Source of the DNA: Mangrovimonas sp. ST2L15
GTDB lineage: Bacteria; Bacteroidota; Bacteroidia; Flavobacteriales; Flavobacteriaceae
NCBI RefSeq assembly: GCF_001280515.1
Contig: NZ_LBIQ01000030.1
Coordinates: 496,001-560,000, forward strand
DNA length: 64,000 nt
Direction of reading: 5' to 3'
The notes under the pieces were generated by a model. The model was not told the DNA's origin. It did not search any database and worked only from the letters and a program-made list of their open reading frames with translations. Below are positions 1-64,000 of this stretch, in pieces; the first letter of the stretch is position 1; every line of letters begins with the position of its first letter. The position numbers and the translations under genes were made by a program.

Positions 1-2005
1 TTCTCTTCGTGCGAATACAGACTATAAGTTTAATGACAGAATAAAGGTTGGATTCAATATTGCTCCTACATATACAAATAATAATACACCCCAGAGTGAT
101 GGTATTTGGTATAATTCACCAAGTATAGTGCAATCTGCTATCCTTACCAATCCATTAGCTCCATATAAAAATCCAGATGGGTCCATACCTTTAGCTGTAG
201 GCTGGGAATATGGAACAGCTGCTTCACCTAACTGGTATAACCAAGTGCAAATAGTTAAAAACCAATCTGAGTCATTAGGGTTGCTATCAAATGCATTTAT
301 CGAAATAGATGTGTTAAAAGATTTGACTTTCAAGTCAATGGTAGGGGTTGACGCCGGTCATAGTGTTTCAGATTTCTTCTCTCCTTCAACAGCGGGAAGT
401 ATTTTTAATCCACCTAATGAAAGTGATACATCAAGAATAAGTGGTTCTCATTCCAATAGTTGGGCGTATTCTTGGCTTTGGGAGAATACATTAAGTTACA
501 AAAAATCTTTTGGAGATCACAATTTTGATATTTTAGGAGGATATACGTTACAAGCTGCACGTTCTGAAAGTGCTTCTATGTCGGGAACTGGATTTCCTGA
601 CAATAGAGTTGAAACTCTTAATGCTGCCACTGAAATTACTGGAACTAGCGATATCCAAGAGTGGAGTTTGACTTCATTTGTTGCTAGAGTAAATTATAAC
701 TATAAAAATAAATACCTATTAACAGGGGCTATTAGAAGAGATGGATCCTCAAGGTTTGGCCAAGATAACAAATGGGGTAATTTCCCTTCTGTCTCTGCAG
801 GTTGGGTGGTTTCTGAAGAATCATTTATCCCTGAAAGCAAAGTTTTATCTTTCTTAAAGTTAAGAGGATCATTTGGTGTTACAGGAAACAATAATATAGG
901 GAATTACCAGCAATATGCTAATGTCGTTCCGACTAATAATCCATTCAATGATGTGCTTTTAAATGGTAGTAGCTTGGCCGGATTAAATAATACGGAACTT
1001 GGCTGGGAAACCAGTGAGCAACTGGATGCAGGTATCGATATCAACTTTTTTGATAACAGAGTTCAATTCACTTACGATTATTATAATAAAGTGACTGATA
1101 ACCTTCTTTATTCGGTAGAAATCCCAATTTCTTCAGGGTTTTACAACTATGTAACCAATATTGGAAAAATAAAATTCTGGGGACATGAATTTACTTTGAA
1201 TACAATAAACATTGATAAAGAGTTCAAATGGAATACTAACTTTAATATTTCTTTTAATCGAAATGAAGCTCTTGAGTTAGGTACAGCTAATTCTGCAATC
1301 TATGGAGACATGACAATTACAGAAGTAGGTCAACCACTTGGTCAGTTATATGGATTGGTTTGGGATGGTATCTACGAAACTCAAGAAGAATTTGACAATT
1401 CTCCACATCATGAAGGAGCAGAGGTAGGAAGTGTCAAGTATCTTGACATGAATGGAGATGGAGTAGTTACAAATGATGATAGGGACCGAAGACCTATAGG
1501 TAATACAGCACCTAAGTTCAATTATGGATTTACAAATACGTTTTCATATAAGAATATAGATCTATCTATAGTTTGTCAAGGGGCGCATGGGCATAAAATT
1601 GCAAATATGTCTGAAAGATTTACAGGTAATTTAGATGGTGCATTCAACGTGTTAAAAGATCTTGAAAATAGATGGAGGTCTGAAGATAATCCTGGTAATG
1701 GTCGTTGGGGGAAAGCATCTGGAAATACTGGTCCTGAAAGAGACTGGGCTAGTTCGAAATGGGTGTATGACGCAAGTTATTTAACAATTAAAAATATAAC
1801 TCTCGGATATAGCTTTACAGAATCTAAGTATGATTATTTAAAGGGATTGCGAATTTATACGAGTTTGCAACAAGCCTTCGTTTTTACCGATTATCCAGGA
1901 GGGAACCCAGAAGTATCTGCGGGAGTTGGACTGTTTTCAGGTGTTGATAACACAACCTATCCCGTGCCAAGAACATTAACTTTTGGTGTTAATTACAATT
2001 TTTAA
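1..2005 (+). CDS. SusC-like TonB-dependent outer-membrane receptor, 3' part
   Basis: The reading frame is open from the first bases of the window, so the gene begins upstream and only about 668 C-terminal residues are present. An internal GTG at 128 is not a start. The sequence has the alternating aromatic/polar strands of a beta-barrel, ends in an aromatic residue (terminal NYNF, a typical outer-membrane insertion signal), and contains the SusC-family segments GAIRRDGSSRFG, RGSFGVTGN, a DMNGDGVV calcium-like loop and an IGNTAPKFNYGF-type segment. SusC proteins import oligosaccharides through the outer membrane using TonB energy, with SusD as lid. The susD-like gene follows after 13 bases, so both are one operon. 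The TonB box, plug and carboxypeptidase-like N-domain are outside the window. The substrate is not readable from this protein; the GH5 downstream suggests a beta-glucan. Confidence 0.93.
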   Translation, partial: SLRANTDYKFNDRIKVGFNIAPTYTNNNTPQSDGIWYNSPSIVQSAILTNPLAPYKNPDGSIPLAVGWEYGTAASPNWYNQVQIVKNQSESLGLLSNAFIEIDVLKDLTFKSMVGVDAGHSVSDFFSPSTAGSIFNPPNESDTSRISGSHSNSWAYSWLWENTLSYKKSFGDHNFDILGGYTLQAARSESASMSGTGFPDNRVETLNAATEITGTSDIQEWSLTSFVARVNYNYKNKYLLTGAIRRDGSSRFGQDNKWGNFPSVSAGWVVSEESFIPESKVLSFLKLRGSFGVTGNNNIGNYQQYANVVPTNNPFNDVLLNGSSLAGLNNTELGWETSEQLDAGIDINFFDNRVQFTYDYYNKVTDNLLYSVEIPISSGFYNYVTNIGKIKFWGHEFTLNTINIDKEFKWNTNFNISFNRNEALELGTANSAIYGDMTITEVGQPLGQLYGLVWDGIYETQEEFDNSPHHEGAEVGSVKYLDMNGDGVVTNDDRDRRPIGNTAPKFNYGFTNTFSYKNIDLSIVCQGAHGHKIANMSERFTGNLDGAFNVLKDLENRWRSEDNPGNGRWGKASGNTGPERDWASSKWVYDASYLTIKNITLGYSFTESKYDYLKGLRIYTSLQQAFVFTDYPGGNPEVSAGVGLFSGVDNTTYPVPRTLTFGVNYNF

Positions 2006-2018
2006 AAAAAGGAAAGAT

Positions 2019-3518
2019 ATGAAAAATAGAATTTTAGTAATAGCTATAGGATGCTTCAGTTTATTGGGGTGTAGTGATGACTTTTTAGAGAAATTACCGG
2101 AAACAGTGGTTTCTGGAGAAAACTTTTACAAAACAGAAGAGGATTTCAGATTAGCCAATGTAGGCATGTATGTTCCGTTAAGGAATTTATATGGAACAGG
2201 TCTTGCAGACTATGGGGCGTGGTCAATGGGTGAAATGAGATCAGATAATACATGTTTCATTTACAATGAAGACAATAGGGGGTATGCCGATAGAGAATAT
2301 GTTGAGCAATTTATTGATGATCCCAATAGTGGTGCAATTTCAAATAAATACCAAAACGACTATATCATTATTGGAAGAGCTAACCAAATTTTAGATAAGA
2401 TTGATGCTGGGGAATTTGACCAAACTCAAAAAGATAATTATAAGGGACAAGCATTGTTTTTAAGAGCTTTTGCTTATTTTGATTTAGTTCAATATTTTGG
2501 AGATGTGCCTTTGGTTTTAACTCCTCCAACAACATATGAGGAAACAATTACCGGCCAAACCGCAAAAGAGGAAATATATAATCAAATAATAGGAGACCTT
2601 GCTTTAGCGGGGACACTATTGCCAAACAAAGCTACCCAGCAGGTTGGTTTTGTTGCAGATGGTGCAGCATGGACCCTTTTGGGTAATATTTATCTTGTTT
2701 TGGAGCAATGGCAAAATGCAGTTGATGCTTTAATGAATGTTGAGGGGTATTCATTGCTTGGTAATTACTCAGATATTTACGAGCCAGCCAATAAAAATCA
2801 CTCTGAGTCTATTTTTGAAGTTCAATATTACGCTGATCAAACTTCAGGGGTTTCCAGTAACTTTGCTTATAATTTCCTTCCGATTCTTTCAAACCCAGGT
2901 GTTATTCCTGGATTCCCTGATGGGAATACCAATGCATATGCAGGTTGGAATACACCTACCCCGGATTTAATCGCAGCTTATGAAGATGGAGATTTAAGAT
3001 TTGATGCTTCGATTGAATTATTCACGGGAGATGACTATGTTGATATTCCATTCATAAAAAAATATGTTCATGGATCTGATGTAGCTCCAAATACTAATGA
3101 TAATTGGCCAGTTTATAGATATGCAGAGGTGCTTTTGTTTTTGGCCGAGGCTTATAATGAGCTAGGTAATACCACAGAGGCATTAAATTACCTTAATATG
3201 GTCCATGCACATCCAAGAACTGGTTTAGATCCTTTATCCTCGTCTAGTCAAGCCGAACTTCGTGATTTAATTTTACACGAAAGACGAATTGAATTAGCCT
3301 TTGAAAATAAACGTTGGCTTGACTTGGTGAGGACTGATAACGTGTTGGAAGTAATGACAGAACATGTGCAAAACATTTTAGCAAATCCAACGGATTATTA
3401 TTACCCAGCAAATGTATCACCTCCTGGTTATAATGTGGCAGAGTATCGTCTTCTTTTTCCAATTCCACAAAGAGAAATTCAGATAAATCCACTGTTACAA
3501 CAGAACCCAGGTTACTAA
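2019..3518 (+). CDS. SusD/RagB-like nutrient-binding outer-membrane lipoprotein
   Basis: Protein of 499 residues. The chosen ATG at 2019 gives a lipoprotein signal peptide (MKNRILVIAIGCFSLLGCSDD, lipobox LLGC); an in-frame ATG at 1983 would overlap the susC end and spoil the signal. The N-terminus carries the SusD hallmark FLEKLPET followed by ENFYKTEEDF. The helical tetratricopeptide-like middle has the family pattern KGQALFLRAFAYFDLVQYFGDVPLV, and the C-terminus has LRDLILHERRIELAFENKRWLDLVRT plus LFPIPQREIQINPLLQQNPGY. These are diagnostic for RagB/SusD. The protein sits on the cell surface and captures glycans for the SusC channel encoded just upstream. A weak hairpin with a T-run follows the stop. 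Confidence 0.95.
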   Translation: MKNRILVIAIGCFSLLGCSDDFLEKLPETVVSGENFYKTEEDFRLANVGMYVPLRNLYGTGLADYGAWSMGEMRSDNTCFIYNEDNRGYADREYVEQFIDDPNSGAISNKYQNDYIIIGRANQILDKIDAGEFDQTQKDNYKGQALFLRAFAYFDLVQYFGDVPLVLTPPTTYEETITGQTAKEEIYNQIIGDLALAGTLLPNKATQQVGFVADGAAWTLLGNIYLVLEQWQNAVDALMNVEGYSLLGNYSDIYEPANKNHSESIFEVQYYADQTSGVSSNFAYNFLPILSNPGVIPGFPDGNTNAYAGWNTPTPDLIAAYEDGDLRFDASIELFTGDDYVDIPFIKKYVHGSDVAPNTNDNWPVYRYAEVLLFLAEAYNELGNTTEALNYLNMVHAHPRTGLDPLSSSSQAELRDLILHERRIELAFENKRWLDLVRTDNVLEVMTEHVQNILANPTDYYYPANVSPPGYNVAEYRLLFPIPQREIQINPLLQQNPGY

Positions 3519-3527
3519 ACTTGAAAG

Positions 3528-3560
3528 AGCCATTGCAGACTTTAAATGTAATGGCTTTTT
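3528..3560 (+). terminator. probable intrinsic terminator after susD
   Basis: AGCCATT at 3528-3534 pairs with AATGGCT at 3550-3556 and is followed by TTTT. The 7-bp stem with a 15-nt loop is modest, so termination may be partial and the GH5 gene may be co-transcribed. Confidence 0.45.
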
Positions 3561-3584
3561 AATTATTCTTACTTAAATAATTAT

Positions 3585-5492
3585 ATGAGATACCTTCTTT
3601 GTTTTATGGCGCTCATTTTGAGTGAGTATAGTTGTTTTTCGCAATTCAGCGAAAAGGACTATTTAAAAGCCGATGGCACAGTCTTGCGGAATGAATTTGG
3701 TAAAGGAGATACTATTAATCTTAGAGGGACTAATTTGGGGTCGTGGTTAAGTATGGAGTATTGGATGTGTCCTCTGGGTACAGGCTCTCTTAATCGAAAC
3801 CAGTGGACGGTAATATCTTCAACAGGTATTGATAAAAATGGGTTTAACGCCTTTGATGGGAATTATGATACAATGTGGACAGCAAGTTCTAATAACCATG
3901 AAAAGGAGATTATTATTGATTTGCAAGAAAAGCATGTGTTTAATAGACTTTCGTTCCATTTAGGGTCTTTATCAAATGGTTATGCTCAATCATTCTCTAT
4001 CGAAGTTTCTGATGATAATAAACAATGGGAAACTATTTTTAATGGGCAAACCGATCAAAAAGACATAGTAGTACAGCTGCCAAACATCTATTTTAAACGC
4101 TACCTAAGAATTATTAATCAGAATAAAAATATTCAAACTTGGTCAATTGCTGAAGTTTATTTGTACATGGAAGATGATATAACAGTCAGGAACTCTTTAA
4201 TTAATCGGTTTGGAGTAAAGGATGCGGATGCTCTTTTAGACGCTTATCAAAATTATTGGATCACTTCAGATGATTTAGATATCATTAAAAGGATGGGAAT
4301 GAATATGGTTCGAGTGCCGTTTTATTGGATGGAATTAATGAACAATGATGGTTCTATAAAAAAGAATGGCTTTAGACAATTAGATTGGGTAGTTAGTGAA
4401 TGCGCAAAAAGAGAAATTTATGTGATTTTAGATTTGCATGGTGCTCCAGGTGGTATCAATGGTTTTATAACCAGTGGTCAAGCTCATATTAATGATATTT
4501 GGACGGATAAAAAGTATCAAAAAATGACGATTGACATTTGGAAGTCTATTGCTGACCATTTTAGAGGAAACCCTACTGTAGCTGCTTATGATTTACTCAA
4601 TGAACCATTTAGTAGTAATAAAGACAAGTATCCCATACATGAGTTGTATGATAATATTTATAAAGAGGTTCGAAAAATAGATTCAGATCATATTATTTCC
4701 ATAGGAGCTTTTCCTGTATTCTCTTATATGGTGCCGCCTTCTCATTATAATTGGAAGAATGTGTTGTATCAGGTACATCATTATAATGAGGACAAAGAGA
4801 ATTTTGAATCTCAAAAAGGCTATGTTGATGCTATTGTTAAAGAGGTGGCTCAGCACCAGTATTTATGGAATGTTCCTATTCTAGCAGGAGAGTTTAATTT
4901 CTGGAACTTTCCGAGTCTATGGGAGGATTATTTATCGCATTTAAATGGTCTTAATGTATCATGGAGTAATTGGGCATATAAAAACAAAAGGGTGGATAGT
5001 CCCATTGAAAATTGGGGTTTTTATCAAAGTAATACGAACGAAGTGCCCAATTTACAGAAAGACTCTTTCTCTGAAATTAAAACAAAATGGAGTCAATTTA
5101 CTACTGAAAATTTCAGAGAGAATACGGTGCTAAAGGACGTGGTTTCAAGGAATACTGGAGCAGCGGTATCAAGACCTCCACATAACCAAAGAATAGAAAT
5201 TAATTATGAGGGAAAGAAGTTATTACTTTTGGTTAAGTGTGTTGATGACGGTAAAGTGACTTTTCAAAATGAAAAAGGGCATTTTTTAGGTTTAAACAAA
5301 GTGGATAACACACTTGTTTTTAATGATGAAAAAATCAACAACATGGCTAAATTTTCGTGGATAAAAGTATCACCTTCCCGGTTTTCACTTTTAGGACCTA
5401 ATAATAGTTTTGTTAGCTTTGATGTGAATCAGCTTTATTGCAAGTCAAAGTTGATTTCTGCAAAGGAAATTTTCGACTATATAATTAGATAA
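3585..5492 (+). CDS. secreted glycoside hydrolase family 5 (glucanase-like) with inserted F5/8C-type domain
   Basis: 635 residues with an N-terminal signal peptide (hydrophobic residues 3-18, likely cleavage near FS-Q). The fold starts with LRGTNLGSWLSMEYW, which resembles the start of fungal and bacterial exo-1,3-glucanase-type GH5 enzymes. Residues about 70-195 look like a discoidin/F5-8C carbohydrate-binding domain (AFDGNYDTMWTASS, IDLQEKHVFNRLSFHLG, YLRIINQN, AEVYLY) spliced into the catalytic domain. GH5 then resumes with the MGMNMVRVPFYW and DLHGAPGG motifs. The predicted acid/base is Glu340 in LLNEPF and the nucleophile Glu436 in AGEFNFW. Residues ~545-635 resemble one or two blades of a fascin/ricin-like beta-trefoil. 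Adjacent to susCD, so it is part of a polysaccharide-utilisation locus. Beta-1,3/1,6-glucan is an inferred substrate. Confidence 0.85.
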   Translation: MRYLLCFMALILSEYSCFSQFSEKDYLKADGTVLRNEFGKGDTINLRGTNLGSWLSMEYWMCPLGTGSLNRNQWTVISSTGIDKNGFNAFDGNYDTMWTASSNNHEKEIIIDLQEKHVFNRLSFHLGSLSNGYAQSFSIEVSDDNKQWETIFNGQTDQKDIVVQLPNIYFKRYLRIINQNKNIQTWSIAEVYLYMEDDITVRNSLINRFGVKDADALLDAYQNYWITSDDLDIIKRMGMNMVRVPFYWMELMNNDGSIKKNGFRQLDWVVSECAKREIYVILDLHGAPGGINGFITSGQAHINDIWTDKKYQKMTIDIWKSIADHFRGNPTVAAYDLLNEPFSSNKDKYPIHELYDNIYKEVRKIDSDHIISIGAFPVFSYMVPPSHYNWKNVLYQVHHYNEDKENFESQKGYVDAIVKEVAQHQYLWNVPILAGEFNFWNFPSLWEDYLSHLNGLNVSWSNWAYKNKRVDSPIENWGFYQSNTNEVPNLQKDSFSEIKTKWSQFTTENFRENTVLKDVVSRNTGAAVSRPPHNQRIEINYEGKKLLLLVKCVDDGKVTFQNEKGHFLGLNKVDNTLVFNDEKINNMAKFSWIKVSPSRFSLLGPNNSFVSFDVNQLYCKSKLISAKEIFDYIIR

Positions 5493-5502
5493 GAACAAGC
5501 AA

Positions 5503-5830
5503 TTAGCTTAATTGATTTAATAATTCTTGCAGCTGTTTTTTCAATTCTATGATATCGCCCTAAGTCGCCGGCAATGAATTGGGGGCCAATATTTTTTTAA
5601 CTCGTAAACTGAGGCGTCGGCTATTAGGTTTTCAGCAAATATATAGGTTATGTTGGTTTTGGGGTTGTTTGTGCTTTTTGAATCTAAATCAGGCAATTGC
5701 TCTTCGGAAATTTTCTCTAAAGGCAGAATGTTTTTGCTGCCAATCGTTGTATTAGGCTCTAGCTTTTTTTGTTAAATTTCTATTGCAGGTTGGTTTTTTA
5801 TCGTCATGCCCAGGCATGGTTTTTCTTCGT
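5503..5830 (-). pseudogene. decayed copy of the zinc-ribbon gene at 9763-10182
   Basis: This stretch has no long ORF, but its minus strand reads as a damaged homologue of the intact gene at 9763-10182. The segment ISEEQLPDLDSKSTNNPK and then ENLIADASVYELKKILAPNS line up with SKEQLIDVASNSPKNPK and GNLLADASVYGLKKLLSPDS. An in-frame TAG (plus-strand 5560-5562) splits it, after which GDIIELKKQLQELLNQLS still matches the coiled-coil tail and ends in TAA (plus-strand 5503-5505). Upstream, the PGH of the VPGHYQKE region is recognisable near 5805-5820 but out of frame, and the CxxC zinc knuckle is not found. The remnant begins 10 bases after the GH5 stop codon. It probably marks an older or duplicated mobile-element end. 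Confidence 0.8.
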
Positions 5831-5978
5831 GGCGTCCTTGTTTAAATGATTTTTATGGTCTTAATCCGTTAAAATAGGTGTTATTTAACCTTTTTAGATA
5901 GTTGATAAAAACCATTTAAGATTTTTTTCATTTTTAAGGTTCCCCTAAAATTGTTTATGTTTAGTAAAATTTTTAGCC
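5831..5978 (+). promoter_or_regulatory. leader/promoter region of the ubiquitin-like operon
   Basis: About 150 AT-rich bases lie between the pseudogene and the first operon gene and must carry its promoter. No clean TTG/TAnnTTTG pair is visible; the nearest candidate is the TAAAATTTTTAG stretch just before the ATG at 5979. No recognisable riboswitch or terminator is seen. A perfect inverted repeat CATGCC-CA-GGCATG lies slightly upstream at 5805-5818, inside the pseudogene. Confidence 0.25.
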
Positions 5979-6371
5979 ATGACCATAACTATCAACGATG
6001 AAACCTTAGCGGGTAAACTTCTCAACAAAATCAAAATTGAAGTCCAATCAGAGACCATCACTTTAAAAGATCTTATTGCTGCTCGAGTGCAGGCTGAAGT
6101 TGAGGCCTACAACCAAAAAAGTAAGGACTATTTCAATGGCCTTGTGATCCCAGTCCAAGCTGAAAAAACACTTAATGGCTACAAGTTAAAGGATGGAAAT
6201 AGTAAAATTGATATAGAGCAACAGACCTTTATTGCATGGGACGCTTTCCAAAAAAACGGATACTTTGTTTTGATTGATGATGAGCAGGCAGAAGATTTAG
6301 AGCAAGAACTTCTCGTCAATGAGAACACCAGTATTTCTTTTGTTAAACTAACACCGTTAGTTGGGGGATAA
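5979..6371 (+). CDS. ubiquitin-like (beta-grasp) protein with C-terminal Gly-Gly
   Basis: 130 residues. The start is a beta-hairpin pattern (residues 2-8 and 16-24) followed by an amphipathic helix (29-46), the order expected of a beta-grasp fold. Residues 50-85 look like an insertion, and the last strand (117-125) runs into the C-terminus LTPLVGG. Gly129-Gly130 are the final residues, so the protein could be adenylated by an E1 without prior proteolysis, as for ubiquitin, ThiS and MoaD. The third gene of the same operon encodes an E1/ThiF-type enzyme, which strongly supports this reading. The spacing to the next ATG is 3 bases. At 130 residues it is longer than ThiS (~66) or MoaD (~80). I do not know a named family for it. 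Conjugation to a target versus sulfur carriage is undetermined. Confidence 0.72.
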   Translation: MTITINDETLAGKLLNKIKIEVQSETITLKDLIAARVQAEVEAYNQKSKDYFNGLVIPVQAEKTLNGYKLKDGNSKIDIEQQTFIAWDAFQKNGYFVLIDDEQAEDLEQELLVNENTSISFVKLTPLVGG

Positions 6372-6374
6372 TAT

Positions 6375-9002
6375 ATGGGAATTAAAGACACTTTAAAGTC
6401 GCTGTTTAAGAGTAATCAAAGCGACCTAGAAATAAACTTAGAAAGCAAACATCAAAAGAGGTTTGATCAAGACCTAAAACAGGTCGTTGATGAAATTAAC
6501 GATACCTACAATTCTCCTGGGTGGTATTCAGTCATTACTTGGGGGAAATTAAAGTCTTATAAGGTGATTAAAGGCCGAAGTGCCTCTTATAAGAAAGAAT
6601 TGGTTGTTTATTTGATAAGGCGCTTCAATGACATTAAAAAGAAGAATGACAAAAAAAAATCTTGGACTAGTCGTGATCCTGAAAGATTATTGGAATCTAT
6701 ATATAGTGAACTTTTAAGTGGATTGTTAAGATCTGATTTAAGTTATGAGATTTCTGAACTTGAATATCTCTTAAAAAAGTACAAGAAATCTGATGAAGCG
6801 AATATCAGAAAATTTGTTGAATGGCCCATTGGATTTACCATTCAACAGCTTGAGCGTATCATCAAAAAAGATGGTATGTCTAACGAGCTCAAGACGTTCT
6901 TGGAAGGTTTCCTAAAGTGGCCACAAATGAAACAAGAAAGAAGCTATTGGGGCACCGACATGGAAAAAGTCAGATTGAAAATCCAGAAATGGGTGTTTGA
7001 AGACGATCATGAAGAAGGCACCACACTTCCTTATAAATTAACAGCAGATCGGTTTGGAAAAGTGGTCAATCACGATATTCAAAGCCTTGATAAAGAAATG
7101 ATAAATTCAGTTTATGAATTAGCCCATTTATTTATAACGGCCAAGTCATCCAAACCAACCCAAAAATACCTAAAGGCTACCAGTGAAGTCATTGATAACA
7201 TTGGAATTACTAAGTATAAAGCATTGATTCAACCGTGGATTGAACTTGTTTGTTCTCTTAAGGAGATTATAGTAACCAAAACAGACACCTATGGTGGGCG
7301 CACATATACCTATAATACCCATGAGTTCATAGATGAAAAAAATCTTGTTTTCTTGAAGGGAATGGTTTGGAGCTTGGTTAAGTTCTATGATTCTAAAACC
7401 CTAGAGTTAGTGGCCAAACTAGCTGAGAGATCCTTTAAAAAAATACCAGGAGTGGGGCCAGCAGCCGCTGCCGTAGGAAATGCTTGCTTGTATGTGTTGG
7501 CAAATTCCAAAGGACTGGAAGGAATCAGTCATTTATCGCGTTTAAAACTCCGGATCAAACAGAATAGCACCCGAAATTTAATTACTAAATATCTGGAAGA
7601 AGCGTCAAAAAAATTGGGGATATCGTCCTCTGAAATTGAGGAATTGTCCATCCCTGATTTTGGATTGATACAGGGTGAGAAGTCGATTGATTTTGAAGAT
7701 TATAAACTGAGATTGCGTGTTGAAGATATAGGAAAGGTAAGTTCGGTTTGGATAAAGCCTGATGGAGCAACTCAAAAATCCACGCCTTCCTTTGTTAACC
7801 AATCAGAATCCCATAAAAAGGTTCTTAAAAAGGTTAAATCAGACGTGGCCCAAATAAAAAAGTATCTTACTGCTCAAAGAGACCGCATAGATCGCATCTA
7901 TTTGGATGACCGCGTTTGGAGTTTGGAAAATTTTGAGAAATTTTATTTAAACCATGGTCTAGTCAGTTTTATCGCCAAACGACTATTGTGGCAATTTAAA
8001 AAGGAGAAGGATTACCACACGGTCATGTGGGTTGACGGACAATGGCTGGATGAACATAAGGAAGTTGTTCATTGGATTGACGAAAACACATCGGTTAGGT
8101 TGTGGCACCCCATTTATGACTCAGTAGATCAAATCATGTTTTGGCGTCAGCAATTTGAGGAATTGGAAATAAAACAACCTCTTAAGCAGGTTTATAGGGA
8201 AGTTTATTTGTTGACTGATGCTGAAATCAATACCAAGACTTATAGCAATAGGATGGCGGCTCATATATTAAAGCAACATCAATTTAATGCCCTAACTTCT
8301 GTTCGAGGATGGAAGTACACACTTATGGGAGCCTTTGATAATGGCGTGGATGCAGAAATGGCTAGCATTAAAATGATTAAACACGACATAACGGCCCAAT
8401 ATTGGATCAATGAATTAAATGCTGATGATGCTTTTAATGATACTGGAATCTGGAACTATGTAGCTACAGACCAAGTGCGTTTTATTGATAAGAACATGGA
8501 AGTTATGGATTTGGTTGATGTTCCTAAGCTAGTTTTTACAGAGGTCATGCGAGATGTAGATCTGTTTGTAGGGGTTAGTAGCGTGGGGAATGATCCCGAA
8601 TGGCGTGATAATGGTGGATTGCCCCAATATGGCGATTACTGGACAACATACTCTTTTGGTAACCTTACGGAAATAGCCAAAACAAGAAAGGATATCATAG
8701 AGAAACTACTTCCAAGGTTAAAAATTAAAAAAGTAGCCCATATCGATGGGAAGTTTTTGATTGTTAAGGGTTCTAAACGAACTTATAAAATCCATATTGG
8801 AAGCACCAATATACTTATGGCGCCAAACGATCAATATTTATGTATTGTCCAGGCAAGAGGAAAGGAGGCTATTACAGACAAGGTTTTCTTACCATTTGAA
8901 GGAGACAGAGGCCTTTCGTTGGTTCTTAGTAAAGCGTTCTTGTTGGCAGATGACCACAAGATAACAGATCCTACCATTTTAAGCCAAATCAATCGATCGT
9001 GA
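6375..9002 (+). CDS. DUF4132-type large protein of the Ubl/E1 operon
   Basis: 875 residues, no signal peptide or membrane segment, so probably cytosolic. The N-terminal ~450 residues are helical and repeat-like with no motif that I recognise. The second half carries segments typical of DUF4132 proteins (the MolR-type group): LWHPIYD near residue 576, an aromatic MFWRQQF, then QPLKQVYREVY near residues 600-610. The C-terminal block has YKIHIGSTNILM, NDQYLCIV and LSKAFLLADD, and matches the usual DUF4132 C-terminal part. The WGR domain often present in relatives is not seen. It sits between the ubiquitin-like gene (3-base gap) and the E1 gene (4-base overlap), so it is very likely the client, effector or partner of that modifier. 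Its biochemical activity is unknown. It does not end in Gly-Gly. Confidence 0.75.
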   Translation: MGIKDTLKSLFKSNQSDLEINLESKHQKRFDQDLKQVVDEINDTYNSPGWYSVITWGKLKSYKVIKGRSASYKKELVVYLIRRFNDIKKKNDKKKSWTSRDPERLLESIYSELLSGLLRSDLSYEISELEYLLKKYKKSDEANIRKFVEWPIGFTIQQLERIIKKDGMSNELKTFLEGFLKWPQMKQERSYWGTDMEKVRLKIQKWVFEDDHEEGTTLPYKLTADRFGKVVNHDIQSLDKEMINSVYELAHLFITAKSSKPTQKYLKATSEVIDNIGITKYKALIQPWIELVCSLKEIIVTKTDTYGGRTYTYNTHEFIDEKNLVFLKGMVWSLVKFYDSKTLELVAKLAERSFKKIPGVGPAAAAVGNACLYVLANSKGLEGISHLSRLKLRIKQNSTRNLITKYLEEASKKLGISSSEIEELSIPDFGLIQGEKSIDFEDYKLRLRVEDIGKVSSVWIKPDGATQKSTPSFVNQSESHKKVLKKVKSDVAQIKKYLTAQRDRIDRIYLDDRVWSLENFEKFYLNHGLVSFIAKRLLWQFKKEKDYHTVMWVDGQWLDEHKEVVHWIDENTSVRLWHPIYDSVDQIMFWRQQFEELEIKQPLKQVYREVYLLTDAEINTKTYSNRMAAHILKQHQFNALTSVRGWKYTLMGAFDNGVDAEMASIKMIKHDITAQYWINELNADDAFNDTGIWNYVATDQVRFIDKNMEVMDLVDVPKLVFTEVMRDVDLFVGVSSVGNDPEWRDNGGLPQYGDYWTTYSFGNLTEIAKTRKDIIEKLLPRLKIKKVAHIDGKFLIVKGSKRTYKIHIGSTNILMAPNDQYLCIVQARGKEAITDKVFLPFEGDRGLSLVLSKAFLLADDHKITDPTILSQINRS

Positions 9003-9706
9003 CGAATGATGAAAGGTATACGGTTCAAGAACGTCTTCCTGAAATAAACAAGGAAGGTCAACTAAAAATCAATAGAGCTCATGTAGCTATTGTTGGCTGT
9101 GGTGGCTTGGGCTGTTTTGCAGCATTGTCCTTAACAGGTTTAGGTATTGGCCGATTAACCTTGATTGATGGTGACACCGTTGAACTGCGAAATTTACAGC
9201 GGCAACTGTTATTCAAAGAAAGTGATGTGGGGCGTTTTAAAAGCTCCGTAGCAAAGGAAACCTTAGAGCATAGAAATTCTACCATTAAAGTTATTGCCCA
9301 CAATAACTTTTTAGCTCCGGAAAACTTGAAGAACTACTTTGAAGGAGTTGATGTGATCGTTGATGGCACTGATAATTACTCAAGCCGACTTTTAATAGAC
9401 AGCTATTGCTCTTACCATAAAATACCTTTAGTCTTTGCAGGAGTTAAAGGCTTTGAAGGTCAGGTTTCGGTATTTAATTACAAAGGAGGCAAATCCCTAA
9501 AAGAGGTTTTTAGGCAGACGGAAAACATTTTCCGAGCGGAAAATTGTAGTGATTCTGGGGTCATGCCCTATGTAGTTGCAGCTACAGCTAATTTTCAGGT
9601 AAATGAGGTGGTAAAAATAATTTTAGGCTCTAAAGAAGTACTTCAAGGAAAACTCTTGTATTTTGATATGATGAAGCTTGTATTTAGGACTTTGTTATTG
9701 AAATAG
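8999..9706 (+). CDS. E1-like adenylating enzyme (ThiF/MoeB/HesA family)
   Basis: 235 residues. The GTG start at 8999 overlaps the previous stop (GTGA), the usual sign of translational coupling; an ATG lies a few codons later. Recognisable ThiF-fold elements are the nucleotide-binding GCGGLGC (33-39), the acidic strand end plus LIDGDTVELRNLQRQ (55-69, containing the conserved Arg68), Lys81 in GRFKS, and DGTDN (122-126). These are the residues that bind ATP-Mg and adenylate a Gly-Gly tail. The only cysteine matching a family position is Cys183 in ENCSDSGV, equivalent to the ThiF cysteine in the CrtaGV region. The two CxxC zinc pairs of ThiF and MoeB are missing. It is short, with no rhodanese or E1 second-catalytic domain. 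Its substrate is most likely the operon's own ubiquitin-like protein. Confidence 0.88.
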   Translation: MTNDERYTVQERLPEINKEGQLKINRAHVAIVGCGGLGCFAALSLTGLGIGRLTLIDGDTVELRNLQRQLLFKESDVGRFKSSVAKETLEHRNSTIKVIAHNNFLAPENLKNYFEGVDVIVDGTDNYSSRLLIDSYCSYHKIPLVFAGVKGFEGQVSVFNYKGGKSLKEVFRQTENIFRAENCSDSGVMPYVVAATANFQVNEVVKIILGSKEVLQGKLLYFDMMKLVFRTLLLK

Positions 9707-9762
9707 AGTCCGTTTCCTATTAATTGACCGCCTTTTGATTTATGGTAAAAACGTGGAAAAGG

Positions 9763-10182
9763 TTAGTACCTGTTATTCACAAGCTGTTGAATTTGAATCT
9801 TGAGTTCTTCAATGTCTTTTTTTAACGTTTTAAGATCTCCTTTTGTTGCGTTCAATGAATCCGGAGACAAAAGCTTTTTCAACCCATAAACAGAGGCATC
9901 TGCCAAAAGGTTACCCGCCGCGGCGTGGGCAATATTGCTCTTGGGGTTCTTGGGGCTATTTGAAGCTACATCTATTAATTGCTCCTTGGAGACATCCTCT
10001 TTGGGTAAATTTGTTATTGGTACTAATTGTTGGTTTATACCGTGTTCTTTTTGATAGTGTCCGGGCACATATTTGTATTTATTTCGTTTATAGCTAGCCA
10101 TGGTCTTACAACTTGTTGTACAATACACATGGTTTTTTCTTCTAGGTTCGAAATCCGTTTTGCAAAATTTGCACTGTTTCAT
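9763..10182 (-). CDS. small zinc-ribbon protein with C-terminal coiled coil
   Basis: 139 residues. Cys4, Cys7, Cys21 and Cys25 form a CxxC-x13-CxxxC zinc knuckle followed by a basic stretch (ASYKRNKYKYVPGHY). The middle is low in recognisable features (NLLADASVYGLKKLL). Residues ~110-136 (LKTLKKDIEELKIQIQQL) look like a short coiled coil. Proteins of this type are common in Bacteroidota integrative elements; the exact role is unknown, and DNA or RNA binding is an inference from the zinc knuckle and basic patch. It lies 30 bases downstream of the DnaC-like gene on the same strand and probably ends the element's operon. A decayed copy lies at 5503-5830. Confidence 0.75.
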   Translation of the reverse strand: MKQCKFCKTDFEPRRKNHVYCTTSCKTMASYKRNKYKYVPGHYQKEHGINQQLVPITNLPKEDVSKEQLIDVASNSPKNPKSNIAHAAAGNLLADASVYGLKKLLSPDSLNATKGDLKTLKKDIEELKIQIQQLVNNRY

Positions 10183-10212
10183 GATTTTAATTTTTATGGA
10201 ATTAGGCTTGTG

Positions 10213-10947
10213 TTATCTTCTAAAGCTTTTTCCTTTAAATACAATGATATTGAACATTTCAAACAGGCGATCATATACTCTGGAGCCATATCTATCTCCT
10301 AAATCCTGCAACGTTTGAACAACATCCATTTCTAGATTGGAGAAATTACAGATCATATGGGTTAGCAACCTGGAATCATATCGTTCCAAGATGACCCTTT
10401 TCATGATATCTGTTTTCCCATAGTTACTAGCTATTTCTTCAGAGCTTAAATCGTCCAAAAGGATGGTGCCCGTTTTCATGTTTTTGAAAAACGCACTTTT
10501 GTCCTCAGGTGTACCACAAGATTCAAAGGTATTGACTACAGAAGGTGTGGAAAACATTTTATACCTCAGTCCGTCAAAACGTTTGAACAACGTCTCAAAG
10601 GTTTTCATGATATCTGTTTTTCCGACACCAAACCCACCGATAATCAAAAGGCCTTTATTGAAACTCGGAATACTTAAATCCCCTTTCAATGCGGAGCAAT
10701 CAAAAAACCTTGGATCTCTCAAAAAATAGTAAAAAATAGGCATGAAGTTTTCGATGGTTTGCTCTTCATAAATAAATTCTTTACCGTGTATTCTGGCAAA
10801 CTGGTCTATAAATTTTTCCCATAGTTGGGTTTTACCTATTTGATGTTGCTTAAGGATGTTTTCCATATCTTTTTCATTGTTTTCTCGGCTCATAAAAGCC
10901 ATATTACCTAAATGACCTCCTATGCTGTTAAATTGACCTGTTCTCAT
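10213..10947 (-). CDS. DnaC/IstB-like AAA+ ATPase (helicase-loader type)
   Basis: 244 residues. The Walker A motif is GGFGVGKT (104-111), Walker B is ILLDDL (162-167), and a later arginine-rich helix GDRYGSRVYDRLFEMF fits the AAA+ sensor/arginine finger of DnaC-type proteins. Such ATPases load replicative helicase or serve as transposition helpers. The start codon shares one base with the stop of the upstream replication-initiator-like gene (TAATG), so the pair is translationally coupled. Together they look like a replication module of an integrative element. The IstB role is less likely because no IstA transposase is present nearby. Confidence 0.8.
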   Translation of the reverse strand: MRTGQFNSIGGHLGNMAFMSRENNEKDMENILKQHQIGKTQLWEKFIDQFARIHGKEFIYEEQTIENFMPIFYYFLRDPRFFDCSALKGDLSIPSFNKGLLIIGGFGVGKTDIMKTFETLFKRFDGLRYKMFSTPSVVNTFESCGTPEDKSAFFKNMKTGTILLDDLSSEEIASNYGKTDIMKRVILERYDSRLLTHMICNFSNLEMDVVQTLQDLGDRYGSRVYDRLFEMFNIIVFKGKSFRR

Positions 10948-11636
10948 TATCTATTGGTTAGCATTTTTGGTGTTGTTTTCTTAAATTTTTCATTTTTTGA
11001 CCACTTGATCAGTCTTTTTTTAATTTCAAAAAATCGCTCGGTTTCAAACCGCATGGTCTTGCCATCTTGTGACATTTCAGTCCAATACTCATAAAAAGCA
11101 TTCAAAATTTCATTAGAATAATTGGGTGTGTGTTCAAAAACTTGTTTTTTGAAAAGGCTTTTCCTCTTTTCTATTGTTATTTGATTATCGTCTTTATTAT
11201 ACTTATTAGTTGTTGCTAATGGAATGTGATTGGTTTGTGATGGGTTTGTGTCTGGATTGCTAGCTGGCTTGTCATTTGGCATGCTATTTCGCTTGTCAAA
11301 ATAATTTTCAAAGTCTCCGTTTGCAGGATCAACAATAAAATCAGGCAGATTATTAATCCTCACTTTGGTATATGAGTTGGAAGACTCCAAAGCAACATGA
11401 CCAGATTCCGCCAATTTCTTCAAAGCTGTCCTCACTTTACTGGTGGTCATGCCAGTTTCCACAGCAAGCTTTTTATTGGAAGTAATAAACTCTCCTCTTT
11501 TGACGGTGATCCCTTGCCATCGCTTATCCATATAGTTGACCTTTAAAAGGCAGTGAATAAAAACTTGGCAAGTATTTACATCGGTATACCATTCCCAGTC
11601 AACAAAGTCACGACGTAATTGTATAAATCCCGTCAT
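10947..11636 (-). CDS. winged-helix replication-initiator-like protein
   Basis: I take the ATG at 11636 (plus-strand CAT 11634-11636), two bases after the stop of the upstream HTH gene, giving MTGFIQLRRDFVDWEWY and about 229 residues; an ORF extension to 11741 would overlap that gene. The N-terminal half has the pattern of phage/element replisome-organiser proteins: WEWYTDVNTCQVFIHCLLKVNY, KRGEFITSNKKLAVETGMTTSKVRTALKKL (winged HTH), then a wing with YTKVRINN. A low-complexity Asn/Asp/Ser linker leads to a C-terminal segment (ILNAFYEYWTEMSQDGKTMRFE) often found in DnaD/DnaC-interacting replication proteins. Its partner is the adjacent ATPase. Confidence 0.7.
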   Translation of the reverse strand: MTGFIQLRRDFVDWEWYTDVNTCQVFIHCLLKVNYMDKRWQGITVKRGEFITSNKKLAVETGMTTSKVRTALKKLAESGHVALESSNSYTKVRINNLPDFIVDPANGDFENYFDKRNSMPNDKPASNPDTNPSQTNHIPLATTNKYNKDDNQITIEKRKSLFKKQVFEHTPNYSNEILNAFYEYWTEMSQDGKTMRFETERFFEIKKRLIKWSKNEKFKKTTPKMLTNR

Positions 11637-11638
11637 TT

Positions 11639-11926
11639 CTATGATTGTTTTACTAATTTGTTGAGGATGTCGCTTTTCTTGTAGTAAACTCTGTTCCCTA
11701 AACGATAGGAAGGTAATATTCCTGATTTTCTCCAATTCCAAAGTGCCTGTTTAGAACATTTTAGAAATGAAAGTGTTTCATCTACGGTTAGTAAATCGTC
11801 CTCATTGTTTTTTTCTGAGGGTAGCGCGTTCATAAGCTTGGTTAACTTATGGTCAACTCCTAGAAGAAGATCATCTATAAATTCCTCGGGAGATAATTGA
11901 TAGAAATGTAATTTTTTTGAACTCAT
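11639..11926 (-). CDS. excisionase-type helix-turn-helix protein
   Basis: 95 residues. The C-terminal half (LTVDETLSFLKCSKQALWNWRKSGILPSYRLGNRVYYKKSDILNKL) is a MerR-like/excisionase-family helix-turn-helix with the usual wing, as found in DNA-binding proteins of Bacteroidota mobile elements. The N-terminal 45 residues are not recognised. It is first in the minus-strand replication operon, and the next gene starts two bases after its stop. A perfect inverted repeat lies about 56-69 bases upstream of its ATG. Likely roles are control of the operon or direction of excision together with the integrase; neither is shown by the sequence alone. Confidence 0.75.
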   Translation of the reverse strand: MSSKKLHFYQLSPEEFIDDLLLGVDHKLTKLMNALPSEKNNEDDLLTVDETLSFLKCSKQALWNWRKSGILPSYRLGNRVYYKKSDILNKLVKQS

Positions 11927-11981
11927 GTTATCTATTTTGATTATGGGTTCAAAATTGGGGTGAAAGTAAAATTTATACAGT

Positions 11982-11995
11982 CCAGTAGGTACTGG
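11982..11995. promoter_or_regulatory. perfect inverted repeat, possible operator
   Basis: CCAGTA-GG-TACTGG lies 56-69 bases upstream of the HTH gene (ATG at 11926, minus strand), in the gap between it and the RteC-like gene. A site of this size and symmetry fits a dimeric repressor such as the HTH protein itself. No experimental or comparative support is available here. Confidence 0.35.
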
Positions 11996-12002
11996 TACCC
12001 TA

Positions 12003-12767
12003 TTAAATCATTTTTGAATGAGGTATAGTTAGTCCGTTTTTTTTAAATTTTTCCCTTACTTCTTGATTTTTTTCATCATCGGGATTGGAATATTTTCTAA
12101 GGGTTACATCGGAAGGAGATTCTTCAAAATTGAAGGACTGTAAAATTTGTCTAGCAACTGCTGAATAGTTAATGTCTCCAGAATTATGCAGTGGTGGATC
12201 TATGTATCCATTGTCAATTAACTCACCTATTATAAAAGCTAAATGAGCAGGCTTTCCCTTCCAGTTTAAAACCTCAGAATTTATAGAGGAATCAGACTGG
12301 GCTAATGCATTCCTAATTATTTCTAGTCTCTTGGGTAAACTTGAATTAAAACTTGAAAAAAACGATTTATGCTTGAAAACATGAATGTTAATAGATTCAT
12401 GGTATACGGTATTGTCGGTGATAAAAAAACCATGGTCCAAATCTTTTTCTGCTCCTCTTTTAATGTTTTCTTGAAGAAAAATAGGGTTGTTCAAAATGTT
12501 TTCAAACTCTGGAATAACTTTTAATTCAAGAATTTTAAATAATCGAGAAGGATTGTTAGAGTTTTCTATTTGGAAGTATAAAAAGTCTTCGAGATCTAAA
12601 ATGTCTATATCGAATAAGACTTGGTTTAAAAATAAAAGGAAATAAAAATCCTCTGGTAAATTTGGTTTAATAAAGTTGTAATTATCTAAGAAATTTGAAT
12701 GATCAGTTTTTGTTTGTTCAAGTTCATTGTAGGGCAATGGATTAATTGCGAAAGGGGTTACATTCAT
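12003..12767 (-). CDS. RteC-like mobile-element protein (hypothetical)
   Basis: I take the ATG at 12767 (MNVTPFAINPLPY), giving 254 residues; the ORF extends to 12812 but that would run into the integrase gene. The N-terminal part is acidic and aromatic with no recognised motif (EDFYFLLFLNQVLFDIDILD). The C-terminal part (LNWKGKPAHLAFIIGELIDNGYIDPP, then YSAVARQILQSFNF and a TLRKYSNP segment) follows the pattern of RteC-type proteins, in which a W-x-G segment precedes a helical region and a predicted winged helix. RteC regulates excision genes in Bacteroides conjugative transposons. It lies 16 bases downstream of the integrase gene on the same strand. Family assignment is by pattern only. Confidence 0.5.
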   Translation of the reverse strand: MNVTPFAINPLPYNELEQTKTDHSNFLDNYNFIKPNLPEDFYFLLFLNQVLFDIDILDLEDFLYFQIENSNNPSRLFKILELKVIPEFENILNNPIFLQENIKRGAEKDLDHGFFITDNTVYHESINIHVFKHKSFFSSFNSSLPKRLEIIRNALAQSDSSINSEVLNWKGKPAHLAFIIGELIDNGYIDPPLHNSGDINYSAVARQILQSFNFEESPSDVTLRKYSNPDDEKNQEVREKFKKNGLTIPHSKMI

Positions 12768-12783
12768 AATGGTAGGGAAAGGA

Positions 12784-14070
12784 TTAATTATTAAAAAAAG
12801 CTGAATCAGCAATTTTTAAAGCTTTTTCTTTTGGTGTAGCCTTAATATAATTGTAAAATTCTTTTTCAGAGGTATGTCCGCTAATTGTCATTATGTCAAT
12901 AACGGGCATTTTTGATAAATAAGCATTGGTACAAAAAGATCTTCTTGCTGAATGCGTTCCTATCAATTCATATTTCGGCAGCAATTGTTCCTTGAGTTCT
13001 CCTCCAATAGTTTTTCTTGAAAGAACCATTTCTTTTATTTTGGCCTTTCTTCCAATTTTTTTAAGGTACGTATTAATATCCTGATTATTCATTTTCTTGG
13101 GAAGGTCACCTTTGTATCTCAATTTCATTATTTCAATAATCTTAGGGTGAACAGGTATGTAAATCGTTTTATTCGTCTTCTGTTGAGTTATTTCAAATAC
13201 TTGTTTTCCTCCAAAATTAACAATATGGTTTTTATTTAAGCCATTATAGTCAGAAACTCTCTGTCCTGTATAGTACCCTATAAGAAAGATATCCCTTGCC
13301 CTTTCCCATTCTTTGGTTTTGGAAAGGTCCAATTTATATAGATCGTCGATTTCATTTTCTGTTAGGTAAATAGAGGTGGTTCTCTCCTGCATTCTTTTAA
13401 AGTCTCGATGTTTGTATTTTAAACAAGAGTTGAAACCATCATCGGTAGCCCTATTCAATAAGGCTACTAGATTTTTAATGTGTTTGTCTATGGTATTTGC
13501 GGCATAATCTTGGTCTTCTAAATATTTGACGAACAAATCGTAAAAAGTGAGGTCAAATGCTCCAAAATCAAGATTGAATGCATATTTTCTGTTGAAAGAT
13601 TTTAATTGTTTAATGGTTTGTTTATAAGCTCTAATGGTAATTAGGCTTAATCCGGAGCCTTTGGATTTTAGCTCCTCCTGAAAGGTCACAAAGTTATCAC
13701 TAAACTCAAAAAAAGATTGGTTCTCATTAGGTTTCTTTATTCTGGTGTCTAAAGAATCTAAGTATAGGTTCTTTAATTTAAATTTACTTTGTTTGTCTTC
13801 TTCTTTTAAGAGGGAGTAGTTTTTTAAAAATATAGACTTAATACTTGCTAGCTTGCTATTGATATCATCTCTATTTGTAATAGTCGATATATTTCTTACC
13901 CTTTGGTTCTTAGAATCCCAATTTGCTGGTAATATTTTAAAACCAGTAGTTAATTTTATTCTTTTGCTCCTTCCATAACTGAAATCAAAAAGAATAGGTG
14001 TTGGTTTTTTATCGTTCGGAGATTTCAATCGGAATTTTAAGGTTCCTGAGGTGCTTTTTACGGTGCTCAT
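12784..14070 (-). CDS. tyrosine site-specific recombinase (integrase)
   Basis: The ATG at 14070 gives MSTVKSTSGTLKFRL and 428 residues; a longer ORF to 14115 adds an unlikely tail. The N-terminus has an arm-type binding domain (LKFRLKSPNDKKPTPILFDF, KRIKLTTGFKI), a SAM-like core-binding domain follows (~105-215), and then the catalytic domain. Catalytic residues visible are Arg in YTGQRVSDY, His373-x-x-Arg376 in HSARRSF, His399 in SGHTS, and Tyr408 in YNYI. This is the phage-integrase type found in Bacteroidota integrative elements. The gene's 5' end faces a short sequence that resembles the 3' end of a tRNA gene (14239-14256), the classic attachment arrangement. Confidence 0.93.
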   Translation of the reverse strand: MSTVKSTSGTLKFRLKSPNDKKPTPILFDFSYGRSKRIKLTTGFKILPANWDSKNQRVRNISTITNRDDINSKLASIKSIFLKNYSLLKEEDKQSKFKLKNLYLDSLDTRIKKPNENQSFFEFSDNFVTFQEELKSKGSGLSLITIRAYKQTIKQLKSFNRKYAFNLDFGAFDLTFYDLFVKYLEDQDYAANTIDKHIKNLVALLNRATDDGFNSCLKYKHRDFKRMQERTTSIYLTENEIDDLYKLDLSKTKEWERARDIFLIGYYTGQRVSDYNGLNKNHIVNFGGKQVFEITQQKTNKTIYIPVHPKIIEIMKLRYKGDLPKKMNNQDINTYLKKIGRKAKIKEMVLSRKTIGGELKEQLLPKYELIGTHSARRSFCTNAYLSKMPVIDIMTISGHTSEKEFYNYIKATPKEKALKIADSAFFNN

Positions 14071-14238
14071 GTAATAGTTAGTTTTAATAAAAAGGGACAA
14101 CATTGGGGACAACATAAGGTTGAAAAGTTGTTATTTCAAATATATTAAAAATATTTACAATCTCTATTAAGCCTAGTAAAACAAGGGATTTTAGTAGCAA
14201 TGGATTAAAATAAGATCAAATAGAATAAACTAAAAAAT

Positions 14239-14256
14239 AGTCCAGTTGGGACCACA
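14239..14256 (+). other. possible attachment site: 3' end of a tRNA gene
   Basis: AGTCCAGTTGGGACCACA looks like the end of a T-arm plus acceptor strand of a tRNA, and is followed after 11 bases by a strong terminator hairpin, as is common downstream of tRNA genes. No 5' part of a tRNA is present to its left, where the sequence is AT-rich. With an integrase gene starting about 170 bases away, this fits the tRNA-end side of an integrated element whose intact tRNA lies at the far end. I could not find a second copy of these 18 bases in the window, so the other end is either outside it or diverged. Confidence 0.42.
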
Positions 14257-14267
14257 TTAGTAAAATC

Positions 14268-14297
14268 AAGCCTTTCAAGAAATTGAGAGGCTTTTTT
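14268..14297 (+). terminator. intrinsic terminator
   Basis: AAGCCTTTCAA (14268-14278), loop GAAA, TTGAGAGGCTT (14283-14293), then further T residues. There is no protein gene just upstream on the plus strand, so it is best explained as the terminator of the tRNA whose end is preserved at 14239-14256. Confidence 0.75.
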
Positions 14298-14609
14298 CAT
14301 ATTGAATAGTCATGGGGCTTTTGTCTTTATTCAATTGAGAGTTTCTTTTTTCTTCTTGGAAATAGAATTTTAGGTTTTTACCTCTTGGCACATGTATAGG
14401 TTTAACTCTTTACAGGAAATACCAATTATCAATATCTTAATAAACAGAAGTCATTTTTAAACATAACGATATTTGAAATCAATTGAAAAAAATTATATTT
14501 GACCGTTAAGCTATTAATTGTAAGTGATTTATCAAATTCCAAGGGGTTTGGTAGGCTTTTTAATGAAATTATTTTGTTGAAAATCATTTTTTTATACTTT
14601 TACAACTGA
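14298..14609. other. intergenic region without recognised gene
   Basis: About 310 AT-rich bases. Nothing coding is seen on either strand. The last 40 bases presumably hold the promoter of the small gene at 14610; a TATACTTT element at 14593-14600 with TTG upstream is a candidate. Confidence 0.4.
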
Positions 14610-14822
14610 ATGAAAACATATCCCAAAACAATAATGACAACAATGTTCATTGTATTAATAAACATTGTTTGCGTAGCGCAAGGGATTCCCTCATCTGATG
14701 TGCCCCCACCAACACCACCACCGCCAGGATTAGCTCCTATTGATGGAGGCTTGCTCGTAGGTTTTATTATTGGATCTGTTATAGGAATAAGATCATTCCT
14801 AAAAGGTTCGAAGAGAAACTAA
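14610..14822 (+). CDS. small proline-rich PID-CTERM-like membrane protein
   Basis: 70 residues. A signal peptide (residues ~1-24, ending VAQG) is followed by a proline run (PPPTPPPPGLAP), then PIDGGL, a hydrophobic segment (LLVGFIIGSVIGI) and a basic tail (RSFLKGSKRN). This three-part C-terminus matches the PID-CTERM sorting-signal type described for Bacteroidota. In such proteins almost the whole mature chain is the sorting tail, and the function is unknown. Its stop codon overlaps the stop of the convergent riboflavin synthase gene by a few bases. Confidence 0.68.
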   Translation: MKTYPKTIMTTMFIVLINIVCVAQGIPSSDVPPPTPPPPGLAPIDGGLLVGFIIGSVIGIRSFLKGSKRN

Positions 14823-15409
14823 TGACGCTTGCCCATTAAACGATTCACGTATTTCCCAATTACATCAAATTCTAAATTAACTTGATCTCCCTCCTTTAGG
14901 TTTTTGAAATTGGTATGTTCTAAAGTGTATGGTATGATTGCTACGCTAAATTCATTTATTTTTGAATTTACGACGGTTAAGCTGACACCATTAACAGTAA
15001 TAGAGCCCTTTTCTATGGTTATATTGTTTAGAGTAGCATCATATTCAAAAGTAAAAATCCAACTTCCATCCTGATTTTCAATATTTTTGCATTGGGCAGT
15101 TTGGTCAACATGGCCTTGAACAATATGTCCATCCAATCGATCACCTAATTTCATAGCTCTTTCCAAGTTCACATAATCCCCTTTTTTTAAGGGCCTTAAA
15201 TTGGTCTTGTTTAGAGTTTCGTCTATGGCTGTTACGGTATATAGGCTGTCATTTATTTGTACTACGGTAAGACATACACCATTATGGGCAACACTTTGGT
15301 CTATTTTTAATTCATTGGTGAATGAACATTCAATGGTAATATGCATGTTGGAGTCTTCTTGCGATATATCCTTTACAATTCCTAAATCTTCAATAATTCC
15401 CGTAAACAT
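14819..15409 (-). CDS. ribE: riboflavin synthase, alpha chain
   Basis: 196 residues from the ATG at 15409 (MFTGIIEDLG), the canonical start; the three extra upstream codons of the ORF are not needed. It has two lumazine-binding barrels in tandem: HNGVCLTVV, GDYVNLERAM and GHIVQGHVDQT in the first, and GSITVNGVSLTVV plus EGDQVNLEFDVIGKYVNRLM in the second. The enzyme converts two 6,7-dimethyl-8-ribityllumazine molecules into riboflavin and the pyrimidinedione precursor. It is divergent from pdxA, with about 60 bases between the start codons. Confidence 0.96.
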   Translation of the reverse strand: MFTGIIEDLGIVKDISQEDSNMHITIECSFTNELKIDQSVAHNGVCLTVVQINDSLYTVTAIDETLNKTNLRPLKKGDYVNLERAMKLGDRLDGHIVQGHVDQTAQCKNIENQDGSWIFTFEYDATLNNITIEKGSITVNGVSLTVVNSKINEFSVAIIPYTLEHTNFKNLKEGDQVNLEFDVIGKYVNRLMGKRH

Positions 15410-15427
15410 GGTTGTCATTTATTTGGT

Positions 15428-15435
15428 TAAATTTG
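15428..15435 (+). promoter_or_regulatory. -7 promoter element of pdxA
   Basis: TAAATTTG fits the Bacteroidota -7 consensus TAnnTTTG. It lies 37 bases before the ATG at 15473 but only one base before the alternative ATG at 15437, which supports 15473 as the translation start. Confidence 0.45.
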
Positions 15436-15472
15436 CATGGATAAAATTACAAACAAAAGTTATCTTAACTTC

Positions 15473-16519
15473 ATGAAGCAAGAAGAAAATATTATCGTTG
15501 GTATTTCTATAGGAGATTTAAATGGGATTGGTCCAGAAGTGGCCCTTAAAACTTTTGAGGACCCCAGAATGCTGGAATTTTGCACCCCTATCATTTTTGC
15601 CTCTGTTAAGGTGGTCTCTTTTATAAAAAAACAATTAGGCTTAACACTTAACCTTAATGGAATTAATGATCTAAATAAGGTAGTCCCAGGTAAGATTAAC
15701 GTTTACAATGCTTGGAATTCTGGAGTTAATATAAATTTTGGTAAAGAAGATCCAGTAGTTGGAGAATTTGCCATTAAATCTCTGTTTTCTGCTACGAAGG
15801 CCTTAAAGAGTGGTCAAGTCGATGTTTTGGTAACGGCACCTATTAATAAACATAACATTCAGTCAAAGGATTTTCAATTTCCAGGTCATACAGATTATTT
15901 GGCGAAAGAGCTAGGCGGAAAAAGTTTAATGTTCATGATTCATGATGATTTAAGAGTTGGTTTGCTTACTGATCATGTTCCTGTAAAGGAGGTGGCTAAT
16001 CATATTACAAAAAAGTTGATTAAAGAAAAGGTTGCCATGGTGATTGATTCTTTGAAAATGGATTTCCAGATTGCAAAACCAAAGGTTGCTGTATTAGGCA
16101 TTAATCCGCATACAGGCGACAATGGTGTAATAGGAAAAGAAGATGATGAAGTTTTGAAGCCAACCCTACTTGAAATACGCGAAAAAGGGGACTTGGTTTA
16201 TGGCCCTTATTCTGCTGATAGCTTTTTTGGCTCCAAAAATTATCAAAATTTTGACGCCATTATTGCAGCTTACCATGACCAAGGGCTTATACCTTTCAAA
16301 ACCTTGGCTTTTGGGAAAGGGGTTAATTTTACAGCGGGCTTGACAAAGGTGAGAACCTCGCCAGATCATGGTACAGCGTATGAAATTGCAGGAAAAGGTG
16401 AGGCAGATGAAACCTCTTTTAAAGAAGCGGTTTTTAAGGCAATTAGTATTTTTAGGAATCGTAATGAGTATGAGAAACTTACCGAAAACCCTTTAAAATT
16501 GAAGCAGAAAAAGTTATAA
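15473..16519 (+). CDS. pdxA: 4-hydroxythreonine-4-phosphate dehydrogenase
   Basis: 348 residues from the ATG at 15473 (MKQEENIIVGISIGDLNG); the upstream ATG at 15437 would place the start right on the promoter element. Family motifs are SIGDLNGIGPEVALK at the N-terminus, VTAPINKHNIQ, FPGHTDYLA, GINPHTGDNGVIG and YHDQGLIPFK, with metal-binding His/Asp residues in the last. The enzyme oxidises 4-phosphohydroxy-L-threonine in the DXP-dependent pyridoxal-phosphate pathway. The stop codon lies inside the left part of a palindromic region that precedes the next operon. Confidence 0.96.
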   Translation: MKQEENIIVGISIGDLNGIGPEVALKTFEDPRMLEFCTPIIFASVKVVSFIKKQLGLTLNLNGINDLNKVVPGKINVYNAWNSGVNINFGKEDPVVGEFAIKSLFSATKALKSGQVDVLVTAPINKHNIQSKDFQFPGHTDYLAKELGGKSLMFMIHDDLRVGLLTDHVPVKEVANHITKKLIKEKVAMVIDSLKMDFQIAKPKVAVLGINPHTGDNGVIGKEDDEVLKPTLLEIREKGDLVYGPYSADSFFGSKNYQNFDAIIAAYHDQGLIPFKTLAFGKGVNFTAGLTKVRTSPDHGTAYEIAGKGEADETSFKEAVFKAISIFRNRNEYEKLTENPLKLKQKKL

Positions 16520-16542
16520 ACAAAAAAATGTTTATAAACATT
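16514..16542. promoter_or_regulatory. palindromic operator-like region before the DUF177-rpmF-fab operon
   Basis: A 16-bp perfect palindrome AATGTTTATAAACATT occupies 16527-16542. A further half-site TTATAAACA overlaps the pdxA stop codon just upstream, so there are three alternating half-sites. It lies 20-35 bases before the -7 element at 16563 and would cover the -33 region, where a repressor would block RNA polymerase. It is not followed by a T-run, so a terminator is unlikely. Confidence 0.45.
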
Positions 16543-16562
16543 CCTGGAGTAAATAAATTTTG

Positions 16563-16570
16563 TATATTTG
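16563..16570 (+). promoter_or_regulatory. -7 promoter element of the DUF177-rpmF operon
   Basis: TATATTTG matches TAnnTTTG exactly and sits 23 bases before the ATG at 16593. No consensus TTG is seen at the -33 position, which is taken by the palindrome. Confidence 0.55.
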
Positions 16571-16592
16571 CGGGCTCAAATAAGATGTGATA

Positions 16593-17138
16593 ATGAAGTC
16601 ATTGAAGGAGTTTAATATCCAATTCGTTGGATTAAAATTAGGGAAACATCAATTTGAGTACGAGATCACTAATAAGTTCTTTGAGCATTTTGAGTTTCAA
16701 GAGTATAACAGTGCCGAAGTTAAGGTTCAAATTGAATTAAATAAAAAAACAACTCTTATGGAGTTGCATTTTGATATTCAAGGATTTGTCAATGTCAATT
16801 GTGATTTGACTAATGAGCCTTATGATCAGCCAATTGCTAATACATTTGATTTGGTTGTTAAATTTGGTGAAGAATATAATGATGAAGAACCAGATTTATT
16901 GTTTATTCCTCATGGGGAATATCAAATTAACGTTCAACAATATATTTATGAATTGATAATTTTGTCAGTTCCAGCAAAGCGAATTCATCCAGGTGTAAAG
17001 GACGGTACGTTAGATTCTGAAATACTTAAGAAGCTTGAGCAACTTAGTCCAAAGCAGGATAAAGAAATAAAGGAAGATACAGAGGAAACAGATCCTCGAT
17101 GGAATACATTAAAGAAACTATTAACGGATAAAAAATAA
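16593..17138 (+). CDS. DUF177/YceD family protein
   Basis: 181 residues starting MKSLKEFNIQFVGLKLGKHQFEYEI; an upstream GTG at 16587 is less likely. The family is recognised by the pattern LKLGKHQFEYEI, followed by the HFDIQGFVNVNCDLTNEPYDQPI segment and NVQQYIYELIILSVPAKRIHP, and by its position just ahead of rpmF, where YceD/DUF177 sits in most bacteria. Plant and bacterial members are linked to 23S rRNA accumulation; no enzyme activity is known. The C-terminal 30 residues are charged (KEIKEDTEETDPRW). The gap to rpmF is 6 bases. Confidence 0.9.
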   Translation: MKSLKEFNIQFVGLKLGKHQFEYEITNKFFEHFEFQEYNSAEVKVQIELNKKTTLMELHFDIQGFVNVNCDLTNEPYDQPIANTFDLVVKFGEEYNDEEPDLLFIPHGEYQINVQQYIYELIILSVPAKRIHPGVKDGTLDSEILKKLEQLSPKQDKEIKEDTEETDPRWNTLKKLLTDKK

Positions 17139-17144
17139 AGAATA

Positions 17145-17348
17145 ATGGCACATCCTAAGAGAAAAATATCCAAAACTAGAAGAGATAAGAGAAGAACACA
17201 TTATAAGGCAACTGTTCCGCAAATTGCTACGTGTCCTACTACTGGGGAAGCTCACTTATACCATAGAGCTCATTGGCATGAAGGAAAGCTTTACTACAGA
17301 GGACAAGTGTTGATTGACAACTCTGAGGCAGAAGAAAATTTAGCATAA
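17145..17348 (+). CDS. rpmF: 50S ribosomal protein L32
   Basis: 67 residues, typical length. [22 protein letters not shown] is the conserved basic N-terminus, then [25 protein letters not shown]. Only one Cys remains in the region that in zinc-binding L32 carries two CxxC pairs, so this is the zinc-free form. Followed by a strong terminator. Confidence 0.97.
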
Positions 17349-17370
17349 GTACTATGCGCGCATATATTAA

Positions 17371-17396
17371 AACGCTCACCTGTGAGCGTTTTTTTT
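17371..17396 (+). terminator. intrinsic terminator after rpmF
   Basis: AACGCTCAC (17371-17379), loop CT, GTGAGCGTT (17382-17390), then a T-run to 17396. The 9-bp stem is perfect, so most transcripts should stop here and fabH probably has its own promoter in 17397-17528. Confidence 0.88.
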
Positions 17397-17528
17397 GTGA
17401 TAAATTTTTATAGAAGTCAAAAACAACTTAATTTGCATAAAATTTAACCAAAACGGAGTGTTTTTTTAACTTTTTGGGGTTAAATAGCCTTTTTTGTGCC
17501 GTTTTTTGGGTCAGTTAATTTAATAGCT

Positions 17529-18524
17529 ATGAGTAAAATCTCAGCAGCCATAACAGCTGTAGGTGCTTATGTGCCAGATTTCGTGTTGACCAACAAGTTA
17601 CTTGAAACTATGGTCGATACCAATGATGAATGGATTACCACTAGGACTGGAATCAAAGAGAGACGTATTCTCAAAGAAGAAGGACAAGGAACTTCTTTCC
17701 TTGCCATAGAAGCAGCCAAAGATTTATTAAAGAAGAAAAATTTAGATCCAAAAGAAATTGATTTGGTCATTGTAGCAACAGCTACGCCAGATATCTTGGT
17801 GGCCTCTACGGCTGTTTACACAGCAACACAAATAGGAGCAACCAATGCTTTTGGATATGATTTGCAGGCGGCATGTTCCAGTTTTTTATACGCTATGTCT
17901 ACTGGAGCTGCTTATATTGAATCAGGCAGATATAAAAAGGTTCTAATCATTGGAGCCGATAAGATGTCGTCTATTATTGATTACACCGATAGAGCAACCT
18001 GTATTATTTTTGGAGATGGTGCCGGAGCCGTTTTGTTGGAACCAAATGAAGAGGGACTAGGATTGCAGGATGAATACTTGAGAAGTGATGGACAAGGACG
18101 AGAATTCCTTAAAATTGAAGCAGGTGGATCCATTTTGCCGCCTTCAAAAGAAACTGTAGAGAAAGGTCAGCATTTTGTGCACCAAGATGGAAAAACGGTT
18201 TTCAAATTTGCTGTGTCCAATATGGCCGATGTTGCCGAAAAAATAATGACCAGAAACAACCTATCTCATGAAGATGTGGATTGGTTAGTTCCTCACCAAG
18301 CAAACCTTAGAATAATCGATGCTACTGCCAACAGAATGAAACTCGATGATTCTAAAGTATTAAAGAATATACAAAGATACGGTAATACAACTTCAGCCAC
18401 TTTACCATTATTACTAAGTGATTTTGAAAAACAATTCAAGAAAGGTGATAATTTGGTCTTCGCCGCTTTTGGAGGTGGATTTACTTGGGGTTCTATTTAC
18501 CTGAAATGGGCTTATAACTCCTAA
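17529..18524 (+). CDS. fabH: 3-oxoacyl-ACP synthase III (KASIII)
   Basis: 331 residues from ATG 17529 (MSKISAAITAVGAYVPD); the ORF extends to a GTG-like start at 17496 that lacks homology. Active-site Cys is in AACSSFLYA, His in PHQANLRI, and Asn in YGNTTSAT; the glycine-rich end FAAFGGGFTWGS is also typical. It condenses acetyl-CoA (or a branched starter) with malonyl-ACP to start fatty-acid synthesis. It is followed after 37 bases by accB, linking starter condensation and malonyl-CoA supply. Confidence 0.96.
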   Translation: MSKISAAITAVGAYVPDFVLTNKLLETMVDTNDEWITTRTGIKERRILKEEGQGTSFLAIEAAKDLLKKKNLDPKEIDLVIVATATPDILVASTAVYTATQIGATNAFGYDLQAACSSFLYAMSTGAAYIESGRYKKVLIIGADKMSSIIDYTDRATCIIFGDGAGAVLLEPNEEGLGLQDEYLRSDGQGREFLKIEAGGSILPPSKETVEKGQHFVHQDGKTVFKFAVSNMADVAEKIMTRNNLSHEDVDWLVPHQANLRIIDATANRMKLDDSKVLKNIQRYGNTTSATLPLLLSDFEKQFKKGDNLVFAAFGGGFTWGSIYLKWAYNS

Positions 18525-18561
18525 CTAAGACAACTAATAGAATTTTTAACAAAAAGAAACT

Positions 18562-19059
18562 ATGGATTTAAAAGACATTCAAAACTTAATCAAATTTGTA
18601 GCAAAATCTGGTGCAAGTGAGGTTAAATTGGAAACAGATGATGTTAAAATAACCATTAAAACAGGATCTGATGACAAAGAAACGACAACATACGTTCATC
18701 AGGTTCCAATGGGTGCCCATGTGGCTCAAACACCTGCAGTAGCTGCACCGGCAGCTCCTGCTCCTGCAACTAGTGATGCGGCGCCAGTAGCTCCTGCAAC
18801 AACGACAGAAGATTCTAAATACATTACAATAAAATCTCCAATTATTGGAACATTCTATCGCAAACCATCTCCAGATAAACCAACATTTGTTGAAGTTGGC
18901 CAAACGATTAAGGAGGGAGATGTGTTATGTATTATTGAGGCTATGAAATTATTCAATGAAATTGAATCAGAGGTTTCAGGAAAAGTTGTAAAAGTATTGG
19001 TTGACGATTCATCACCAGTAGAATTTGACCAACCATTATTCTTGGTTGATCCTGCTTAA
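18562..19059 (+). CDS. accB: biotin carboxyl carrier protein of acetyl-CoA carboxylase
   Basis: 165 residues. An N-terminal helical domain (MDLKDIQNLIKFVAKSGASEVKLE) leads to an Ala/Pro/Thr-rich linker (~residues 53-85) and a C-terminal biotinyl domain with the EAMKLFNEI motif, whose Lys is biotinylated, and GTFYRKPSPD with the family's thumb insertion. It carries the carboxyl group from AccC to the carboxyltransferase. Confidence 0.97.
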   Translation: MDLKDIQNLIKFVAKSGASEVKLETDDVKITIKTGSDDKETTTYVHQVPMGAHVAQTPAVAAPAAPAPATSDAAPVAPATTTEDSKYITIKSPIIGTFYRKPSPDKPTFVEVGQTIKEGDVLCIIEAMKLFNEIESEVSGKVVKVLVDDSSPVEFDQPLFLVDPA

Positions 19060-19143
19060 ACTTATTTATCACAAATTTCAATTCTCAAATTCCACAAGTT
19101 AATTGGGAATTTGCTTTTTGAAGATTGAAAATTGGAAAAAATT

Positions 19144-20499
19144 ATGTTTAAAAAAGTATTAATAGCCAATAGAGGTGAAATAGCACTACGTGTTATTAGG
19201 ACCTGTAAAGAAATGGGCATCAAAACAGTGGCTGTGTATTCTACTGCTGATGCCGAAAGTCTTCACGTAAAGTTTGCAGATGAGGCCGTATGTATCGGTC
19301 CTCCATCCAGTACAGATTCTTACTTAAAAATTTCAAATATCATTGCAGCTGCAGAAATTACAAATGCAGATGCTATTCACCCTGGATATGGATTCCTTTC
19401 GGAAAATGCCAAATTCTCTAAAATCTGCGAAGAGCACAAAATAAAGTTTATTGGAGCTTCTGCCGATATGATTGAGAAAATGGGAGATAAGGCTACGGCA
19501 AAGGCAACTATGAAAGAAGCTGGAGTGCCTTGTGTGCCGGGTAGTGATGGTATTATTGAAACCTATGAAGACTGTGAAAGAATAGCAGAAGAAACAGGTT
19601 ATCCTGTCATGCTTAAAGCTTCCGCAGGAGGTGGAGGTAGAGGTATGCGTGCGGTTTGGAAAAAGGAAAATCTAAAAGCCGCTTGGGATTCTGCTAGACA
19701 AGAATCGAAAGCAGCCTTTGGAAATGATGATATGTATATGGAGAAGCTTATTGAAGAGCCTCGACATATAGAAATTCAAGTGGTAGGTGATTCTACAGGT
19801 AAGGCTTGTCATTTATCAGAAAGAGATTGTTCCATTCAACGTCGACACCAAAAGCTAACAGAGGAAGTGCCTTCCCCTTTTATGACTGATGAATTAAGAG
19901 AGGCCATGGGTAAGGCTGCTGTTAAGGCTGCTGAATATATCAATTACGAAGGTGCTGGAACCATAGAATTCTTGGTGGATAAGCACCGTAATTTTTATTT
20001 CATGGAAATGAATACCCGTATCCAGGTTGAGCACCCAATTACCGAGCAGGTGATTGATTTTGACTTGATTAGGGAGCAAATTTTGGTTGCTGCTGGTGTT
20101 CCAATTTCTGGAAAGAATTATTTGCCAAATCTTCATTCTATAGAATGTAGAATTAATGCCGAAGATCCATATAACGATTTTAGGCCTTCACCAGGTAAAA
20201 TTACAACCTTACACGCTCCTGGAGGACATGGTGTACGTTTGGATACGCATGTATATGCGGGATATACCATTCCGCCCAATTATGATTCCATGATAGCCAA
20301 GTTGATTACAACGGCTCAAACTAGGGAAGAGGCGATCCACAAAATGAAACGTGCCTTGGATGAATTTGTGATAGAGGGTATTAAAACCACTATTCCTTTT
20401 CACAGGCAATTGATGGATCATCCAGATTACTTGGCTGGAAATTATACCACTAAGTTCATGGAGGATTTTAAAATGGCTCCTAAGGTAGAAGAAGAATAA
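19144..20499 (+). CDS. accC: biotin carboxylase subunit of acetyl-CoA carboxylase
   Basis: 451 residues from ATG 19144 ([19 protein letters not shown]), the usual start; the ORF's extra four codons are ignored. It has the ATP-grasp fold with [14 protein letters not shown] (glycine-rich loop), the [15 protein letters not shown] segment, [27 protein letters not shown] (metal ligands) and the C-terminal [16 protein letters not shown]. It carboxylates biotin on AccB using bicarbonate and ATP. A terminator starts 5 bases after the stop. Confidence 0.98.
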
Positions 20500-20504
20500 A
20501 AATA

Positions 20505-20530
20505 AAACTCCGGTTAATCCGGAGTTTTTT
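20505..20530. terminator. bidirectional intrinsic terminator between accC and the minus-strand lipoprotein gene
   Basis: AAACTCCGG (20505-20513), loop TTAAT, CCGGAGTTT (20519-20527), flanked by A and T runs, so it can act in both directions. It reaches the stop codon of the convergent gene. Confidence 0.88.
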
Positions 20531-21065
20531 ATGCCTTAATTTTACCTTCTATATGTGATAGTATTTGAGGGACCTCGTCAATTTGAAAATCTAATTGAAA
20601 AAACAATTCACCTTCTTTTTCTTCAAACTTAAGAGACCCAGTCTTTATAGGGTAATAGCCCGTTTGACCTCGACAAAAGCATAATCTTCCAAAAACCATA
20701 TTGAGTTTCTCCAAATCCTGATTTTCGTATACGTTTTTGTCAAAATTTGGGGGCAATTCAAAAAGGACCAATTCGATGTAACTTGCATCCTGTAAGTTGG
20801 GATCTACATTCTTTTTAAATTCAAAAGAGATAACACAATGATTTCCATCCTGAATTTCGGGATAAAGGCTGCCAATGTTATCTTTTAGTAAGACAAGGTT
20901 CTTTGAAGTCAGTGTTTCTAAATTGCAAATGCCAGTTTCTGGGCAATAGACAGAAGTGGAACCGCTGAAGTTTTTGTTAGAATCCTTCGAAGATTTACAC
21001 GAGGGAATTAGAAAACCTAAAATTATAATAGTTGCTTTGATTAAGACATTTTTAAAAGTAATCAT
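20529..21065 (-). CDS. hypothetical lipoprotein
   Basis: I choose the ATG at 21065 (MITFKNVLIKATIIILGFLIPSCKSSKDSN), which gives 178 residues and a clean lipoprotein signal with lipobox IPSC; the ORF continues to 21098 but adds an unneeded tail. The mature part starts with a Ser/Asn-rich stretch, then CPETGICNLE and a beta-rich domain (HCVISFEFKK, SYIELVLFELP, GELFFQLDFQID). I do not recognise a family. It is divergent from the protease gene. Confidence 0.65.
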   Translation of the reverse strand: MITFKNVLIKATIIILGFLIPSCKSSKDSNKNFSGSTSVYCPETGICNLETLTSKNLVLLKDNIGSLYPEIQDGNHCVISFEFKKNVDPNLQDASYIELVLFELPPNFDKNVYENQDLEKLNMVFGRLCFCRGQTGYYPIKTGSLKFEEKEGELFFQLDFQIDEVPQILSHIEGKIKA

Positions 21066-21129
21066 GTTAAAACTTTGCACTAATGAAAATAAGGTCATAA
21101 TTTTAAATAATCAATTAACTAGTATAAAA

Positions 21130-23862
21130 ATGAGAAAAAATTACACAAAATCATTTCTTTTTTTATTGATTTTTGGTTTTTCATTATCACTTTTTTCACA
21201 AAATGAAAAAGGTGTTTGGACAAAGACAACCAATAAAAATACAAGAAATGCCACTTTGGCTTTTGGAAAGGCCTTCCCTTCAAAAGCAGAATTTTACCAA
21301 TTGGATTTGGGCTTGTTAAAGTCCAAATTGCAGAGTGCACCAAATAGAAGAACCAACCAAGGAATTTCTAATCTAATCATTGAATTTCCTAACTCTCAAG
21401 GAGGCTTTGAAGCTTTTAGGATTAAAGAGGCCTCTGTTATGCATGAAGATTTACAAGCAAATTTTCCTAATATTCGCTCGTATGTAGGTACAAGTGTAAA
21501 TCATCCCGGCAGAAAAATACGCTTCAGTATAACTCCTAAGGGATTACATACCATGACGCTAGGAAACATTGAAGCAACAGAATATATCGATCCTTACATG
21601 AATAGTGAGGACACATATATGGTTTATTCTAAAAATGATTTGCCTGTGATAAATGATTTTGTTTGTGAATTCGAGGATGATTCAATGGATTCAAATAAGA
21701 ACAATGTTCAATCTCAGTTTTTTAATGCAGATGATGGCTTATTGAGAGATTATAGGTTGGCACTAGCTTCTACAATAGAATACTCAGAATTTCATTGGAT
21801 GGCTGCTGGGTTAACAGCATTAGATTCCGAAGCAGATAAAAAAGCTGCGGTTTTGGCTGCTATGGTAGTCACAATGACACGTGTGAATGGTATTTATGAG
21901 CAAGATTTATCTGTAACGATGACCTTGGTGCCAGATAACTTAGATATTATTTATATTACTTCTGATAGCTTTGATAATAACAATGCATCTACCTTAATAA
22001 ACCAAAGTCAAACGGTAATCACCAGCGTTATAGGTACAGCCAATTATGACATTGGCCATACATTTAGTACTGGTGGAGGAGGCTTAGCTGGATTGGGTGT
22101 TGTTTGTAATAGTACTCAAAAAGCAAGAGGAATTACAGGTTCGCCATCACCAGTAGGGGATGCCTATGATGTAGATTATGTAGCTCATGAAATTGGTCAT
22201 CAATTTGGTGCACCTCACACTTTTAATGGTAATACAGGTAACTGTGCAGGAAGTAACCGTACCGCATCCAATGCTTATGAACCAGGTAGTGGAACAACTA
22301 TAATGGCCTATGCGGGCATTTGTGCTCCTCAAAACATTCAAAGTAATAGTGATGATTATTTTCATCAAAAGAGTTTACAAATGATGTGGGATGTTATAAC
22401 CACCTCTGCAAACTGTGCTACTACTACCGATACAGGAAACAGTGCTCCTACTTCTGATGCTGGTTCTGATTACTTAATTCCTATGTTAACCCCTTATAAG
22501 TTAATGGGAGCATCGACAGATGTAGACGGAATAGATACTCATACATTTACTTGGGAGCAATATGATTTAGGACCAGCTGGTGTTCCAACAGAGACTACAG
22601 CGTCTGGACCAATGGTAAGATCATTTAAAGGCACTGAAAACCCAATAAGATACATTCCTAATTTACAAGATTTGTACATCACCAACGGGTCTACTGATTG
22701 GGAAAAATTATCTGGGGTAGCCAGAGATTTAAACTTCAGACTGACCGTAAGAGACAATGATGAAGCTGGAGGTCAAACTGCTGTAGATGAAATGACTGCT
22801 ACTGTTACTACTAGTGCTGGACCTTTCTTGGTAACTTCTCAAACAGAAGATCAGTTGGTTTGGACTCCAAACGAAACAGAAACAGTTACATGGGATGTTG
22901 CAGGAACTACAGGAAATGGTGTCAATACGGCTAATGTAAATATTTTATTATCAACTGATGGCGGACTGACATATGGTACCATATTAGCCGCAAATACTCC
23001 TAATGATGGTTCAGAAGCTATCACAGTACCTAATGTTTCTGCTCCTTACTGCCGAATTATGGTAGAGGCTGCTGGAAATATCTTTTTCTCTGTGAACCAA
23101 AAGTTCTTTGCAGTTGGGGATTATGTTTATGAACCAGTAAACGTATGTGAAGATTATACATTTAATCTAGATGCAGCTATAACAGAAAGTAGTGACAATA
23201 GTTATCCTGGAATATCTATGACTATAAATGATTCCTTTACCATTTCAGATATTAAAACACATGTGGATATCACACACCCAAATATGGGTCAAGTTAATGT
23301 GTTGTTTTGGTTTCCATGGTCAACTGCATTGAATACAGGTATCTGGTACAATGAAACTTCTTGTACAAATGCAGATATGGATAAATGGTTTGGATTGGAT
23401 GGTGTTGATCCTACTTGTTCTACTAATGATGACACTGAATTTACACCATACACCTTGACTAATTTCACAGATGCTGTTGGTGAGAATAGTGCAGGTGATT
23501 GGATTGTTTATTTTAAAGATGTAGTTGTTGATGGGTCAGGAGGAACACTTAATACATTTACGATACAGTTATGTAGTGAAGATGTAGCTCCAGTATTATC
23601 GACTGAATCATTTGAAATTAATGACCTTGCTGTTTATCCAAATCCTAACAATGGAAATTTCACCGTGAAGTTTAGACCTACATCAAGTCAGGTAGGATTG
23701 GAAGTTTTTGATATTAGAGGAAGACAAGTATTCAAAAATGAATATACCGCTTCTGGAGATTTTTCTGAAACAATACAATTGAATAATGTTCAATCTGGAT
23801 TGTATTTATTAAACATTATGGATGGTTCCAAAAAGGTTACCAAGAAAATAATAGTTAACTAA
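21130..23862 (+). CDS. secreted reprolysin-like zinc metalloprotease with T9SS sorting tail
   Basis: 910 residues from ATG 21130, giving a signal peptide (KSFLFLLIFGFSLSLFSQ). A propeptide-like region runs to ~210. The catalytic domain holds HEIGHQFGAPH (His353, Glu354, His357, His363), the M12B/metzincin zinc site, and a downstream Met-turn in TIMAYAGIC. Fibronectin/PKD-like beta domains follow (~440-650). A proprotein-convertase P-like domain is suggested near 675-815 (CEDYTFNL, DAITESSDNSYPGISM-type pattern, GDWIVYFKDVVVDGSGGTLNTFTIQL). The last ~75 residues are a type A T9SS sorting domain (LAVYPNPNNGNF, GLEVFDIRGRQV, SGLYLLNIMDGSKKVTKKIIVN). It should be exported and attached or released at the cell surface. 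Confidence 0.93.
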   Translation: MRKNYTKSFLFLLIFGFSLSLFSQNEKGVWTKTTNKNTRNATLAFGKAFPSKAEFYQLDLGLLKSKLQSAPNRRTNQGISNLIIEFPNSQGGFEAFRIKEASVMHEDLQANFPNIRSYVGTSVNHPGRKIRFSITPKGLHTMTLGNIEATEYIDPYMNSEDTYMVYSKNDLPVINDFVCEFEDDSMDSNKNNVQSQFFNADDGLLRDYRLALASTIEYSEFHWMAAGLTALDSEADKKAAVLAAMVVTMTRVNGIYEQDLSVTMTLVPDNLDIIYITSDSFDNNNASTLINQSQTVITSVIGTANYDIGHTFSTGGGGLAGLGVVCNSTQKARGITGSPSPVGDAYDVDYVAHEIGHQFGAPHTFNGNTGNCAGSNRTASNAYEPGSGTTIMAYAGICAPQNIQSNSDDYFHQKSLQMMWDVITTSANCATTTDTGNSAPTSDAGSDYLIPMLTPYKLMGASTDVDGIDTHTFTWEQYDLGPAGVPTETTASGPMVRSFKGTENPIRYIPNLQDLYITNGSTDWEKLSGVARDLNFRLTVRDNDEAGGQTAVDEMTATVTTSAGPFLVTSQTEDQLVWTPNETETVTWDVAGTTGNGVNTANVNILLSTDGGLTYGTILAANTPNDGSEAITVPNVSAPYCRIMVEAAGNIFFSVNQKFFAVGDYVYEPVNVCEDYTFNLDAAITESSDNSYPGISMTINDSFTISDIKTHVDITHPNMGQVNVLFWFPWSTALNTGIWYNETSCTNADMDKWFGLDGVDPTCSTNDDTEFTPYTLTNFTDAVGENSAGDWIVYFKDVVVDGSGGTLNTFTIQLCSEDVAPVLSTESFEINDLAVYPNPNNGNFTVKFRPTSSQVGLEVFDIRGRQVFKNEYTASGDFSETIQLNNVQSGLYLLNIMDGSKKVTKKIIVN

Positions 23863-23882
23863 ATAAAATCTTTTAAATTATC

Positions 23883-23908
23883 AAGGCCCCAATTAGGGGC
23901 CTTTTTTA
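23883..23908 (+). terminator. intrinsic terminator after the protease gene
   Basis: AAGGCCCC (23883-23890), loop AATTA, GGGGCCTT (23896-23903), then a T-run. It ends just before the ATG of the next gene. Confidence 0.9.
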
Positions 23909-23909
23909 T

Positions 23910-25022
23910 ATGAATTTATCTTATTGGGAAATAAAATCGTGGCTCACAAAAGTAGATTTCACCATTATAGGGAGTGGTATTGTTGGGTTAAATACTGCCC
24001 TTAATTTAAATGAAAGATTCCCGGAGTCTAGTATTTTGATTTTGGAAAAAGGAATTTTGCCCCAAGGCGCTAGTACTAAGAATGCTGGTTTTGCATGTTT
24101 TGGAAGTTTGAGCGAACTTTTAGATGATTTAAAAACCCAATCGGAAACTGCAGTATTTGAACTTGCCAAAAAGCGTATTAATGGATTAGAACTCTTAAGA
24201 AAGCTGGTGGGGGATAAGGGAATGGGGTATGATCCAAATGGGGGGTATGAACTGTTTCTTAAGAAGGATCCCATTTATGAGGAATGCATGGAAAACATTT
24301 CTCGAATTAACAAGTTATTACAGCCACTATTTAATAAAAATGTATTTCAGGTTTGTGAAAATAAATTTGGGTTTCAAAATATTAAAGACCAATATGTATT
24401 TAATCCATTTGAAGGGCAGCTAGATACTGGAAAGATGATGGAAAGACTATTGCAAATGGCCCAAAATAAAGGAATCAAAATACTAAATGGAATTGAGGTG
24501 TTGTCATTTTCAGAAACGAATCATGGTGTTCAGATAAAGACTAAAGAATTTGAGTTTAGTACCTCTAAACTATTTATAGCAAACAATGGATTTGCATCAC
24601 AGTTAATGGAGCTACCTGTTAAACCTGCTAGAGCACAGGTCCTAATTACCAAACCAATAGAAGATTTACACATCAAGGGAACATTTCACTTGGATCAAGG
24701 ATATTATTACTTTAGAAATATCGATAATAGAATTTTGCTTGGAGGCGGTAGAAATTTAGATTTCAAAGGGGAAGAAACAGTTGAATTAAACCAAACTGAA
24801 TTAATACAGAATTCATTGGAAGCCTTATTAAAAACGGTCATATTACCCAATAAATCAATTGAAATCGATCATAGATGGAGCGGTATAATGGGTGTTGGCG
24901 AAACAAAAGCGCCCATTGTCAAACAATTATCCAACCATGTTTTTGCTGGTGTTAGACTGGGAGGGATGGGTGTAGCAATTGGTAGTTTAATCGGTAAGGA
25001 ATTGGCAGAATTATTAGATTGA
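23910..25022 (+). CDS. FAD-dependent oxidoreductase (DAO/DadA-like)
   Basis: 370 residues. The N-terminal Rossmann motif FTIIGSGIVGLNTALNLNERFPESSILILEKG binds FAD; GASTKNAGFACFGS resembles the flavin-contact segment of glycine/D-amino-acid oxidases. The C-terminus has HRWSGIMGVGETKAPIVKQL and VFAGVRLGGMGVAIGSLIGKELAELL, typical of the DAO fold. The substrate is unknown. The start lies right after the preceding terminator, so the mRNA must have a very short leader or start inside the hairpin region. The stop overlaps the start of the next gene by one base. Confidence 0.85.
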   Translation: MNLSYWEIKSWLTKVDFTIIGSGIVGLNTALNLNERFPESSILILEKGILPQGASTKNAGFACFGSLSELLDDLKTQSETAVFELAKKRINGLELLRKLVGDKGMGYDPNGGYELFLKKDPIYEECMENISRINKLLQPLFNKNVFQVCENKFGFQNIKDQYVFNPFEGQLDTGKMMERLLQMAQNKGIKILNGIEVLSFSETNHGVQIKTKEFEFSTSKLFIANNGFASQLMELPVKPARAQVLITKPIEDLHIKGTFHLDQGYYYFRNIDNRILLGGGRNLDFKGEETVELNQTELIQNSLEALLKTVILPNKSIEIDHRWSGIMGVGETKAPIVKQLSNHVFAGVRLGGMGVAIGSLIGKELAELLD

Positions 25023-25468
25023 TGATAAAGGAAGAACTTCTTAAAATCTGTTTGGAAATGACCAAAGCTCGGATTAAGGCTATTCAAAAAGGCATTTATG
25101 AAATTCAAGAGTCCATGTTGTCTGAAACAAAAAGTAGTGCAGGTGATAAGCACGAAACAGGAAGAGCTATGTTGCAATTAGAACGTGAAAAAGCAGGTAA
25201 CCAGCTGTCCGAAACGGAAAAACTTTTGGAAATCTTAAAAAGGATTAATCCGAAGCATGTATCTGAAAATATTGGGCTAGGTAGTGTAGTCTATACTTCA
25301 AGACACAACTATTATATTGCTGTTAGTTTAGGTGAATTAAGTGCGGATGGAATAGCTTTTTATGCTATATCACCAAATACTCCCATGGGTAAAATTTTAA
25401 TTGGAAAACAACTTCAAGACACCATAAACTTTAATGGTCAAACCTTCCAAATAACGAAAATCGAGTAA
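25022..25468 (+). CDS. GreA/GreB-like transcription elongation factor relative
   Basis: 148 residues from ATG 25022 (an in-frame TTG at 25019 is unlikely), overlapping the previous stop by one base. The N-terminal ~75 residues form a charged coiled coil (KARIKAIQKGIYEIQESM, LQLEREKAGNQLSETEKLLEIL) with a tip SSAGDKHETGRA, where Asp and Glu are spaced like the acidic tip of GreA that coordinates Mg in the polymerase secondary channel. The C-terminal half (LGSVVYTSRHNYYIAVSLGE, ISPNTPMGKILIGKQ) fits the FKBP-like Gre C-domain (SP.sPiG.aLlGk pattern). Such proteins are often mislabelled as 3-oxoacyl-ACP synthase in flavobacteria. Function at RNA polymerase is inferred. Confidence 0.7.
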   Translation: MIKEELLKICLEMTKARIKAIQKGIYEIQESMLSETKSSAGDKHETGRAMLQLEREKAGNQLSETEKLLEILKRINPKHVSENIGLGSVVYTSRHNYYIAVSLGELSADGIAFYAISPNTPMGKILIGKQLQDTINFNGQTFQITKIE

Positions 25469-25469
25469 A

Positions 25470-26381
25470 TTATTTACTTATAGAAAGAAAGACTGTTTCT
25501 CCTTCTTCCAAAGCATGAACATGATGAAAGTAAATGGATTTTCCTTTGTATATGGCTTCTATCAAAAAAGTTTGTCCTAAAAAATAGGATTTTTTGATAA
25601 CAGATTCCATTTCCGAGTGGTTAACTACTTTTAATTGGTGGGCATAAACAATTTTCTCATCAATCTTATTGTATTCTTCAAAGAAGGAAGCAACTAATTT
25701 GTTTTTCGGGTGATTATACAGGGACATGGGTGTGCCTTGTTCTAGAATTATGTGATCATTCAGAACTATCATTTTATCAGAATAAGGGAGTACATCCTCT
25801 TTATCATGGGTTGCCACCACGCAACTAACATTGTTTCGTTTTAAGTAGTTGAAGAAATTTCTTCTTAATGGGTGTTTTTTAAAATTATCAATATGTCCAA
25901 AGGGTTCATCGAGTAACATAATTTCGGGCTCTTTTGCAATTGCTCTAGCTAGTGCTACACGCTGTTTTTGTCCGCCACTTAGTGTTTTTACCTTTACTTT
26001 TGCAAAGTCCGTAAGACCAACTACTTCAAGCAATTCTTCAACGCGCTTCTGTTTTTCTTCCGGATAAAAATTGGAAAGATGTTTTCCCACGTTTTCTTCC
26101 ACTGTAATAAAAGGCATTAAATCAAATTCCTGAGCTACGTATTTCATGAAAGGGTAACCAACAACTAGATTGTGTTTAGGTCCAAGCACTTCGACATCTT
26201 TCCAAAAAATCTGTCCATGGTCCAAATCCATTTCTCCATATAGAAGTTTTAAAAGCGTACTTTTTCCAGACCCGCTTTCACCAATTATGGAAACATGTTC
26301 ACCTGGTAAGACTTCAAACGAAATATCTTGTAAAATTGGTGTTTTATTATAAGAAAAGGATAGGTGATTTACTTTAAGCAT
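25470..26381 (-). CDS. ABC transporter ATP-binding protein
   Basis: 303 residues from ATG 26381 (MLKVNHLSFSYNKTPILQDISF). Walker A is GESGSGKST, the signature is LSGGQKQRVALARA, Walker B is IMLLDEPFGHID, and the H-loop is VVATHDKED. The ~70 C-terminal residues form a beta-rich TOBE-like regulatory domain (VIKKSYFLGQTFLIEAIYKGKSIYF), as in PotA/ModC-type importers. No permease gene is adjacent, so the substrate and partners are unknown. It is convergent with the Gre-like gene, with one base between the two stops. Confidence 0.9.
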   Translation of the reverse strand: MLKVNHLSFSYNKTPILQDISFEVLPGEHVSIIGESGSGKSTLLKLLYGEMDLDHGQIFWKDVEVLGPKHNLVVGYPFMKYVAQEFDLMPFITVEENVGKHLSNFYPEEKQKRVEELLEVVGLTDFAKVKVKTLSGGQKQRVALARAIAKEPEIMLLDEPFGHIDNFKKHPLRRNFFNYLKRNNVSCVVATHDKEDVLPYSDKMIVLNDHIILEQGTPMSLYNHPKNKLVASFFEEYNKIDEKIVYAHQLKVVNHSEMESVIKKSYFLGQTFLIEAIYKGKSIYFHHVHALEEGETVFLSISK

Positions 26382-26407
26382 GTGCAAAAATACCAATAAA
26401 AAATGCC

Positions 26408-28498
26408 CTAGCCCTTTATTTTTTCATGTACTTCAACAGGAAGTTCTTTATAACCCATATTAAATAACGTAAAGCCATAAATATCCGCCCATTCTTGCAT
26501 TTGTAAAGAGATTGGTTTTCCTTCACCATGACCAGCATTGACGTCGATACGAATTAATACCGGATTTTCCCCAGTTTGTTTTTGTTGAAGTTCTGCTGCA
26601 AATTTATAACTATGTGCTGGAACCACCCTATCATCGTGATCGGCGGTGGTGACAAGGGTAGCCGGATATATTTTGTTGTTTTTTACGTTATGAACTGGCG
26701 AATACCCCAAAAGATAATTGAACATAGCTTCACTATCCTCAGCAGTTCCATAATCATAGGCCCAACCTGCACCAGCTGTAAAGGTATGGTATCGTAACAT
26801 GTCTAGAACACCTACGCCGGGGATTGCTACTTTCATTAAATCTGGTCTTTGGGTCATTGTGGTACCAACGAGCAATCCACCATTGGATCGACCAGAAATA
26901 GCTAAAAATTCTGAAGTGGTGTACTGTTTTTCAATCAAATATTCCGCGGCTGCAATAAAGTCATCAAATACATTTTGTTTTTGTCTTTGTGTTCCCGAAT
27001 TATGCCAGTCTTTACCATATTCACCGCCACCACGCAAATTGGGGACAGCATAAATACCGCCTAAATCTAACCAAACCGCATTGACGACACTAAAAGCAGG
27101 AGTTAGACTGATATTAAACCCACCATAACCATAAAGCATGGTAGGATTCTTTCCATGACGCTTTAATCCTTTTTTATAAGTTATGATCATCGGGATTTTA
27201 GTCCCATCCTTTGAACGGTAAAAAACCTGTTCACTTGTATAATCAGAAGGATTGAAATCAATTTTTGGTTGCCAATATAAACTTGATTTTCCAGAAGTGG
27301 GATCAAATTCATAGATGCTATTAGGGGTCTTGTAATTGGTAAAACTGTAATAAAGTAGCTTTTGATTTTCTTTTCCAGAGATAGGAGTAGTGCTCCCCTT
27401 TCCGGGTAGATCAATAGTTCTTACTAGAACACCATCATATTGATATTGTTTAATCGAACAAATGGCATCTGTCATGTATTCAGCAAAAATAAATCCAGCA
27501 CCTTTGGATGGAGTTAAAACATATTCTATTTCAGGAATTAGATCAATCCAATTTTCCGGTTTTGGATTCCTTGCATCAACCATAACGATTTTTCCATTAG
27601 GAGCCTTCAAGTTTGTGTATAGAAACAGATGGGTTTCATTATTGTCTAGTAAATAGGTGTCCGAATCACAGTGATCCAAAACAGTTAAAAGGGGTGTTGC
27701 TTCATTTTGAAGGTCTTTTAGGAATAACTTGTTTCCTGAGGTAGAAACTCTAGGGGTCAAAATGAGATATCTACTATCTTTCGTTACAGTAGCATAAATA
27801 TAACGGTGCTTTTCCTCTGCTGTAAACCCGTAAATTTTTAGGTCTTGCCTTTGCTTAGTTCCTATTTTATGATAGTAAACTTTATGTTGGTCTGTTTTTG
27901 AAGACAATTCACTTCCTTTTGGTTTGTCATAACTAGAGTAGTAGAAACCCTCATTGCCTTTCCATGATAATTGACTGAATTTTATATCAACCAAAGTATC
28001 TCCTATCTGTTCTTTAGTTTGTGTGTCTATCACAACTACTTTTCTCCAATCGCTACCACCTTCAGAAATCGAATAAGCTGCCAAGGAACCATCTTTGGTA
28101 AAACTGATTTGGGATAGAGATTTGGTTCCATCTTTTGAAAATGAATTGGGATCTAAAAAAACTTCATCATCTCCAACTTCCCTTTTTCGATATAAAACAC
28201 TATGGTTTTGAACACCATTATTTTTATAATAATAGGTCTCATTTCCTTCTTGAAATGGCGCCCCAACCTTTTCATAATCCCATAATCCTTTCAGTTTTTC
28301 AGCAATGGTATGACGATAATCGATTTGATTTAAATATTGTTTGGTAACTTCATTTTGAGCTTTCACCCAATCTTTAGTGTCTTTACTTTGATCATCTTCC
28401 AGCCAGCGGTAAGGGTCAAGTATTTCGGTTCCAAAATAGGTGGATCTGGAATCCCCTTTTTTTGTTTCAGGGTATTTCATGGTTGATTTTTTATCCAT
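26408..28498 (-). CDS. prolyl oligopeptidase family serine peptidase (S9A)
   Basis: 696 residues. The N-terminus PETKKGDSRSTYFGTEILDPYRWLEDDQS is the family opening, followed by a seven-bladed propeller (~80-420) and an alpha/beta-hydrolase domain. The catalytic triad is visible as Ser in SGRSNGGLL, Asp in DHDDRVVP and His in NAGHGEG; YGYGGFNISLTPAF forms the oxyanion region. It cleaves short peptides after proline. No signal peptide is seen with this start, so a cytoplasmic location is likely, although many relatives are exported. The gene lies 26 bases downstream of... the ABC gene start on the same strand is separate, and no operon is obvious. Confidence 0.95.
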   Translation of the reverse strand: MDKKSTMKYPETKKGDSRSTYFGTEILDPYRWLEDDQSKDTKDWVKAQNEVTKQYLNQIDYRHTIAEKLKGLWDYEKVGAPFQEGNETYYYKNNGVQNHSVLYRKREVGDDEVFLDPNSFSKDGTKSLSQISFTKDGSLAAYSISEGGSDWRKVVVIDTQTKEQIGDTLVDIKFSQLSWKGNEGFYYSSYDKPKGSELSSKTDQHKVYYHKIGTKQRQDLKIYGFTAEEKHRYIYATVTKDSRYLILTPRVSTSGNKLFLKDLQNEATPLLTVLDHCDSDTYLLDNNETHLFLYTNLKAPNGKIVMVDARNPKPENWIDLIPEIEYVLTPSKGAGFIFAEYMTDAICSIKQYQYDGVLVRTIDLPGKGSTTPISGKENQKLLYYSFTNYKTPNSIYEFDPTSGKSSLYWQPKIDFNPSDYTSEQVFYRSKDGTKIPMIITYKKGLKRHGKNPTMLYGYGGFNISLTPAFSVVNAVWLDLGGIYAVPNLRGGGEYGKDWHNSGTQRQKQNVFDDFIAAAEYLIEKQYTTSEFLAISGRSNGGLLVGTTMTQRPDLMKVAIPGVGVLDMLRYHTFTAGAGWAYDYGTAEDSEAMFNYLLGYSPVHNVKNNKIYPATLVTTADHDDRVVPAHSYKFAAELQQKQTGENPVLIRIDVNAGHGEGKPISLQMQEWADIYGFTLFNMGYKELPVEVHEKIKG

Positions 28499-28558
28499 TT
28501 AATGTCTCCTAAATTAGCTAATTTATGTTGTGTTGAGTCAGTAAGTATGGGAATAAAA

Positions 28559-28587
28559 AAACCGTTTCGGTGAGGAAACGGTTTTGA
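28559..28587 (-). terminator. intrinsic terminator after the aldehyde dehydrogenase gene
   Basis: AACCGTTTC (28560-28568) pairs with GAAACGGTT (28576-28584), with A-rich flank on the left, which reads as a T-run on the minus strand. It follows the stop of the minus-strand gene at 28607. Confidence 0.8.
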
Positions 28588-28606
28588 ATATAGAGTTTTT
28601 GTTTTT

Positions 28607-30160
28607 TTATAAATCAAACTTGATTCCTTGCGCTAAAGGAAGCTCTGTTGTATAGTTAATGGTATTGGTCTGCCTGCGCATATACACTTTCCATGCATCA
28701 GAACCTGATTCACGGCCGCCACCAGTTTCTTTTTCACCTCCAAAAGCACCTCCAATTTCGGCACCTGAAGTTCCGATGTTTACATTGGCAATACCACAAT
28801 CTGAACCGGCATGAGATAGGAATCTTTCAGCTTCTCTTAAATTATTGGTCATAATTGCTGAAGACAGGCCTTGAACCACTCCGTTTTGGATTTCAATAGC
28901 ATTTTCAACATCTCCCGAGTATTTCATAAGGTATAAAATGGGAGCAAAGGTTTCGTGTTGAACAATCTCAAAACTGTTTTTAGCTTCTGCAATGGCAGGT
29001 TTTACATAACACCCACTCTCATAACCTTCTCCTTCAAAAACACCACCTTCAACCAAAACAGTTCCTCCTTCTTCAACTACTTTTTCTAAAGCGTGCTGAT
29101 ACATAGAAACGGCATCTTGATCGATAAGTGGACCCACGTGATTATTTTCATCCAATGGATTACCTATTCTTAACTGGTTGTATGCTGCAACTAGGGCATC
29201 CTTCACTTGGTCATAAACACTCTCATGGATAATAAGGCGACGGGTAGAAGTACAACGTTGACCACAGGTTCCTACAGCCCCAAAAACAGCTCCTATCACC
29301 GTCATTTTGATATCCGCATCAGGGGTGACAATAATGGCATTATTACCTCCCAATTCCAGTAAGCTCTTTCCAAGTCTTGCTGCCACCTCTTGAGCCACGA
29401 TTTTACCCATTCGGGTTGAGCCAGTAGCTGAAATCAATGGGACTCGTTGGTCTTTGGTCATATATTCTCCAACCTTGTAATCCCCATTAACTAGACAAGA
29501 AATACCTTCTGGAAGGTCATTGTTTTTTAGAACTTCGGCGATTAAATTTTGACAAGCAATGCCACAAATAGGTGCTTTTTCACTAGGTTTCCAAACGCAT
29601 ACATCACCGCAAATCCAAGCAAGTGCCGTGTTCCAACTCCAAACTGCTACAGGGAAATTGAAAGCAGAAATAATACCTACAATTCCCAGCGGGTGGTATT
29701 GCTCATACATTCTATGTCCAGGGCGCTCACTGTGCATGGTAAATCCATGAAGTTGACGTGAAAGACCTACTGCAAAGTCGCAGATATCAATCATTTCCTG
29801 AACTTCTCCTAAGCCTTCTTGATAACTTTTTCCCATTTCATAAGAAACCAATTTGCCTAAAGCTTCCTTCTTTTCTCGAAGCTTGTCTCCAAACTGTCTT
29901 ACTATTTCACCCCGTAATGGAGCGGGTTTTAATCGCCAGGTTTTGAATGCCTCTGAAGCGGTCTTCATCATCTTTTCATAATCATCCTTTGTGGTGGAAG
30001 TTACCTTGGCAATTAATTGGCCATCAACGGGAGAATAACTCTCAATGATGTCTCCATCACCAAAGCAATTTACTCCTGTGGATGTTCCTGGATTTATTCC
30101 TTTAACACCTAATTCGTTTAGTGCTTTTTCGATTCCAAAATCGGTTGCAACTGCTTGCAT
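28607..30160 (-). CDS. aldehyde dehydrogenase, ALDH7-like (aminoadipate-semialdehyde dehydrogenase type)
   Basis: 517 residues. ALDH signatures are visible: SAFNFPVAVWSWN, KPSEKAPICG, TGSTRMGKIV, LELGGNNAII (catalytic Glu) and CGQRCTSTRRLI (catalytic Cys), and the C-terminus is GGAFGGEKETGGGRESGSDAWKVYMRRQTNT. The NVNIGTSGAEIGGAFGGEKETGGGRE region and the TAEPxNxNYT-like end are typical of the ALDH7 (antiquitin/AmaB) branch, which oxidises alpha-aminoadipate semialdehyde in lysine breakdown. No other lysine-degradation gene is nearby. It is divergent from the isoaspartyl peptidase gene. Confidence 0.92.
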   Translation of the reverse strand: MQAVATDFGIEKALNELGVKGINPGTSTGVNCFGDGDIIESYSPVDGQLIAKVTSTTKDDYEKMMKTASEAFKTWRLKPAPLRGEIVRQFGDKLREKKEALGKLVSYEMGKSYQEGLGEVQEMIDICDFAVGLSRQLHGFTMHSERPGHRMYEQYHPLGIVGIISAFNFPVAVWSWNTALAWICGDVCVWKPSEKAPICGIACQNLIAEVLKNNDLPEGISCLVNGDYKVGEYMTKDQRVPLISATGSTRMGKIVAQEVAARLGKSLLELGGNNAIIVTPDADIKMTVIGAVFGAVGTCGQRCTSTRRLIIHESVYDQVKDALVAAYNQLRIGNPLDENNHVGPLIDQDAVSMYQHALEKVVEEGGTVLVEGGVFEGEGYESGCYVKPAIAEAKNSFEIVQHETFAPILYLMKYSGDVENAIEIQNGVVQGLSSAIMTNNLREAERFLSHAGSDCGIANVNIGTSGAEIGGAFGGEKETGGGRESGSDAWKVYMRRQTNTINYTTELPLAQGIKFDL

Positions 30161-30277
30161 AATTAGTTTTTTTATAATTTATAGCTGTGTTTTTTGCGAA
30201 GGTACTAATATTAAGTGGCTTATTTAAACGATGTTGGTTCAAAAATATTAACTTTATTGTTCTTATTAAGACTCCAA

Positions 30278-31351
30278 ATGATGAAATCAATTGCACCTAT
30301 ATTTCTGGTATTTTTTTGGCTACTGTCATGTCATCAATCCCAAAATCAAGGGAAGATAGACCAGGGATTTTCTTCTTTGGAAAAATCGGAAACCAAACCA
30401 CAATCCTTTGCTATTGTTATTCATGGTGGTGCCGGAACCATTCTTCGTGAGAACATGAGTGCTGAGCAAGAAAAGCAATATCGGGATAAGCTTGAGGAAG
30501 CAATAAAAGTGGGACATCAAATCTTGAAAGATGGAGGTAGTAGTTTGGATGCTGTGGAGAGAACCATTAATGTTTTGGAGGATTCGCCATTCTTCAACGC
30601 TGGGAAGGGTGCTGTTTTAACCAATGAAGGGACTGCCGAATTGGATGCCTCCATTATGGATGGAAAAACACTGAATGCTGGAGCTTCGGCTGGAACCAAA
30701 ACTGTTAAAAACCCCATTTCTTTGGCGCGGGTTATCATGGAGCAATCACCACATGTGATGATGGCTAGTCAAGGAGCAGATATTTATGCTAATGAACAAG
30801 GGTTGTCTACTGTTGATCCTTCCTATTTTATTATTGAAAATCGCGTACAATCCCTAAAACGACTTCAGGAAGCCGAAAAGAAAAAGAAAACGTCCCAAAA
30901 GCAAGGTTTTTATGATTCCAATATTAAAGATTCTAAGTTTGGAACCGTAGGTTGTGTGGCTCTTGATAAAAATGGGAATTTGGCAGCGGGTACTTCTACC
31001 GGCGGTATGATGAACAAACGTTGGGGTCGGGTTGGTGATTCTCCAATCATTGGGGCCGGCACCTATGCAAATAATGCTACATGCGGGATCTCCTGTACGG
31101 GTTGGGGTGAATTTTTTATTAGAGGCATGGTAGCTTATGATATTTCGGCATTGATGGCATATAAAGGCATGACTTTAAAAGAAGCAGCCAAAGAGGTAAT
31201 TCAAAAGAAAATTCCTGAAATGGGTGGTGACGGTGGACTCATTGCAATTGACAAAACGGGCGAAGTGGTCATGGAATTTAATACGGCTGGGATGTTCCGC
31301 GCTTCTATGAATGATCAAGGTGATTTATATATTGGCATGTTTTCTGAGTAA
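30278..31351 (+). CDS. isoaspartyl peptidase / plant-type L-asparaginase, lipoprotein
   Basis: About 357 residues from ATG 30278 (a second ATG follows at once). The lipobox is LLSC (SIAPIFLVFFWLLSCHQSQ). The Ntn-hydrolase fold is shown by AIVIHGGAG at the start, GSSLDAVERTINVLEDSPFFNAGKGAV, and the autocleavage site SKFGTVGCVALD, where the Thr becomes the N-terminal nucleophile; GAGTYANNATCGISCTGWGE follows. It hydrolyses beta-aspartyl peptides and asparagine. It should be a periplasmic or outer-membrane lipoprotein. Confidence 0.93.
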   Translation: MMKSIAPIFLVFFWLLSCHQSQNQGKIDQGFSSLEKSETKPQSFAIVIHGGAGTILRENMSAEQEKQYRDKLEEAIKVGHQILKDGGSSLDAVERTINVLEDSPFFNAGKGAVLTNEGTAELDASIMDGKTLNAGASAGTKTVKNPISLARVIMEQSPHVMMASQGADIYANEQGLSTVDPSYFIIENRVQSLKRLQEAEKKKKTSQKQGFYDSNIKDSKFGTVGCVALDKNGNLAAGTSTGGMMNKRWGRVGDSPIIGAGTYANNATCGISCTGWGEFFIRGMVAYDISALMAYKGMTLKEAAKEVIQKKIPEMGGDGGLIAIDKTGEVVMEFNTAGMFRASMNDQGDLYIGMFSE

Positions 31352-31427
31352 CTTATCAGAGTATGACTAAAAATTCATAATTTTTAAAATTTAATATTAA
31401 CCTACTTTAATACAGTCATTTTAAACA

Positions 31428-34400
31428 ATGATAAAAAGCAAGTACCTCTCAATTCTACTAATAGGGTTATTAGTATTTTCCTGTAAAAAAAATGATGTAG
31501 AAACCAATAATATCTACAGATTTAAAGAGTATATCAGTTTTACTACCTCGGGTTTGGTTTCGGTGGCAGACCCCATTCAAATTAATTTGGCCAAGGAGGT
31601 AGAAGGGTGGTCTCCAGACATGGCATTAGATAAAAAATTGCTAAAGGTTGACCCTTATGTAGAGGGGAAACTTACAGCAGTAAATAACCATGCCCTCGTT
31701 TTTACTCCCGATGAACCCTTGGATTCCGATACGGAATATACCGTGACTTTGAAACTTAAGGATGTGTATAAAGATGTTTCAAAGGAATTATCTGAATTTA
31801 CCTTTCAATTCAAAACTATTAGACCCAATTTTACTGTGGTAACCAATAGCCTTCAATCCTATGATAGGGAATGGCAGTATTTAGAGGGTGCGTTAAAGTC
31901 AGCCGATATCATTTCCATTGAAAAAGCAAAAAAGCTTATCCAAGCGACTCAAAATGATGAGTCTCTTGCTATTGTTTTTAATGAGGAAAGCACTGCTTCT
32001 AGAAATTTTGATTTCAAAATAGATAGTATTCACAGGGAAATTGAAGATGATCACATATTGATTAAATGGGATGGGGAAGCGATTAAAGCGGATAACAAAG
32101 GAGAAAATTCTTTTTTAATTCCCGGGATCAATAATTTCTCAATTATAGATGTTTCAGTTACCCAGAATCCAGAGCAATGTTTGGTTTTAAACTTTTCAGA
32201 TCCATTGAAAAAGGAACAAAATTTTGATGGGTTAGTAAGTATTGAGAACTCAGCTACCCCAAAATTTTTGGTCAATGGAAATGTGCTGAGGGTTTATCCT
32301 AGTTCAAAATTGGTCGGAAATATTCAAGTAGATGTTTTTCAGGGCATCACCAATACCGAAGGCTATAAATTGAAAAAACCATTTTCAGAAACGGTTTCTT
32401 TTGAAGAGTTGAAGCCTCAAGTGAGGATGTTAAGCAGTGGCGTGATTTTACCCAATTCCAAAGAGTTGAAATTAAATTTTGAGGCAGTTAACCTTAAGGC
32501 TGTTGATGTTAGGGTTATCAAGATTTTTGAAGACAATGTGCTTCAGTTTTTACAGGAAAATGATTTTGGCGACACTTACACAAGTAATCTACGACGCGTG
32601 GGAAGAAGGATTGCAAAAAAAACAATCCCATTAGTTCAAAACGAACAGGAATATCAAGGGAAGTGGAAAGCTTATAGTTTGGATCTATCCAAGTTTTTTC
32701 AGGCTGATCCAGGCTCACTTTACCGCGTGGAAATAAGTTTTGAGCAAAGTTATTCCTTATATCATTGTGATTCTAATGATACGGTTTCAAGTAACGATGA
32801 AGAGGAGGAGTATTATTATGAAGAGGACTACATGGAAAACCTAAGTGTAGATTATAACGAAGATGAAGAATTAAGGGAAGAAGCTTACTGGGATAACTTG
32901 ACGTATCGATATAAAAATTACACTTACAATTGGAAGGAACGTGAAAATCCTTGTCACAGTGCCTATTACCATGAAGAGAGAGTTGTTTCCCAAACCTTGT
33001 TGGCTTCCAATTTGGGAGTGGTTGCAAAAAGAGGAAATAACAACACCTATTTCTTTGCAGTAACCGATTTGCTAACTACAGAACCAGAAGCAAATGCAAC
33101 GGTTAAGCTTTACAATTATCAACAACAAGAACTTGTGCAAAGCACTACGGATGAAAAGGGTTTTACCATGATTGACTCAGATCAATTTGCATCCTATGCT
33201 GTTGTAATCAAAGGTCGCAGTAAGGCCTATATTAAATTGAATGATGGAAATTCACTGTCACTAAGCAAGTTTGATGTATCAGGGAATAAACTGCAAAGAG
33301 GATTAAAAGGCTATTTGTATGGGGAAAGAGGCGTTTGGCGACCAGGAGATACTCTTCATTTGGCGTTTATTTTGAACGATAAGGATAATGAACTTCCGAA
33401 CGGCCATCCAGTCAAATTGGAGCTCACAGATCCGAATGGTAAAATGGTTTACAAAGAAGTGAGATCAGAGCATGTGAATCAATTTTATAAGTTTACAGTG
33501 CCCACAACCACTGATGATATAACAGGTAATTACAGTGCCAAGGTCTCTGTAGGAGGAGCCAAATATTACAAAACCATCAAGATTGAAACGGTCAAACCCA
33601 ACCGATTGAAAATAGACTTGGATTTTGGAGACGGCATAATTACCAAAGAATCTTCCTTGATGGCTGATTTGGGGGTACATTGGTTACATGGTGCGCCAGG
33701 TAAAAATTTAAAAGCTGAAATTAAAGCTAAATTTACAGCATCTTCTCAAGGATTTGACCATTACAAAGGTTATACCTTTCAAGATCCATCCAAAGTTTTT
33801 AAAACAGAAGAATTAACTGTTTTTGAGGGAAAAGTTGACGAAAATGGAAAGGCTAATGTTCATAAACAAATTAATCTGGAAGGTAGTGCGCCAGGATTGT
33901 TAAAAGCTCAATTTTTGGTGAGGGCTTTTGAAAATGGAGGAGATTTTTCCATTGATGCTTTTAGTAAAATCTATGCGCCTTATGATGCCTTTGTCGGTTT
34001 AAAAATGCCTGAAGGAAATCAATATGGTGGGTTTGAAACTGGAAGGAACCAAACCTTTAAAGTCGTTTTGGTAGATGCCCAGGGAAAACCGTTACAACGT
34101 GAGGGCTTAGAGGTAAAAGTGTATAAAGTGGAATGGCGTTGGTGGTGGAATGCATCTTATGATAACCTTTCCAGCTATGTTTCAAATAATTACCACAGGG
34201 CGGTTTATGATACCAAACTGAATACAAATTCAAAAGGAGAAGGTGCTTTTAACTTGAATATTCCAGATAGTGGAAGAGGGCGTTATTTAATTAGAGTTAT
34301 TGACACAAAAGGAGGCCATTCTACTGGAAGTACAGCCTATTTTTATAAAAATTGGTGGGATGCTGTTCCCTCTGGAAACAAAGATGCGGCCAAAATGCTG

Positions 34401-36995
34401 GTATTTAATGCAGACAAAGAAACTTACCAAACGGGAGAGACCGCTAAAATAACCTTTCCTTCCGGGGAAGAAGGACGTGCTTTGATTAGTATTGAGAATG
34501 GTACCGAGGTGCTTGACTACAGATGGGTAAAGACTGAAAAAGGTCAAACATCGGTTGACGTTCCTATTACTCCAGAAATGGCACCCAATGTGTTCGTTAA
34601 TATTTCTCTCTTGCAACCACATGCTGTCACTTCAAATGATTTACCCATTAGGTTGTATGGTGTTATTCCCTTGATGGTCGAAAATAAGGATACTAGACTT
34701 CATCCTCAATTGGATATGGCCGATGAGCTGAAACCTGAAACCGAGTTTAAGGTGACTATTTCAGAAAAAAACAATAAAGCCATGACCTATACCTTAGCCG
34801 TTGTGGATGAAGGATTATTAGATTTAACCCGATTTAAAACACCAAATGCCTGGGATGATTTTTATGCCCGAGAGGCTTTAGGAGTTAAAACTTGGGATCT
34901 TTTTGATCAAGTGATTGGTGCCTATTCAGGAAGTATTGATCAAGTGTTTTCTATTGGTGGTGATGGTTCTATTGAAAAAGGTAAGAACAAAAAAGCCAAC
35001 CGATTTAAACCGGTGGTCATGTATTTAGGTCCTTTCAAATTAGAAGCAGGTCAAAAAAAGGAGCATCATTTGATGATGCCAAATTACGTTGGCTCAGTAA
35101 GGGCTATGGTTGTAGCTGGAAACAATGATAAGGAAGCATACGGGAATGTTGAAAAGGCAATCCCTGTTAAAAAGCCACTTATGGTTTTGGCAAGTTTGCC
35201 AAGAAAGTTAAGTCCTTCAGAAAAAGTGCAATTACCTGTCACAGTATTTGCTATGAAACCGCATGTCAAGTCGGTGGAAGTGAGTCTTAAATTAAGTGAA
35301 GGACTTTCCATTGTAGGAGAAAAAATCCAAAAAATTAACTTCGATAAACCTGATGAGAAAATGGCCTATTTTGAATTGGATGTCCATAAGGTTAAAGGAA
35401 TTCAACAGATAGAAGTGGTTGCTCGGGGTAATGGAGAAAAGGCGACTTATAAGGTAGAGTTGGATGTATTGAATCCAAATCCTATTTCTTCAAAATCAAC
35501 GGATATAACTCTGAGCGCCAATGAAAGCAAGAATATGGAGATTAGAACTTTCGGAATTGAAGGAACCAATTCGGCTACCGTAGAGTTTTCTACTATTCCT
35601 CCAATGGATTTTTCAAGACGCTTACAATATTTGATTCAATATCCTCACGGGTGTGTAGAGCAAACCACATCAAGTGTTTTTCCACAGTTGTTTTTAACTG
35701 ATATTTTTGATTTAACCGTTGATAAAAAGAAAGCCATCCAACAAAATGTGGAGGCAGCCATTAAAAAGCTGGCTTATTTTCAAACCTCAGATGGAGGTAT
35801 GGGTTATTGGATGGGAGCTTCTGAGGTGAACGATTGGGGGACCAGTTATGCAGGTCATTTTTTGTTGGAGGCAGAACGAAAAGGATATGCCTTACCGGTG
35901 ATGTTTAAGTCCAATTGGTTAAAATATCAAAAAATGGCAGCTCGGGATTGGAGGCCAAGTTATCGCATTTACCATTCTGATTTATCACAAGCTTACCGTC
36001 TTTATACTTTGGCTTTGGCAGGCGAGCCTGATTTGGCTGCAATGAATAGGTTGAGAGAATTCAGTGAAATTTCAAACGAAGCCAAATGGCGATTGGCTGC
36101 GGCTTATGCTTTAGCGGGCCAAAAGGAAGCTAGTCAAGCTTTGTTGAAAACCGCAAATATAGAATTTGAACCTATCAGAAATGATTATTATACTTATGGA
36201 TCTGTGGATAGGAATCGAGCTATGGCTCTGGAAACTTTGGTCTTGGTAAAGGATGGGAAGATGAGGGAATTGGCTGAGCTTATTGCTAAAGAATTATCTG
36301 GAAATCGCTGGATGAGTACACAAACAACAGCCTATAGTTTACTGTCTATTGCTAAAATGGTGGAAAGTAATGGTGGAAAATCTTTAAAATTATCGTACAT
36401 TTTAGATGGTAAAACTCATGATATTGAAACTTCAAAATCTATGGCTACTAGGGAGCTTTCTATAAAAAATGGAGTTAACTCTTTGAGTATGATCAATAAA
36501 TCAAACAATGTGGTTTATGTAAGAGTTTTAAATTCTGGAAAATTACCATTGGGAGAGGAGTTGGTAGAGCAACGCGGATTAAGTGTATCGGTGGTTTATA
36601 AGGATCTAAAAGGAAGTCCTATAGATATAAAGACCTTGCAACAAGGACAAGACTTTTTAGCGACTATTCAAGTATCCAATTTGAAATCATTGGCTGTTAA
36701 TAATGTCGCTCTAACGCAAATCATTCCATCTGGGTGGGAAATAATAAATACCCGTTTCACCGATTTTGGTGCCGCAACCACAAGTGAGGCAGAGTATATC
36801 GATATTAGGGATGACCGGGTGAGTTATTATTTTGATTTGGACAAAAAGGGAAAAAAGGATACCAAAACATTTCAGATAATGTTGAACGCCTCTTATTTGG
36901 GAACGTATTACTTACCAGGCATTCAAGCGGAGGCTATGTATGATGATGATTATTTGGTAAGAACTAAAGGTAATTGGATAAAAGTTCAAAAATGA
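31428..36995 (+). CDS. alpha-2-macroglobulin family lipoprotein
   Basis: 1855 residues. The signal peptide ends in lipobox VFSC (SILLIGLLVFSCKKN). Several macroglobulin (MG) domains follow; RGLKGYLYGERGVWRPGDTLHLAFIL is the typical MG2 opening, and SLLQPHA-LPIRLYGVIPL lies in the MG/CUB region. The thioester motif is intact: Cys1409-Val-Glu-Gln1412 in YPHGCVEQTTSS, followed by an alpha-alpha toroid (GGMGYWMGASEVNDWGTSYAGHFL) and a C-terminal receptor-binding-like domain. Residues ~450-510 hold an acidic, tyrosine-rich loop (EEEEYYYEEDYMEN). It should trap proteases in the periplasm. PBP1C, a known partner, is encoded at 39490. Its stop overlaps the next start (ATGA). Confidence 0.95.
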   Translation: MIKSKYLSILLIGLLVFSCKKNDVETNNIYRFKEYISFTTSGLVSVADPIQINLAKEVEGWSPDMALDKKLLKVDPYVEGKLTAVNNHALVFTPDEPLDSDTEYTVTLKLKDVYKDVSKELSEFTFQFKTIRPNFTVVTNSLQSYDREWQYLEGALKSADIISIEKAKKLIQATQNDESLAIVFNEESTASRNFDFKIDSIHREIEDDHILIKWDGEAIKADNKGENSFLIPGINNFSIIDVSVTQNPEQCLVLNFSDPLKKEQNFDGLVSIENSATPKFLVNGNVLRVYPSSKLVGNIQVDVFQGITNTEGYKLKKPFSETVSFEELKPQVRMLSSGVILPNSKELKLNFEAVNLKAVDVRVIKIFEDNVLQFLQENDFGDTYTSNLRRVGRRIAKKTIPLVQNEQEYQGKWKAYSLDLSKFFQADPGSLYRVEISFEQSYSLYHCDSNDTVSSNDEEEEYYYEEDYMENLSVDYNEDEELREEAYWDNLTYRYKNYTYNWKERENPCHSAYYHEERVVSQTLLASNLGVVAKRGNNNTYFFAVTDLLTTEPEANATVKLYNYQQQELVQSTTDEKGFTMIDSDQFASYAVVIKGRSKAYIKLNDGNSLSLSKFDVSGNKLQRGLKGYLYGERGVWRPGDTLHLAFILNDKDNELPNGHPVKLELTDPNGKMVYKEVRSEHVNQFYKFTVPTTTDDITGNYSAKVSVGGAKYYKTIKIETVKPNRLKIDLDFGDGIITKESSLMADLGVHWLHGAPGKNLKAEIKAKFTASSQGFDHYKGYTFQDPSKVFKTEELTVFEGKVDENGKANVHKQINLEGSAPGLLKAQFLVRAFENGGDFSIDAFSKIYAPYDAFVGLKMPEGNQYGGFETGRNQTFKVVLVDAQGKPLQREGLEVKVYKVEWRWWWNASYDNLSSYVSNNYHRAVYDTKLNTNSKGEGAFNLNIPDSGRGRYLIRVIDTKGGHSTGSTAYFYKNWWDAVPSGNKDAAKMLVFNADKETYQTGETAKITFPSGEEGRALISIENGTEVLDYRWVKTEKGQTSVDVPITPEMAPNVFVNISLLQPHAVTSNDLPIRLYGVIPLMVENKDTRLHPQLDMADELKPETEFKVTISEKNNKAMTYTLAVVDEGLLDLTRFKTPNAWDDFYAREALGVKTWDLFDQVIGAYSGSIDQVFSIGGDGSIEKGKNKKANRFKPVVMYLGPFKLEAGQKKEHHLMMPNYVGSVRAMVVAGNNDKEAYGNVEKAIPVKKPLMVLASLPRKLSPSEKVQLPVTVFAMKPHVKSVEVSLKLSEGLSIVGEKIQKINFDKPDEKMAYFELDVHKVKGIQQIEVVARGNGEKATYKVELDVLNPNPISSKSTDITLSANESKNMEIRTFGIEGTNSATVEFSTIPPMDFSRRLQYLIQYPHGCVEQTTSSVFPQLFLTDIFDLTVDKKKAIQQNVEAAIKKLAYFQTSDGGMGYWMGASEVNDWGTSYAGHFLLEAERKGYALPVMFKSNWLKYQKMAARDWRPSYRIYHSDLSQAYRLYTLALAGEPDLAAMNRLREFSEISNEAKWRLAAAYALAGQKEASQALLKTANIEFEPIRNDYYTYGSVDRNRAMALETLVLVKDGKMRELAELIAKELSGNRWMSTQTTAYSLLSIAKMVESNGGKSLKLSYILDGKTHDIETSKSMATRELSIKNGVNSLSMINKSNNVVYVRVLNSGKLPLGEELVEQRGLSVSVVYKDLKGSPIDIKTLQQGQDFLATIQVSNLKSLAVNNVALTQIIPSGWEIINTRFTDFGAATTSEAEYIDIRDDRVSYYFDLDKKGKKDTKTFQIMLNASYLGTYYLPGIQAEAMYDDDYLVRTKGNWIKVQK

Positions 36996-37711
36996 AAGTA
37001 AAGGAAATCGAAAGCATTACAGATCACCGACCTTTTAAGATTCCAGAGGAATCTTGGAAATACTATCAAGAATGGAACCAAGCCATATTCATGCACTGGA
37101 GGATATCTTTGAATGACTTGAGAGCATTGGTGCCAGAGGTGTTTGAAATTGATATGTTTGATGGCTCTCCTTGGATTTCTTTAGTGGCTTTTGATATGAA
37201 TAATATTGGTATTAAGAACATCCCGAAAGTGCCACATATATCAGATTTTCATGAACTTAATATTCGCACCTATATCAAATACCAAGGAAAACCAGGGGTT
37301 TATTTTTTGAGTATGGAAGGGAGTAAGAGATCATCTTGTAGGGTTTTGAAAGCGTTTTCAAAACTCCCTTATCGGTATTCCAATATAAAAAGAAATACAT
37401 TCAGCTATAATTCTAAAAATCCAGCACAACAGGATCATTATTCTGTCACTTATCGGGTTGGGGACAGTTTGGAACATAAAAGCAAGCTTGATTGTTGGTT
37501 AACTGAAAGGTATGCTTTATTCCATCCATCCAAAAAAGGGGTGTTTGAATATAACATTCATCACTTACCTTGGCCAATGAAGGAGATTCAAATAAAGGAT
37601 TTGGAAGTTAATTATCAAGGATTCCCAGAGCTAAGTGAACAACCTGAGCTAGTACACTACTCTCCCGGAGTGAAGGTGATTACTTGGAAGAAAAAGAAAC
37701 ATTCTCTTTGA
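36992..37711 (+). CDS. DUF2071 / YqjF family protein
   Basis: 239 residues from ATG 36992, which overlaps the alpha-2-macroglobulin stop by four bases. Family features are QAIFMHWRISLNDLRALVPEVFEIDMFDGSPWISLVAFDM, VPHISDFHELNIRTYIKYQGKPGVYFLSMEG and LTERYALFHPSKKGVFEYNIHHLPWPM. The function of the family is unknown. The overlap suggests co-translation with the upstream gene, and the 3' end overlaps the next gene too. Confidence 0.88.
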   Translation: MKVKEIESITDHRPFKIPEESWKYYQEWNQAIFMHWRISLNDLRALVPEVFEIDMFDGSPWISLVAFDMNNIGIKNIPKVPHISDFHELNIRTYIKYQGKPGVYFLSMEGSKRSSCRVLKAFSKLPYRYSNIKRNTFSYNSKNPAQQDHYSVTYRVGDSLEHKSKLDCWLTERYALFHPSKKGVFEYNIHHLPWPMKEIQIKDLEVNYQGFPELSEQPELVHYSPGVKVITWKKKKHSL

Positions 37712-38019
37712 AGACCGAATTTGTTCCATATTATGCTGTGATTTTCTCTTCCATTCAAACCGATCAATTAGAAGGCTATTCAGAAATGGCCGAAAAAATG
37801 GAACAGTTAGCGAAAAACCAACCTGGGTTTATTGCTTTGGAAAGCGCAAGAAGTGGTTTGGGAATTACAGTCAGCTACTGGAAAACCCTCTCAGATATTT
37901 CCAATTGGAAAAAGCATTCTGAACATATGATAGCTCAGGAATTAGGCCGATTCAATTGGTATGACTGGTACCATGTAAGGATTTGCAAAGTGGAGCGGGA
38001 GTATACTTTTCAGAATTAA
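37708..38019 (+). CDS. antibiotic-biosynthesis-monooxygenase (ABM) domain protein
   Basis: About 103 residues if it starts at the TTG at 37708, which overlaps the previous stop (TTGA); a TTG at 37684 is the longer alternative. No ATG is available upstream of the domain. YYAVIFSSIQTDQLEGYSEMAEKMEQLAKNQPGFIALESAR, then GITVSYWKTLSDISNWKKHSEHMIAQELGR, is the ABM ferredoxin-like pattern. Such small dimeric proteins are often heme- or quinone-related monooxygenases, but most have no known substrate. The start is uncertain. Confidence 0.8.
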   Translation: MKTEFVPYYAVIFSSIQTDQLEGYSEMAEKMEQLAKNQPGFIALESARSGLGITVSYWKTLSDISNWKKHSEHMIAQELGRFNWYDWYHVRICKVEREYTFQN

Positions 38020-38066
38020 AACGAAATTGCGGTTTATAAAAACGTTCTAGATTTTCTGTCTTTTAT

Positions 38067-38096
38067 TTTGAAATTATAGATGAAGCCTTATGTTTG
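38067..38096 (+). promoter_or_regulatory. probable promoter of uxuA
   Basis: TTTG at 38067-38070, an 18-base spacer, then TATGTTTG at 38089-38096. This is the best full match to the Bacteroidota TTG/TAnnTTTG promoter in the window. The ATG is 73 bases downstream. Confidence 0.5.
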
Positions 38097-38168
38097 ATAT
38101 AGATATATTCGGAGAAGAGAATAGTAGTATTTAATCCTTTCCTAAGAAAGACAAAAAACAAATAAGCT

Positions 38169-39347
38169 ATGGAGCAAACTTGGCGTTGGTATGGTCCTAA
38201 AGACCCCGTATCATTATCAGATATAAAACAAGCTGGGGCTACAGGTATTGTGTCAGCATTGCATCATATTCCTAATGGAAGTATATGGGATATTGATGAA
38301 ATTATGAAGCGAAAAAAGGACATTGAGAAATATGGTCTTACTTGGAGTGTTGTAGAGAGTATTCCAGTTCATGAGGAGATAAAAACCCGTTCTGGGAATT
38401 TTAAAAAATACATTGAAAACTATAAAAAAAGTATTGTAAATCTAGCCCAATGTGGAATTCAAATTGTGTGCTACAACTTTATGCCCGTTTTGGACTGGAC
38501 TAGAACAGATTTAAATTTTACAGTTGAAGATGGTTCACAAGCTTTACGATTTGATGCAACAGCATTTGCAGCGTTTGAATTGTATTTGCTCAAACGACCT
38601 GGAGCAGAAGAAATATATTCGGAAGAACAAAAATCGAAGGCAAAAGCATACTTAGAGGGTTGTTCTGAGTCAGAAAAAACAAAATTAATAAGCAATATTA
38701 TTGCTGGATTACCTGGTGCTGAAGAAGGTTATTCGATAGAACAATTTCAAAAGGTACTAGATTCCTATTCGCAAGTTGATGCTGACACTTTAAGGAAGAA
38801 TCTCATTTTGTTTTTAAAAGAAATCATCCCGATCGCAGAAGCCAATAAAGTTTTGATGTGTATCCATCCAGACGATCCACCATATCCTATTTTAGGTTTA
38901 CCCAGGGTTGTGAGTACTGAAGAAGATTATGCATATCTTTTTTCAGAAGTCCCCCAATTATCCAATGGGATGACATTTTGTACAGGATCTTTAGGTGTTA
39001 GAGCTGATAATGACTTATTGAATATATTCAAGCGATTTGCCGATAGAATCCATTTTTTACATTTAAGAAGTACTAAACGGGATGCGGAAGGAAACTTTTA
39101 TGAAGCCAACCATCTAGAAGGAGATGTGGATATGTTCGGGATTGTTAAGGAGGTCGTTTTGGAAGAAAAAAGAAGAAATCAAGAAGGTAGAGATGACCAC
39201 CAAATCCCCATGCGTCCAGATCATGGTCACCAAATGCTTGACGATTTGAATAAAAAAACAAATCCAGGCTATTCAGGAATTGGTAGATTAAGAGGACTGG
39301 CTGAATTGAGGGGATTGGAGATGGGAATCTCAAAAAGCCTTATCTAG
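38169..39347 (+). CDS. uxuA: mannonate dehydratase
   Basis: 392 residues, the usual length. [37 protein letters not shown] is the canonical opening; [19 protein letters not shown] and [11 protein letters not shown] carry metal ligands, and [13 protein letters not shown] closes the TIM barrel. It dehydrates D-mannonate to 2-keto-3-deoxygluconate in hexuronate breakdown. No other uronate-pathway gene is next to it here, so it is an orphan in this window. It lies between the alpha-2-macroglobulin and PBP1C genes. Confidence 0.96.
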
Positions 39348-39489
39348 ACAAAAACCTGAACTATCTTAACTCTTAGTTGTTCTCAAATAAGAATAGCTAG
39401 GGGTTTATTTTTATATATGGGTTTTCATTAGCTTTGAGGGAGAGTATTAAATGGAGTTTATTGACTCCAAATTTTGAAGCTGTAAAATT

Positions 39490-41841
39490 GTGTTTTTAAA
39501 AGCCAATTACATATATAAAAACAAGTTTAAAATTGCGGTTATTTTAGGACTGATAGTGGCCTACGCCTTTTGTCTGCCAACAACCTTGTTCAAAGAACCC
39601 ACCTCTACTGTTATTACAAGTAAAGAAGGCATTTTGATGGGAGCCAAGATTGCCTCAGATGGACAATGGCGATTTCCAGCAAGTGATTCGGTTTCAAACA
39701 AATTTAAGACTTGTATCCTTCAGTTTGAGGATGAATATTTTTATAATCATCCGGGGTTTAATCCCATTTCGATAATCAAGGCTTTAAAGGAAAACCTTTC
39801 AAATGGTGAAATAAAAAGGGGCGGGAGTACGATTACGCAACAAGTAATAAGGCTTTCACGAAAGGGACAGCCTAGAACCTATTTTGAAAAGGTAAAGGAA
39901 CTCATTTTGGCAACGCGGCTGGAGTTGAGGTGTTCCAAGGACGATATACTATCTATGTATTCTAGCAATGCCCCTTTTGGAGGGAACGTAGTAGGATTGG
40001 AAGCGGCTTCATGGAGGTATTTCCATAGAAATTCATCTGATCTATCGTGGGCTGAGAGTGCAACTTTGGCTGTGTTGCCAAATGCTCCAAGTCTCATATA
40101 TCCAGGCAAGAATCAAACCCAGCTATTGAAAAAACGAAATGCGTTACTAAGAAAGCTGAAAGAAGAGAATGTCATTGATGAAATTACTTATGAATTGGCT
40201 GTAGCCGAAGAACTCCCACAAAAACCATTTGCGCTTCCTCAAAAAGCACCTCATTTATTGCAAAAAATGGCATTGGAACAAACAGGGAAACGGTTGGTTA
40301 CTAGTTTGAATTATGCTTTACAGAATCAAGTTAATCGAATAGTAAAAAACCACTACAATCAAATACGGCAGAATGAAATCTATAATGCTGGCGTTTTGGT
40401 TTTGGATGTCCATACAAGAAAAGTGTTATGTTATGTTGGGAATACACCAACCGATAAAGCGCATCAAAAAGATGTAGATGTTATTGATAAGCCAAGAAGC
40501 ACAGGAAGTGTTTTGAAACCGTTCCTCTTTTCTGCCATGTTGGATTCTGGTGAGCTTCTGTCCCAATCTTTGGTGGCCGATATTCCAACCCAGTTTGGAA
40601 GTTATGTGCCAGAAAACTTCAATAAGGAGTTTGATGGTGCCGTACCAGCTAATCAGGCACTTTCTAGATCATTGAATGTGCCATCCGTTAGGATGCTCAA
40701 GGAATTTGGTTTGGAAAAATTTTATCGCACTTTGAATATGTTGCATTTGAAGGATTTAAAATACGGTCCCGACCATTATGGGTTGTCCCTTATTTTAGGA
40801 GGATCTGAAAGCAATTTATGGGATTTATGTAAAAGCTATGCAGCCTTATCTTCAACAGTGAATCATTATACCGAAACTTCTAGTGAATATTATTCCAAAG
40901 AATTCTGCGAACCCATTTTTTTTCAAAATCAGGAAGTTGATTTTGGTTATTTAAGTTCGTCAAAAACCTTATTTGATGCGGGATCGATTTATTTGACTTT
41001 AGAAAGTCTCAAGGAAGTTAATCGGCCTGTGGGAAATGAGAATTGGGAGTTTTATGACGACTCCAAACAAATTGCGTGGAAAACAGGAACCAGTTTTGGA
41101 TTTAGGGATGCATGGGCTATTGGGACAACCAAAGATTATGTGGTAGGGGTTTGGGTTGGTAATGCAGATGGTGAGGGACGACCAGGTTTGGTGGGTATCC
41201 AAGCTGCTGCTCCCATATTGTTTGATGTATTTGATTTGTTGCCTCAAAGCACGTGGTTCTCCATTCCTTATGATGAACTCCAGGAGGTTGAAATTTGTGA
41301 GCAAAGTGGTTTTAGGGCTTCTCCAAATTGTGAAACGGTCAATAAGGAATGGGTGCAAATCTCAGGATTGAAAACAAAGCCTTGTCCATATCACGTGTTG
41401 GTTCATTTGGATCAAGAAGAACGATTTCAAGTGAATAGTTCTTGTGAATTTTTAGGAGATATAAAGTCTAAACCCTGGTTTGTATTGCCTCCTTTAATGG
41501 CCTATTATTACAAAAGGAAAAATCCGTTTTACAAAGAGTTACCCAAATTGAGAGAAGACTGTGTGGGAGAGTCCAAACCATCTATGGCTTTTATTTATCC
41601 AAAAGCAAACAACCAGATTTTTCTTCCGAAGGATTTTGATGGTCAAACAAATGAACTTATTTTAAAAATTAGTCATTCCCAACCAGAATTCCGGGTGTTT
41701 TGGTATTTGGACAATCAATTTATTGGTCAAACCAAAGACATTCATGAATTGGCAGTTTTACCTTCATTTGGCAAACACACTATTACGGTTATAGATGAAA
41801 TGGGATCTGAAATATCTAGAGTCATTCAGATTTCGAAGTAG
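39490..41841 (+). CDS. pbpC: penicillin-binding protein 1C
   Basis: 783 residues from a GTG start at 39490; no ATG lies before the membrane anchor (residues ~13-30, FKIAVILGLIVAYAFCLP). The glycosyltransferase domain is shown by FEDEYFYNHPGFNP, KRGGSTITQQVIRLSR and SMYSSNAPFGGNVVGLEAASWRYF. The transpeptidase domain has RSTGSVLKPFLF (SxxK-type Ser), SRSLNVPS and WKTGTSFGFRDAWAIG (KTG box). The C-terminus (residues ~690-783) has the PBP1C-specific BiPBP_C beta domain. It polymerises and cross-links peptidoglycan; in many bacteria pbpC is paired with an alpha-2-macroglobulin gene, as here at a distance. Confidence 0.95.
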   Translation: MFLKANYIYKNKFKIAVILGLIVAYAFCLPTTLFKEPTSTVITSKEGILMGAKIASDGQWRFPASDSVSNKFKTCILQFEDEYFYNHPGFNPISIIKALKENLSNGEIKRGGSTITQQVIRLSRKGQPRTYFEKVKELILATRLELRCSKDDILSMYSSNAPFGGNVVGLEAASWRYFHRNSSDLSWAESATLAVLPNAPSLIYPGKNQTQLLKKRNALLRKLKEENVIDEITYELAVAEELPQKPFALPQKAPHLLQKMALEQTGKRLVTSLNYALQNQVNRIVKNHYNQIRQNEIYNAGVLVLDVHTRKVLCYVGNTPTDKAHQKDVDVIDKPRSTGSVLKPFLFSAMLDSGELLSQSLVADIPTQFGSYVPENFNKEFDGAVPANQALSRSLNVPSVRMLKEFGLEKFYRTLNMLHLKDLKYGPDHYGLSLILGGSESNLWDLCKSYAALSSTVNHYTETSSEYYSKEFCEPIFFQNQEVDFGYLSSSKTLFDAGSIYLTLESLKEVNRPVGNENWEFYDDSKQIAWKTGTSFGFRDAWAIGTTKDYVVGVWVGNADGEGRPGLVGIQAAAPILFDVFDLLPQSTWFSIPYDELQEVEICEQSGFRASPNCETVNKEWVQISGLKTKPCPYHVLVHLDQEERFQVNSSCEFLGDIKSKPWFVLPPLMAYYYKRKNPFYKELPKLREDCVGESKPSMAFIYPKANNQIFLPKDFDGQTNELILKISHSQPEFRVFWYLDNQFIGQTKDIHELAVLPSFGKHTITVIDEMGSEISRVIQISK

Positions 41842-41971
41842 GTAATTTGGGAATACTAAAAAAGAGGTCTATTTAGTTCAGATTCTAGAATATAAAGGCA
41901 TTATTTTTAATTTTTTAAAGCATCAAGAAATTGGCTTTACAATTATCTTTGTCATATAAATTTTTGCGTTT

Positions 41972-42880
41972 GTGTCTAGTATAATCCTCCTCTTTTTATG
42001 TCTTTTTTTAGGGTTTATTTTTAAAAAGACCCAAATATTTCCCAAGGAGACGGTGGTGGTTCTAAATAAGTTTGTCATTTATATTTCGATCCCAGCGATG
42101 GCCTTATATTATTTGCCAAAAATTGAGATGTCTCCAAAGTTGCTTTTCCCAGTTGGAGTCGCTTGGTTAGGGTTTTTAATTTCTTTTCTTTTGTTTTCAT
42201 CTTTAGGAAAATGGTTAGGTTGGTCCAAAAGTTTAACAGGATGTATGATCTTAATGTCAGGATTAGCAAATACATCTTTTGTTGGGATTCCGGTTATTGA
42301 AGCTTTATATGGTAAAGAGGGCTTAGAAACTTTGGTACTGGTTGATTTACCAGGAACTTTTATTATGTTGTCTACGGCGGGAGTTACTGTGGCAGCTATG
42401 TATTCTCGAGGAAGTACGAGCTTAAAGCAAATAACAAGACGTATTCTAAGATTTCCTCCCTTTATGGCATTTTCTTTTGGAGTGCTATTGATCTTATTGC
42501 AGTTAGAGGTTCCTGAGGTAGTCGACTCTGTTTTTGAAAAATTATCTATGACCATTTCCCCTTTGGCTTTGGTTTCAGTTGGATATCAATTGAATTTGGA
42601 ACGAAGAAGCAAGCACTGGGGATTTCTTATAATGGGGTTAAGTTACCAACTGATATTGTGGCCTTTAATAATTTTTATTTTATACAAAAGTGTTTTTAAT
42701 CAATCTGGAGTAAATATTAATGTTTGTGTATTGGAAGCTGGAATGGCGCCTATGATTACTGCAGCTATTGTTTCCACAGCCTACGGACTCAAGCCGAAAC
42801 TCAGCAACATGATGGTTAGTATAGGTATTCCTGCATCCTTTTTAACTTTGGGTATATGGTATGTTATTCTTTCTATCTAA
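41972..42880 (+). CDS. AEC family transporter (auxin efflux carrier type)
   Basis: 302 residues from a GTG start (41972); no ATG is available upstream of the first membrane segment. About ten hydrophobic segments are visible, with the AEC hallmarks FVIYISIPAMALYYL in the first half and LEAGMAPMITAAIVSTAYGL in the second. Members are secondary transporters for small organic acids or auxin-like molecules; the substrate here is unknown. A TATCTTTG element at 41944-41951 may be its -7 promoter. Confidence 0.9.
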   Translation: MSSIILLFLCLFLGFIFKKTQIFPKETVVVLNKFVIYISIPAMALYYLPKIEMSPKLLFPVGVAWLGFLISFLLFSSLGKWLGWSKSLTGCMILMSGLANTSFVGIPVIEALYGKEGLETLVLVDLPGTFIMLSTAGVTVAAMYSRGSTSLKQITRRILRFPPFMAFSFGVLLILLQLEVPEVVDSVFEKLSMTISPLALVSVGYQLNLERRSKHWGFLIMGLSYQLILWPLIIFILYKSVFNQSGVNINVCVLEAGMAPMITAAIVSTAYGLKPKLSNMMVSIGIPASFLTLGIWYVILSI

Positions 42881-42979
42881 TCCATCTGTATTCTTTTTCA
42901 CCTCGTTATTTTTAGTTTTGACCTATTTATTTTTTCATTTGGGTAGCGGCATATTAGTTTTATCACTTAAACAAACATT

Positions 42980-43582
42980 ATGAAAAAACTTATGATTGCG
43001 TGTATTTTGGCCGGAAGCTTCAGTCACGCTATTTTTTCTCAAGACCCATATCTACAGGAGCATGGAGAAAAAAAGGTGCTTTTGATACCTGATGAAGAGT
43101 ATAAGCTGATTAAAGATGAATTGGATCTTACTAAAAAACAAAAAAAAGAACTGAAGGTTGTATATGAGGATCGTCAAGAAAACTATAATTCATTGAAAGA
43201 AGTTTATTTGGAGAAAATGGATAGTTTGCCTCAGAAAGAAAGAAAAGAAAAAACAGGTTTTCAGGGACATGAAGGTAGAAGGCCCCAGTTTGATGGAGGA
43301 GGGGGGCAACCACCGGGTGGTGGTAAAGGTGGGCCAGGAGGTCCTCCGCCAGGACGACGTGAAAGGCCAAAGAATGATGATGAATCTACTAAGGCATTTC
43401 CCGTTTTTGATGAACATACTGGAGATTTACTTTATGATGAAGACATGCACAATAAGAACGAATTTTTCAAGGCTAGAGTAAAGAATATTCTTACTGAGGA
43501 ACAATACAAGCAATGGGAAGAGATGACTCAATTTTCTCCTCCACCAAAACCAGATGACTTTCAAGAAGAAATAAATGATTAA
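42980..43582 (+). CDS. secreted hypothetical protein with Gly/Pro-rich linker
   Basis: 200 residues. The signal peptide MKKLMIACILAGSFSHAIFSQ is followed by an N-terminal helical, charged region (DELDLTKKQKKELKVVYEDRQENYNSL) that resembles LTxxQ/Spy-like helices. A low-complexity linker then runs over residues ~103-130 (GGGGQPPGGGKGGPGGPPPG), and the C-terminal part repeats a helix with ILTEEQYKQWEEM. This suggests a periplasmic helical protein split by a flexible linker. I do not know a named family. Confidence 0.7.
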   Translation: MKKLMIACILAGSFSHAIFSQDPYLQEHGEKKVLLIPDEEYKLIKDELDLTKKQKKELKVVYEDRQENYNSLKEVYLEKMDSLPQKERKEKTGFQGHEGRRPQFDGGGGQPPGGGKGGPGGPPPGRRERPKNDDESTKAFPVFDEHTGDLLYDEDMHNKNEFFKARVKNILTEEQYKQWEEMTQFSPPPKPDDFQEEIND

Positions 43583-43831
43583 TGATTATAATAATTTTTT
43601 AGTAGAAGTCTAAAACCTTAGATAATACTAATTACTCCTATAGAAAGCATCTTTGAGAATGTCAAGATTCTTAAGGGCTTTATTCTAGAAATAATAAGAC
43701 AATATAATCCCATATAATAGCAATTGGAAACACATAAAAAGGATTGATGACGGATAATTGGAATCATTGAATTAACAATTCACATAATTGAAAATAAGGT
43801 GAAAATTGGACGAAGGTATTTCAAGATCTTG
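43583..43831. other. intergenic region without recognised gene
   Basis: About 250 AT-rich bases between the secreted protein gene (plus) and the YCII lipoprotein gene (minus), whose 3' ends face each other. No convincing terminator hairpin or ORF is seen. Confidence 0.4.
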
Positions 43832-44374
43832 TCATCTCAAAGGGAAACCTTTGGCCGCCCACCAAGGATGGATTTCTATAGTCAACCTTCCCGATTTAAC
43901 CATAGGATCTAGATTCGCCAAACTATCTGCCATTTTCAAAGTTGGAACATTGTAAATAGTAATTCCTCTTATATCTCCATCATCTCCAAAAGGACCGGAG
44001 ATGTCGGCATAACCTTTTTCATACATTCGTGTTAAGTGGGCTAAATGTTCTTCTTGTAACTTTTTTGCCTCTTCCTCATTTTGTGACCTAATCGGTCCTC
44101 TTTTAAGGAAAGCAATAAAATACTGTTGCATTAAAATGGTGTCTTGAGTTTTTGGATCTACATAGTCAAAGATCTGGAAGCCTTTGTCTGTGAGTTCCTG
44201 TTTTATTTTAAGAGGGGACTTTGGTTTCTCTACCTCGGTAACATCAGTAGCGACCGAATCAATAGGAGCTTCGATAGCTTCTTCAATTTCTAAGGTTTCA
44301 TTTTTAGGCTCTTTACAATTGAAGGATATCAAAATCAAAAGCGTAAGGATTAAGATGTTTTTTAGTGTTTCCAT
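43832..44374 (-). CDS. YCII-domain-like lipoprotein
   Basis: 180 residues. Lipobox SFNC near residue 20 (LTLLILISFNCKEP). An acidic linker (ETLEIEEAIEAPIDS) precedes a domain with MQQYFIAFLKRGPIRSQNEEEAKKLQEEHLAHLTRMYEKGYADISGPFGDDGDIRGITIY and SGRLTIEIHPWW, which is the YCII/YciI ferredoxin-like pattern. Cytosolic YciI proteins are small; an exported version is less usual. The start overlaps the end of the CYTH gene by 13 bases, so the two are likely in one operon. Confidence 0.8.
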   Translation of the reverse strand: METLKNILILTLLILISFNCKEPKNETLEIEEAIEAPIDSVATDVTEVEKPKSPLKIKQELTDKGFQIFDYVDPKTQDTILMQQYFIAFLKRGPIRSQNEEEAKKLQEEHLAHLTRMYEKGYADISGPFGDDGDIRGITIYNVPTLKMADSLANLDPMVKSGRLTIEIHPWWAAKGFPLR

Positions 44375-44835
44375 GTGTTATAAGGATTTTTGCTCAGTTG
44401 GGAATTGTAATAATTTGTTTCTCCAGTAACTTCTTTTCCTAACCAATCAGGTCTCTCAAAAGATTCTGTGGTTGACTCTAATTCTATTTCTGCAATGATG
44501 AGACCTTTATTGTCTCCATAAAATTCATCTACTTCATAGGTGTGATTTCCAATTGGAATTTCAAACCGGGTCTTTTCAATTATTCCGGGTTCACATAACT
44601 TCAAAAGTTCTTTTGCCTCATCAACCTTTATATTTTTCTCCCATTCAAATCGAGAGAGGCCATCTTCCGTTGACTTTCCCTTAACCGTTAAAAAGGCTTG
44701 ATCTCCTGAAATGCGTACTCTTACGGTTCTTTCGGGAGTGGAATTAAGAAAGCCTTGTACCAAATAGGTTTTCTTTTGAGCTTCTTGTTTGAAAGCTTTT
44801 GAAGAGACTAAAAATTTGCGTTCTATTTCAACCAT
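44362..44835 (-). CDS. CYTH domain protein (triphosphate tunnel metalloenzyme)
   Basis: 157 residues from ATG 44835 (MVEIERKFLV), the canonical start of this family; the ORF extension to 44868 runs over the divergent promoter. The EIERKFLV motif and alternating charged strands (TVRVRISGDQAFLTVKG, SRFEWEKNI, EVDEFYGDNKGLIIAEIEL) form the tunnel that binds triphosphate and metal. Bacterial members are often triphosphatases. The actual substrate is unknown. Confidence 0.93.
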   Translation of the reverse strand: MVEIERKFLVSSKAFKQEAQKKTYLVQGFLNSTPERTVRVRISGDQAFLTVKGKSTEDGLSRFEWEKNIKVDEAKELLKLCEPGIIEKTRFEIPIGNHTYEVDEFYGDNKGLIIAEIELESTTESFERPDWLGKEVTGETNYYNSQLSKNPYNTWKH

Positions 44836-44867
44836 ATTGGATGTGATATCGTCATTTAAAAATAGCA

Positions 44868-44875
44868 TAAATTTG
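44868..44875 (+). promoter_or_regulatory. -7 element of dinB, possibly leaderless
   Basis: TAAATTTG fits TAnnTTTG and ends only four bases before the dinB ATG at 44880, so transcription would begin at or next to the start codon. Confidence 0.35.
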
Positions 44876-44879
44876 TGTT

Positions 44880-45980
44880 ATGGACCAAGATATACCTATT
44901 CGGAAAATAATTCATGTGGATATGGATGCTTTTTATGCTTCGGTTGAACAAATGGATCAACCAGAATTGAAAGGTAAACCGATTGCGGTAGGCGGAAGTA
45001 GTAAACGAGGAGTTGTAAGTGCTGCAAGCTATGAAGCTAGGAAATTTGGTGTGAGAAGTGCCATGAGTGGGATTCAGGCCAAACGGCTATGCCCTGAGTT
45101 GATTTTTGTAAAGCCAAGATTTGAGAGGTATCACGAGATTTCTAAACAAATTCGGAAAATTTTTATGGATTATACCGATAAGGTAGAGCCCTTGTCTTTG
45201 GATGAAGCGTACTTGGATGTAACTGAGAATAAAAAAGGACATCCTAGTGCAACCATGGTTGCCAAGGAAATAAGAGATAGAATCCTTGAGGAAGTGGGAT
45301 TGACGGCATCTGCGGGCATTTCCATCAATAAATTTATTGCAAAAGTAGCCAGTGATTTTAATAAACCCAACGGTCAAAAAACTGTCAATCCTGAGGAGGT
45401 TTTGGATTTCCTTGAGGCTTTGGATATCAAAAAATTTTATGGAGTGGGCAAGGTTACAGCCGAAAAAATGTATCAGTTAGGCATCTTTACGGGCAAAGAT
45501 TTAAAAAATAAGTCACTGGAGTATCTTGAAGAACATTTTGGCAAGTCGGGTAAGTATTATTTTTACGTTGTTAGGGGTATTCATACTAGTGAAGTGAAGC
45601 CTAATAGGATAAGGAAATCCTTGGCAGCCGAACGGACTTTTAGCGAGAACCTTTCCTCTGAGGTTTTTATGCTAAAGAAGCTGGATCATATTGTCGATGA
45701 GGTGTCCAGGAGACTTCAAAAAAGTAACGTGTCTGGAAAAACGATTACTTTGAAGATTAAATACAGTGATTTTTCGCTTCAAACACGCAGTAAAACTTTG
45801 CCTTATTTTGTTCAGGATAAGAGTTTAATTCTTGAAACAGCCAAAGAGCTGCTATACCAAGATAGATTGCAAAATTCGGTGAGGTTATTGGGGATTTCAC
45901 TGTCCAATTTAAATACTGAAAAACAAAAAACGCCAACAGAACCAAATTCTGTTAGCGTTCAATTGCGTTTTGAGTTTTAG
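44880..45980 (+). CDS. dinB: DNA polymerase IV (Y-family)
   Basis: 366 residues. HVDMDAFYASVEQ holds the first metal-binding Asp, SLDEAYLDVT the second Asp/Glu pair, and ASAGISINKFIAKVASDFNKPNG and FYGVGKVTAEKMYQLGI the thumb/HhH. The C-terminal ~110 residues form the little-finger domain (VSGKTITLKIKYSDF). It copies damaged DNA. The usual C-terminal beta-clamp motif is not obvious; the end is SVSVQLRFEF. It ends 3 bases before the stop of the convergent pyk gene. Confidence 0.95.
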   Translation: MDQDIPIRKIIHVDMDAFYASVEQMDQPELKGKPIAVGGSSKRGVVSAASYEARKFGVRSAMSGIQAKRLCPELIFVKPRFERYHEISKQIRKIFMDYTDKVEPLSLDEAYLDVTENKKGHPSATMVAKEIRDRILEEVGLTASAGISINKFIAKVASDFNKPNGQKTVNPEEVLDFLEALDIKKFYGVGKVTAEKMYQLGIFTGKDLKNKSLEYLEEHFGKSGKYYFYVVRGIHTSEVKPNRIRKSLAAERTFSENLSSEVFMLKKLDHIVDEVSRRLQKSNVSGKTITLKIKYSDFSLQTRSKTLPYFVQDKSLILETAKELLYQDRLQNSVRLLGISLSNLNTEKQKTPTEPNSVSVQLRFEF

Positions 45981-45983
45981 ATT

Positions 45984-47417
45984 TTATTTTGAAATTTCTC
46001 TAATACGTAATGTATTAGTCATTCCTTTCTCTTGAATAGGCATAGAAGCTAAACTAATTACCATGTCACCTTTTTTCACATATCCTTTTTTCTTGGCTAT
46101 TAAGTTGACATCTTGAATAGTCTTATCTGTTGAAACCATTTTGTCATAATAAAAGGCATTAACACCCCATAAAAGACTTAATTGTGTCAAAATATGTTTG
46201 TTTGAAGTGTACACCAAAATATGAGATTTTGGTCTCCAAGCAGAAATTTGAAACGCGGTATAACCACTATTGGTCAAAGTGGTAATAGCTTTTGCATTAA
46301 TTTCATTGGCCATCAAAGCTGCATGGTAACAAACAGATTTAGTAATATATCGTTTGGTTTTGATGTGTGGTGGTGATTGCGGTACCTGAATCAAAGCTGA
46401 GTCTTCAACACTTTTTATGATGTTAGACATGGTTTTGATAACCTGAACAGGATATTGTCCAACCGAAGTTTCTCCTGAGAGCATTACGGCGTCAGCCCCA
46501 TCCATAACCGAGTTGGCAACATCATTTACTTCAGCTCTTGTAGGAGTCAAGCTTGAAATCATGGTTTCCATCATTTGGGTCGCAATGATTACAGGAATTC
46601 TTGCTTGTTTAGCTCTTAACACCAATTTTTTCTGAACCAAAGGCACTTCTTGAGCTGGAATTTCAACTCCTAAGTCCCCTCTTGCTACCATAAGACCATC
46701 GCAATAGGCTACAATTTTATCAATATTTTCAACAGCTTCTGGCTTTTCAATTTTTGCCACAATAGGAATTTTTTCACTACTGTGTTCTTTAATTAAGTCT
46801 TGAAGCTGAATTAAGTCTTCTGCATGTCTTACAAATGAAAGAGCAATCCAATCTACCTTTTGTTTGATAGCAAAAATGGCATCTTCTATATCTTTTTCAG
46901 TTAAGGCAGGTTGCGATATTTTGGTATTTGGTAGGTTAACACCTTTTTTAGACTTTAAAGGTCCTCCTTGAATAACACGGGCTTTAACTTCTGATTCCCC
47001 ATCTGTAGAAACCACCTCAAAAATCAATTTCCCATCATCCAACAGGATTTTTTCACCGGGTTTGGCGTCTTGAGGGAAATTTTTATACGTCATGTAAACT
47101 CGCTCTTTGGTGCCTTCAAAGCGCTCACCGGTAGCAAAGATGATTTCATCTCCTTCTTTGACAAAGACATCACCTTTCATCACACCAACTCTCAATTTAG
47201 GACCTTGCAGGTCACCTAAAATAGCAGCATTATATTCGTATTCTTCATTGAGTTCACGAATCATTTTAATGCGCTCTTCAACATCTTTATAATCGGCATG
47301 GGAAAAGTTAATTCTAAAAACGTTAACGCCTTCATCTAACATGCCTTTAAGAACTTCTTTACTACTTGTAGCAGGACCTAAAGTCGCAACTATTTTGGTT
47401 TTTTTCTGTTGTAACAT
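45984..47417 (-). CDS. pyk: pyruvate kinase
   Basis: 477 residues. KIVATLGPATSS and FRINFSHADY open the barrel; LGDLQGPKLRVG, WIALSFVRHAEDL, VAKIEKPEAVENID, GLMVARGDLGVEIP and the PTRAEVNDVANSVMDGADAVMLSGETSVG motif are all intact. The C-terminal allosteric domain is short. It converts PEP and ADP to pyruvate and ATP. The start overlaps the stop of the IPExxxVDY gene by one base. Confidence 0.97.
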   Translation of the reverse strand: MLQQKKTKIVATLGPATSSKEVLKGMLDEGVNVFRINFSHADYKDVEERIKMIRELNEEYEYNAAILGDLQGPKLRVGVMKGDVFVKEGDEIIFATGERFEGTKERVYMTYKNFPQDAKPGEKILLDDGKLIFEVVSTDGESEVKARVIQGGPLKSKKGVNLPNTKISQPALTEKDIEDAIFAIKQKVDWIALSFVRHAEDLIQLQDLIKEHSSEKIPIVAKIEKPEAVENIDKIVAYCDGLMVARGDLGVEIPAQEVPLVQKKLVLRAKQARIPVIIATQMMETMISSLTPTRAEVNDVANSVMDGADAVMLSGETSVGQYPVQVIKTMSNIIKSVEDSALIQVPQSPPHIKTKRYITKSVCYHAALMANEINAKAITTLTNSGYTAFQISAWRPKSHILVYTSNKHILTQLSLLWGVNAFYYDKMVSTDKTIQDVNLIAKKKGYVKKGDMVISLASMPIQEKGMTNTLRIREISK

Positions 47418-47905
47418 TAATTAAAAATTAAGTTGTCTTTTGATTTGATTAGGTTGGGTTCAATTTTATACGCCGTTGAAATTTGGGATATTTCCTGAAT
47501 TCGGTTTACGATGCGTTTATCAACTTGAAATTGGTGGAAATCGTCGCAAATTTTAAGGAAATAGTTTACATTTTTAAATTCTGGCATCAAATAAAATGTT
47601 TTGGTTATTTTTTTGTCATCACCAAATAATGTTGAACCATCATTTTTAGTATCAGAGAGTTCTACTTTACAAATGTTTGATACCACATTCCAGATGGTCA
47701 TTTGAGAAGGATTCTCCCATTCAAACAATGAAAATCTTGCATTGTTTTTAAAATCTACATCCTCTCGTTTTCTTACTAAACGAAGGTTTAATGCCTTGTT
47801 TAGCAGGTAAACCAAGCGGTAATCTTCAATAGAGGTATGAATGCCAATTAAGGTATACTCTATCTCATCGAAAAAATCATCAAGGTTTAGCTTACGTATT
47901 GCCAT
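47417..47905 (-). CDS. IPExxxVDY family protein
   Basis: 162 residues. The motif appears here as LMPEFKNVNYFLKI, a variant of I-P-E-x-x-x-V-D-Y. The N-terminus is LDDFFDEIEYTLIGIHTSIEDYRLVYLLNKALNL, followed by FSLFEWEN. The family has no known function and is conserved between pyk and rnc in Bacteroidota; the same neighbours are present here. It is co-transcribed with pyk. Confidence 0.85.
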   Translation of the reverse strand: MAIRKLNLDDFFDEIEYTLIGIHTSIEDYRLVYLLNKALNLRLVRKREDVDFKNNARFSLFEWENPSQMTIWNVVSNICKVELSDTKNDGSTLFGDDKKITKTFYLMPEFKNVNYFLKICDDFHQFQVDKRIVNRIQEISQISTAYKIEPNLIKSKDNLIFN

Positions 47906-48010
47906 ACAACCAAAATTCGGTGTAAATATAGCACTTCTAACCGTTATTTTTGTAAACGGAACTTTAATCTTCCCAAGTATTTTCTACGAAAACGTTGTAG
48001 GGTCAGTTGT

Positions 48011-48751
48011 TTAGAAAGATTTGGATATTTGTTTCTGAAAGACAAAAAAGGCGCGTTTGGATGCTTTCTCTTCTGCTTTCTTTTTTGAAGTAGCCCTAGC
48101 TTTAGAGACGACCTTGTTGTTAATGGAGAGTTTCACTGAAAAATGCTTCATCTCATCATTGCCAGTATCTTCATAAACATCATAATTGAAGGTTTTCTTT
48201 TCCTTTTGACACCACTCAATTAAAAGGCTCTTGTAACTAATGACCTTACCTTCAAGTTTTTCAATGTCAACATAAGGGATGATGACTTTTTTATAGATGA
48301 ATTTTTCGCAGTATTTATAACCCCTATCTAGGAAAATGGCACCAATAAGTGCTTCAAATAAATTGCCATAAATATTGTCGCCAAACTGTCCTTTAGGAAT
48401 TTTACTCTCTACCAAGGAAATTAAATTAAGCTCTTTGCCCAATTCGTTAAGATGTTCTCGGCTTACAACCTTAGAACGCATTTTAGTCAAATAGCCTTCG
48501 TCTCCTCCAGGAACTTCTAAATATAAGTGGGAGGCGATCACAGCGCTCAACATGGCATCACCCAAAAATTCCAAACGCTCATAGTTAATAGGATTTCCCT
48601 TATCGTCCTTGATATTCATGGATCGATGCGTGAAGGCTGTCTTAAAATATTTTAAGTTTTTTGGTTTGAATCCTAAAATATTACGAATAGAAATAAAAAA
48701 ATTCCCGCCACTGTTGGAACGGGAATTTAATATGTTTCGAATGTTTTTCAC
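48011..48751 (-). CDS. rnc: ribonuclease III
   Basis: 246 residues. The catalytic signature NYERLEFLGDAML is followed by FEALIGAIFLDRGY with the second acidic cluster, and a C-terminal dsRNA-binding domain (YKSLLIEWCQKEKKTFNYDVYE, SKARATSKKKAEEKASKRAF). It cuts double-stranded RNA in rRNA and mRNA processing. The start is 8 bases downstream of fabF on the same strand, so it is part of the acpP-fabF-rnc operon. Confidence 0.97.
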   Translation of the reverse strand: MKNIRNILNSRSNSGGNFFISIRNILGFKPKNLKYFKTAFTHRSMNIKDDKGNPINYERLEFLGDAMLSAVIASHLYLEVPGGDEGYLTKMRSKVVSREHLNELGKELNLISLVESKIPKGQFGDNIYGNLFEALIGAIFLDRGYKYCEKFIYKKVIIPYVDIEKLEGKVISYKSLLIEWCQKEKKTFNYDVYEDTGNDEMKHFSVKLSINNKVVSKARATSKKKAEEKASKRAFFVFQKQISKSF

Positions 48752-48759
48752 TCGCTATT

Positions 48760-50010
48760 TTAATCAAGTTTCTTGAACAATACGCAGGCGTTATGACCAC
48801 CAAAGCCAAAGGTATTGCTCATGGCTACTTTAACGTTTCTTTCTTGTGCTTTATTTAATGTTAAATTAAGTTCAGGATCAATATTTTCATCTACAACTTG
48901 ATGGTTGATGGTTGGAGGAACCAAATTGTGTTCCATAGCCATAATAGAGGCAATGGCTTCAATGGCTCCTGCAGCACCTAACAGGTGTCCTGTCATGGAT
49001 TTTGTAGAATTGATATTAATGTTTTTGGCATGGTCTCCAAATACTTCCTTAATGGCTTTCAATTCAGCTACATCCCCTAGAGGGGTAGAAGTTCCGTGGG
49101 TGTTGATATGATCAACATCCTCAGGTTTTAGACCTGCATTTTCCAAACAATTTTTCATTACCGCAACAACTCCAATACCGTCTGGGTGAGGTGCTGTCAT
49201 ATGATAAGCGTCTGAGGATAATCCTCCTCCTACAACCTCGGCATATATTTTTGCTCCTCTCGCCTTGGCATGTTCATATTCTTCAAGAATGATTGCTCCA
49301 GCTCCTTCACCTAAGACAAATCCATCTCTGGTTGCATCAAAAGGACGTGAAGCCGTTTCTGGGCTTTCATTTCTTGTAGATAATGCATGCATTGCGTTGA
49401 ATCCGCCCATACCAGCAATGGTAACAGCAGCTTCACTACCTCCGGTAACAACCACATCACAGTGGCCCAATCGAATGTAGTTTAATGCATCAATCATGGC
49501 ATTTGCAGAAGAAGCACAGGCTGAAACCGTCGTATAATTAGGTCCCATAAATCCATTTTTAATGGAAATATTACCCGGTGCAATATCTGCAATCATTTTA
49601 GGTATAAAGAATGGATTGAATCTCGGAGTACCATCTCCCGCTGCAAAGTTTAAAACTTCATCTTGAAATGTTTCCAATCCTCCTATTCCTGCTCCCCAAA
49701 TAACACCAACCCTCAATTTATTGATTTTGTCCAAGTCCAAATTCGCATCTGCAATGGCTTCATCAGAAGCGACCATCGCATATTGCGTAAACTTGTCCAT
49801 TTTCCGAGCTTCTTTGCGGTCAATAAAATCGGTAACGTTAAAGTTTTTTACTTCACAAGCGAATTTGGTCTTGAACTTTTCAGTGTCAAAATAGGTAATA
49901 GAAGCCGCTCCACTTTTCCCATTTTTCAGGCCTTCCCAATATTCATCCTTGGTATTTCCTATAGGGGTAAGTGCTCCTAAACCGGTGACTACAACTCGCC
50001 TTATTTCCAT
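48760..50010 (-). CDS. fabF: 3-oxoacyl-ACP synthase II
   Basis: 416 residues. RRVVVTGLGALTPIG opens the thiolase fold. Active-site Cys is in VSACASSANAM, His in NTHGTSTPLGD and in KSMTGHLLGAAG; SNTFGFGGHNACVLF ends the protein. It elongates acyl-ACP with malonyl-ACP. It lies 10 bases downstream of acpP, the standard order. Confidence 0.98.
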   Translation of the reverse strand: MEIRRVVVTGLGALTPIGNTKDEYWEGLKNGKSGAASITYFDTEKFKTKFACEVKNFNVTDFIDRKEARKMDKFTQYAMVASDEAIADANLDLDKINKLRVGVIWGAGIGGLETFQDEVLNFAAGDGTPRFNPFFIPKMIADIAPGNISIKNGFMGPNYTTVSACASSANAMIDALNYIRLGHCDVVVTGGSEAAVTIAGMGGFNAMHALSTRNESPETASRPFDATRDGFVLGEGAGAIILEEYEHAKARGAKIYAEVVGGGLSSDAYHMTAPHPDGIGVVAVMKNCLENAGLKPEDVDHINTHGTSTPLGDVAELKAIKEVFGDHAKNININSTKSMTGHLLGAAGAIEAIASIMAMEHNLVPPTINHQVVDENIDPELNLTLNKAQERNVKVAMSNTFGFGGHNACVLFKKLD

Positions 50011-50020
50011 AAAAAATAAC

Positions 50021-50254
50021 TTATTTTGCGCCTTCTATGTATGAGATAGCTTGACCTACTGTTGCAATGTTTTCAGCTTGATCATCAGGAATTTGAATAT
50101 CGAATTCTTTTTCGAACTCCATGATTAATTCCACAGTGTCTAATGAATCTGCTCCTAAATCGTTAGTGAAGCTTGCTTCAGGAACTACTTCGTTTTCATC
50201 TACACCTAATTTGTCTACGATAATCGCTTTTACTCTTGATGCAATGTCTGACAT
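50021..50254 (-). CDS. acpP: acyl carrier protein
   Basis: 77 residues, highly acidic. The phosphopantetheine attachment site is Ser in [12 protein letters not shown]. The four-helix pattern and length are standard. It carries growing acyl chains for FabH, FabF and other enzymes encoded in this window. Confidence 0.98.
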
Positions 50255-50285
50255 AATCTTTTAATTTTAAGTTTTAATTAGGACG

Positions 50286-50293
50286 CAAAAATA
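50286..50293 (-). promoter_or_regulatory. -7 element of the acpP-fabF-rnc operon
   Basis: On the minus strand this reads TATTTTTG, a TAnnTTTG match 32 bases before the acpP start codon. No clear TTG at the -33 distance. Confidence 0.42.
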
Positions 50294-50436
50294 AAAAACT
50301 TTATTTTAAAACATACCTTTGGGTTAAAAATGTGATTCTAAATTTACTAAAATAACCAATAAGTATTTCGGTTTTTGCATTCTATTTGTAATTATTTATT
50401 CTTTTTTTTGCTGAGTAACAACTGTCATAACAATAA

Positions 50437-51003
50437 ATGAAACGAATTGTAATCTTTGCCTCTGGTAGTGGGTCTAATGCCGAAAATTTAATTACTTTTT
50501 TCCAAGAGAGAGAAGATGCTTCTGTGGTTTTGGTTTTAACTAATAATCCACAAGCCAAGGTGCTTGATAGGTGTAAAAGGTTGAAGGTTAGTGCTTTGTC
50601 TTTTAATCGTATAGCGCTAGTGGAAACCAATGATGTTTTGGGGCTTTTGAAGAATGCTAAACCAGATTTAGTTGTTTTGGCTGGATTTTTATGGAAATTC
50701 CCTGAAAACTTGTTGCATGCCTTCCCAAACAAAGTGATTAACGTGCACCCTGCTTTACTGCCAAAATTTGGGGGTAAAGGTATGTATGGTATGCATGTAC
50801 ATGAAGCTGTGGTGGCTAATAAAGAAAAAGAAACCGGGATTACCATTCATTACGTGAATGAGCACTATGATGAGGGAGCTATTATTTTTCAAGCCTCATG
50901 TCAAGTTGAGTCTACAGATACGGCCGAAGATGTGGCTGCCAAAATTCATGAGTTGGAAATGGAGCACTTTCCAAAAGTTGTTGCAAAGCTGTTGAATGAG
51001 TAA
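50437..51003 (+). CDS. purN: phosphoribosylglycinamide formyltransferase
   Basis: 188 residues. IVIFASGSGSNAENLI binds the phosphate, INVHPALLPKFGGKGMYGMHVHEAV carries the catalytic Asn/His, and GITIHYVNEHYDEGAIIFQ carries the catalytic Asp. It formylates GAR in purine synthesis using 10-formyl-THF. The stop overlaps the start of the RNase H gene by 8 bases. purF lies 1.7 kb downstream. Confidence 0.96.
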   Translation: MKRIVIFASGSGSNAENLITFFQEREDASVVLVLTNNPQAKVLDRCKRLKVSALSFNRIALVETNDVLGLLKNAKPDLVVLAGFLWKFPENLLHAFPNKVINVHPALLPKFGGKGMYGMHVHEAVVANKEKETGITIHYVNEHYDEGAIIFQASCQVESTDTAEDVAAKIHELEMEHFPKVVAKLLNE

Positions 51004-51637
51004 GAAAAAGAAAAAATACTATACCGTTTGGAAAGGGAAGCATACTGGTGTTTTTGAATCTTGGGAGGATTGTAAGGCTCAAATTAAAGATTTTCCGGGT
51101 GCCATCTACAAGTCCTTTGGTTCCTTTGAGGCTGCTAAAAAGGCTTTAAAGGGGAACTACAAAGATTATGTTGGGAAACAAAAGACCTTTGTTAGTCTAT
51201 TGACAGACGACCAATTAAAGAAAATTGGTTTACCCAATACAAATTCCATATCAGTCGACGCGGCTTCAAGTGGTAATCCAGGAAAGATGGAATATCAAGG
51301 TGTAGATACACAAACCAAGAAACGTATTTTTCATCAAGGCCCATTTGCTGAAGGCACCAATAATATAGGTGAGTTCTTGGCCATTGTACATGGCTTGGCG
51401 TTATTGAAGAAAAAAAATAGTGATAAAATCATCTATACGGATTCCAGAACGGCATTAAGTTGGGTAAAAAAGAAAACCTGTAATACAAAATTGGAACGTT
51501 CTGAAAAGAACAAAGACCTATTTGAACTAGTAGATCGAGCTGTTAGTTGGTTGAAAAACAACACTTATCATACGGTGATAGTCAAATGGGAAACGAAAGC
51601 TTGGGGTGAAATTCCAGCGGACTTTGGAAGAAAATAG
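50996..51637 (+). CDS. ribonuclease H with viroplasmin N-domain
   Basis: 213 residues. The N-terminal ~50 residues (KYYTVWKGKHTGVFESWEDCKAQIKDFPGAIYKSFGSFEAAKKAL) are a viroplasmin/caulimovirus-type domain that binds RNA-DNA hybrids. The RNase H fold follows: ISVDAASSGNPG, NNIGEFLAIVHGLALL, KIIYTDSRTALSWVK and a final Asp near PADFGRK, supplying the acidic catalytic residues. It removes RNA from hybrids. The start overlaps purN. Confidence 0.92.
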   Translation: MSKKKKKYYTVWKGKHTGVFESWEDCKAQIKDFPGAIYKSFGSFEAAKKALKGNYKDYVGKQKTFVSLLTDDQLKKIGLPNTNSISVDAASSGNPGKMEYQGVDTQTKKRIFHQGPFAEGTNNIGEFLAIVHGLALLKKKNSDKIIYTDSRTALSWVKKKTCNTKLERSEKNKDLFELVDRAVSWLKNNTYHTVIVKWETKAWGEIPADFGRK

Positions 51638-51663
51638 CATTCGTATATTCAAGCTTAAAACAC

Positions 51664-51671
51664 TATATTTG
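51664..51671 (+). promoter_or_regulatory. -7 promoter element of the sugar-kinase gene
   Basis: TATATTTG, an exact match to the Bacteroidota -7 element, lies 24 bases before the ATG at 51695. Confidence 0.5.
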
Positions 51672-51694
51672 CACCAAAATTCTGAAACCTCCTT

Positions 51695-52621
51695 ATGGGT
51701 AAATTAGTGATTGTAGGAACAGTAGCTTTTGATGCTATTGAAACGCCTTTCGGTAAAACTGATAAAATTCTTGGTGGTGCCGCCACATTTATAGGACTGG
51801 CTGCTTCTCAATTTGAGGTAGATTCGGCTGTGGTATCTGTGGTTGGTGGGGACTTTCCAAATGAATATTTAGAGCTTTTAGAAAGTAAGAATATGGATAT
51901 TTCTGGAGTTGAGGTAGTGCCTCATGGCAAAACATTCTTTTGGAGTGGTCGCTATCACAACGATATGAATTCCCGAGATACGCTTGCAACAGAATTAAAT
52001 GTGCTGGCTGATTTTAAACCAGTTGTTCCAGAAAATTTTAAAGATGCCGATTATGTGATGTTAGGAAATTTACATCCAAACGTCCAATTAGGTGTTTTAG
52101 AACAAATGGAAAAGAAACCCAAATTGGTGGTTTTGGATACCATGAATTTTTGGATGGATAACACATGGGATGAACTAATGGAGGTGATTAAAAAAGTGGA
52201 TGTTATCACCATTAACGATGAAGAGGCTAGACAATTAACTGGAGAGCATTCTCTTAAAGTGGCGGCTAGAAAAATTCAGGAAATGGGGCCTACCTATGTG
52301 GTTATTAAAAAAGGGGAACACGGCGCTTTATTGTTTAATGGAGGCAATGCTTTCTTTGCTCCAGCCTTACCGTTAGAAGAAGTTTTTGATCCAACTGGTG
52401 CAGGGGATACATTTGCAGGTGGATTTATAGGCTATTTGGCGAGTGTAGATAATGTGACATTTGAAAGCATGAAAAATGCGATTATTTATGGATCAACTTT
52501 GGCCTCATTCTGTGTGGAGAAATTTGGAACCGAAAGGATGAAACACCTGTCAGCCAATGAGGTAAGGAAACGCCTGCAGGAGTTTAAAAAATTAACACAA
52601 TTCGAAATTGAATTAACATAA
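51695..52621 (+). CDS. PfkB family carbohydrate kinase
   Basis: 308 residues. The N-terminal GGAATFIGLAASQF corresponds to the PfkB sugar-binding region and DPTGAGDTFAGGFIGYL is the PfkB signature 2 with catalytic Asp. VITINDEEARQLTGE and VIKKGEHGALLF flank the ATP site. The sugar or nucleoside substrate is not readable. It lies between purN/RNase H and purF, but a terminator separates it from purF. Confidence 0.93.
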   Translation: MGKLVIVGTVAFDAIETPFGKTDKILGGAATFIGLAASQFEVDSAVVSVVGGDFPNEYLELLESKNMDISGVEVVPHGKTFFWSGRYHNDMNSRDTLATELNVLADFKPVVPENFKDADYVMLGNLHPNVQLGVLEQMEKKPKLVVLDTMNFWMDNTWDELMEVIKKVDVITINDEEARQLTGEHSLKVAARKIQEMGPTYVVIKKGEHGALLFNGGNAFFAPALPLEEVFDPTGAGDTFAGGFIGYLASVDNVTFESMKNAIIYGSTLASFCVEKFGTERMKHLSANEVRKRLQEFKKLTQFEIELT

Positions 52622-52626
52622 ATTAG

Positions 52627-52652
52627 CGCGCTCAAAACTGAGCGCGTTTTTA
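52627..52652 (+). terminator. intrinsic terminator after the sugar-kinase gene
   Basis: CGCGCTCA (52627-52634), loop AAAC, TGAGCGCG (52639-52646), then TTTTT. It precedes the purF ATG by about 30 bases, so purF needs a promoter overlapping this region or read-through. Confidence 0.85.
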
Positions 52653-52681
52653 ATTAAGAACAACAACACAACAAACAGGAA

Positions 52682-54580
52682 ATGAGTGACGCTATAAAAC
52701 ACGAATGCGGGATTGCACAACTTAGGCTTTTAAAGCCACTTGAATTCTATAAAGAGAAATACGGAAGTGCTTTTTATGGAGTAAATAAGATGTACTTAAT
52801 GATGGAGAAGCAGCACAACCGAGGTCAAGATGGTGCTGGTTTTGCAAGTATTAAGTTAGATACCAAACCTGGTGAAAGATATATCAGTCGCGTTAGGTCT
52901 ATTGCGCAACAGCCCATTCAAGATATTTTTGATCAAATTAACCAAAGGATCAATAAGGAGCTGACAGAACATCCTGAATATGCTGATAATGTAGAGCTTC
53001 AAAAAAAGCACATTCCATATGTAGGAGAAGTGTATTTGGGTCACGTTCGCTATGGTACGTTTGGTAAAAATAGCGTGGAGAGTGTACACCCATTTTTAAG
53101 ACAAAACAATTGGATGCATAGAAATTTAATTGTTGCTGGTAACTTCAATATGACCAATGTAAATGAGTTGTTTGATAATTTGATTCGTTTGGGTCAACAT
53201 CCTAAGGAAAAGGCAGATACCATAACCATTATGGAGAAAATAGGTCATTTTCTTGATGATGCAGTTGCTAAGCTTTACAAAAAGTTAAAAAAAGAAGGTT
53301 ACAGTAAAAATGAATGTTCGCCATTGATTGCAGAACGTTTAAATGTTGCCAAAATCTTGCGAAAAGCTGCCAAAAACTGGGATGGTGGTTACGCCATGGC
53401 TGGGTTGTTGGGTCATGGAGATTCATTTGTTTTGAGAGATCCAGCGGGAATTAGACCAACCTATTACTATAAGGATGATGAAATTGTCATTGTAGCTTCA
53501 GAAAGACCTGTTATTCAAACGGTATTTAATGTGAACTATGACGATGTTAAGGAATTAGAGCCAGGGCATGCGATTATAACTAAAACTACAGGAGAGGTTT
53601 CGATTAAAAAGATTTTGGAGCCACTACCAAGAAAAGCATGTTCCTTTGAACGTATCTATTTCTCTCGTGGAAGTGATGCCGAAATTTATCAAGAGAGAAA
53701 AACTTTAGGTAAAAAGTTAATTCCTAAAGTGCTGAAAGCTGTAAATCACGATACGGATAACACCGTGTTTTCATATATTCCAAATACAGCAGAAACATCC
53801 TTTTTTGGGATGATAGAATCTGTTGATCAGTATTTGAGTGAGCGAAAAACAAAGGCTATTATTGCTGGAGATGGAAAATTAACAGAGCAGGAAGTAATAG
53901 ATATTTTATCTCAAAAACCGAGAATTGAAAAAATTGCTATTAAGGATGTGAAGTTAAGAACTTTTATTACAGAAGATAGTAGTCGTGATGATTTGGTGGC
54001 ACACGTTTATGATGTTACCTATGGTGTTGTCAAGAAGGATGATAATCTGGTTATTATTGATGATAGTATTGTTAGGGGAACTACCTTGAAAAAGAGTATC
54101 ATTAAAATGTTGGATCGATTGAACCCGAAAAAAATAGTGGTAGTTTCATCTGCTCCACAAATCAGGTATCCAGATTGTTATGGTATTGATATGGCTAGAC
54201 TTGAAGATTTAATTGCCTTTAGAGCTATGTTGGAATTATTGAAGGAAAACGATAAATATCATATGGTGGAGGAAGTTTATCGCAAGTGTTTAGCGCAAGT
54301 AGAGCTTGAAGATAAGGATGTTAGAAACTTTGTAAAAGACTTATATAGCCAATTTACTGCAGAGCAAATTTCAGATAAAATATCTGAGCTTATTTCTGAT
54401 GAAACTGTAAATGCGGAGGTTGAAACTATTTTCCAATCGATAGAAGATTTGCATGAAGCATGTCCTAAAAATTTGGGAGATTGGTATTTTACTGGGAATT
54501 ATCCAACACCAGGTGGAAATCGCGTGGTGAATAGAGCTTTTATTAATTTCTTTGAAGGAAATAGGGAGAGAGCATATTAA
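52682..54580 (+). CDS. purF: amidophosphoribosyltransferase, long Bacteroidota form
   Basis: 632 residues, longer than the ~500-residue E. coli enzyme. The N-terminal nucleophile hydrolase domain has HECGIAQLRL, where the Cys (residue 9) would become the N-terminus after removal of a short propeptide, and EKQHNRGQDGAGFAS. GHVRYGTFG and RDPAGIRPTYYY are glutaminase-domain motifs. The phosphoribosyltransferase domain has VIIDDSIVRGTTLKKSII (PRPP loop) and VVSSAPQIRYPDCYGIDM. The C-terminal ~100 residues are an extra acidic helical region. It makes phosphoribosylamine, the first step of purine synthesis. Confidence 0.95.
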   Translation: MSDAIKHECGIAQLRLLKPLEFYKEKYGSAFYGVNKMYLMMEKQHNRGQDGAGFASIKLDTKPGERYISRVRSIAQQPIQDIFDQINQRINKELTEHPEYADNVELQKKHIPYVGEVYLGHVRYGTFGKNSVESVHPFLRQNNWMHRNLIVAGNFNMTNVNELFDNLIRLGQHPKEKADTITIMEKIGHFLDDAVAKLYKKLKKEGYSKNECSPLIAERLNVAKILRKAAKNWDGGYAMAGLLGHGDSFVLRDPAGIRPTYYYKDDEIVIVASERPVIQTVFNVNYDDVKELEPGHAIITKTTGEVSIKKILEPLPRKACSFERIYFSRGSDAEIYQERKTLGKKLIPKVLKAVNHDTDNTVFSYIPNTAETSFFGMIESVDQYLSERKTKAIIAGDGKLTEQEVIDILSQKPRIEKIAIKDVKLRTFITEDSSRDDLVAHVYDVTYGVVKKDDNLVIIDDSIVRGTTLKKSIIKMLDRLNPKKIVVVSSAPQIRYPDCYGIDMARLEDLIAFRAMLELLKENDKYHMVEEVYRKCLAQVELEDKDVRNFVKDLYSQFTAEQISDKISELISDETVNAEVETIFQSIEDLHEACPKNLGDWYFTGNYPTPGGNRVVNRAFINFFEGNRERAY

Positions 54581-54692
54581 CCATAAAATTTGATATATAC
54601 GGTTCGTCCTATAAATCAGTCTTTTAATCTAATATATGTGCATTTCGTCTATTATTTATTTCGAAATGAGAAAATCCATCTAATTTAGTAAG

Positions 54693-54765
54693 ACCATAAC
54701 ATAAGTAGGTTAAGTTCATGGTAGATTTGGGGCAAAAAAAGGTGAACACTTGTTCGCCTTTTTTT
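54693..54765 (+). ncRNA. tandem putative small RNA, copy 1
   Basis: First of three near-identical elements. It begins ACCATAAC, contains ATAAGTAGGTTAAGTT and TAGATTTGGGGC, and ends in a terminator hairpin (GGTGAAC 54741-54747 with GTTCGCC 54752-54758) plus a T-run. In the 5' hairpin, ACCAT pairs with ATGGT; one extra pair found in the other copies is lost here. A TAATTTAG element sits just upstream in place of the -7 box. No conserved ORF: the ATGGTAGAT frame diverges between copies. Confidence 0.6.
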
Positions 54766-54891
54766 ATGCCCTTTCTTATTTCAAGTCCTTCAAAAACCCA
54801 ATTTTATCCTTTTTTAATGCTTCTTGTCTAATTTTTAGGCTGTTGGACTATTTTATTTTATGATTTCATTGCTTTCGAAGTTCTTTGAACT

Positions 54892-54962
54892 ACCATAACA
54901 TAAGTAGGTTAAGTTTATGGTAGATTTGGGGCAAAAAGGTGAGCACTTGTGTTCACCTTTTT
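54892..54962 (+). ncRNA. tandem putative small RNA, copy 2
   Basis: Second copy, 199 bases after the first. 5' hairpin: ACCATAA (54892-54898) with TTATGGT (54915-54921). Terminator hairpin: GGTGAGCA (54938-54945) with TGTTCACC (54950-54957), then T residues. Relative to the other copies, two stem bases differ, yet both positions still pair (U-A instead of U-G; G-U instead of A-U), which supports a functional RNA structure. Confidence 0.62.
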
Positions 54963-55080
54963 ATTTTATATAATTTGTTGCAAGTCAATCTTTTTTAATC
55001 TGTATTTCCTGATTTTCTAACTTTTAACAGATTTTAAAACCGTTTATCTATTTTCTATTATCATTTGATTTCTTTCCTTT

Positions 55081-55088
55081 TATATTTG
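55081..55088 (+). promoter_or_regulatory. -7 promoter element of small-RNA copy 3
   Basis: TATATTTG, an exact TAnnTTTG match, ends 4 bases before the conserved element, so transcription would begin at about its first bases. The equivalent positions of copies 1 and 2 are weaker (TAATTTAG, GTTCTTTG). Confidence 0.5.
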
Positions 55089-55092
55089 AACC

Positions 55093-55165
55093 ACCATAAC
55101 ATAAGTAGGTTAAGTTTATGGTAGATTTGGGGCAAAAAAGGTGAACACTTGTGTTCGCCTTTTTT
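55093..55165 (+). ncRNA. tandem putative small RNA, copy 3
   Basis: Third copy, 201 bases after the second. 5' hairpin: ACCATAA (55093-55099) with TTATGGT (55116-55122). Terminator hairpin: GGTGAACA (55140-55147), loop CTTG, TGTTCGCC (55152-55159), then T-run to 55165. It has the best promoter of the three. The ~125 bases between copies are T-rich and not conserved. Confidence 0.62.
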
Positions 55166-55180
55166 ATTTTCTAGAAATAA

Positions 55181-55210
55181 AAAAAGCAGTCCATTTGGAC
55201 TGCTTTTTTT
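55181..55210. terminator. bidirectional terminator of the superoxide dismutase gene
   Basis: AAAAAGCAGTCC (55181-55192), loop ATTT, GGACTGCTTTTT (55197-55208). A and T runs on both sides allow use in either direction; it follows the stop of the minus-strand gene and backs up small-RNA copy 3. Confidence 0.88.
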
Positions 55211-55233
55211 ATCATGTGAGTTATGCTTAGAAA

Positions 55234-55842
55234 TTATTTTGCTTCAGCATAGCGTCTTTCAACTTCATTCCAATTAATTACCTTGAAAAAAGCTTCAATG
55301 TAATCTGGTCTTCTGTTTTGGTAATTTAAGTAATAGGCGTGTTCCCAAACATCAAGACCTAAAATTGGAGTTCCAGTACAACCAACACCTGGCATTAAAG
55401 GATTATCTTGATTTGGTGTAGAGCAAACTTCAACTTTTCCTCCCTCATGAACACATAACCAAGCCCATCCAGACCCAAATTGTCCTGCCGCTGCTTTACT
55501 AAAGGCATCCTTGAAAACTTCAAAAGACCCAAATTCAGCTTCAATAGCATCTTTAAGTTCTCCTGATAAACGACCTTTATCTTCAGGGTTCATAACTTCC
55601 CAGAAAAGACTGTGGTTATAAAAACCACCACCGTTATTTCTAACAGCTTTGTTGTCCATATCCAAATTGATAAGGATGTTTTCGATGGTTTTTCCTTCTA
55701 AATCTGTTCCTTGAATTGCATCATTTAATTTACTTGTATAACCTTGATGGTGTTTTGTATGATGAATTTCCATGGTACGAGCATCGATATGTGGTTCCAA
55801 TGCATCATACGCATATTTTAGTTTCGGTAATTCGAAAGCCAT
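55234..55842 (-). CDS. superoxide dismutase, Mn-type signature
   Basis: 202 residues, no signal peptide, so cytosolic. [33 protein letters not shown] opens the family with the first metal His; NHSLFWEVM carries the second, and [19 protein letters not shown] the Asp and third His. The second-shell Gln lies in [11 protein letters not shown], and [13 protein letters not shown] has the Gly pattern; both favour Mn (or cambialistic) rather than strict Fe use. It dismutates superoxide. Confidence 0.96.
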
Positions 55843-55877
55843 AATATATTGTTTTAAAGTTTATAAAAAATTTCCCT

Positions 55878-55885
55878 CAAATTTA
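55878..55885 (-). promoter_or_regulatory. -7 promoter element of the superoxide dismutase gene
   Basis: On the minus strand this reads TAAATTTG, an exact TAnnTTTG match 35 bases before the start codon at 55842. Confidence 0.5.
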
Positions 55886-55964
55886 CGGATAAATGCGTTC
55901 AATTAAAAATAATATATCCTTATGAAATCATTGATACTTCTTATCTTGTGTTAAATTTTTATTA

Positions 55965-58900
55965 ATGACGTCAAGCTCTCCTTTTCTGATTTACAGTGCT
56001 TCTGCAGGAAGTGGCAAAACTTATACTCTAGTTAAAGAATATCTCAAAGTGCTTTTGAAGCGTGATAATCTAGATCACTTCAAGCATATTCTAGCTATCA
56101 CTTTTACAAATAAGGCTGCTGGAGAGATGAAATCGAGAATATTGGAAAAATTAAAGGTTTTTTCAAATTCGGTGGTTGATGGTCAATTAGATTCCATGTT
56201 GCTCGATATATCTAATGAGATTGATCTGGATCAAGTCTTAATTCAAGAGAAGTCGGCACAACTTTTAAAATATATAGTTTACAATTACTCGGCTTTCAAT
56301 GTTTCTACTATTGATGGGTTTACCCATAAATTAATAAGAACCTTTTCTCATGACCTAAAGGTTCCTATGGATTTTGAAGTGGAAATGGATGTTGACCAAT
56401 TGTTGGGAGAGGCCGTGGATGCATTAATTGCTAAGGCTGGAATTGATAAGAGCCTTACTCCTGTTTTAGTGGATTTTGCTATTGAAAAGGCAGATGAGGA
56501 TAAAAGCTGGAATATAGCTTATGACCTGAATAAAATAGCTAAATTACTTCTCGGAGAATCAGATTTAGAACATGTTGAAAAACTTAAAGGTAAAAATCCT
56601 GAAGACTTTAAAATCCTAAAACAGTTTTTAAAGGAGAAAATTGAAAGGACAAAGGAGGAACTCATTGGGTTGGCAAATAAAACCCTTGAATTCATTGCGT
56701 CCTGTGGCTTGGAACCAAGTCACTTTTATAGCAGTTACTACCCTAAACTGCTGGAAAAGGTTTCGGAGGGAAATTTTGAGGTCAATTTTGAAGTCCAATG
56801 GATCAATAAGTTTTTGATCGGAGAGCAGTTGTATACTGCAAAGCAAGCACCTGAAATTTGTTCTATAATTGACAGCATTCATTCAGAATTGGCTAGAGTC
56901 TTAATGCAGATAAAGCAGCTTATATTTCAACTGGAGTTTTATCGTGTTTTTTATAAAAATATTACACCACTTTCTGTGCTTCATGCCATCAACAATGAAT
57001 TGAAATTGCTGAAGGAAGATCAAAATAAACTGTTGATTTCAGAATTTAATAATTTAATTAGTAAAGAGATTAAGGATCAGCCTACGCCATTTATTTATGA
57101 ACGGTTGGGAGAAAAATTCAGTCATTTTTTTATTGATGAGTTTCAAGACACATCTGTGAAACAATGGGATAATTTACAACCATTATTAAGCAATCCATTA
57201 GATAATAGAATTGGGTCAGTACTGTTGGTTGGTGATGCCAAACAGGCTATTTACAGATGGCGTGGTGGAAAAGCAGAGCAATTTCTTGATCTGGCCAATT
57301 CAGAAAGAGACTCTCCATTTCAAGCTGAAAAAAATATTGCTAATCTTCCGGCCAATTTTAGGAGTCATCAAACCATAGTAGAATTTAATAATGGGTTATT
57401 CGATTTCCTAGCAAAAGGTTTTTTTGATCATTCAGATTATTCAAACCTTTATACTTCAGCAAAACAAGAGGTAAAGTCGCTTGATCAAGGATTTGTATCA
57501 TTGGAATTTTTGGAACTTCAAGACGAGGACAGCAGAGAGGAGGCTTATTGCATCAAAACACTAGATATAATTTTGGCTAACCAAAAAAAGGGATTTGAGT
57601 TTGGTGAGATCTGTGTTCTTGTAAGGAAGAATAAAGAAGGGATAGCCATTGCAGATTATTTGAATGATCAAGGCATTCCTGTTATATCTTCTGAGTCTTT
57701 GTTGCTTATTAACTCTCCGGAAGTTTCATTTGTTATTGATTTTTTAACCTGGATGGTGCAACAAGACAATAAAGAAGCTCAGGTAGATTGGTTATATTAT
57801 CTGTCTCAGCAAATACAACCTGATGCTCCCCATCAATTCATTCAAAAATTTATTAATGAAAGTGCTGAAGACCTATTTGAAAAACTTCAAGCATTAGGTT
57901 TTGATTTGGATTATAGTACCGTGATGGAATGGCCACTTTTTGAAATGACTGAAGATATCATTCGGTGTTTCAAGCTGAATAGGACATCTAATGCATATTT
58001 GCAGTATTTTCTGGATGTTGTTTTTGAATTTTCAGAAAGCAAGAGCTCTGACTTGCCTTCATTTTTGGAATATTTTGAAGAGAAAAAGGATAAGCTAAGT
58101 ATCGTGACACCGGTAGATCAAAATGCAGTTCAAATCATGACGATTCATAAATCTAAAGGCTTGGAATTTCCTGTTGTGATTTTCCCATTTGCCGATTTAG
58201 AAATCTACCGAGAGCAAGATCCTAAGGAGTGGTATCCTTTAGATACGAATACATTCTTTGGGTTCGAGGAGGGGCTTCTCAGTTTTAATACGAGTATGAA
58301 GGAATTTGGTGATGTAGGGGAAGCAATTTATACACGACATCGCGCAGAGCAACAATTGGACAATATTAATTTGTTATATGTTGCTTTAACCAGAGCTGAA
58401 GAACAGTTATATGTCATATCAAAGCAAACAAAGGTTAAAAGCATGGTTGATGATTTGAAATCCTATGCAGACATCTTTGTTAAATATTTAGAACACCTCA
58501 ACGAGTGGGGTGAGGGGAAGTTAGTTTATACATTTGGTACTTCAGAAAGGATTGTAAAAAGTAAGTCTGAATTACCAAAGAAAGTGAAAGCGTTAGAATT
58601 TATTTCAGTTTCAAGAAAGGACCACCAATTGGAAATTTCAACCAAATCAGGAATGCTTTGGGATTCTAATCAGGAGAAAGCACTAGAGAAAGGTAATTTG
58701 GTTCATAAGTTACTTGCTAATATAAGAACCATTGATGATTTAGATTTTGTATTTGCTGAATTCAATGAAATGGTTTTGAGCGATTTTGAAAAGGAAGAAT
58801 TGCTGACCCAATTGCGCAAAATTATTTTCCATCCCCAGCTTCAAAAATACTTTGAAGGAGAATCTATAAAAATCAATGAACGGGATATCCTTTCTACCTC

Positions 58901-59102
58901 AGGAGCTATTTATAGACCCGACAGGTTGGTTATTGACGGTCAAAGAAATGCCACTATTATTGACTATAAAACAGGTAAGGCCCTGAAAAAACATGACCAA
59001 CAATTACTAAGCTATGAAAAGGCGTTGGGTGAGATGGGAATAAAAACCGTAAAGAAAATACTTGTTTACATAAATGAAGAATTTGAAATAAAAGAGTTTT
59101 AA
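55965..59102 (+). CDS. AddA/RecB-like UvrD-family helicase-nuclease
   Basis: 1045 residues. SASAGSGKT (Walker A, residues 11-19), ITFTNKAAGEMKSRI, FIDEFQDTSVKQW (Walker B), LLVGDAKQAIYRWRGG, QIMTIHKSKGLEFPVVIFPF and LLYVALTRAEEQLYVI form the superfamily-1A helicase series. The C-terminal ~150 residues contain YRPDRLVIDGQRNATIIDYKTGK, the Asp/Asp-x-Lys pattern of a RecB-type PD-(D/E)xK nuclease. Together these match AddA. It should unwind and trim DNA ends for recombination repair with an AddB partner, whose likely gene starts at 61876. Confidence 0.92.
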   Translation: MTSSSPFLIYSASAGSGKTYTLVKEYLKVLLKRDNLDHFKHILAITFTNKAAGEMKSRILEKLKVFSNSVVDGQLDSMLLDISNEIDLDQVLIQEKSAQLLKYIVYNYSAFNVSTIDGFTHKLIRTFSHDLKVPMDFEVEMDVDQLLGEAVDALIAKAGIDKSLTPVLVDFAIEKADEDKSWNIAYDLNKIAKLLLGESDLEHVEKLKGKNPEDFKILKQFLKEKIERTKEELIGLANKTLEFIASCGLEPSHFYSSYYPKLLEKVSEGNFEVNFEVQWINKFLIGEQLYTAKQAPEICSIIDSIHSELARVLMQIKQLIFQLEFYRVFYKNITPLSVLHAINNELKLLKEDQNKLLISEFNNLISKEIKDQPTPFIYERLGEKFSHFFIDEFQDTSVKQWDNLQPLLSNPLDNRIGSVLLVGDAKQAIYRWRGGKAEQFLDLANSERDSPFQAEKNIANLPANFRSHQTIVEFNNGLFDFLAKGFFDHSDYSNLYTSAKQEVKSLDQGFVSLEFLELQDEDSREEAYCIKTLDIILANQKKGFEFGEICVLVRKNKEGIAIADYLNDQGIPVISSESLLLINSPEVSFVIDFLTWMVQQDNKEAQVDWLYYLSQQIQPDAPHQFIQKFINESAEDLFEKLQALGFDLDYSTVMEWPLFEMTEDIIRCFKLNRTSNAYLQYFLDVVFEFSESKSSDLPSFLEYFEEKKDKLSIVTPVDQNAVQIMTIHKSKGLEFPVVIFPFADLEIYREQDPKEWYPLDTNTFFGFEEGLLSFNTSMKEFGDVGEAIYTRHRAEQQLDNINLLYVALTRAEEQLYVISKQTKVKSMVDDLKSYADIFVKYLEHLNEWGEGKLVYTFGTSERIVKSKSELPKKVKALEFISVSRKDHQLEISTKSGMLWDSNQEKALEKGNLVHKLLANIRTIDDLDFVFAEFNEMVLSDFEKEELLTQLRKIIFHPQLQKYFEGESIKINERDILSTSGAIYRPDRLVIDGQRNATIIDYKTGKALKKHDQQLLSYEKALGEMGIKTVKKILVYINEEFEIKEF

Positions 59103-59132
59103 CTTTACAACCAAATCAATCTAATTTAAATC

Positions 59133-60326
59133 ATGTACGGAAAGATTAAGGAATATTTACAGCAAGAATTGCAAACAATTAAGGACAATGGCCTTTTTAA
59201 AGAAGAGCGCATTATTACCTCGGCTCAAGGGGCTGAAATTATCTTGAATACGGGCGAAAAGGTTTTAAATTTTTGTGCAAATAATTATTTGGGACTTTCC
59301 AATCATCCTGATGTGGTTCAAGCGGCTAAGGACGTTATGGATACACATGGATTTGGAATGTCATCTGTTAGGTTCATATGTGGTACCCAAGATATTCATA
59401 AGGAATTAGAATCGAAAATTGCCTCTTTCTACGGTACAGAGGACACTATTTTATATGCTGCAGCTTTTGATGCCAATGGAGGTGTTTTTGAACCATTATT
59501 AGGTCCAGAAGATGCGATTATTTCAGATTCTCTAAATCATGCGTCCATCATTGATGGGGTTCGGTTATGTAAAGCCGCAAGATATCGTTATGAAAATAGT
59601 AATATGGAAGATTTGGAAAGCCAGTTGCAAGCAGCTAATGAAAATGGTGCTCGGTTTAAAATCATAGTGACTGATGGTGTGTTTTCCATGGACGGATTGG
59701 TTGCGCCCTTAGATCAGATTTGTGATTTGGCTGATAAGTATGATGCCATGGTAATGATAGATGAATGTCACGCTGCTGGGTTTATTGGAAAAACTGGAAG
59801 AGGAACCTTAGAGGAAAAGGGCGTCTTAGATCGCATTGATATTATTACGGGGACCCTTGGTAAAGCCTTAGGTGGTGCTATGGGGGGATATACCACAGGT
59901 AAAAAGGAAATTATTGAAATGTTACGTCAACGATCAAGGCCTTATCTTTTTTCAAACTCTTTGGCACCGGCTATTGTAGGTGCTTCTATTGAGGTGTTTG
60001 ATATGTTGGAAAATGATACAGCCCTAAGGGACAAGTTGGAGTGGAATACAAATTACTTCAAAGAAGGAATGAAAAAAGCTGGATTTGATGTCATAGACGG
60101 GGATTCTGCTATTGTGCCTATTATGCTATATGATGCCAAGCTATCTCAAACTATGGCTAATTTATTATTAGAAGAAGGAATTTATGTTATTGGGTTCTTC
60201 TTTCCCGTAGTGCCAAGGGATAAAGCAAGAATTCGAGTACAACTTTCAGCAGGCCATGAAAAGGCTCATTTAGACAAGGCTATAGCCGCTTTTGTGAAAG
60301 TTGGAAAAACGCTTGAAATTATATAA
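59133..60326 (+). CDS. kbl: glycine C-acetyltransferase (2-amino-3-ketobutyrate CoA ligase)
   Basis: 397 residues. [64 protein letters not shown] and [17 protein letters not shown] are standard for the alpha-oxoamine synthase family. The PLP Lys is in [17 protein letters not shown]. It converts 2-amino-3-ketobutyrate and CoA to glycine and acetyl-CoA in threonine breakdown. No threonine dehydrogenase is adjacent. It starts 30 bases after the AddA-like gene. Confidence 0.96.
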
Positions 60327-60376
60327 TCAAATTTAGACAAATGTGAGTATTCATGGGTTAATATTCAATATTTTTC

Positions 60377-60384
60377 TATATTTG
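60377..60384 (+). promoter_or_regulatory. -7 promoter element of the OmpA-family gene
   Basis: TATATTTG, an exact TAnnTTTG match, 68 bases before the ATG at 60453. This leaves an untranslated leader of about 60 bases, rich in A and T, as is common for abundant outer-membrane proteins. Confidence 0.5.
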
Positions 60385-60452
60385 TCTTTGTTAATAATAT
60401 TTAACAACTTACATTTGCTTACAATTAACACTTAAAAATTAAATTTTTGAAT

Positions 60453-61811
60453 ATGAAAAATCTTAGCAGATTACTGTTTGCAATGTTGCTAGTTTTGAGC
60501 TATAGCAGCATGAATGCACAAGATGAAAACAATCCATGGGCAATTGGTATTGGAGTGAACGCTGTTGACTTTTACCCAGTAGGTGAGGATGCTCCTCGTG
60601 GTGGTATGTTTGATGAGTATTTCAACGTAGGAGACCACTGGAATATTTTACCTTCACTATCAAGCTTATCCATTGCAAGATATATAGATGCTGGTTTCAG
60701 TGTTGGAGTAACTGGATCTATCAATAGAATAGACAAATGGGGAGATATGGAAGTAGACGATCTTTCTTACTATGGTGTTGATGGTACTATCAAGTACAGC
60801 TTCGGATCGCACATTGGATCTTCAGTTTTTGATCCTTACCTTGGTGTTGGTGGGGGTTACACTTGGGTAGATGAAATCGGTGCAGGAACTGTGAATGGAA
60901 CTTTAGGTTTCAACGTATGGTTTACTGAAAACATCGGTTTAACTGTTCAAAGTGCATACAAACATGCTTTCGAAGATTATTTAGATACACACTTCCAACA
61001 CACTGCTGGCATTACTTTCAAATTTGGAGGTAAAGATACTGACGGTGACGGAATCTATGACAAGGATGATGCTTGTCCAGAAGTACCAGGTTTACCAGAA
61101 TTCAATGGTTGTCCTGATACTGACGGTGACGGAATCGAAGATTCTAAAGATGACTGTCCAAACGAAGCTGGTACAGCTGAGTTCAACGGATGTCCTGATA
61201 CTGATGGTGACGGAATCGCTGATAAAGACGATGATTGTCCTTCTGTAGCTGGATTGAAATCTCTTAACGGATGTCCAGATTCTGACGGTGACGGTGTTGC
61301 TGATAAGGATGATGAGTGTCCAAACGAGGCAGGTCCTGCTGCAAATAAAGGATGTCCTTGGCCAGATACTGACGGTGATGGTGTTCCAGATAAAGATGAC
61401 TTATGTCCAGAGAAAGTAGGTACTGTAGCTAACAACGGTTGTCCAGAAGTAACTGAAGCAGTTCAAAAAGCATTGAATGCTTACGCTAAAACAATCTTGT
61501 TTGACACTGGTAAATCAACTATTAAAGCTCAGTCTGAAAAAGTATTAGGAGATATCATTGCAATCTTGAAAGAGTATCCAAACGCGAAATTCAACATTGA
61601 AGGTCACACTGATAGTGTTGGTAGCGAAAGCTCAAACCAAAAATTATCTCAAGAAAGAGCTAGTTCTGTAATGACTTACTTAATCGAAAACGGAGTAGCT
61701 TCAAGCAGATTAACTCACGAAGGATTTGGAGAGTCTAAACCAATTGACACTAACAAAACTAGAGCTGGTAGAGCAAACAACAGAAGAGTTGAAATCAACT
61801 TAGTGAAATAA
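60453..61811 (+). CDS. OmpA-family outer-membrane protein with thrombospondin type 3 repeats
   Basis: 452 residues from ATG 60453 ([23 protein letters not shown], signal peptide). A beta-barrel N-domain (~25-190, [23 protein letters not shown]-like end) leads to five calcium-binding TSP3 repeats of the form DTDGDGI.DKDD.CP (~190-330). The C-terminal OmpA peptidoglycan-binding domain has [29 protein letters not shown] and [11 protein letters not shown]. It tethers outer membrane to cell wall. The codon use is even and GC-richer than nearby genes, as for a highly expressed gene. A terminator follows. Confidence 0.95.
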
Positions 61812-61834
61812 GTAATATTCAATAAATTATTTGA

Positions 61835-61866
61835 AAAACGCCTCGAGAAATCGGGGCGTTTTTTAT
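61835..61866 (+). terminator. intrinsic terminator after the OmpA-family gene
   Basis: AAAACGCCTCG, loop AGAAAT, CGGGGCGTTTT with one G-T wobble in the stem, then a T-run. It ends just before the ATG of the next gene at 61876. Confidence 0.85.
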
Positions 61867-61875
61867 TTTTAGGAT

Positions 61876-64000
61876 ATGACAACATTCATCAAGGAAGTCC
61901 TCTTAGATTTAAAGAAGAAACAAGTGGATTTCTCTCAACTAACTTTTATTCTCCCTAGTATTAGGGCAGGGGTCTTTCTAAAGCAGGAATTGGCTTCTAT
62001 ATTAGAGAATACTATTTTTTCACCTGAGGTAATTAGCATTGAAGAATTCACTCAAGAATTGTCGGGCTTAAAGCCATTATCAAATGTGGAATTGCTTTTT
62101 GAGTTTTATAACGTGTATAGTCAATTGACTGAGTCATCAATAAGGGATTCCTTTGAGGGTTTTTCTAAATGGGGCCAAATATTGTTGCAAGACTTTAATG
62201 AGGTGGATAGGTATTTAATCCCTGAAGAAGATATATTCAACTACATTAGTGCTATCCAGGATTTAAAAGTTTGGTATAAGGATGAATATGCCACCGATTT
62301 TATAAAGCAGTATAAGGCTTTTTGGGGTAAGTTACTGGATTACTATCAAACACTGAGAGAAAGTCTCTTAAATAGCGGCTATGGCTATCAAGGTCTTGTT
62401 TATAGGCAGGCCGTTTCAAACTTAGAGGATTATATACAGTCTTCAAAAAGAACACATGTTTTTATTGGTTTTAATGCGCTCAACCAAGCTGAGGAATCTA
62501 TTTTCCAAGAACTTTTGCAAAATGAGATGGCAAGTGTCTATTGGGATATTGATAAAGTCTTTTTTGACAACAAGCTTAATGATACCGGTTTGTTTTGTAG
62601 GAAATATCGGTTTGACTGGCCTTACTATAAAAAGCATGCTTTTAATTGGGTCTCAAACTACTATTCTGAAAGGAAAGAAATAAATATTTACGGCGCTCCA
62701 AAAAGTATTTCCCAAGCTAAACAAATTGGAAATATTTTGAAGGCGGGAAATTTAGATATTACAAAAACAGCTGTTGTTTTAGCAGATGAAAAGTTTTTAT
62801 TGCCAACATTAAATGCCCTTCCGAAGGACATCCAAACCTTAAATATTACCATGGGATTAAAACTGGAGTCCGTTCCCATGGCAAGTATGTTTGAGAAGCT
62901 ATTTTATTTGCATAAACAAGGGAGGAGTACCATGTATTTTAAAGATGTTGAAAGCATCTTGGCACATCAGCATATTTGGCCTCTTTTTCAAACGGGAAAT
63001 GAAAATTGGGCACAGAAAATAATTCAAGATATAAAACTTAATAATTTATCTTTCTTAACCATTGAGAAACTTAAAGAATTAGCTCCCTACCACCATAACA
63101 TAATAGATGTTTTATTTTCAGATTGGAAGCATCGTTCTGAAATAGCTTTAGAGCGAATCGACCAACTTGTATTTTTAATTAAAAAACATTTGGAGGTTCA
63201 AAAGGAGGATCAAAAGTTGGCCTTAGAGTATTTGTATAAATTCCATGCTTTGTTCAATGACCTGAAGCATTTACAGCATCGCTTTGAACATCTTCAAACA
63301 ATCAAAACACTTCATGAAGTTTATAAAAATTTGTTGGGGTCTGAAACTGTTGATTTTGTTGGAGAACCACTAAGCGGACTTCAAATTATGGGGATGCTTG
63401 AAACTCGGGTGTTAGATTTTGAAAATGTAATTATTGCCTCAGTGAATGAGGGTGTATTGCCAGCGGGGAAAAGCCAGAATTCATTTATTCCCTACGACGT
63501 CAAACTGACCTATGGTTTGCCAACTTATAAAGAGAAGGATGCTATTTATACGTATCACTTTTTTAGGTTGATTCAAAGGGCTAAAAAGATACATATTATT
63601 TACAATACGGAAGTGGACCATTTTGGAGGAGGGGAGAAGAGTAGACTTCTACGCCAAATGGAGTTGGAAGGTATTCATGAAATAGAAGAACAAATGGTGC
63701 TTCCTCATGTTCCGCCCATTCAAAAGGAATTAAAATCAATTCCTAAAGATCAGACTATTTTGCAAATACTTCAATCCTATGCATCAAATAATGGATTTTC
63801 ACCTTCTTCACTGACGAGTTACATCAGAGATCCTTTTACGTTTTATAAACAACGGGTCTTAAAAGTGAAGGAATATGAAGAAGTTGAAGAAACTGTGGCC
63901 GCCAATACTTTGGGAACTGTTGTTCACAATACTTTGGAGGATTTTTACAGACCTTTTGTGGGATCGTTTTTAGAGGTTGAAAAACTAAAGGCGCTCAAAC
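61876..64000 (+). CDS. AddB-like PD-(D/E)xK nuclease family protein, 5' part
   Basis: The frame is open from ATG 61876 (MTTFIKEVLLDLKKKQVDFSQLTFILPSIRAGVFLKQEL) to the window edge, about 708 residues; the gene continues. The N-terminus resembles an inactive helicase-like first domain of AddB, which lacks a true Walker A. Near the edge, GFSPSSLTSYIRDPFTFYKQRVLKV and then NTLGTVVHNTLEDFYRP are the opening of the RecB/AddB nuclease domain. It is the probable partner of the AddA-like protein at 55965, with kbl and the OmpA gene between. The catalytic nuclease residues lie outside the window. Confidence 0.85.
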   Translation, partial: MTTFIKEVLLDLKKKQVDFSQLTFILPSIRAGVFLKQELASILENTIFSPEVISIEEFTQELSGLKPLSNVELLFEFYNVYSQLTESSIRDSFEGFSKWGQILLQDFNEVDRYLIPEEDIFNYISAIQDLKVWYKDEYATDFIKQYKAFWGKLLDYYQTLRESLLNSGYGYQGLVYRQAVSNLEDYIQSSKRTHVFIGFNALNQAEESIFQELLQNEMASVYWDIDKVFFDNKLNDTGLFCRKYRFDWPYYKKHAFNWVSNYYSERKEINIYGAPKSISQAKQIGNILKAGNLDITKTAVVLADEKFLLPTLNALPKDIQTLNITMGLKLESVPMASMFEKLFYLHKQGRSTMYFKDVESILAHQHIWPLFQTGNENWAQKIIQDIKLNNLSFLTIEKLKELAPYHHNIIDVLFSDWKHRSEIALERIDQLVFLIKKHLEVQKEDQKLALEYLYKFHALFNDLKHLQHRFEHLQTIKTLHEVYKNLLGSETVDFVGEPLSGLQIMGMLETRVLDFENVIIASVNEGVLPAGKSQNSFIPYDVKLTYGLPTYKEKDAIYTYHFFRLIQRAKKIHIIYNTEVDHFGGGEKSRLLRQMELEGIHEIEEQMVLPHVPPIQKELKSIPKDQTILQILQSYASNNGFSPSSLTSYIRDPFTFYKQRVLKVKEYEEVEETVAANTLGTVVHNTLEDFYRPFVGSFLEVEKLKALK

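Follow-up and report, generated by a model that had tools for sequence, protein, structure and literature searches.

Three near-identical elements in the genome of Mangrovimonas sp. ST2L15 are, with a probability of roughly 0.8, independent genes of one trans-acting antisense small RNA (sRNA) of ~73 nt that would block the translation of a small amphipathic peptide. The case for a trans-acting antisense repressor is strong; the elements belong to an sRNA family that is real, conserved and, in general terms, of a known kind, having an unusually clear, unlinked target with several sites, and what is new here is this target, an undescribed small-protein gene. Little is known about how sRNAs work in the Flavobacteriaceae, where translation is said to start without dependence of the ribosomes on Shine-Dalgarno pairing. 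A concrete predicted sRNA-mRNA pair in dozens of genera, with its seeds, its sites and a new small protein, makes the mechanism, the copy-number logic and the peptide function directly testable.

The three-copy array between purF and sodA

In the window, the stretch of 64,000 nt that was analysed, an array of three elements of 71-73 nt sits between a purF-like gene and sodA, with starts at 54693, 54892 and 55093 (spacing of 199 and 201 nt), exactly where the sequence-only reading had placed them. Copy 1 (54693..54765, + strand) begins 112 nt past the stop of the purF-like gene and is followed by copy 2 (54892..54962, +) and by copy 3 (55093..55165, +), the latter lying upstream of the convergent sodA. 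They match the covariance model of the family with E-values of 5.2e-17, 4.6e-16 and 2.0e-16, respectively, copies 1 and 2 being among the 58 sequences used to build it. The conserved upstream neighbour (52682..54580, +) encodes 632 aa and has TIGR01134 purF as its best NCBIfam match, at 133 bits and under the cut-off of 350, and the conserved convergent neighbour sodA (55234..55842, -) encodes a Fe/Mn superoxide dismutase with the Pfam domains Sod_Fe_N and Sod_Fe_C. Just after copy 3 and outside the sRNA, a repeat search found a perfect 17-bp inverted repeat with A/T runs (55177..55212, no strand assigned), likely a sodA terminator working both ways.

Comparing the three copies, 40 of 41 alignment columns from ACCAT to GGGGC are identical, the remaining one being a C/T difference, and the spacers between them show no likeness, as had been noticed from the letters. 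A scan of the whole genome (3.56 Mb) with a 32-nt core, allowing up to 3 mismatches, matched only these three copies. The architecture consists of a 5' hairpin, an invariant GATTTGGGGC linker and a terminator; the hairpin is formed by the arms ACCATAAC/GTTYATGGT around the loop AUAAGUAGGUUAAG, followed by the unpaired linker AGAUUUGGGGC and by a terminator hairpin with a T-run (in copy 1, the hairpin ACCATAACATAAGTAGGTTAAGTTCATGGT, the linker AGATTTGGGGC and an intrinsic terminator). Each copy folds in the manner that the earlier reading had described, and does so more stably than any of 200 dinucleotide shuffles, the z-scores lying between -3.7 and -4.0.

Regarding transcription, copy 1 is preceded by a TAnnTTTG-type -7 box (TAATTTAG, 54681..54688, +) and copy 3 by another (TATATTTG, 55081..55088, +), both read from the sequence, as is the degenerate GTTCTTTG, lacking the TA, in front of copy 2 (54880..54887, +). 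The perfect box reported earlier at copy 3 is therefore present, but it is not peculiar to that copy, and the poor box of copy 2 counts against three independent sRNA genes. With this reservation on copy 2, the promoter and terminator of its own that mark a free-standing, trans-encoded base-pairing sRNA gene can be read in the sequence.

Distribution and conservation of the sRNA family

A covariance model built from 58 copies, a search that the earlier reading had proposed, matches 129 of 149 Flavobacteriaceae genomes, with 1-6 matches each and at least two in 107 genomes; the searches used strict filters, and the 20 sRNA-negative genomes may include misses. In a sample of the order, 24 of 146 genomes were positive, all 24 being Flavobacteriaceae. 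In a sample of the phylum (247 genomes), 23 Flavobacteriaceae genomes match strongly, and the matches in 11 outside genomes reach only E 0.002-0.04 and were taken as background; in both of these searches, only a few tens of first-look candidates were scored in each genome, and more distant relatives may have escaped them. Among the matches listed by pattern search and DNA scan, the element occurs in Aquimarina, Winogradskyella, Formosa, Salegentibacter, Aequorivita and Flavobacterium. The three repeats are probably genes of a regulatory RNA of ~73 bases with family-wide occurrence in the Flavobacteriaceae, its expression being predicted from sequence.

Of 170 distinct copies, 155 are preceded by a TAnnTT box whose end lies 4-6 nt from the ACCAT start, and over 303 copies the columns of the -7 box hold T in 264, A in 265, T in 297, T in 279 and G in 206. 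Changes on both sides were found in 9 of the 15 terminator pairs of the 58 sequences, bearing out the view that changes in the terminator stem keep its pairing. The 5' hairpin in the same sequences has 98.6% of its cells paired and 1 of 11 pairs changed on both sides; within one spacing class, one inner TAA/TTA pair is broken in 5 of 18 distinct 5' parts. The loop and the linker hardly vary across copies and some stem pairs do, so a pairing or protein contact is suspected there. The locus is preserved as well: among 115 loci, some of them the same place fetched twice, both purF and sodA are found in 82, one of them in 26 and neither in 7, the element being on the purF strand in 97 of the 97 loci holding purF and opposite to sodA in 93 of the 93 holding sodA.

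A sub-type with GATTTGGGACGAAAA replacing GATTTGGGGCAAAA was observed (L043:7583-7655 and L116:3978-4050, with further copies in L023, L153-L155 and L169); where inspected, it closes the array at the end away from purF, and it perhaps has a separate role. In L172 (genome G357) the copies lie ~240 bp apart and in L141 there are five, evenly spaced and with the same letters just upstream and downstream; such arrays look freshly amplified, and copy number may change quickly.

A small-protein gene as the probable target

Among the matches listed, 12 dispersed near-matches to the linker were fetched, a small sample in which some were picked because the same letters recurred, and 10 of the 12 lie at the same small open reading frame (ORF), a gene for a two-domain ABC ATPase adjoining 9 of these 10 sites. 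The ORF is conserved and mostly of 40-43 aa, with the consensus MNxAxNLPExPT...YLTKKIFML, and is usually convergent with the ATPase gene, which Pfam and NCBIfam group with oligopeptide/dipeptide importers and which is present in 62 of 68 fetched loci, these being only ~1.2 or 3 kb long. In Mangrovimonas, it is located at G000:C24:339063-339191, ~157 kb outside the window and unlinked to the sRNA at C24:550693, and the letters there read MNVASNLPERPTSSYEMRLFMNYNRTIRFVKSLWYLAKKIFML.

A profile made from 20 of the small-ORF proteins, with a cut-off of E 0.01, matches 76 of 149 Flavobacteriaceae genomes (75 of the 148 genera sampled), five of the 76 being weak matches at E 0.002-0.01 that may be false. 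The ORF is found in 76 of 129 sRNA-positive genomes and in 0 of 20 sRNA-negative ones (Fisher p 1.4e-7, uncorrected for phylogeny). The profile found no match in the other 53 sRNA-positive genomes, where either the peptide was missed or other targets exist.

Pfam, NCBIfam, PHROGs and PADLOC gave no match for the three small-ORF peptides submitted to each. The lengths of 65 ORFs range from 26 to 45 aa, with 40-43 aa in 47 and 29 aa in 10, and in one ORF that was kept (G171) the chosen frame is interrupted by a stop. Seven examples of the peptide are cationic and amphipathic, with net charges of +2 to +6 and hydrophobic moments of 0.49-0.70, and the KKxFML C-terminus is nearly invariant, FML closing all 31 compared forms of 42 aa, a set selected for an ML ending. 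As seen in 31 ORFs, the variation at the three codon positions is 0.31, 0.20 and 0.46 over codons 11-42, which indicates that the ORF is truly coding, and 0.37, 0.29 and 0.30 over codons 2-10; the fall at the third position from 0.46 to 0.30 points to a constraint at the nucleotide level where the antisense site lies. The Asn-Leu-Pro codons are spelled AATCTACC in 41 of the 44 ORFs bearing NLP. Furthermore, a promoter-like box, ATHTTWR with CC 2-6 nt later, lies upstream of 48 of 65 ORFs, compared to an average of 9.6 and a maximum of 16 in shuffles.

Predicted antisense pairing between the sRNA and its target

Read on the ORF strand, the linker match spans the leader and start, with GCCCCAAATCTACCATAAACTTAA and then ACTTATG-like letters over the ATG, and is antisense to the sRNA. 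Up to four such sites are found per ORF, in the leader, over the start codon and in the first codons, with two to four in the leader and coding start of 44 of 65 loci by a loose count.

The 41-nt sRNA core was paired by RNAduplex with the leader and start (-100 to +45) in 68 of the 76 ORF-positive genomes (G017, G162, G008, G059, G553, G090, G091 and G117 being left out), against 60 dinucleotide shuffles per locus, and 65 of the 68 loci beat all of the shuffles, with z down to -11.4. When the leader and start codon alone were considered (-40 to +9), 61 of 68 still did so, a cleaner figure, since the profile contains NLP and the site within the coding region is partly built into the finding of the loci. 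No antisense excess was seen in G030, G077 and G108, whose protein matches are weak (E 6e-5, 1e-5 and 0.006), and these three were excluded from later averages after the shuffle test, leaving 65. The mean duplex energy of the 65 loci is -36.9 kcal/mol, compared to -17.7 for the reversed sRNA and -8.6 for its reverse complement. Moreover, it was the protein profile, and not a match to the antisense letters, that led to 50 of the 68 loci, and the 47 of them among the 65 average -36.7 kcal/mol.

In Mangrovimonas, the duplex of -42.5 kcal/mol ranks 1 of 116 leaders, the best of the 115 others, which are ORFs of the window and of fetched loci of the same genome and not a genome-wide set, reaching -28.2; sub-windows of the target gave -25.6, -23.1, -35.4 and -42.5. 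The conserved complementarity to an mRNA that is expected of a trans-encoded base-pairing sRNA is thus found well beyond chance. Over the 65 targets, the pairing covers sRNA positions 8-40, comprising the loop, the 3' arm and the linker, with dips at positions 15-17 and 25 and few pairs at 1-7, which supports the earlier proposal of a multi-copy regulatory sRNA family contacting mRNAs through its loop or linker. Divergent 29-aa forms, such as those of G012, G063 and G101, have a short leader, GTCCCAA...ACCTACTTATG, matching the linker and loop and little of the stem.

Cognate pairs are slightly better than non-cognate ones (-37.07 vs -36.50; better in 37 and worse in 26 of 65; p 0.016), a co-variation that is barely testable because the sRNA hardly varies. 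A C/U polymorphism before AUGG in the otherwise near-invariant sRNA was compared with the targets; in G012 and G030, no leader with the ATCTTACC that would match the GGTAAG variant of the sRNA was seen. The pattern CCAAATCTACC N2-15 TATG has 41 matches, spread over 37 of the 149 family genomes, compared to 27 for the reversed pattern, a modest excess, and 14 of the 30 loci listed open the same small ORF. A general regulon based on a start-codon seed was considered and discarded, as the 12-mer ATCTACCATGAA is not enriched in the Mangrovimonas genome (32 matches, including those in the three elements, vs 38 for the control). One further leader, of a 415-aa Polysacc_synt_3 protein (L235, ORF 2014-3261, the same as L249), carries GCCCCAAATCTACCTAATACTTATG, and likewise GCCCCAAATCTACC...TACTTATG, across its start codon; judging by these letters, this leader is a possible second target, seen in a single genome.

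Proposed mode of action and alternative explanations

In the proposed mechanism, the loop AUAAGUAGGUUAAG, the 3' arm of the hairpin and the single-stranded linker AGAUUUGGGGC would form a pairing region of ~33 nt, and the variable 3' hairpin would act as a Rho-independent terminator. The main conserved target would be the mRNA of the undescribed small amphipathic protein encoded elsewhere in the genome: a first contact by the loop or linker would open the hairpin, and the resulting duplex of ~33 nt would cover the start codon, blocking translation and perhaps destabilizing the mRNA. The sites in the leader, at the start codon and in the first codons imply that pairing should cover the start codon, and we infer repression as the direction of regulation. 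Several gene copies would raise the dose of the RNA and, together with up to four sites, could make the block strong; the need for pairing to open the 5' hairpin counts against the scheme. A search of the Mangrovimonas genome gave no match to Hfq (PF17209), the chaperone associated with many trans-encoded sRNAs elsewhere, nor to RRM_1 (PF00076), which was found in the control genome of Bacteroides ihuae, and pairing may therefore not need a known chaperone. Outside Hfq-bearing bacteria, such dependence is not universal.

The peptide itself may be either a membrane peptide of the TisB kind or a small regulator. In the type I pair tisB/istR, an antisense RNA covers the leader and start of the mRNA of a small amphipathic cationic peptide, and the arrangement described here is alike in this respect. 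It can be put forward, as a tentative hypothesis that is rather doubtful, that the family forms an unlinked type I toxin-antitoxin-like system, in which 1-6 antitoxin-like RNA genes would silence a membrane-active peptide through up to four sites and without Hfq. An RNA antisense to the mRNA of a small peptide is found in silico, and the peptide gene was not seen in any of the 20 sampled genomes that gave no sRNA match. The antitoxin does not, however, lie beside the toxin, the two being at C24:550693 and C24:339063 in Mangrovimonas; unlike tisB/istR, the loci are unlinked and the RNA is multicopy. The putative type I pairs of the Bacteroides thetaiotaomicron map are cis-encoded in the part of that source available (PMC7366714).

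It is also conceivable, though improbable, that the small-protein mRNA is a decoy whose tandem sites titrate the sRNA, the real regulon being elsewhere, such as the surface proteins or proteases proposed for Rfp18 or FopS. The repetition of sites in 44 of 65 leaders and coding starts by the loose count, the 53 sRNA-positive genomes with no match to the ORF and the polysaccharide-biosynthesis leader would fit this idea; nevertheless, the ORF is conserved as a protein, with the third position most variable in codons 11-42 and a near-invariant KKxFML, which a pure decoy would not need, and no other site recurred among the 12 dispersed matches inspected, a small and chosen sample. The shared sequence of ~34 bp might instead be a binding site for a protein, on DNA or RNA, present in the peptide leader as well as in the sRNA genes, with only chance to explain why the two are oppositely oriented. 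The strands resemble each other in the 5' hairpin because of its partial palindrome, and the extreme conservation of the elements is as for protein sites; this explanation is held to be very unlikely, as the spacing of the half-sites varies by indels, being 12-15 nt in 14 ORF-linked sites (15 was the upper limit of the pattern) and 16 in the sRNA, a variation compatible with antisense pairing, and as the pairing extends across linker and loop and a site recurs within the coding region. Scarcely credible is the view that the array consists of nothing more than tandem terminators for purF transcription, of repetitive origin: good terminators do close them 3' of the purF-like gene, but the 5' 41 nt are far better conserved than the terminator, -7 boxes precede 155 of 170 copies, and terminators alone have no need of an invariant linker and loop. 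The antisense sRNA is the preferred reading of the array.

Comparison with known systems

None of the Rfam 15 covariance models matches the window at or above its gathering score, and the suggestion that the elements might be the listed Flavo-1 motif found no support; below that score the region has 43 weak matches, of which none is to Flavo-1, such weak matches stemming mainly from the A/T-rich terminator. Membership in FopS/GibS (RF04319) was also rejected, as the elements score 20.0-20.4 bits against a cut-off of 56, and so was homology to it, since CATGGTA and AGATTT are shared but 120 of 2000 shuffles align as well. FopS had no match in 61 genomes of the phylum, the Bacteroides control being matched. 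A separate observation concerns viruses, which may carry FopS-like RNAs: the 25-nt 5' core of FopS occurs in nine IMG/VR viral contigs (L186-L194) in two kinds of context, none of the six tested passing the Rfam FopS cut-off, and Bacteroides phage BX-TP2 (L195) holds a 92%-identical stretch.

Closer in taxonomy, the Rfp RNAs of Flavobacterium psychrophilum are likewise flavobacterial sRNAs conserved across a genus, and the element is also found in Flavobacterium (L042, L051 and L089). Rfp18 differs in its third stem-loop, by which pairing with metalloprotease mRNAs is predicted, the element having two hairpins; compared by description only, and as far as the available part of the source goes, it may or may not be the purF-sodA sRNA (PMC9723704). 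Putative non-coding RNA candidates have been reported from F. columnare as well, in the part of the paper available (PMC5395568). Among the papers listed by a literature search, supplements aside, none describes this pair of sRNA and small ORF.

The LhrC1-5 RNAs of Listeria come from nearly identical genes arranged in tandem, every one of which has a promoter and a terminator to itself, carry redundant short C-rich seeds and are associated with Hfq. The array described here is similar in having tandem near-identical genes with promoters and terminators of their own; however, sequence and phylum are others, and the complementarity of ~33 nt to one mRNA and the lack of a detected Hfq set it apart. 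The members of FopS/GibS, as far as described in the available part of the source, are intergenic, antisense or 3'UTR-derived and do not form one array as here (PMC11697453), and their partner RbpB is of the RRM_1 type, of which the Mangrovimonas genome shows none. Still, in style, FopS/GibS is the nearest known system according to the same portion of that source, being a multicopy sRNA of the Bacteroidota that is transcribed from canonical promoters, has a terminator and a single-stranded seed, and pairs at the translation start (PMC11697453).
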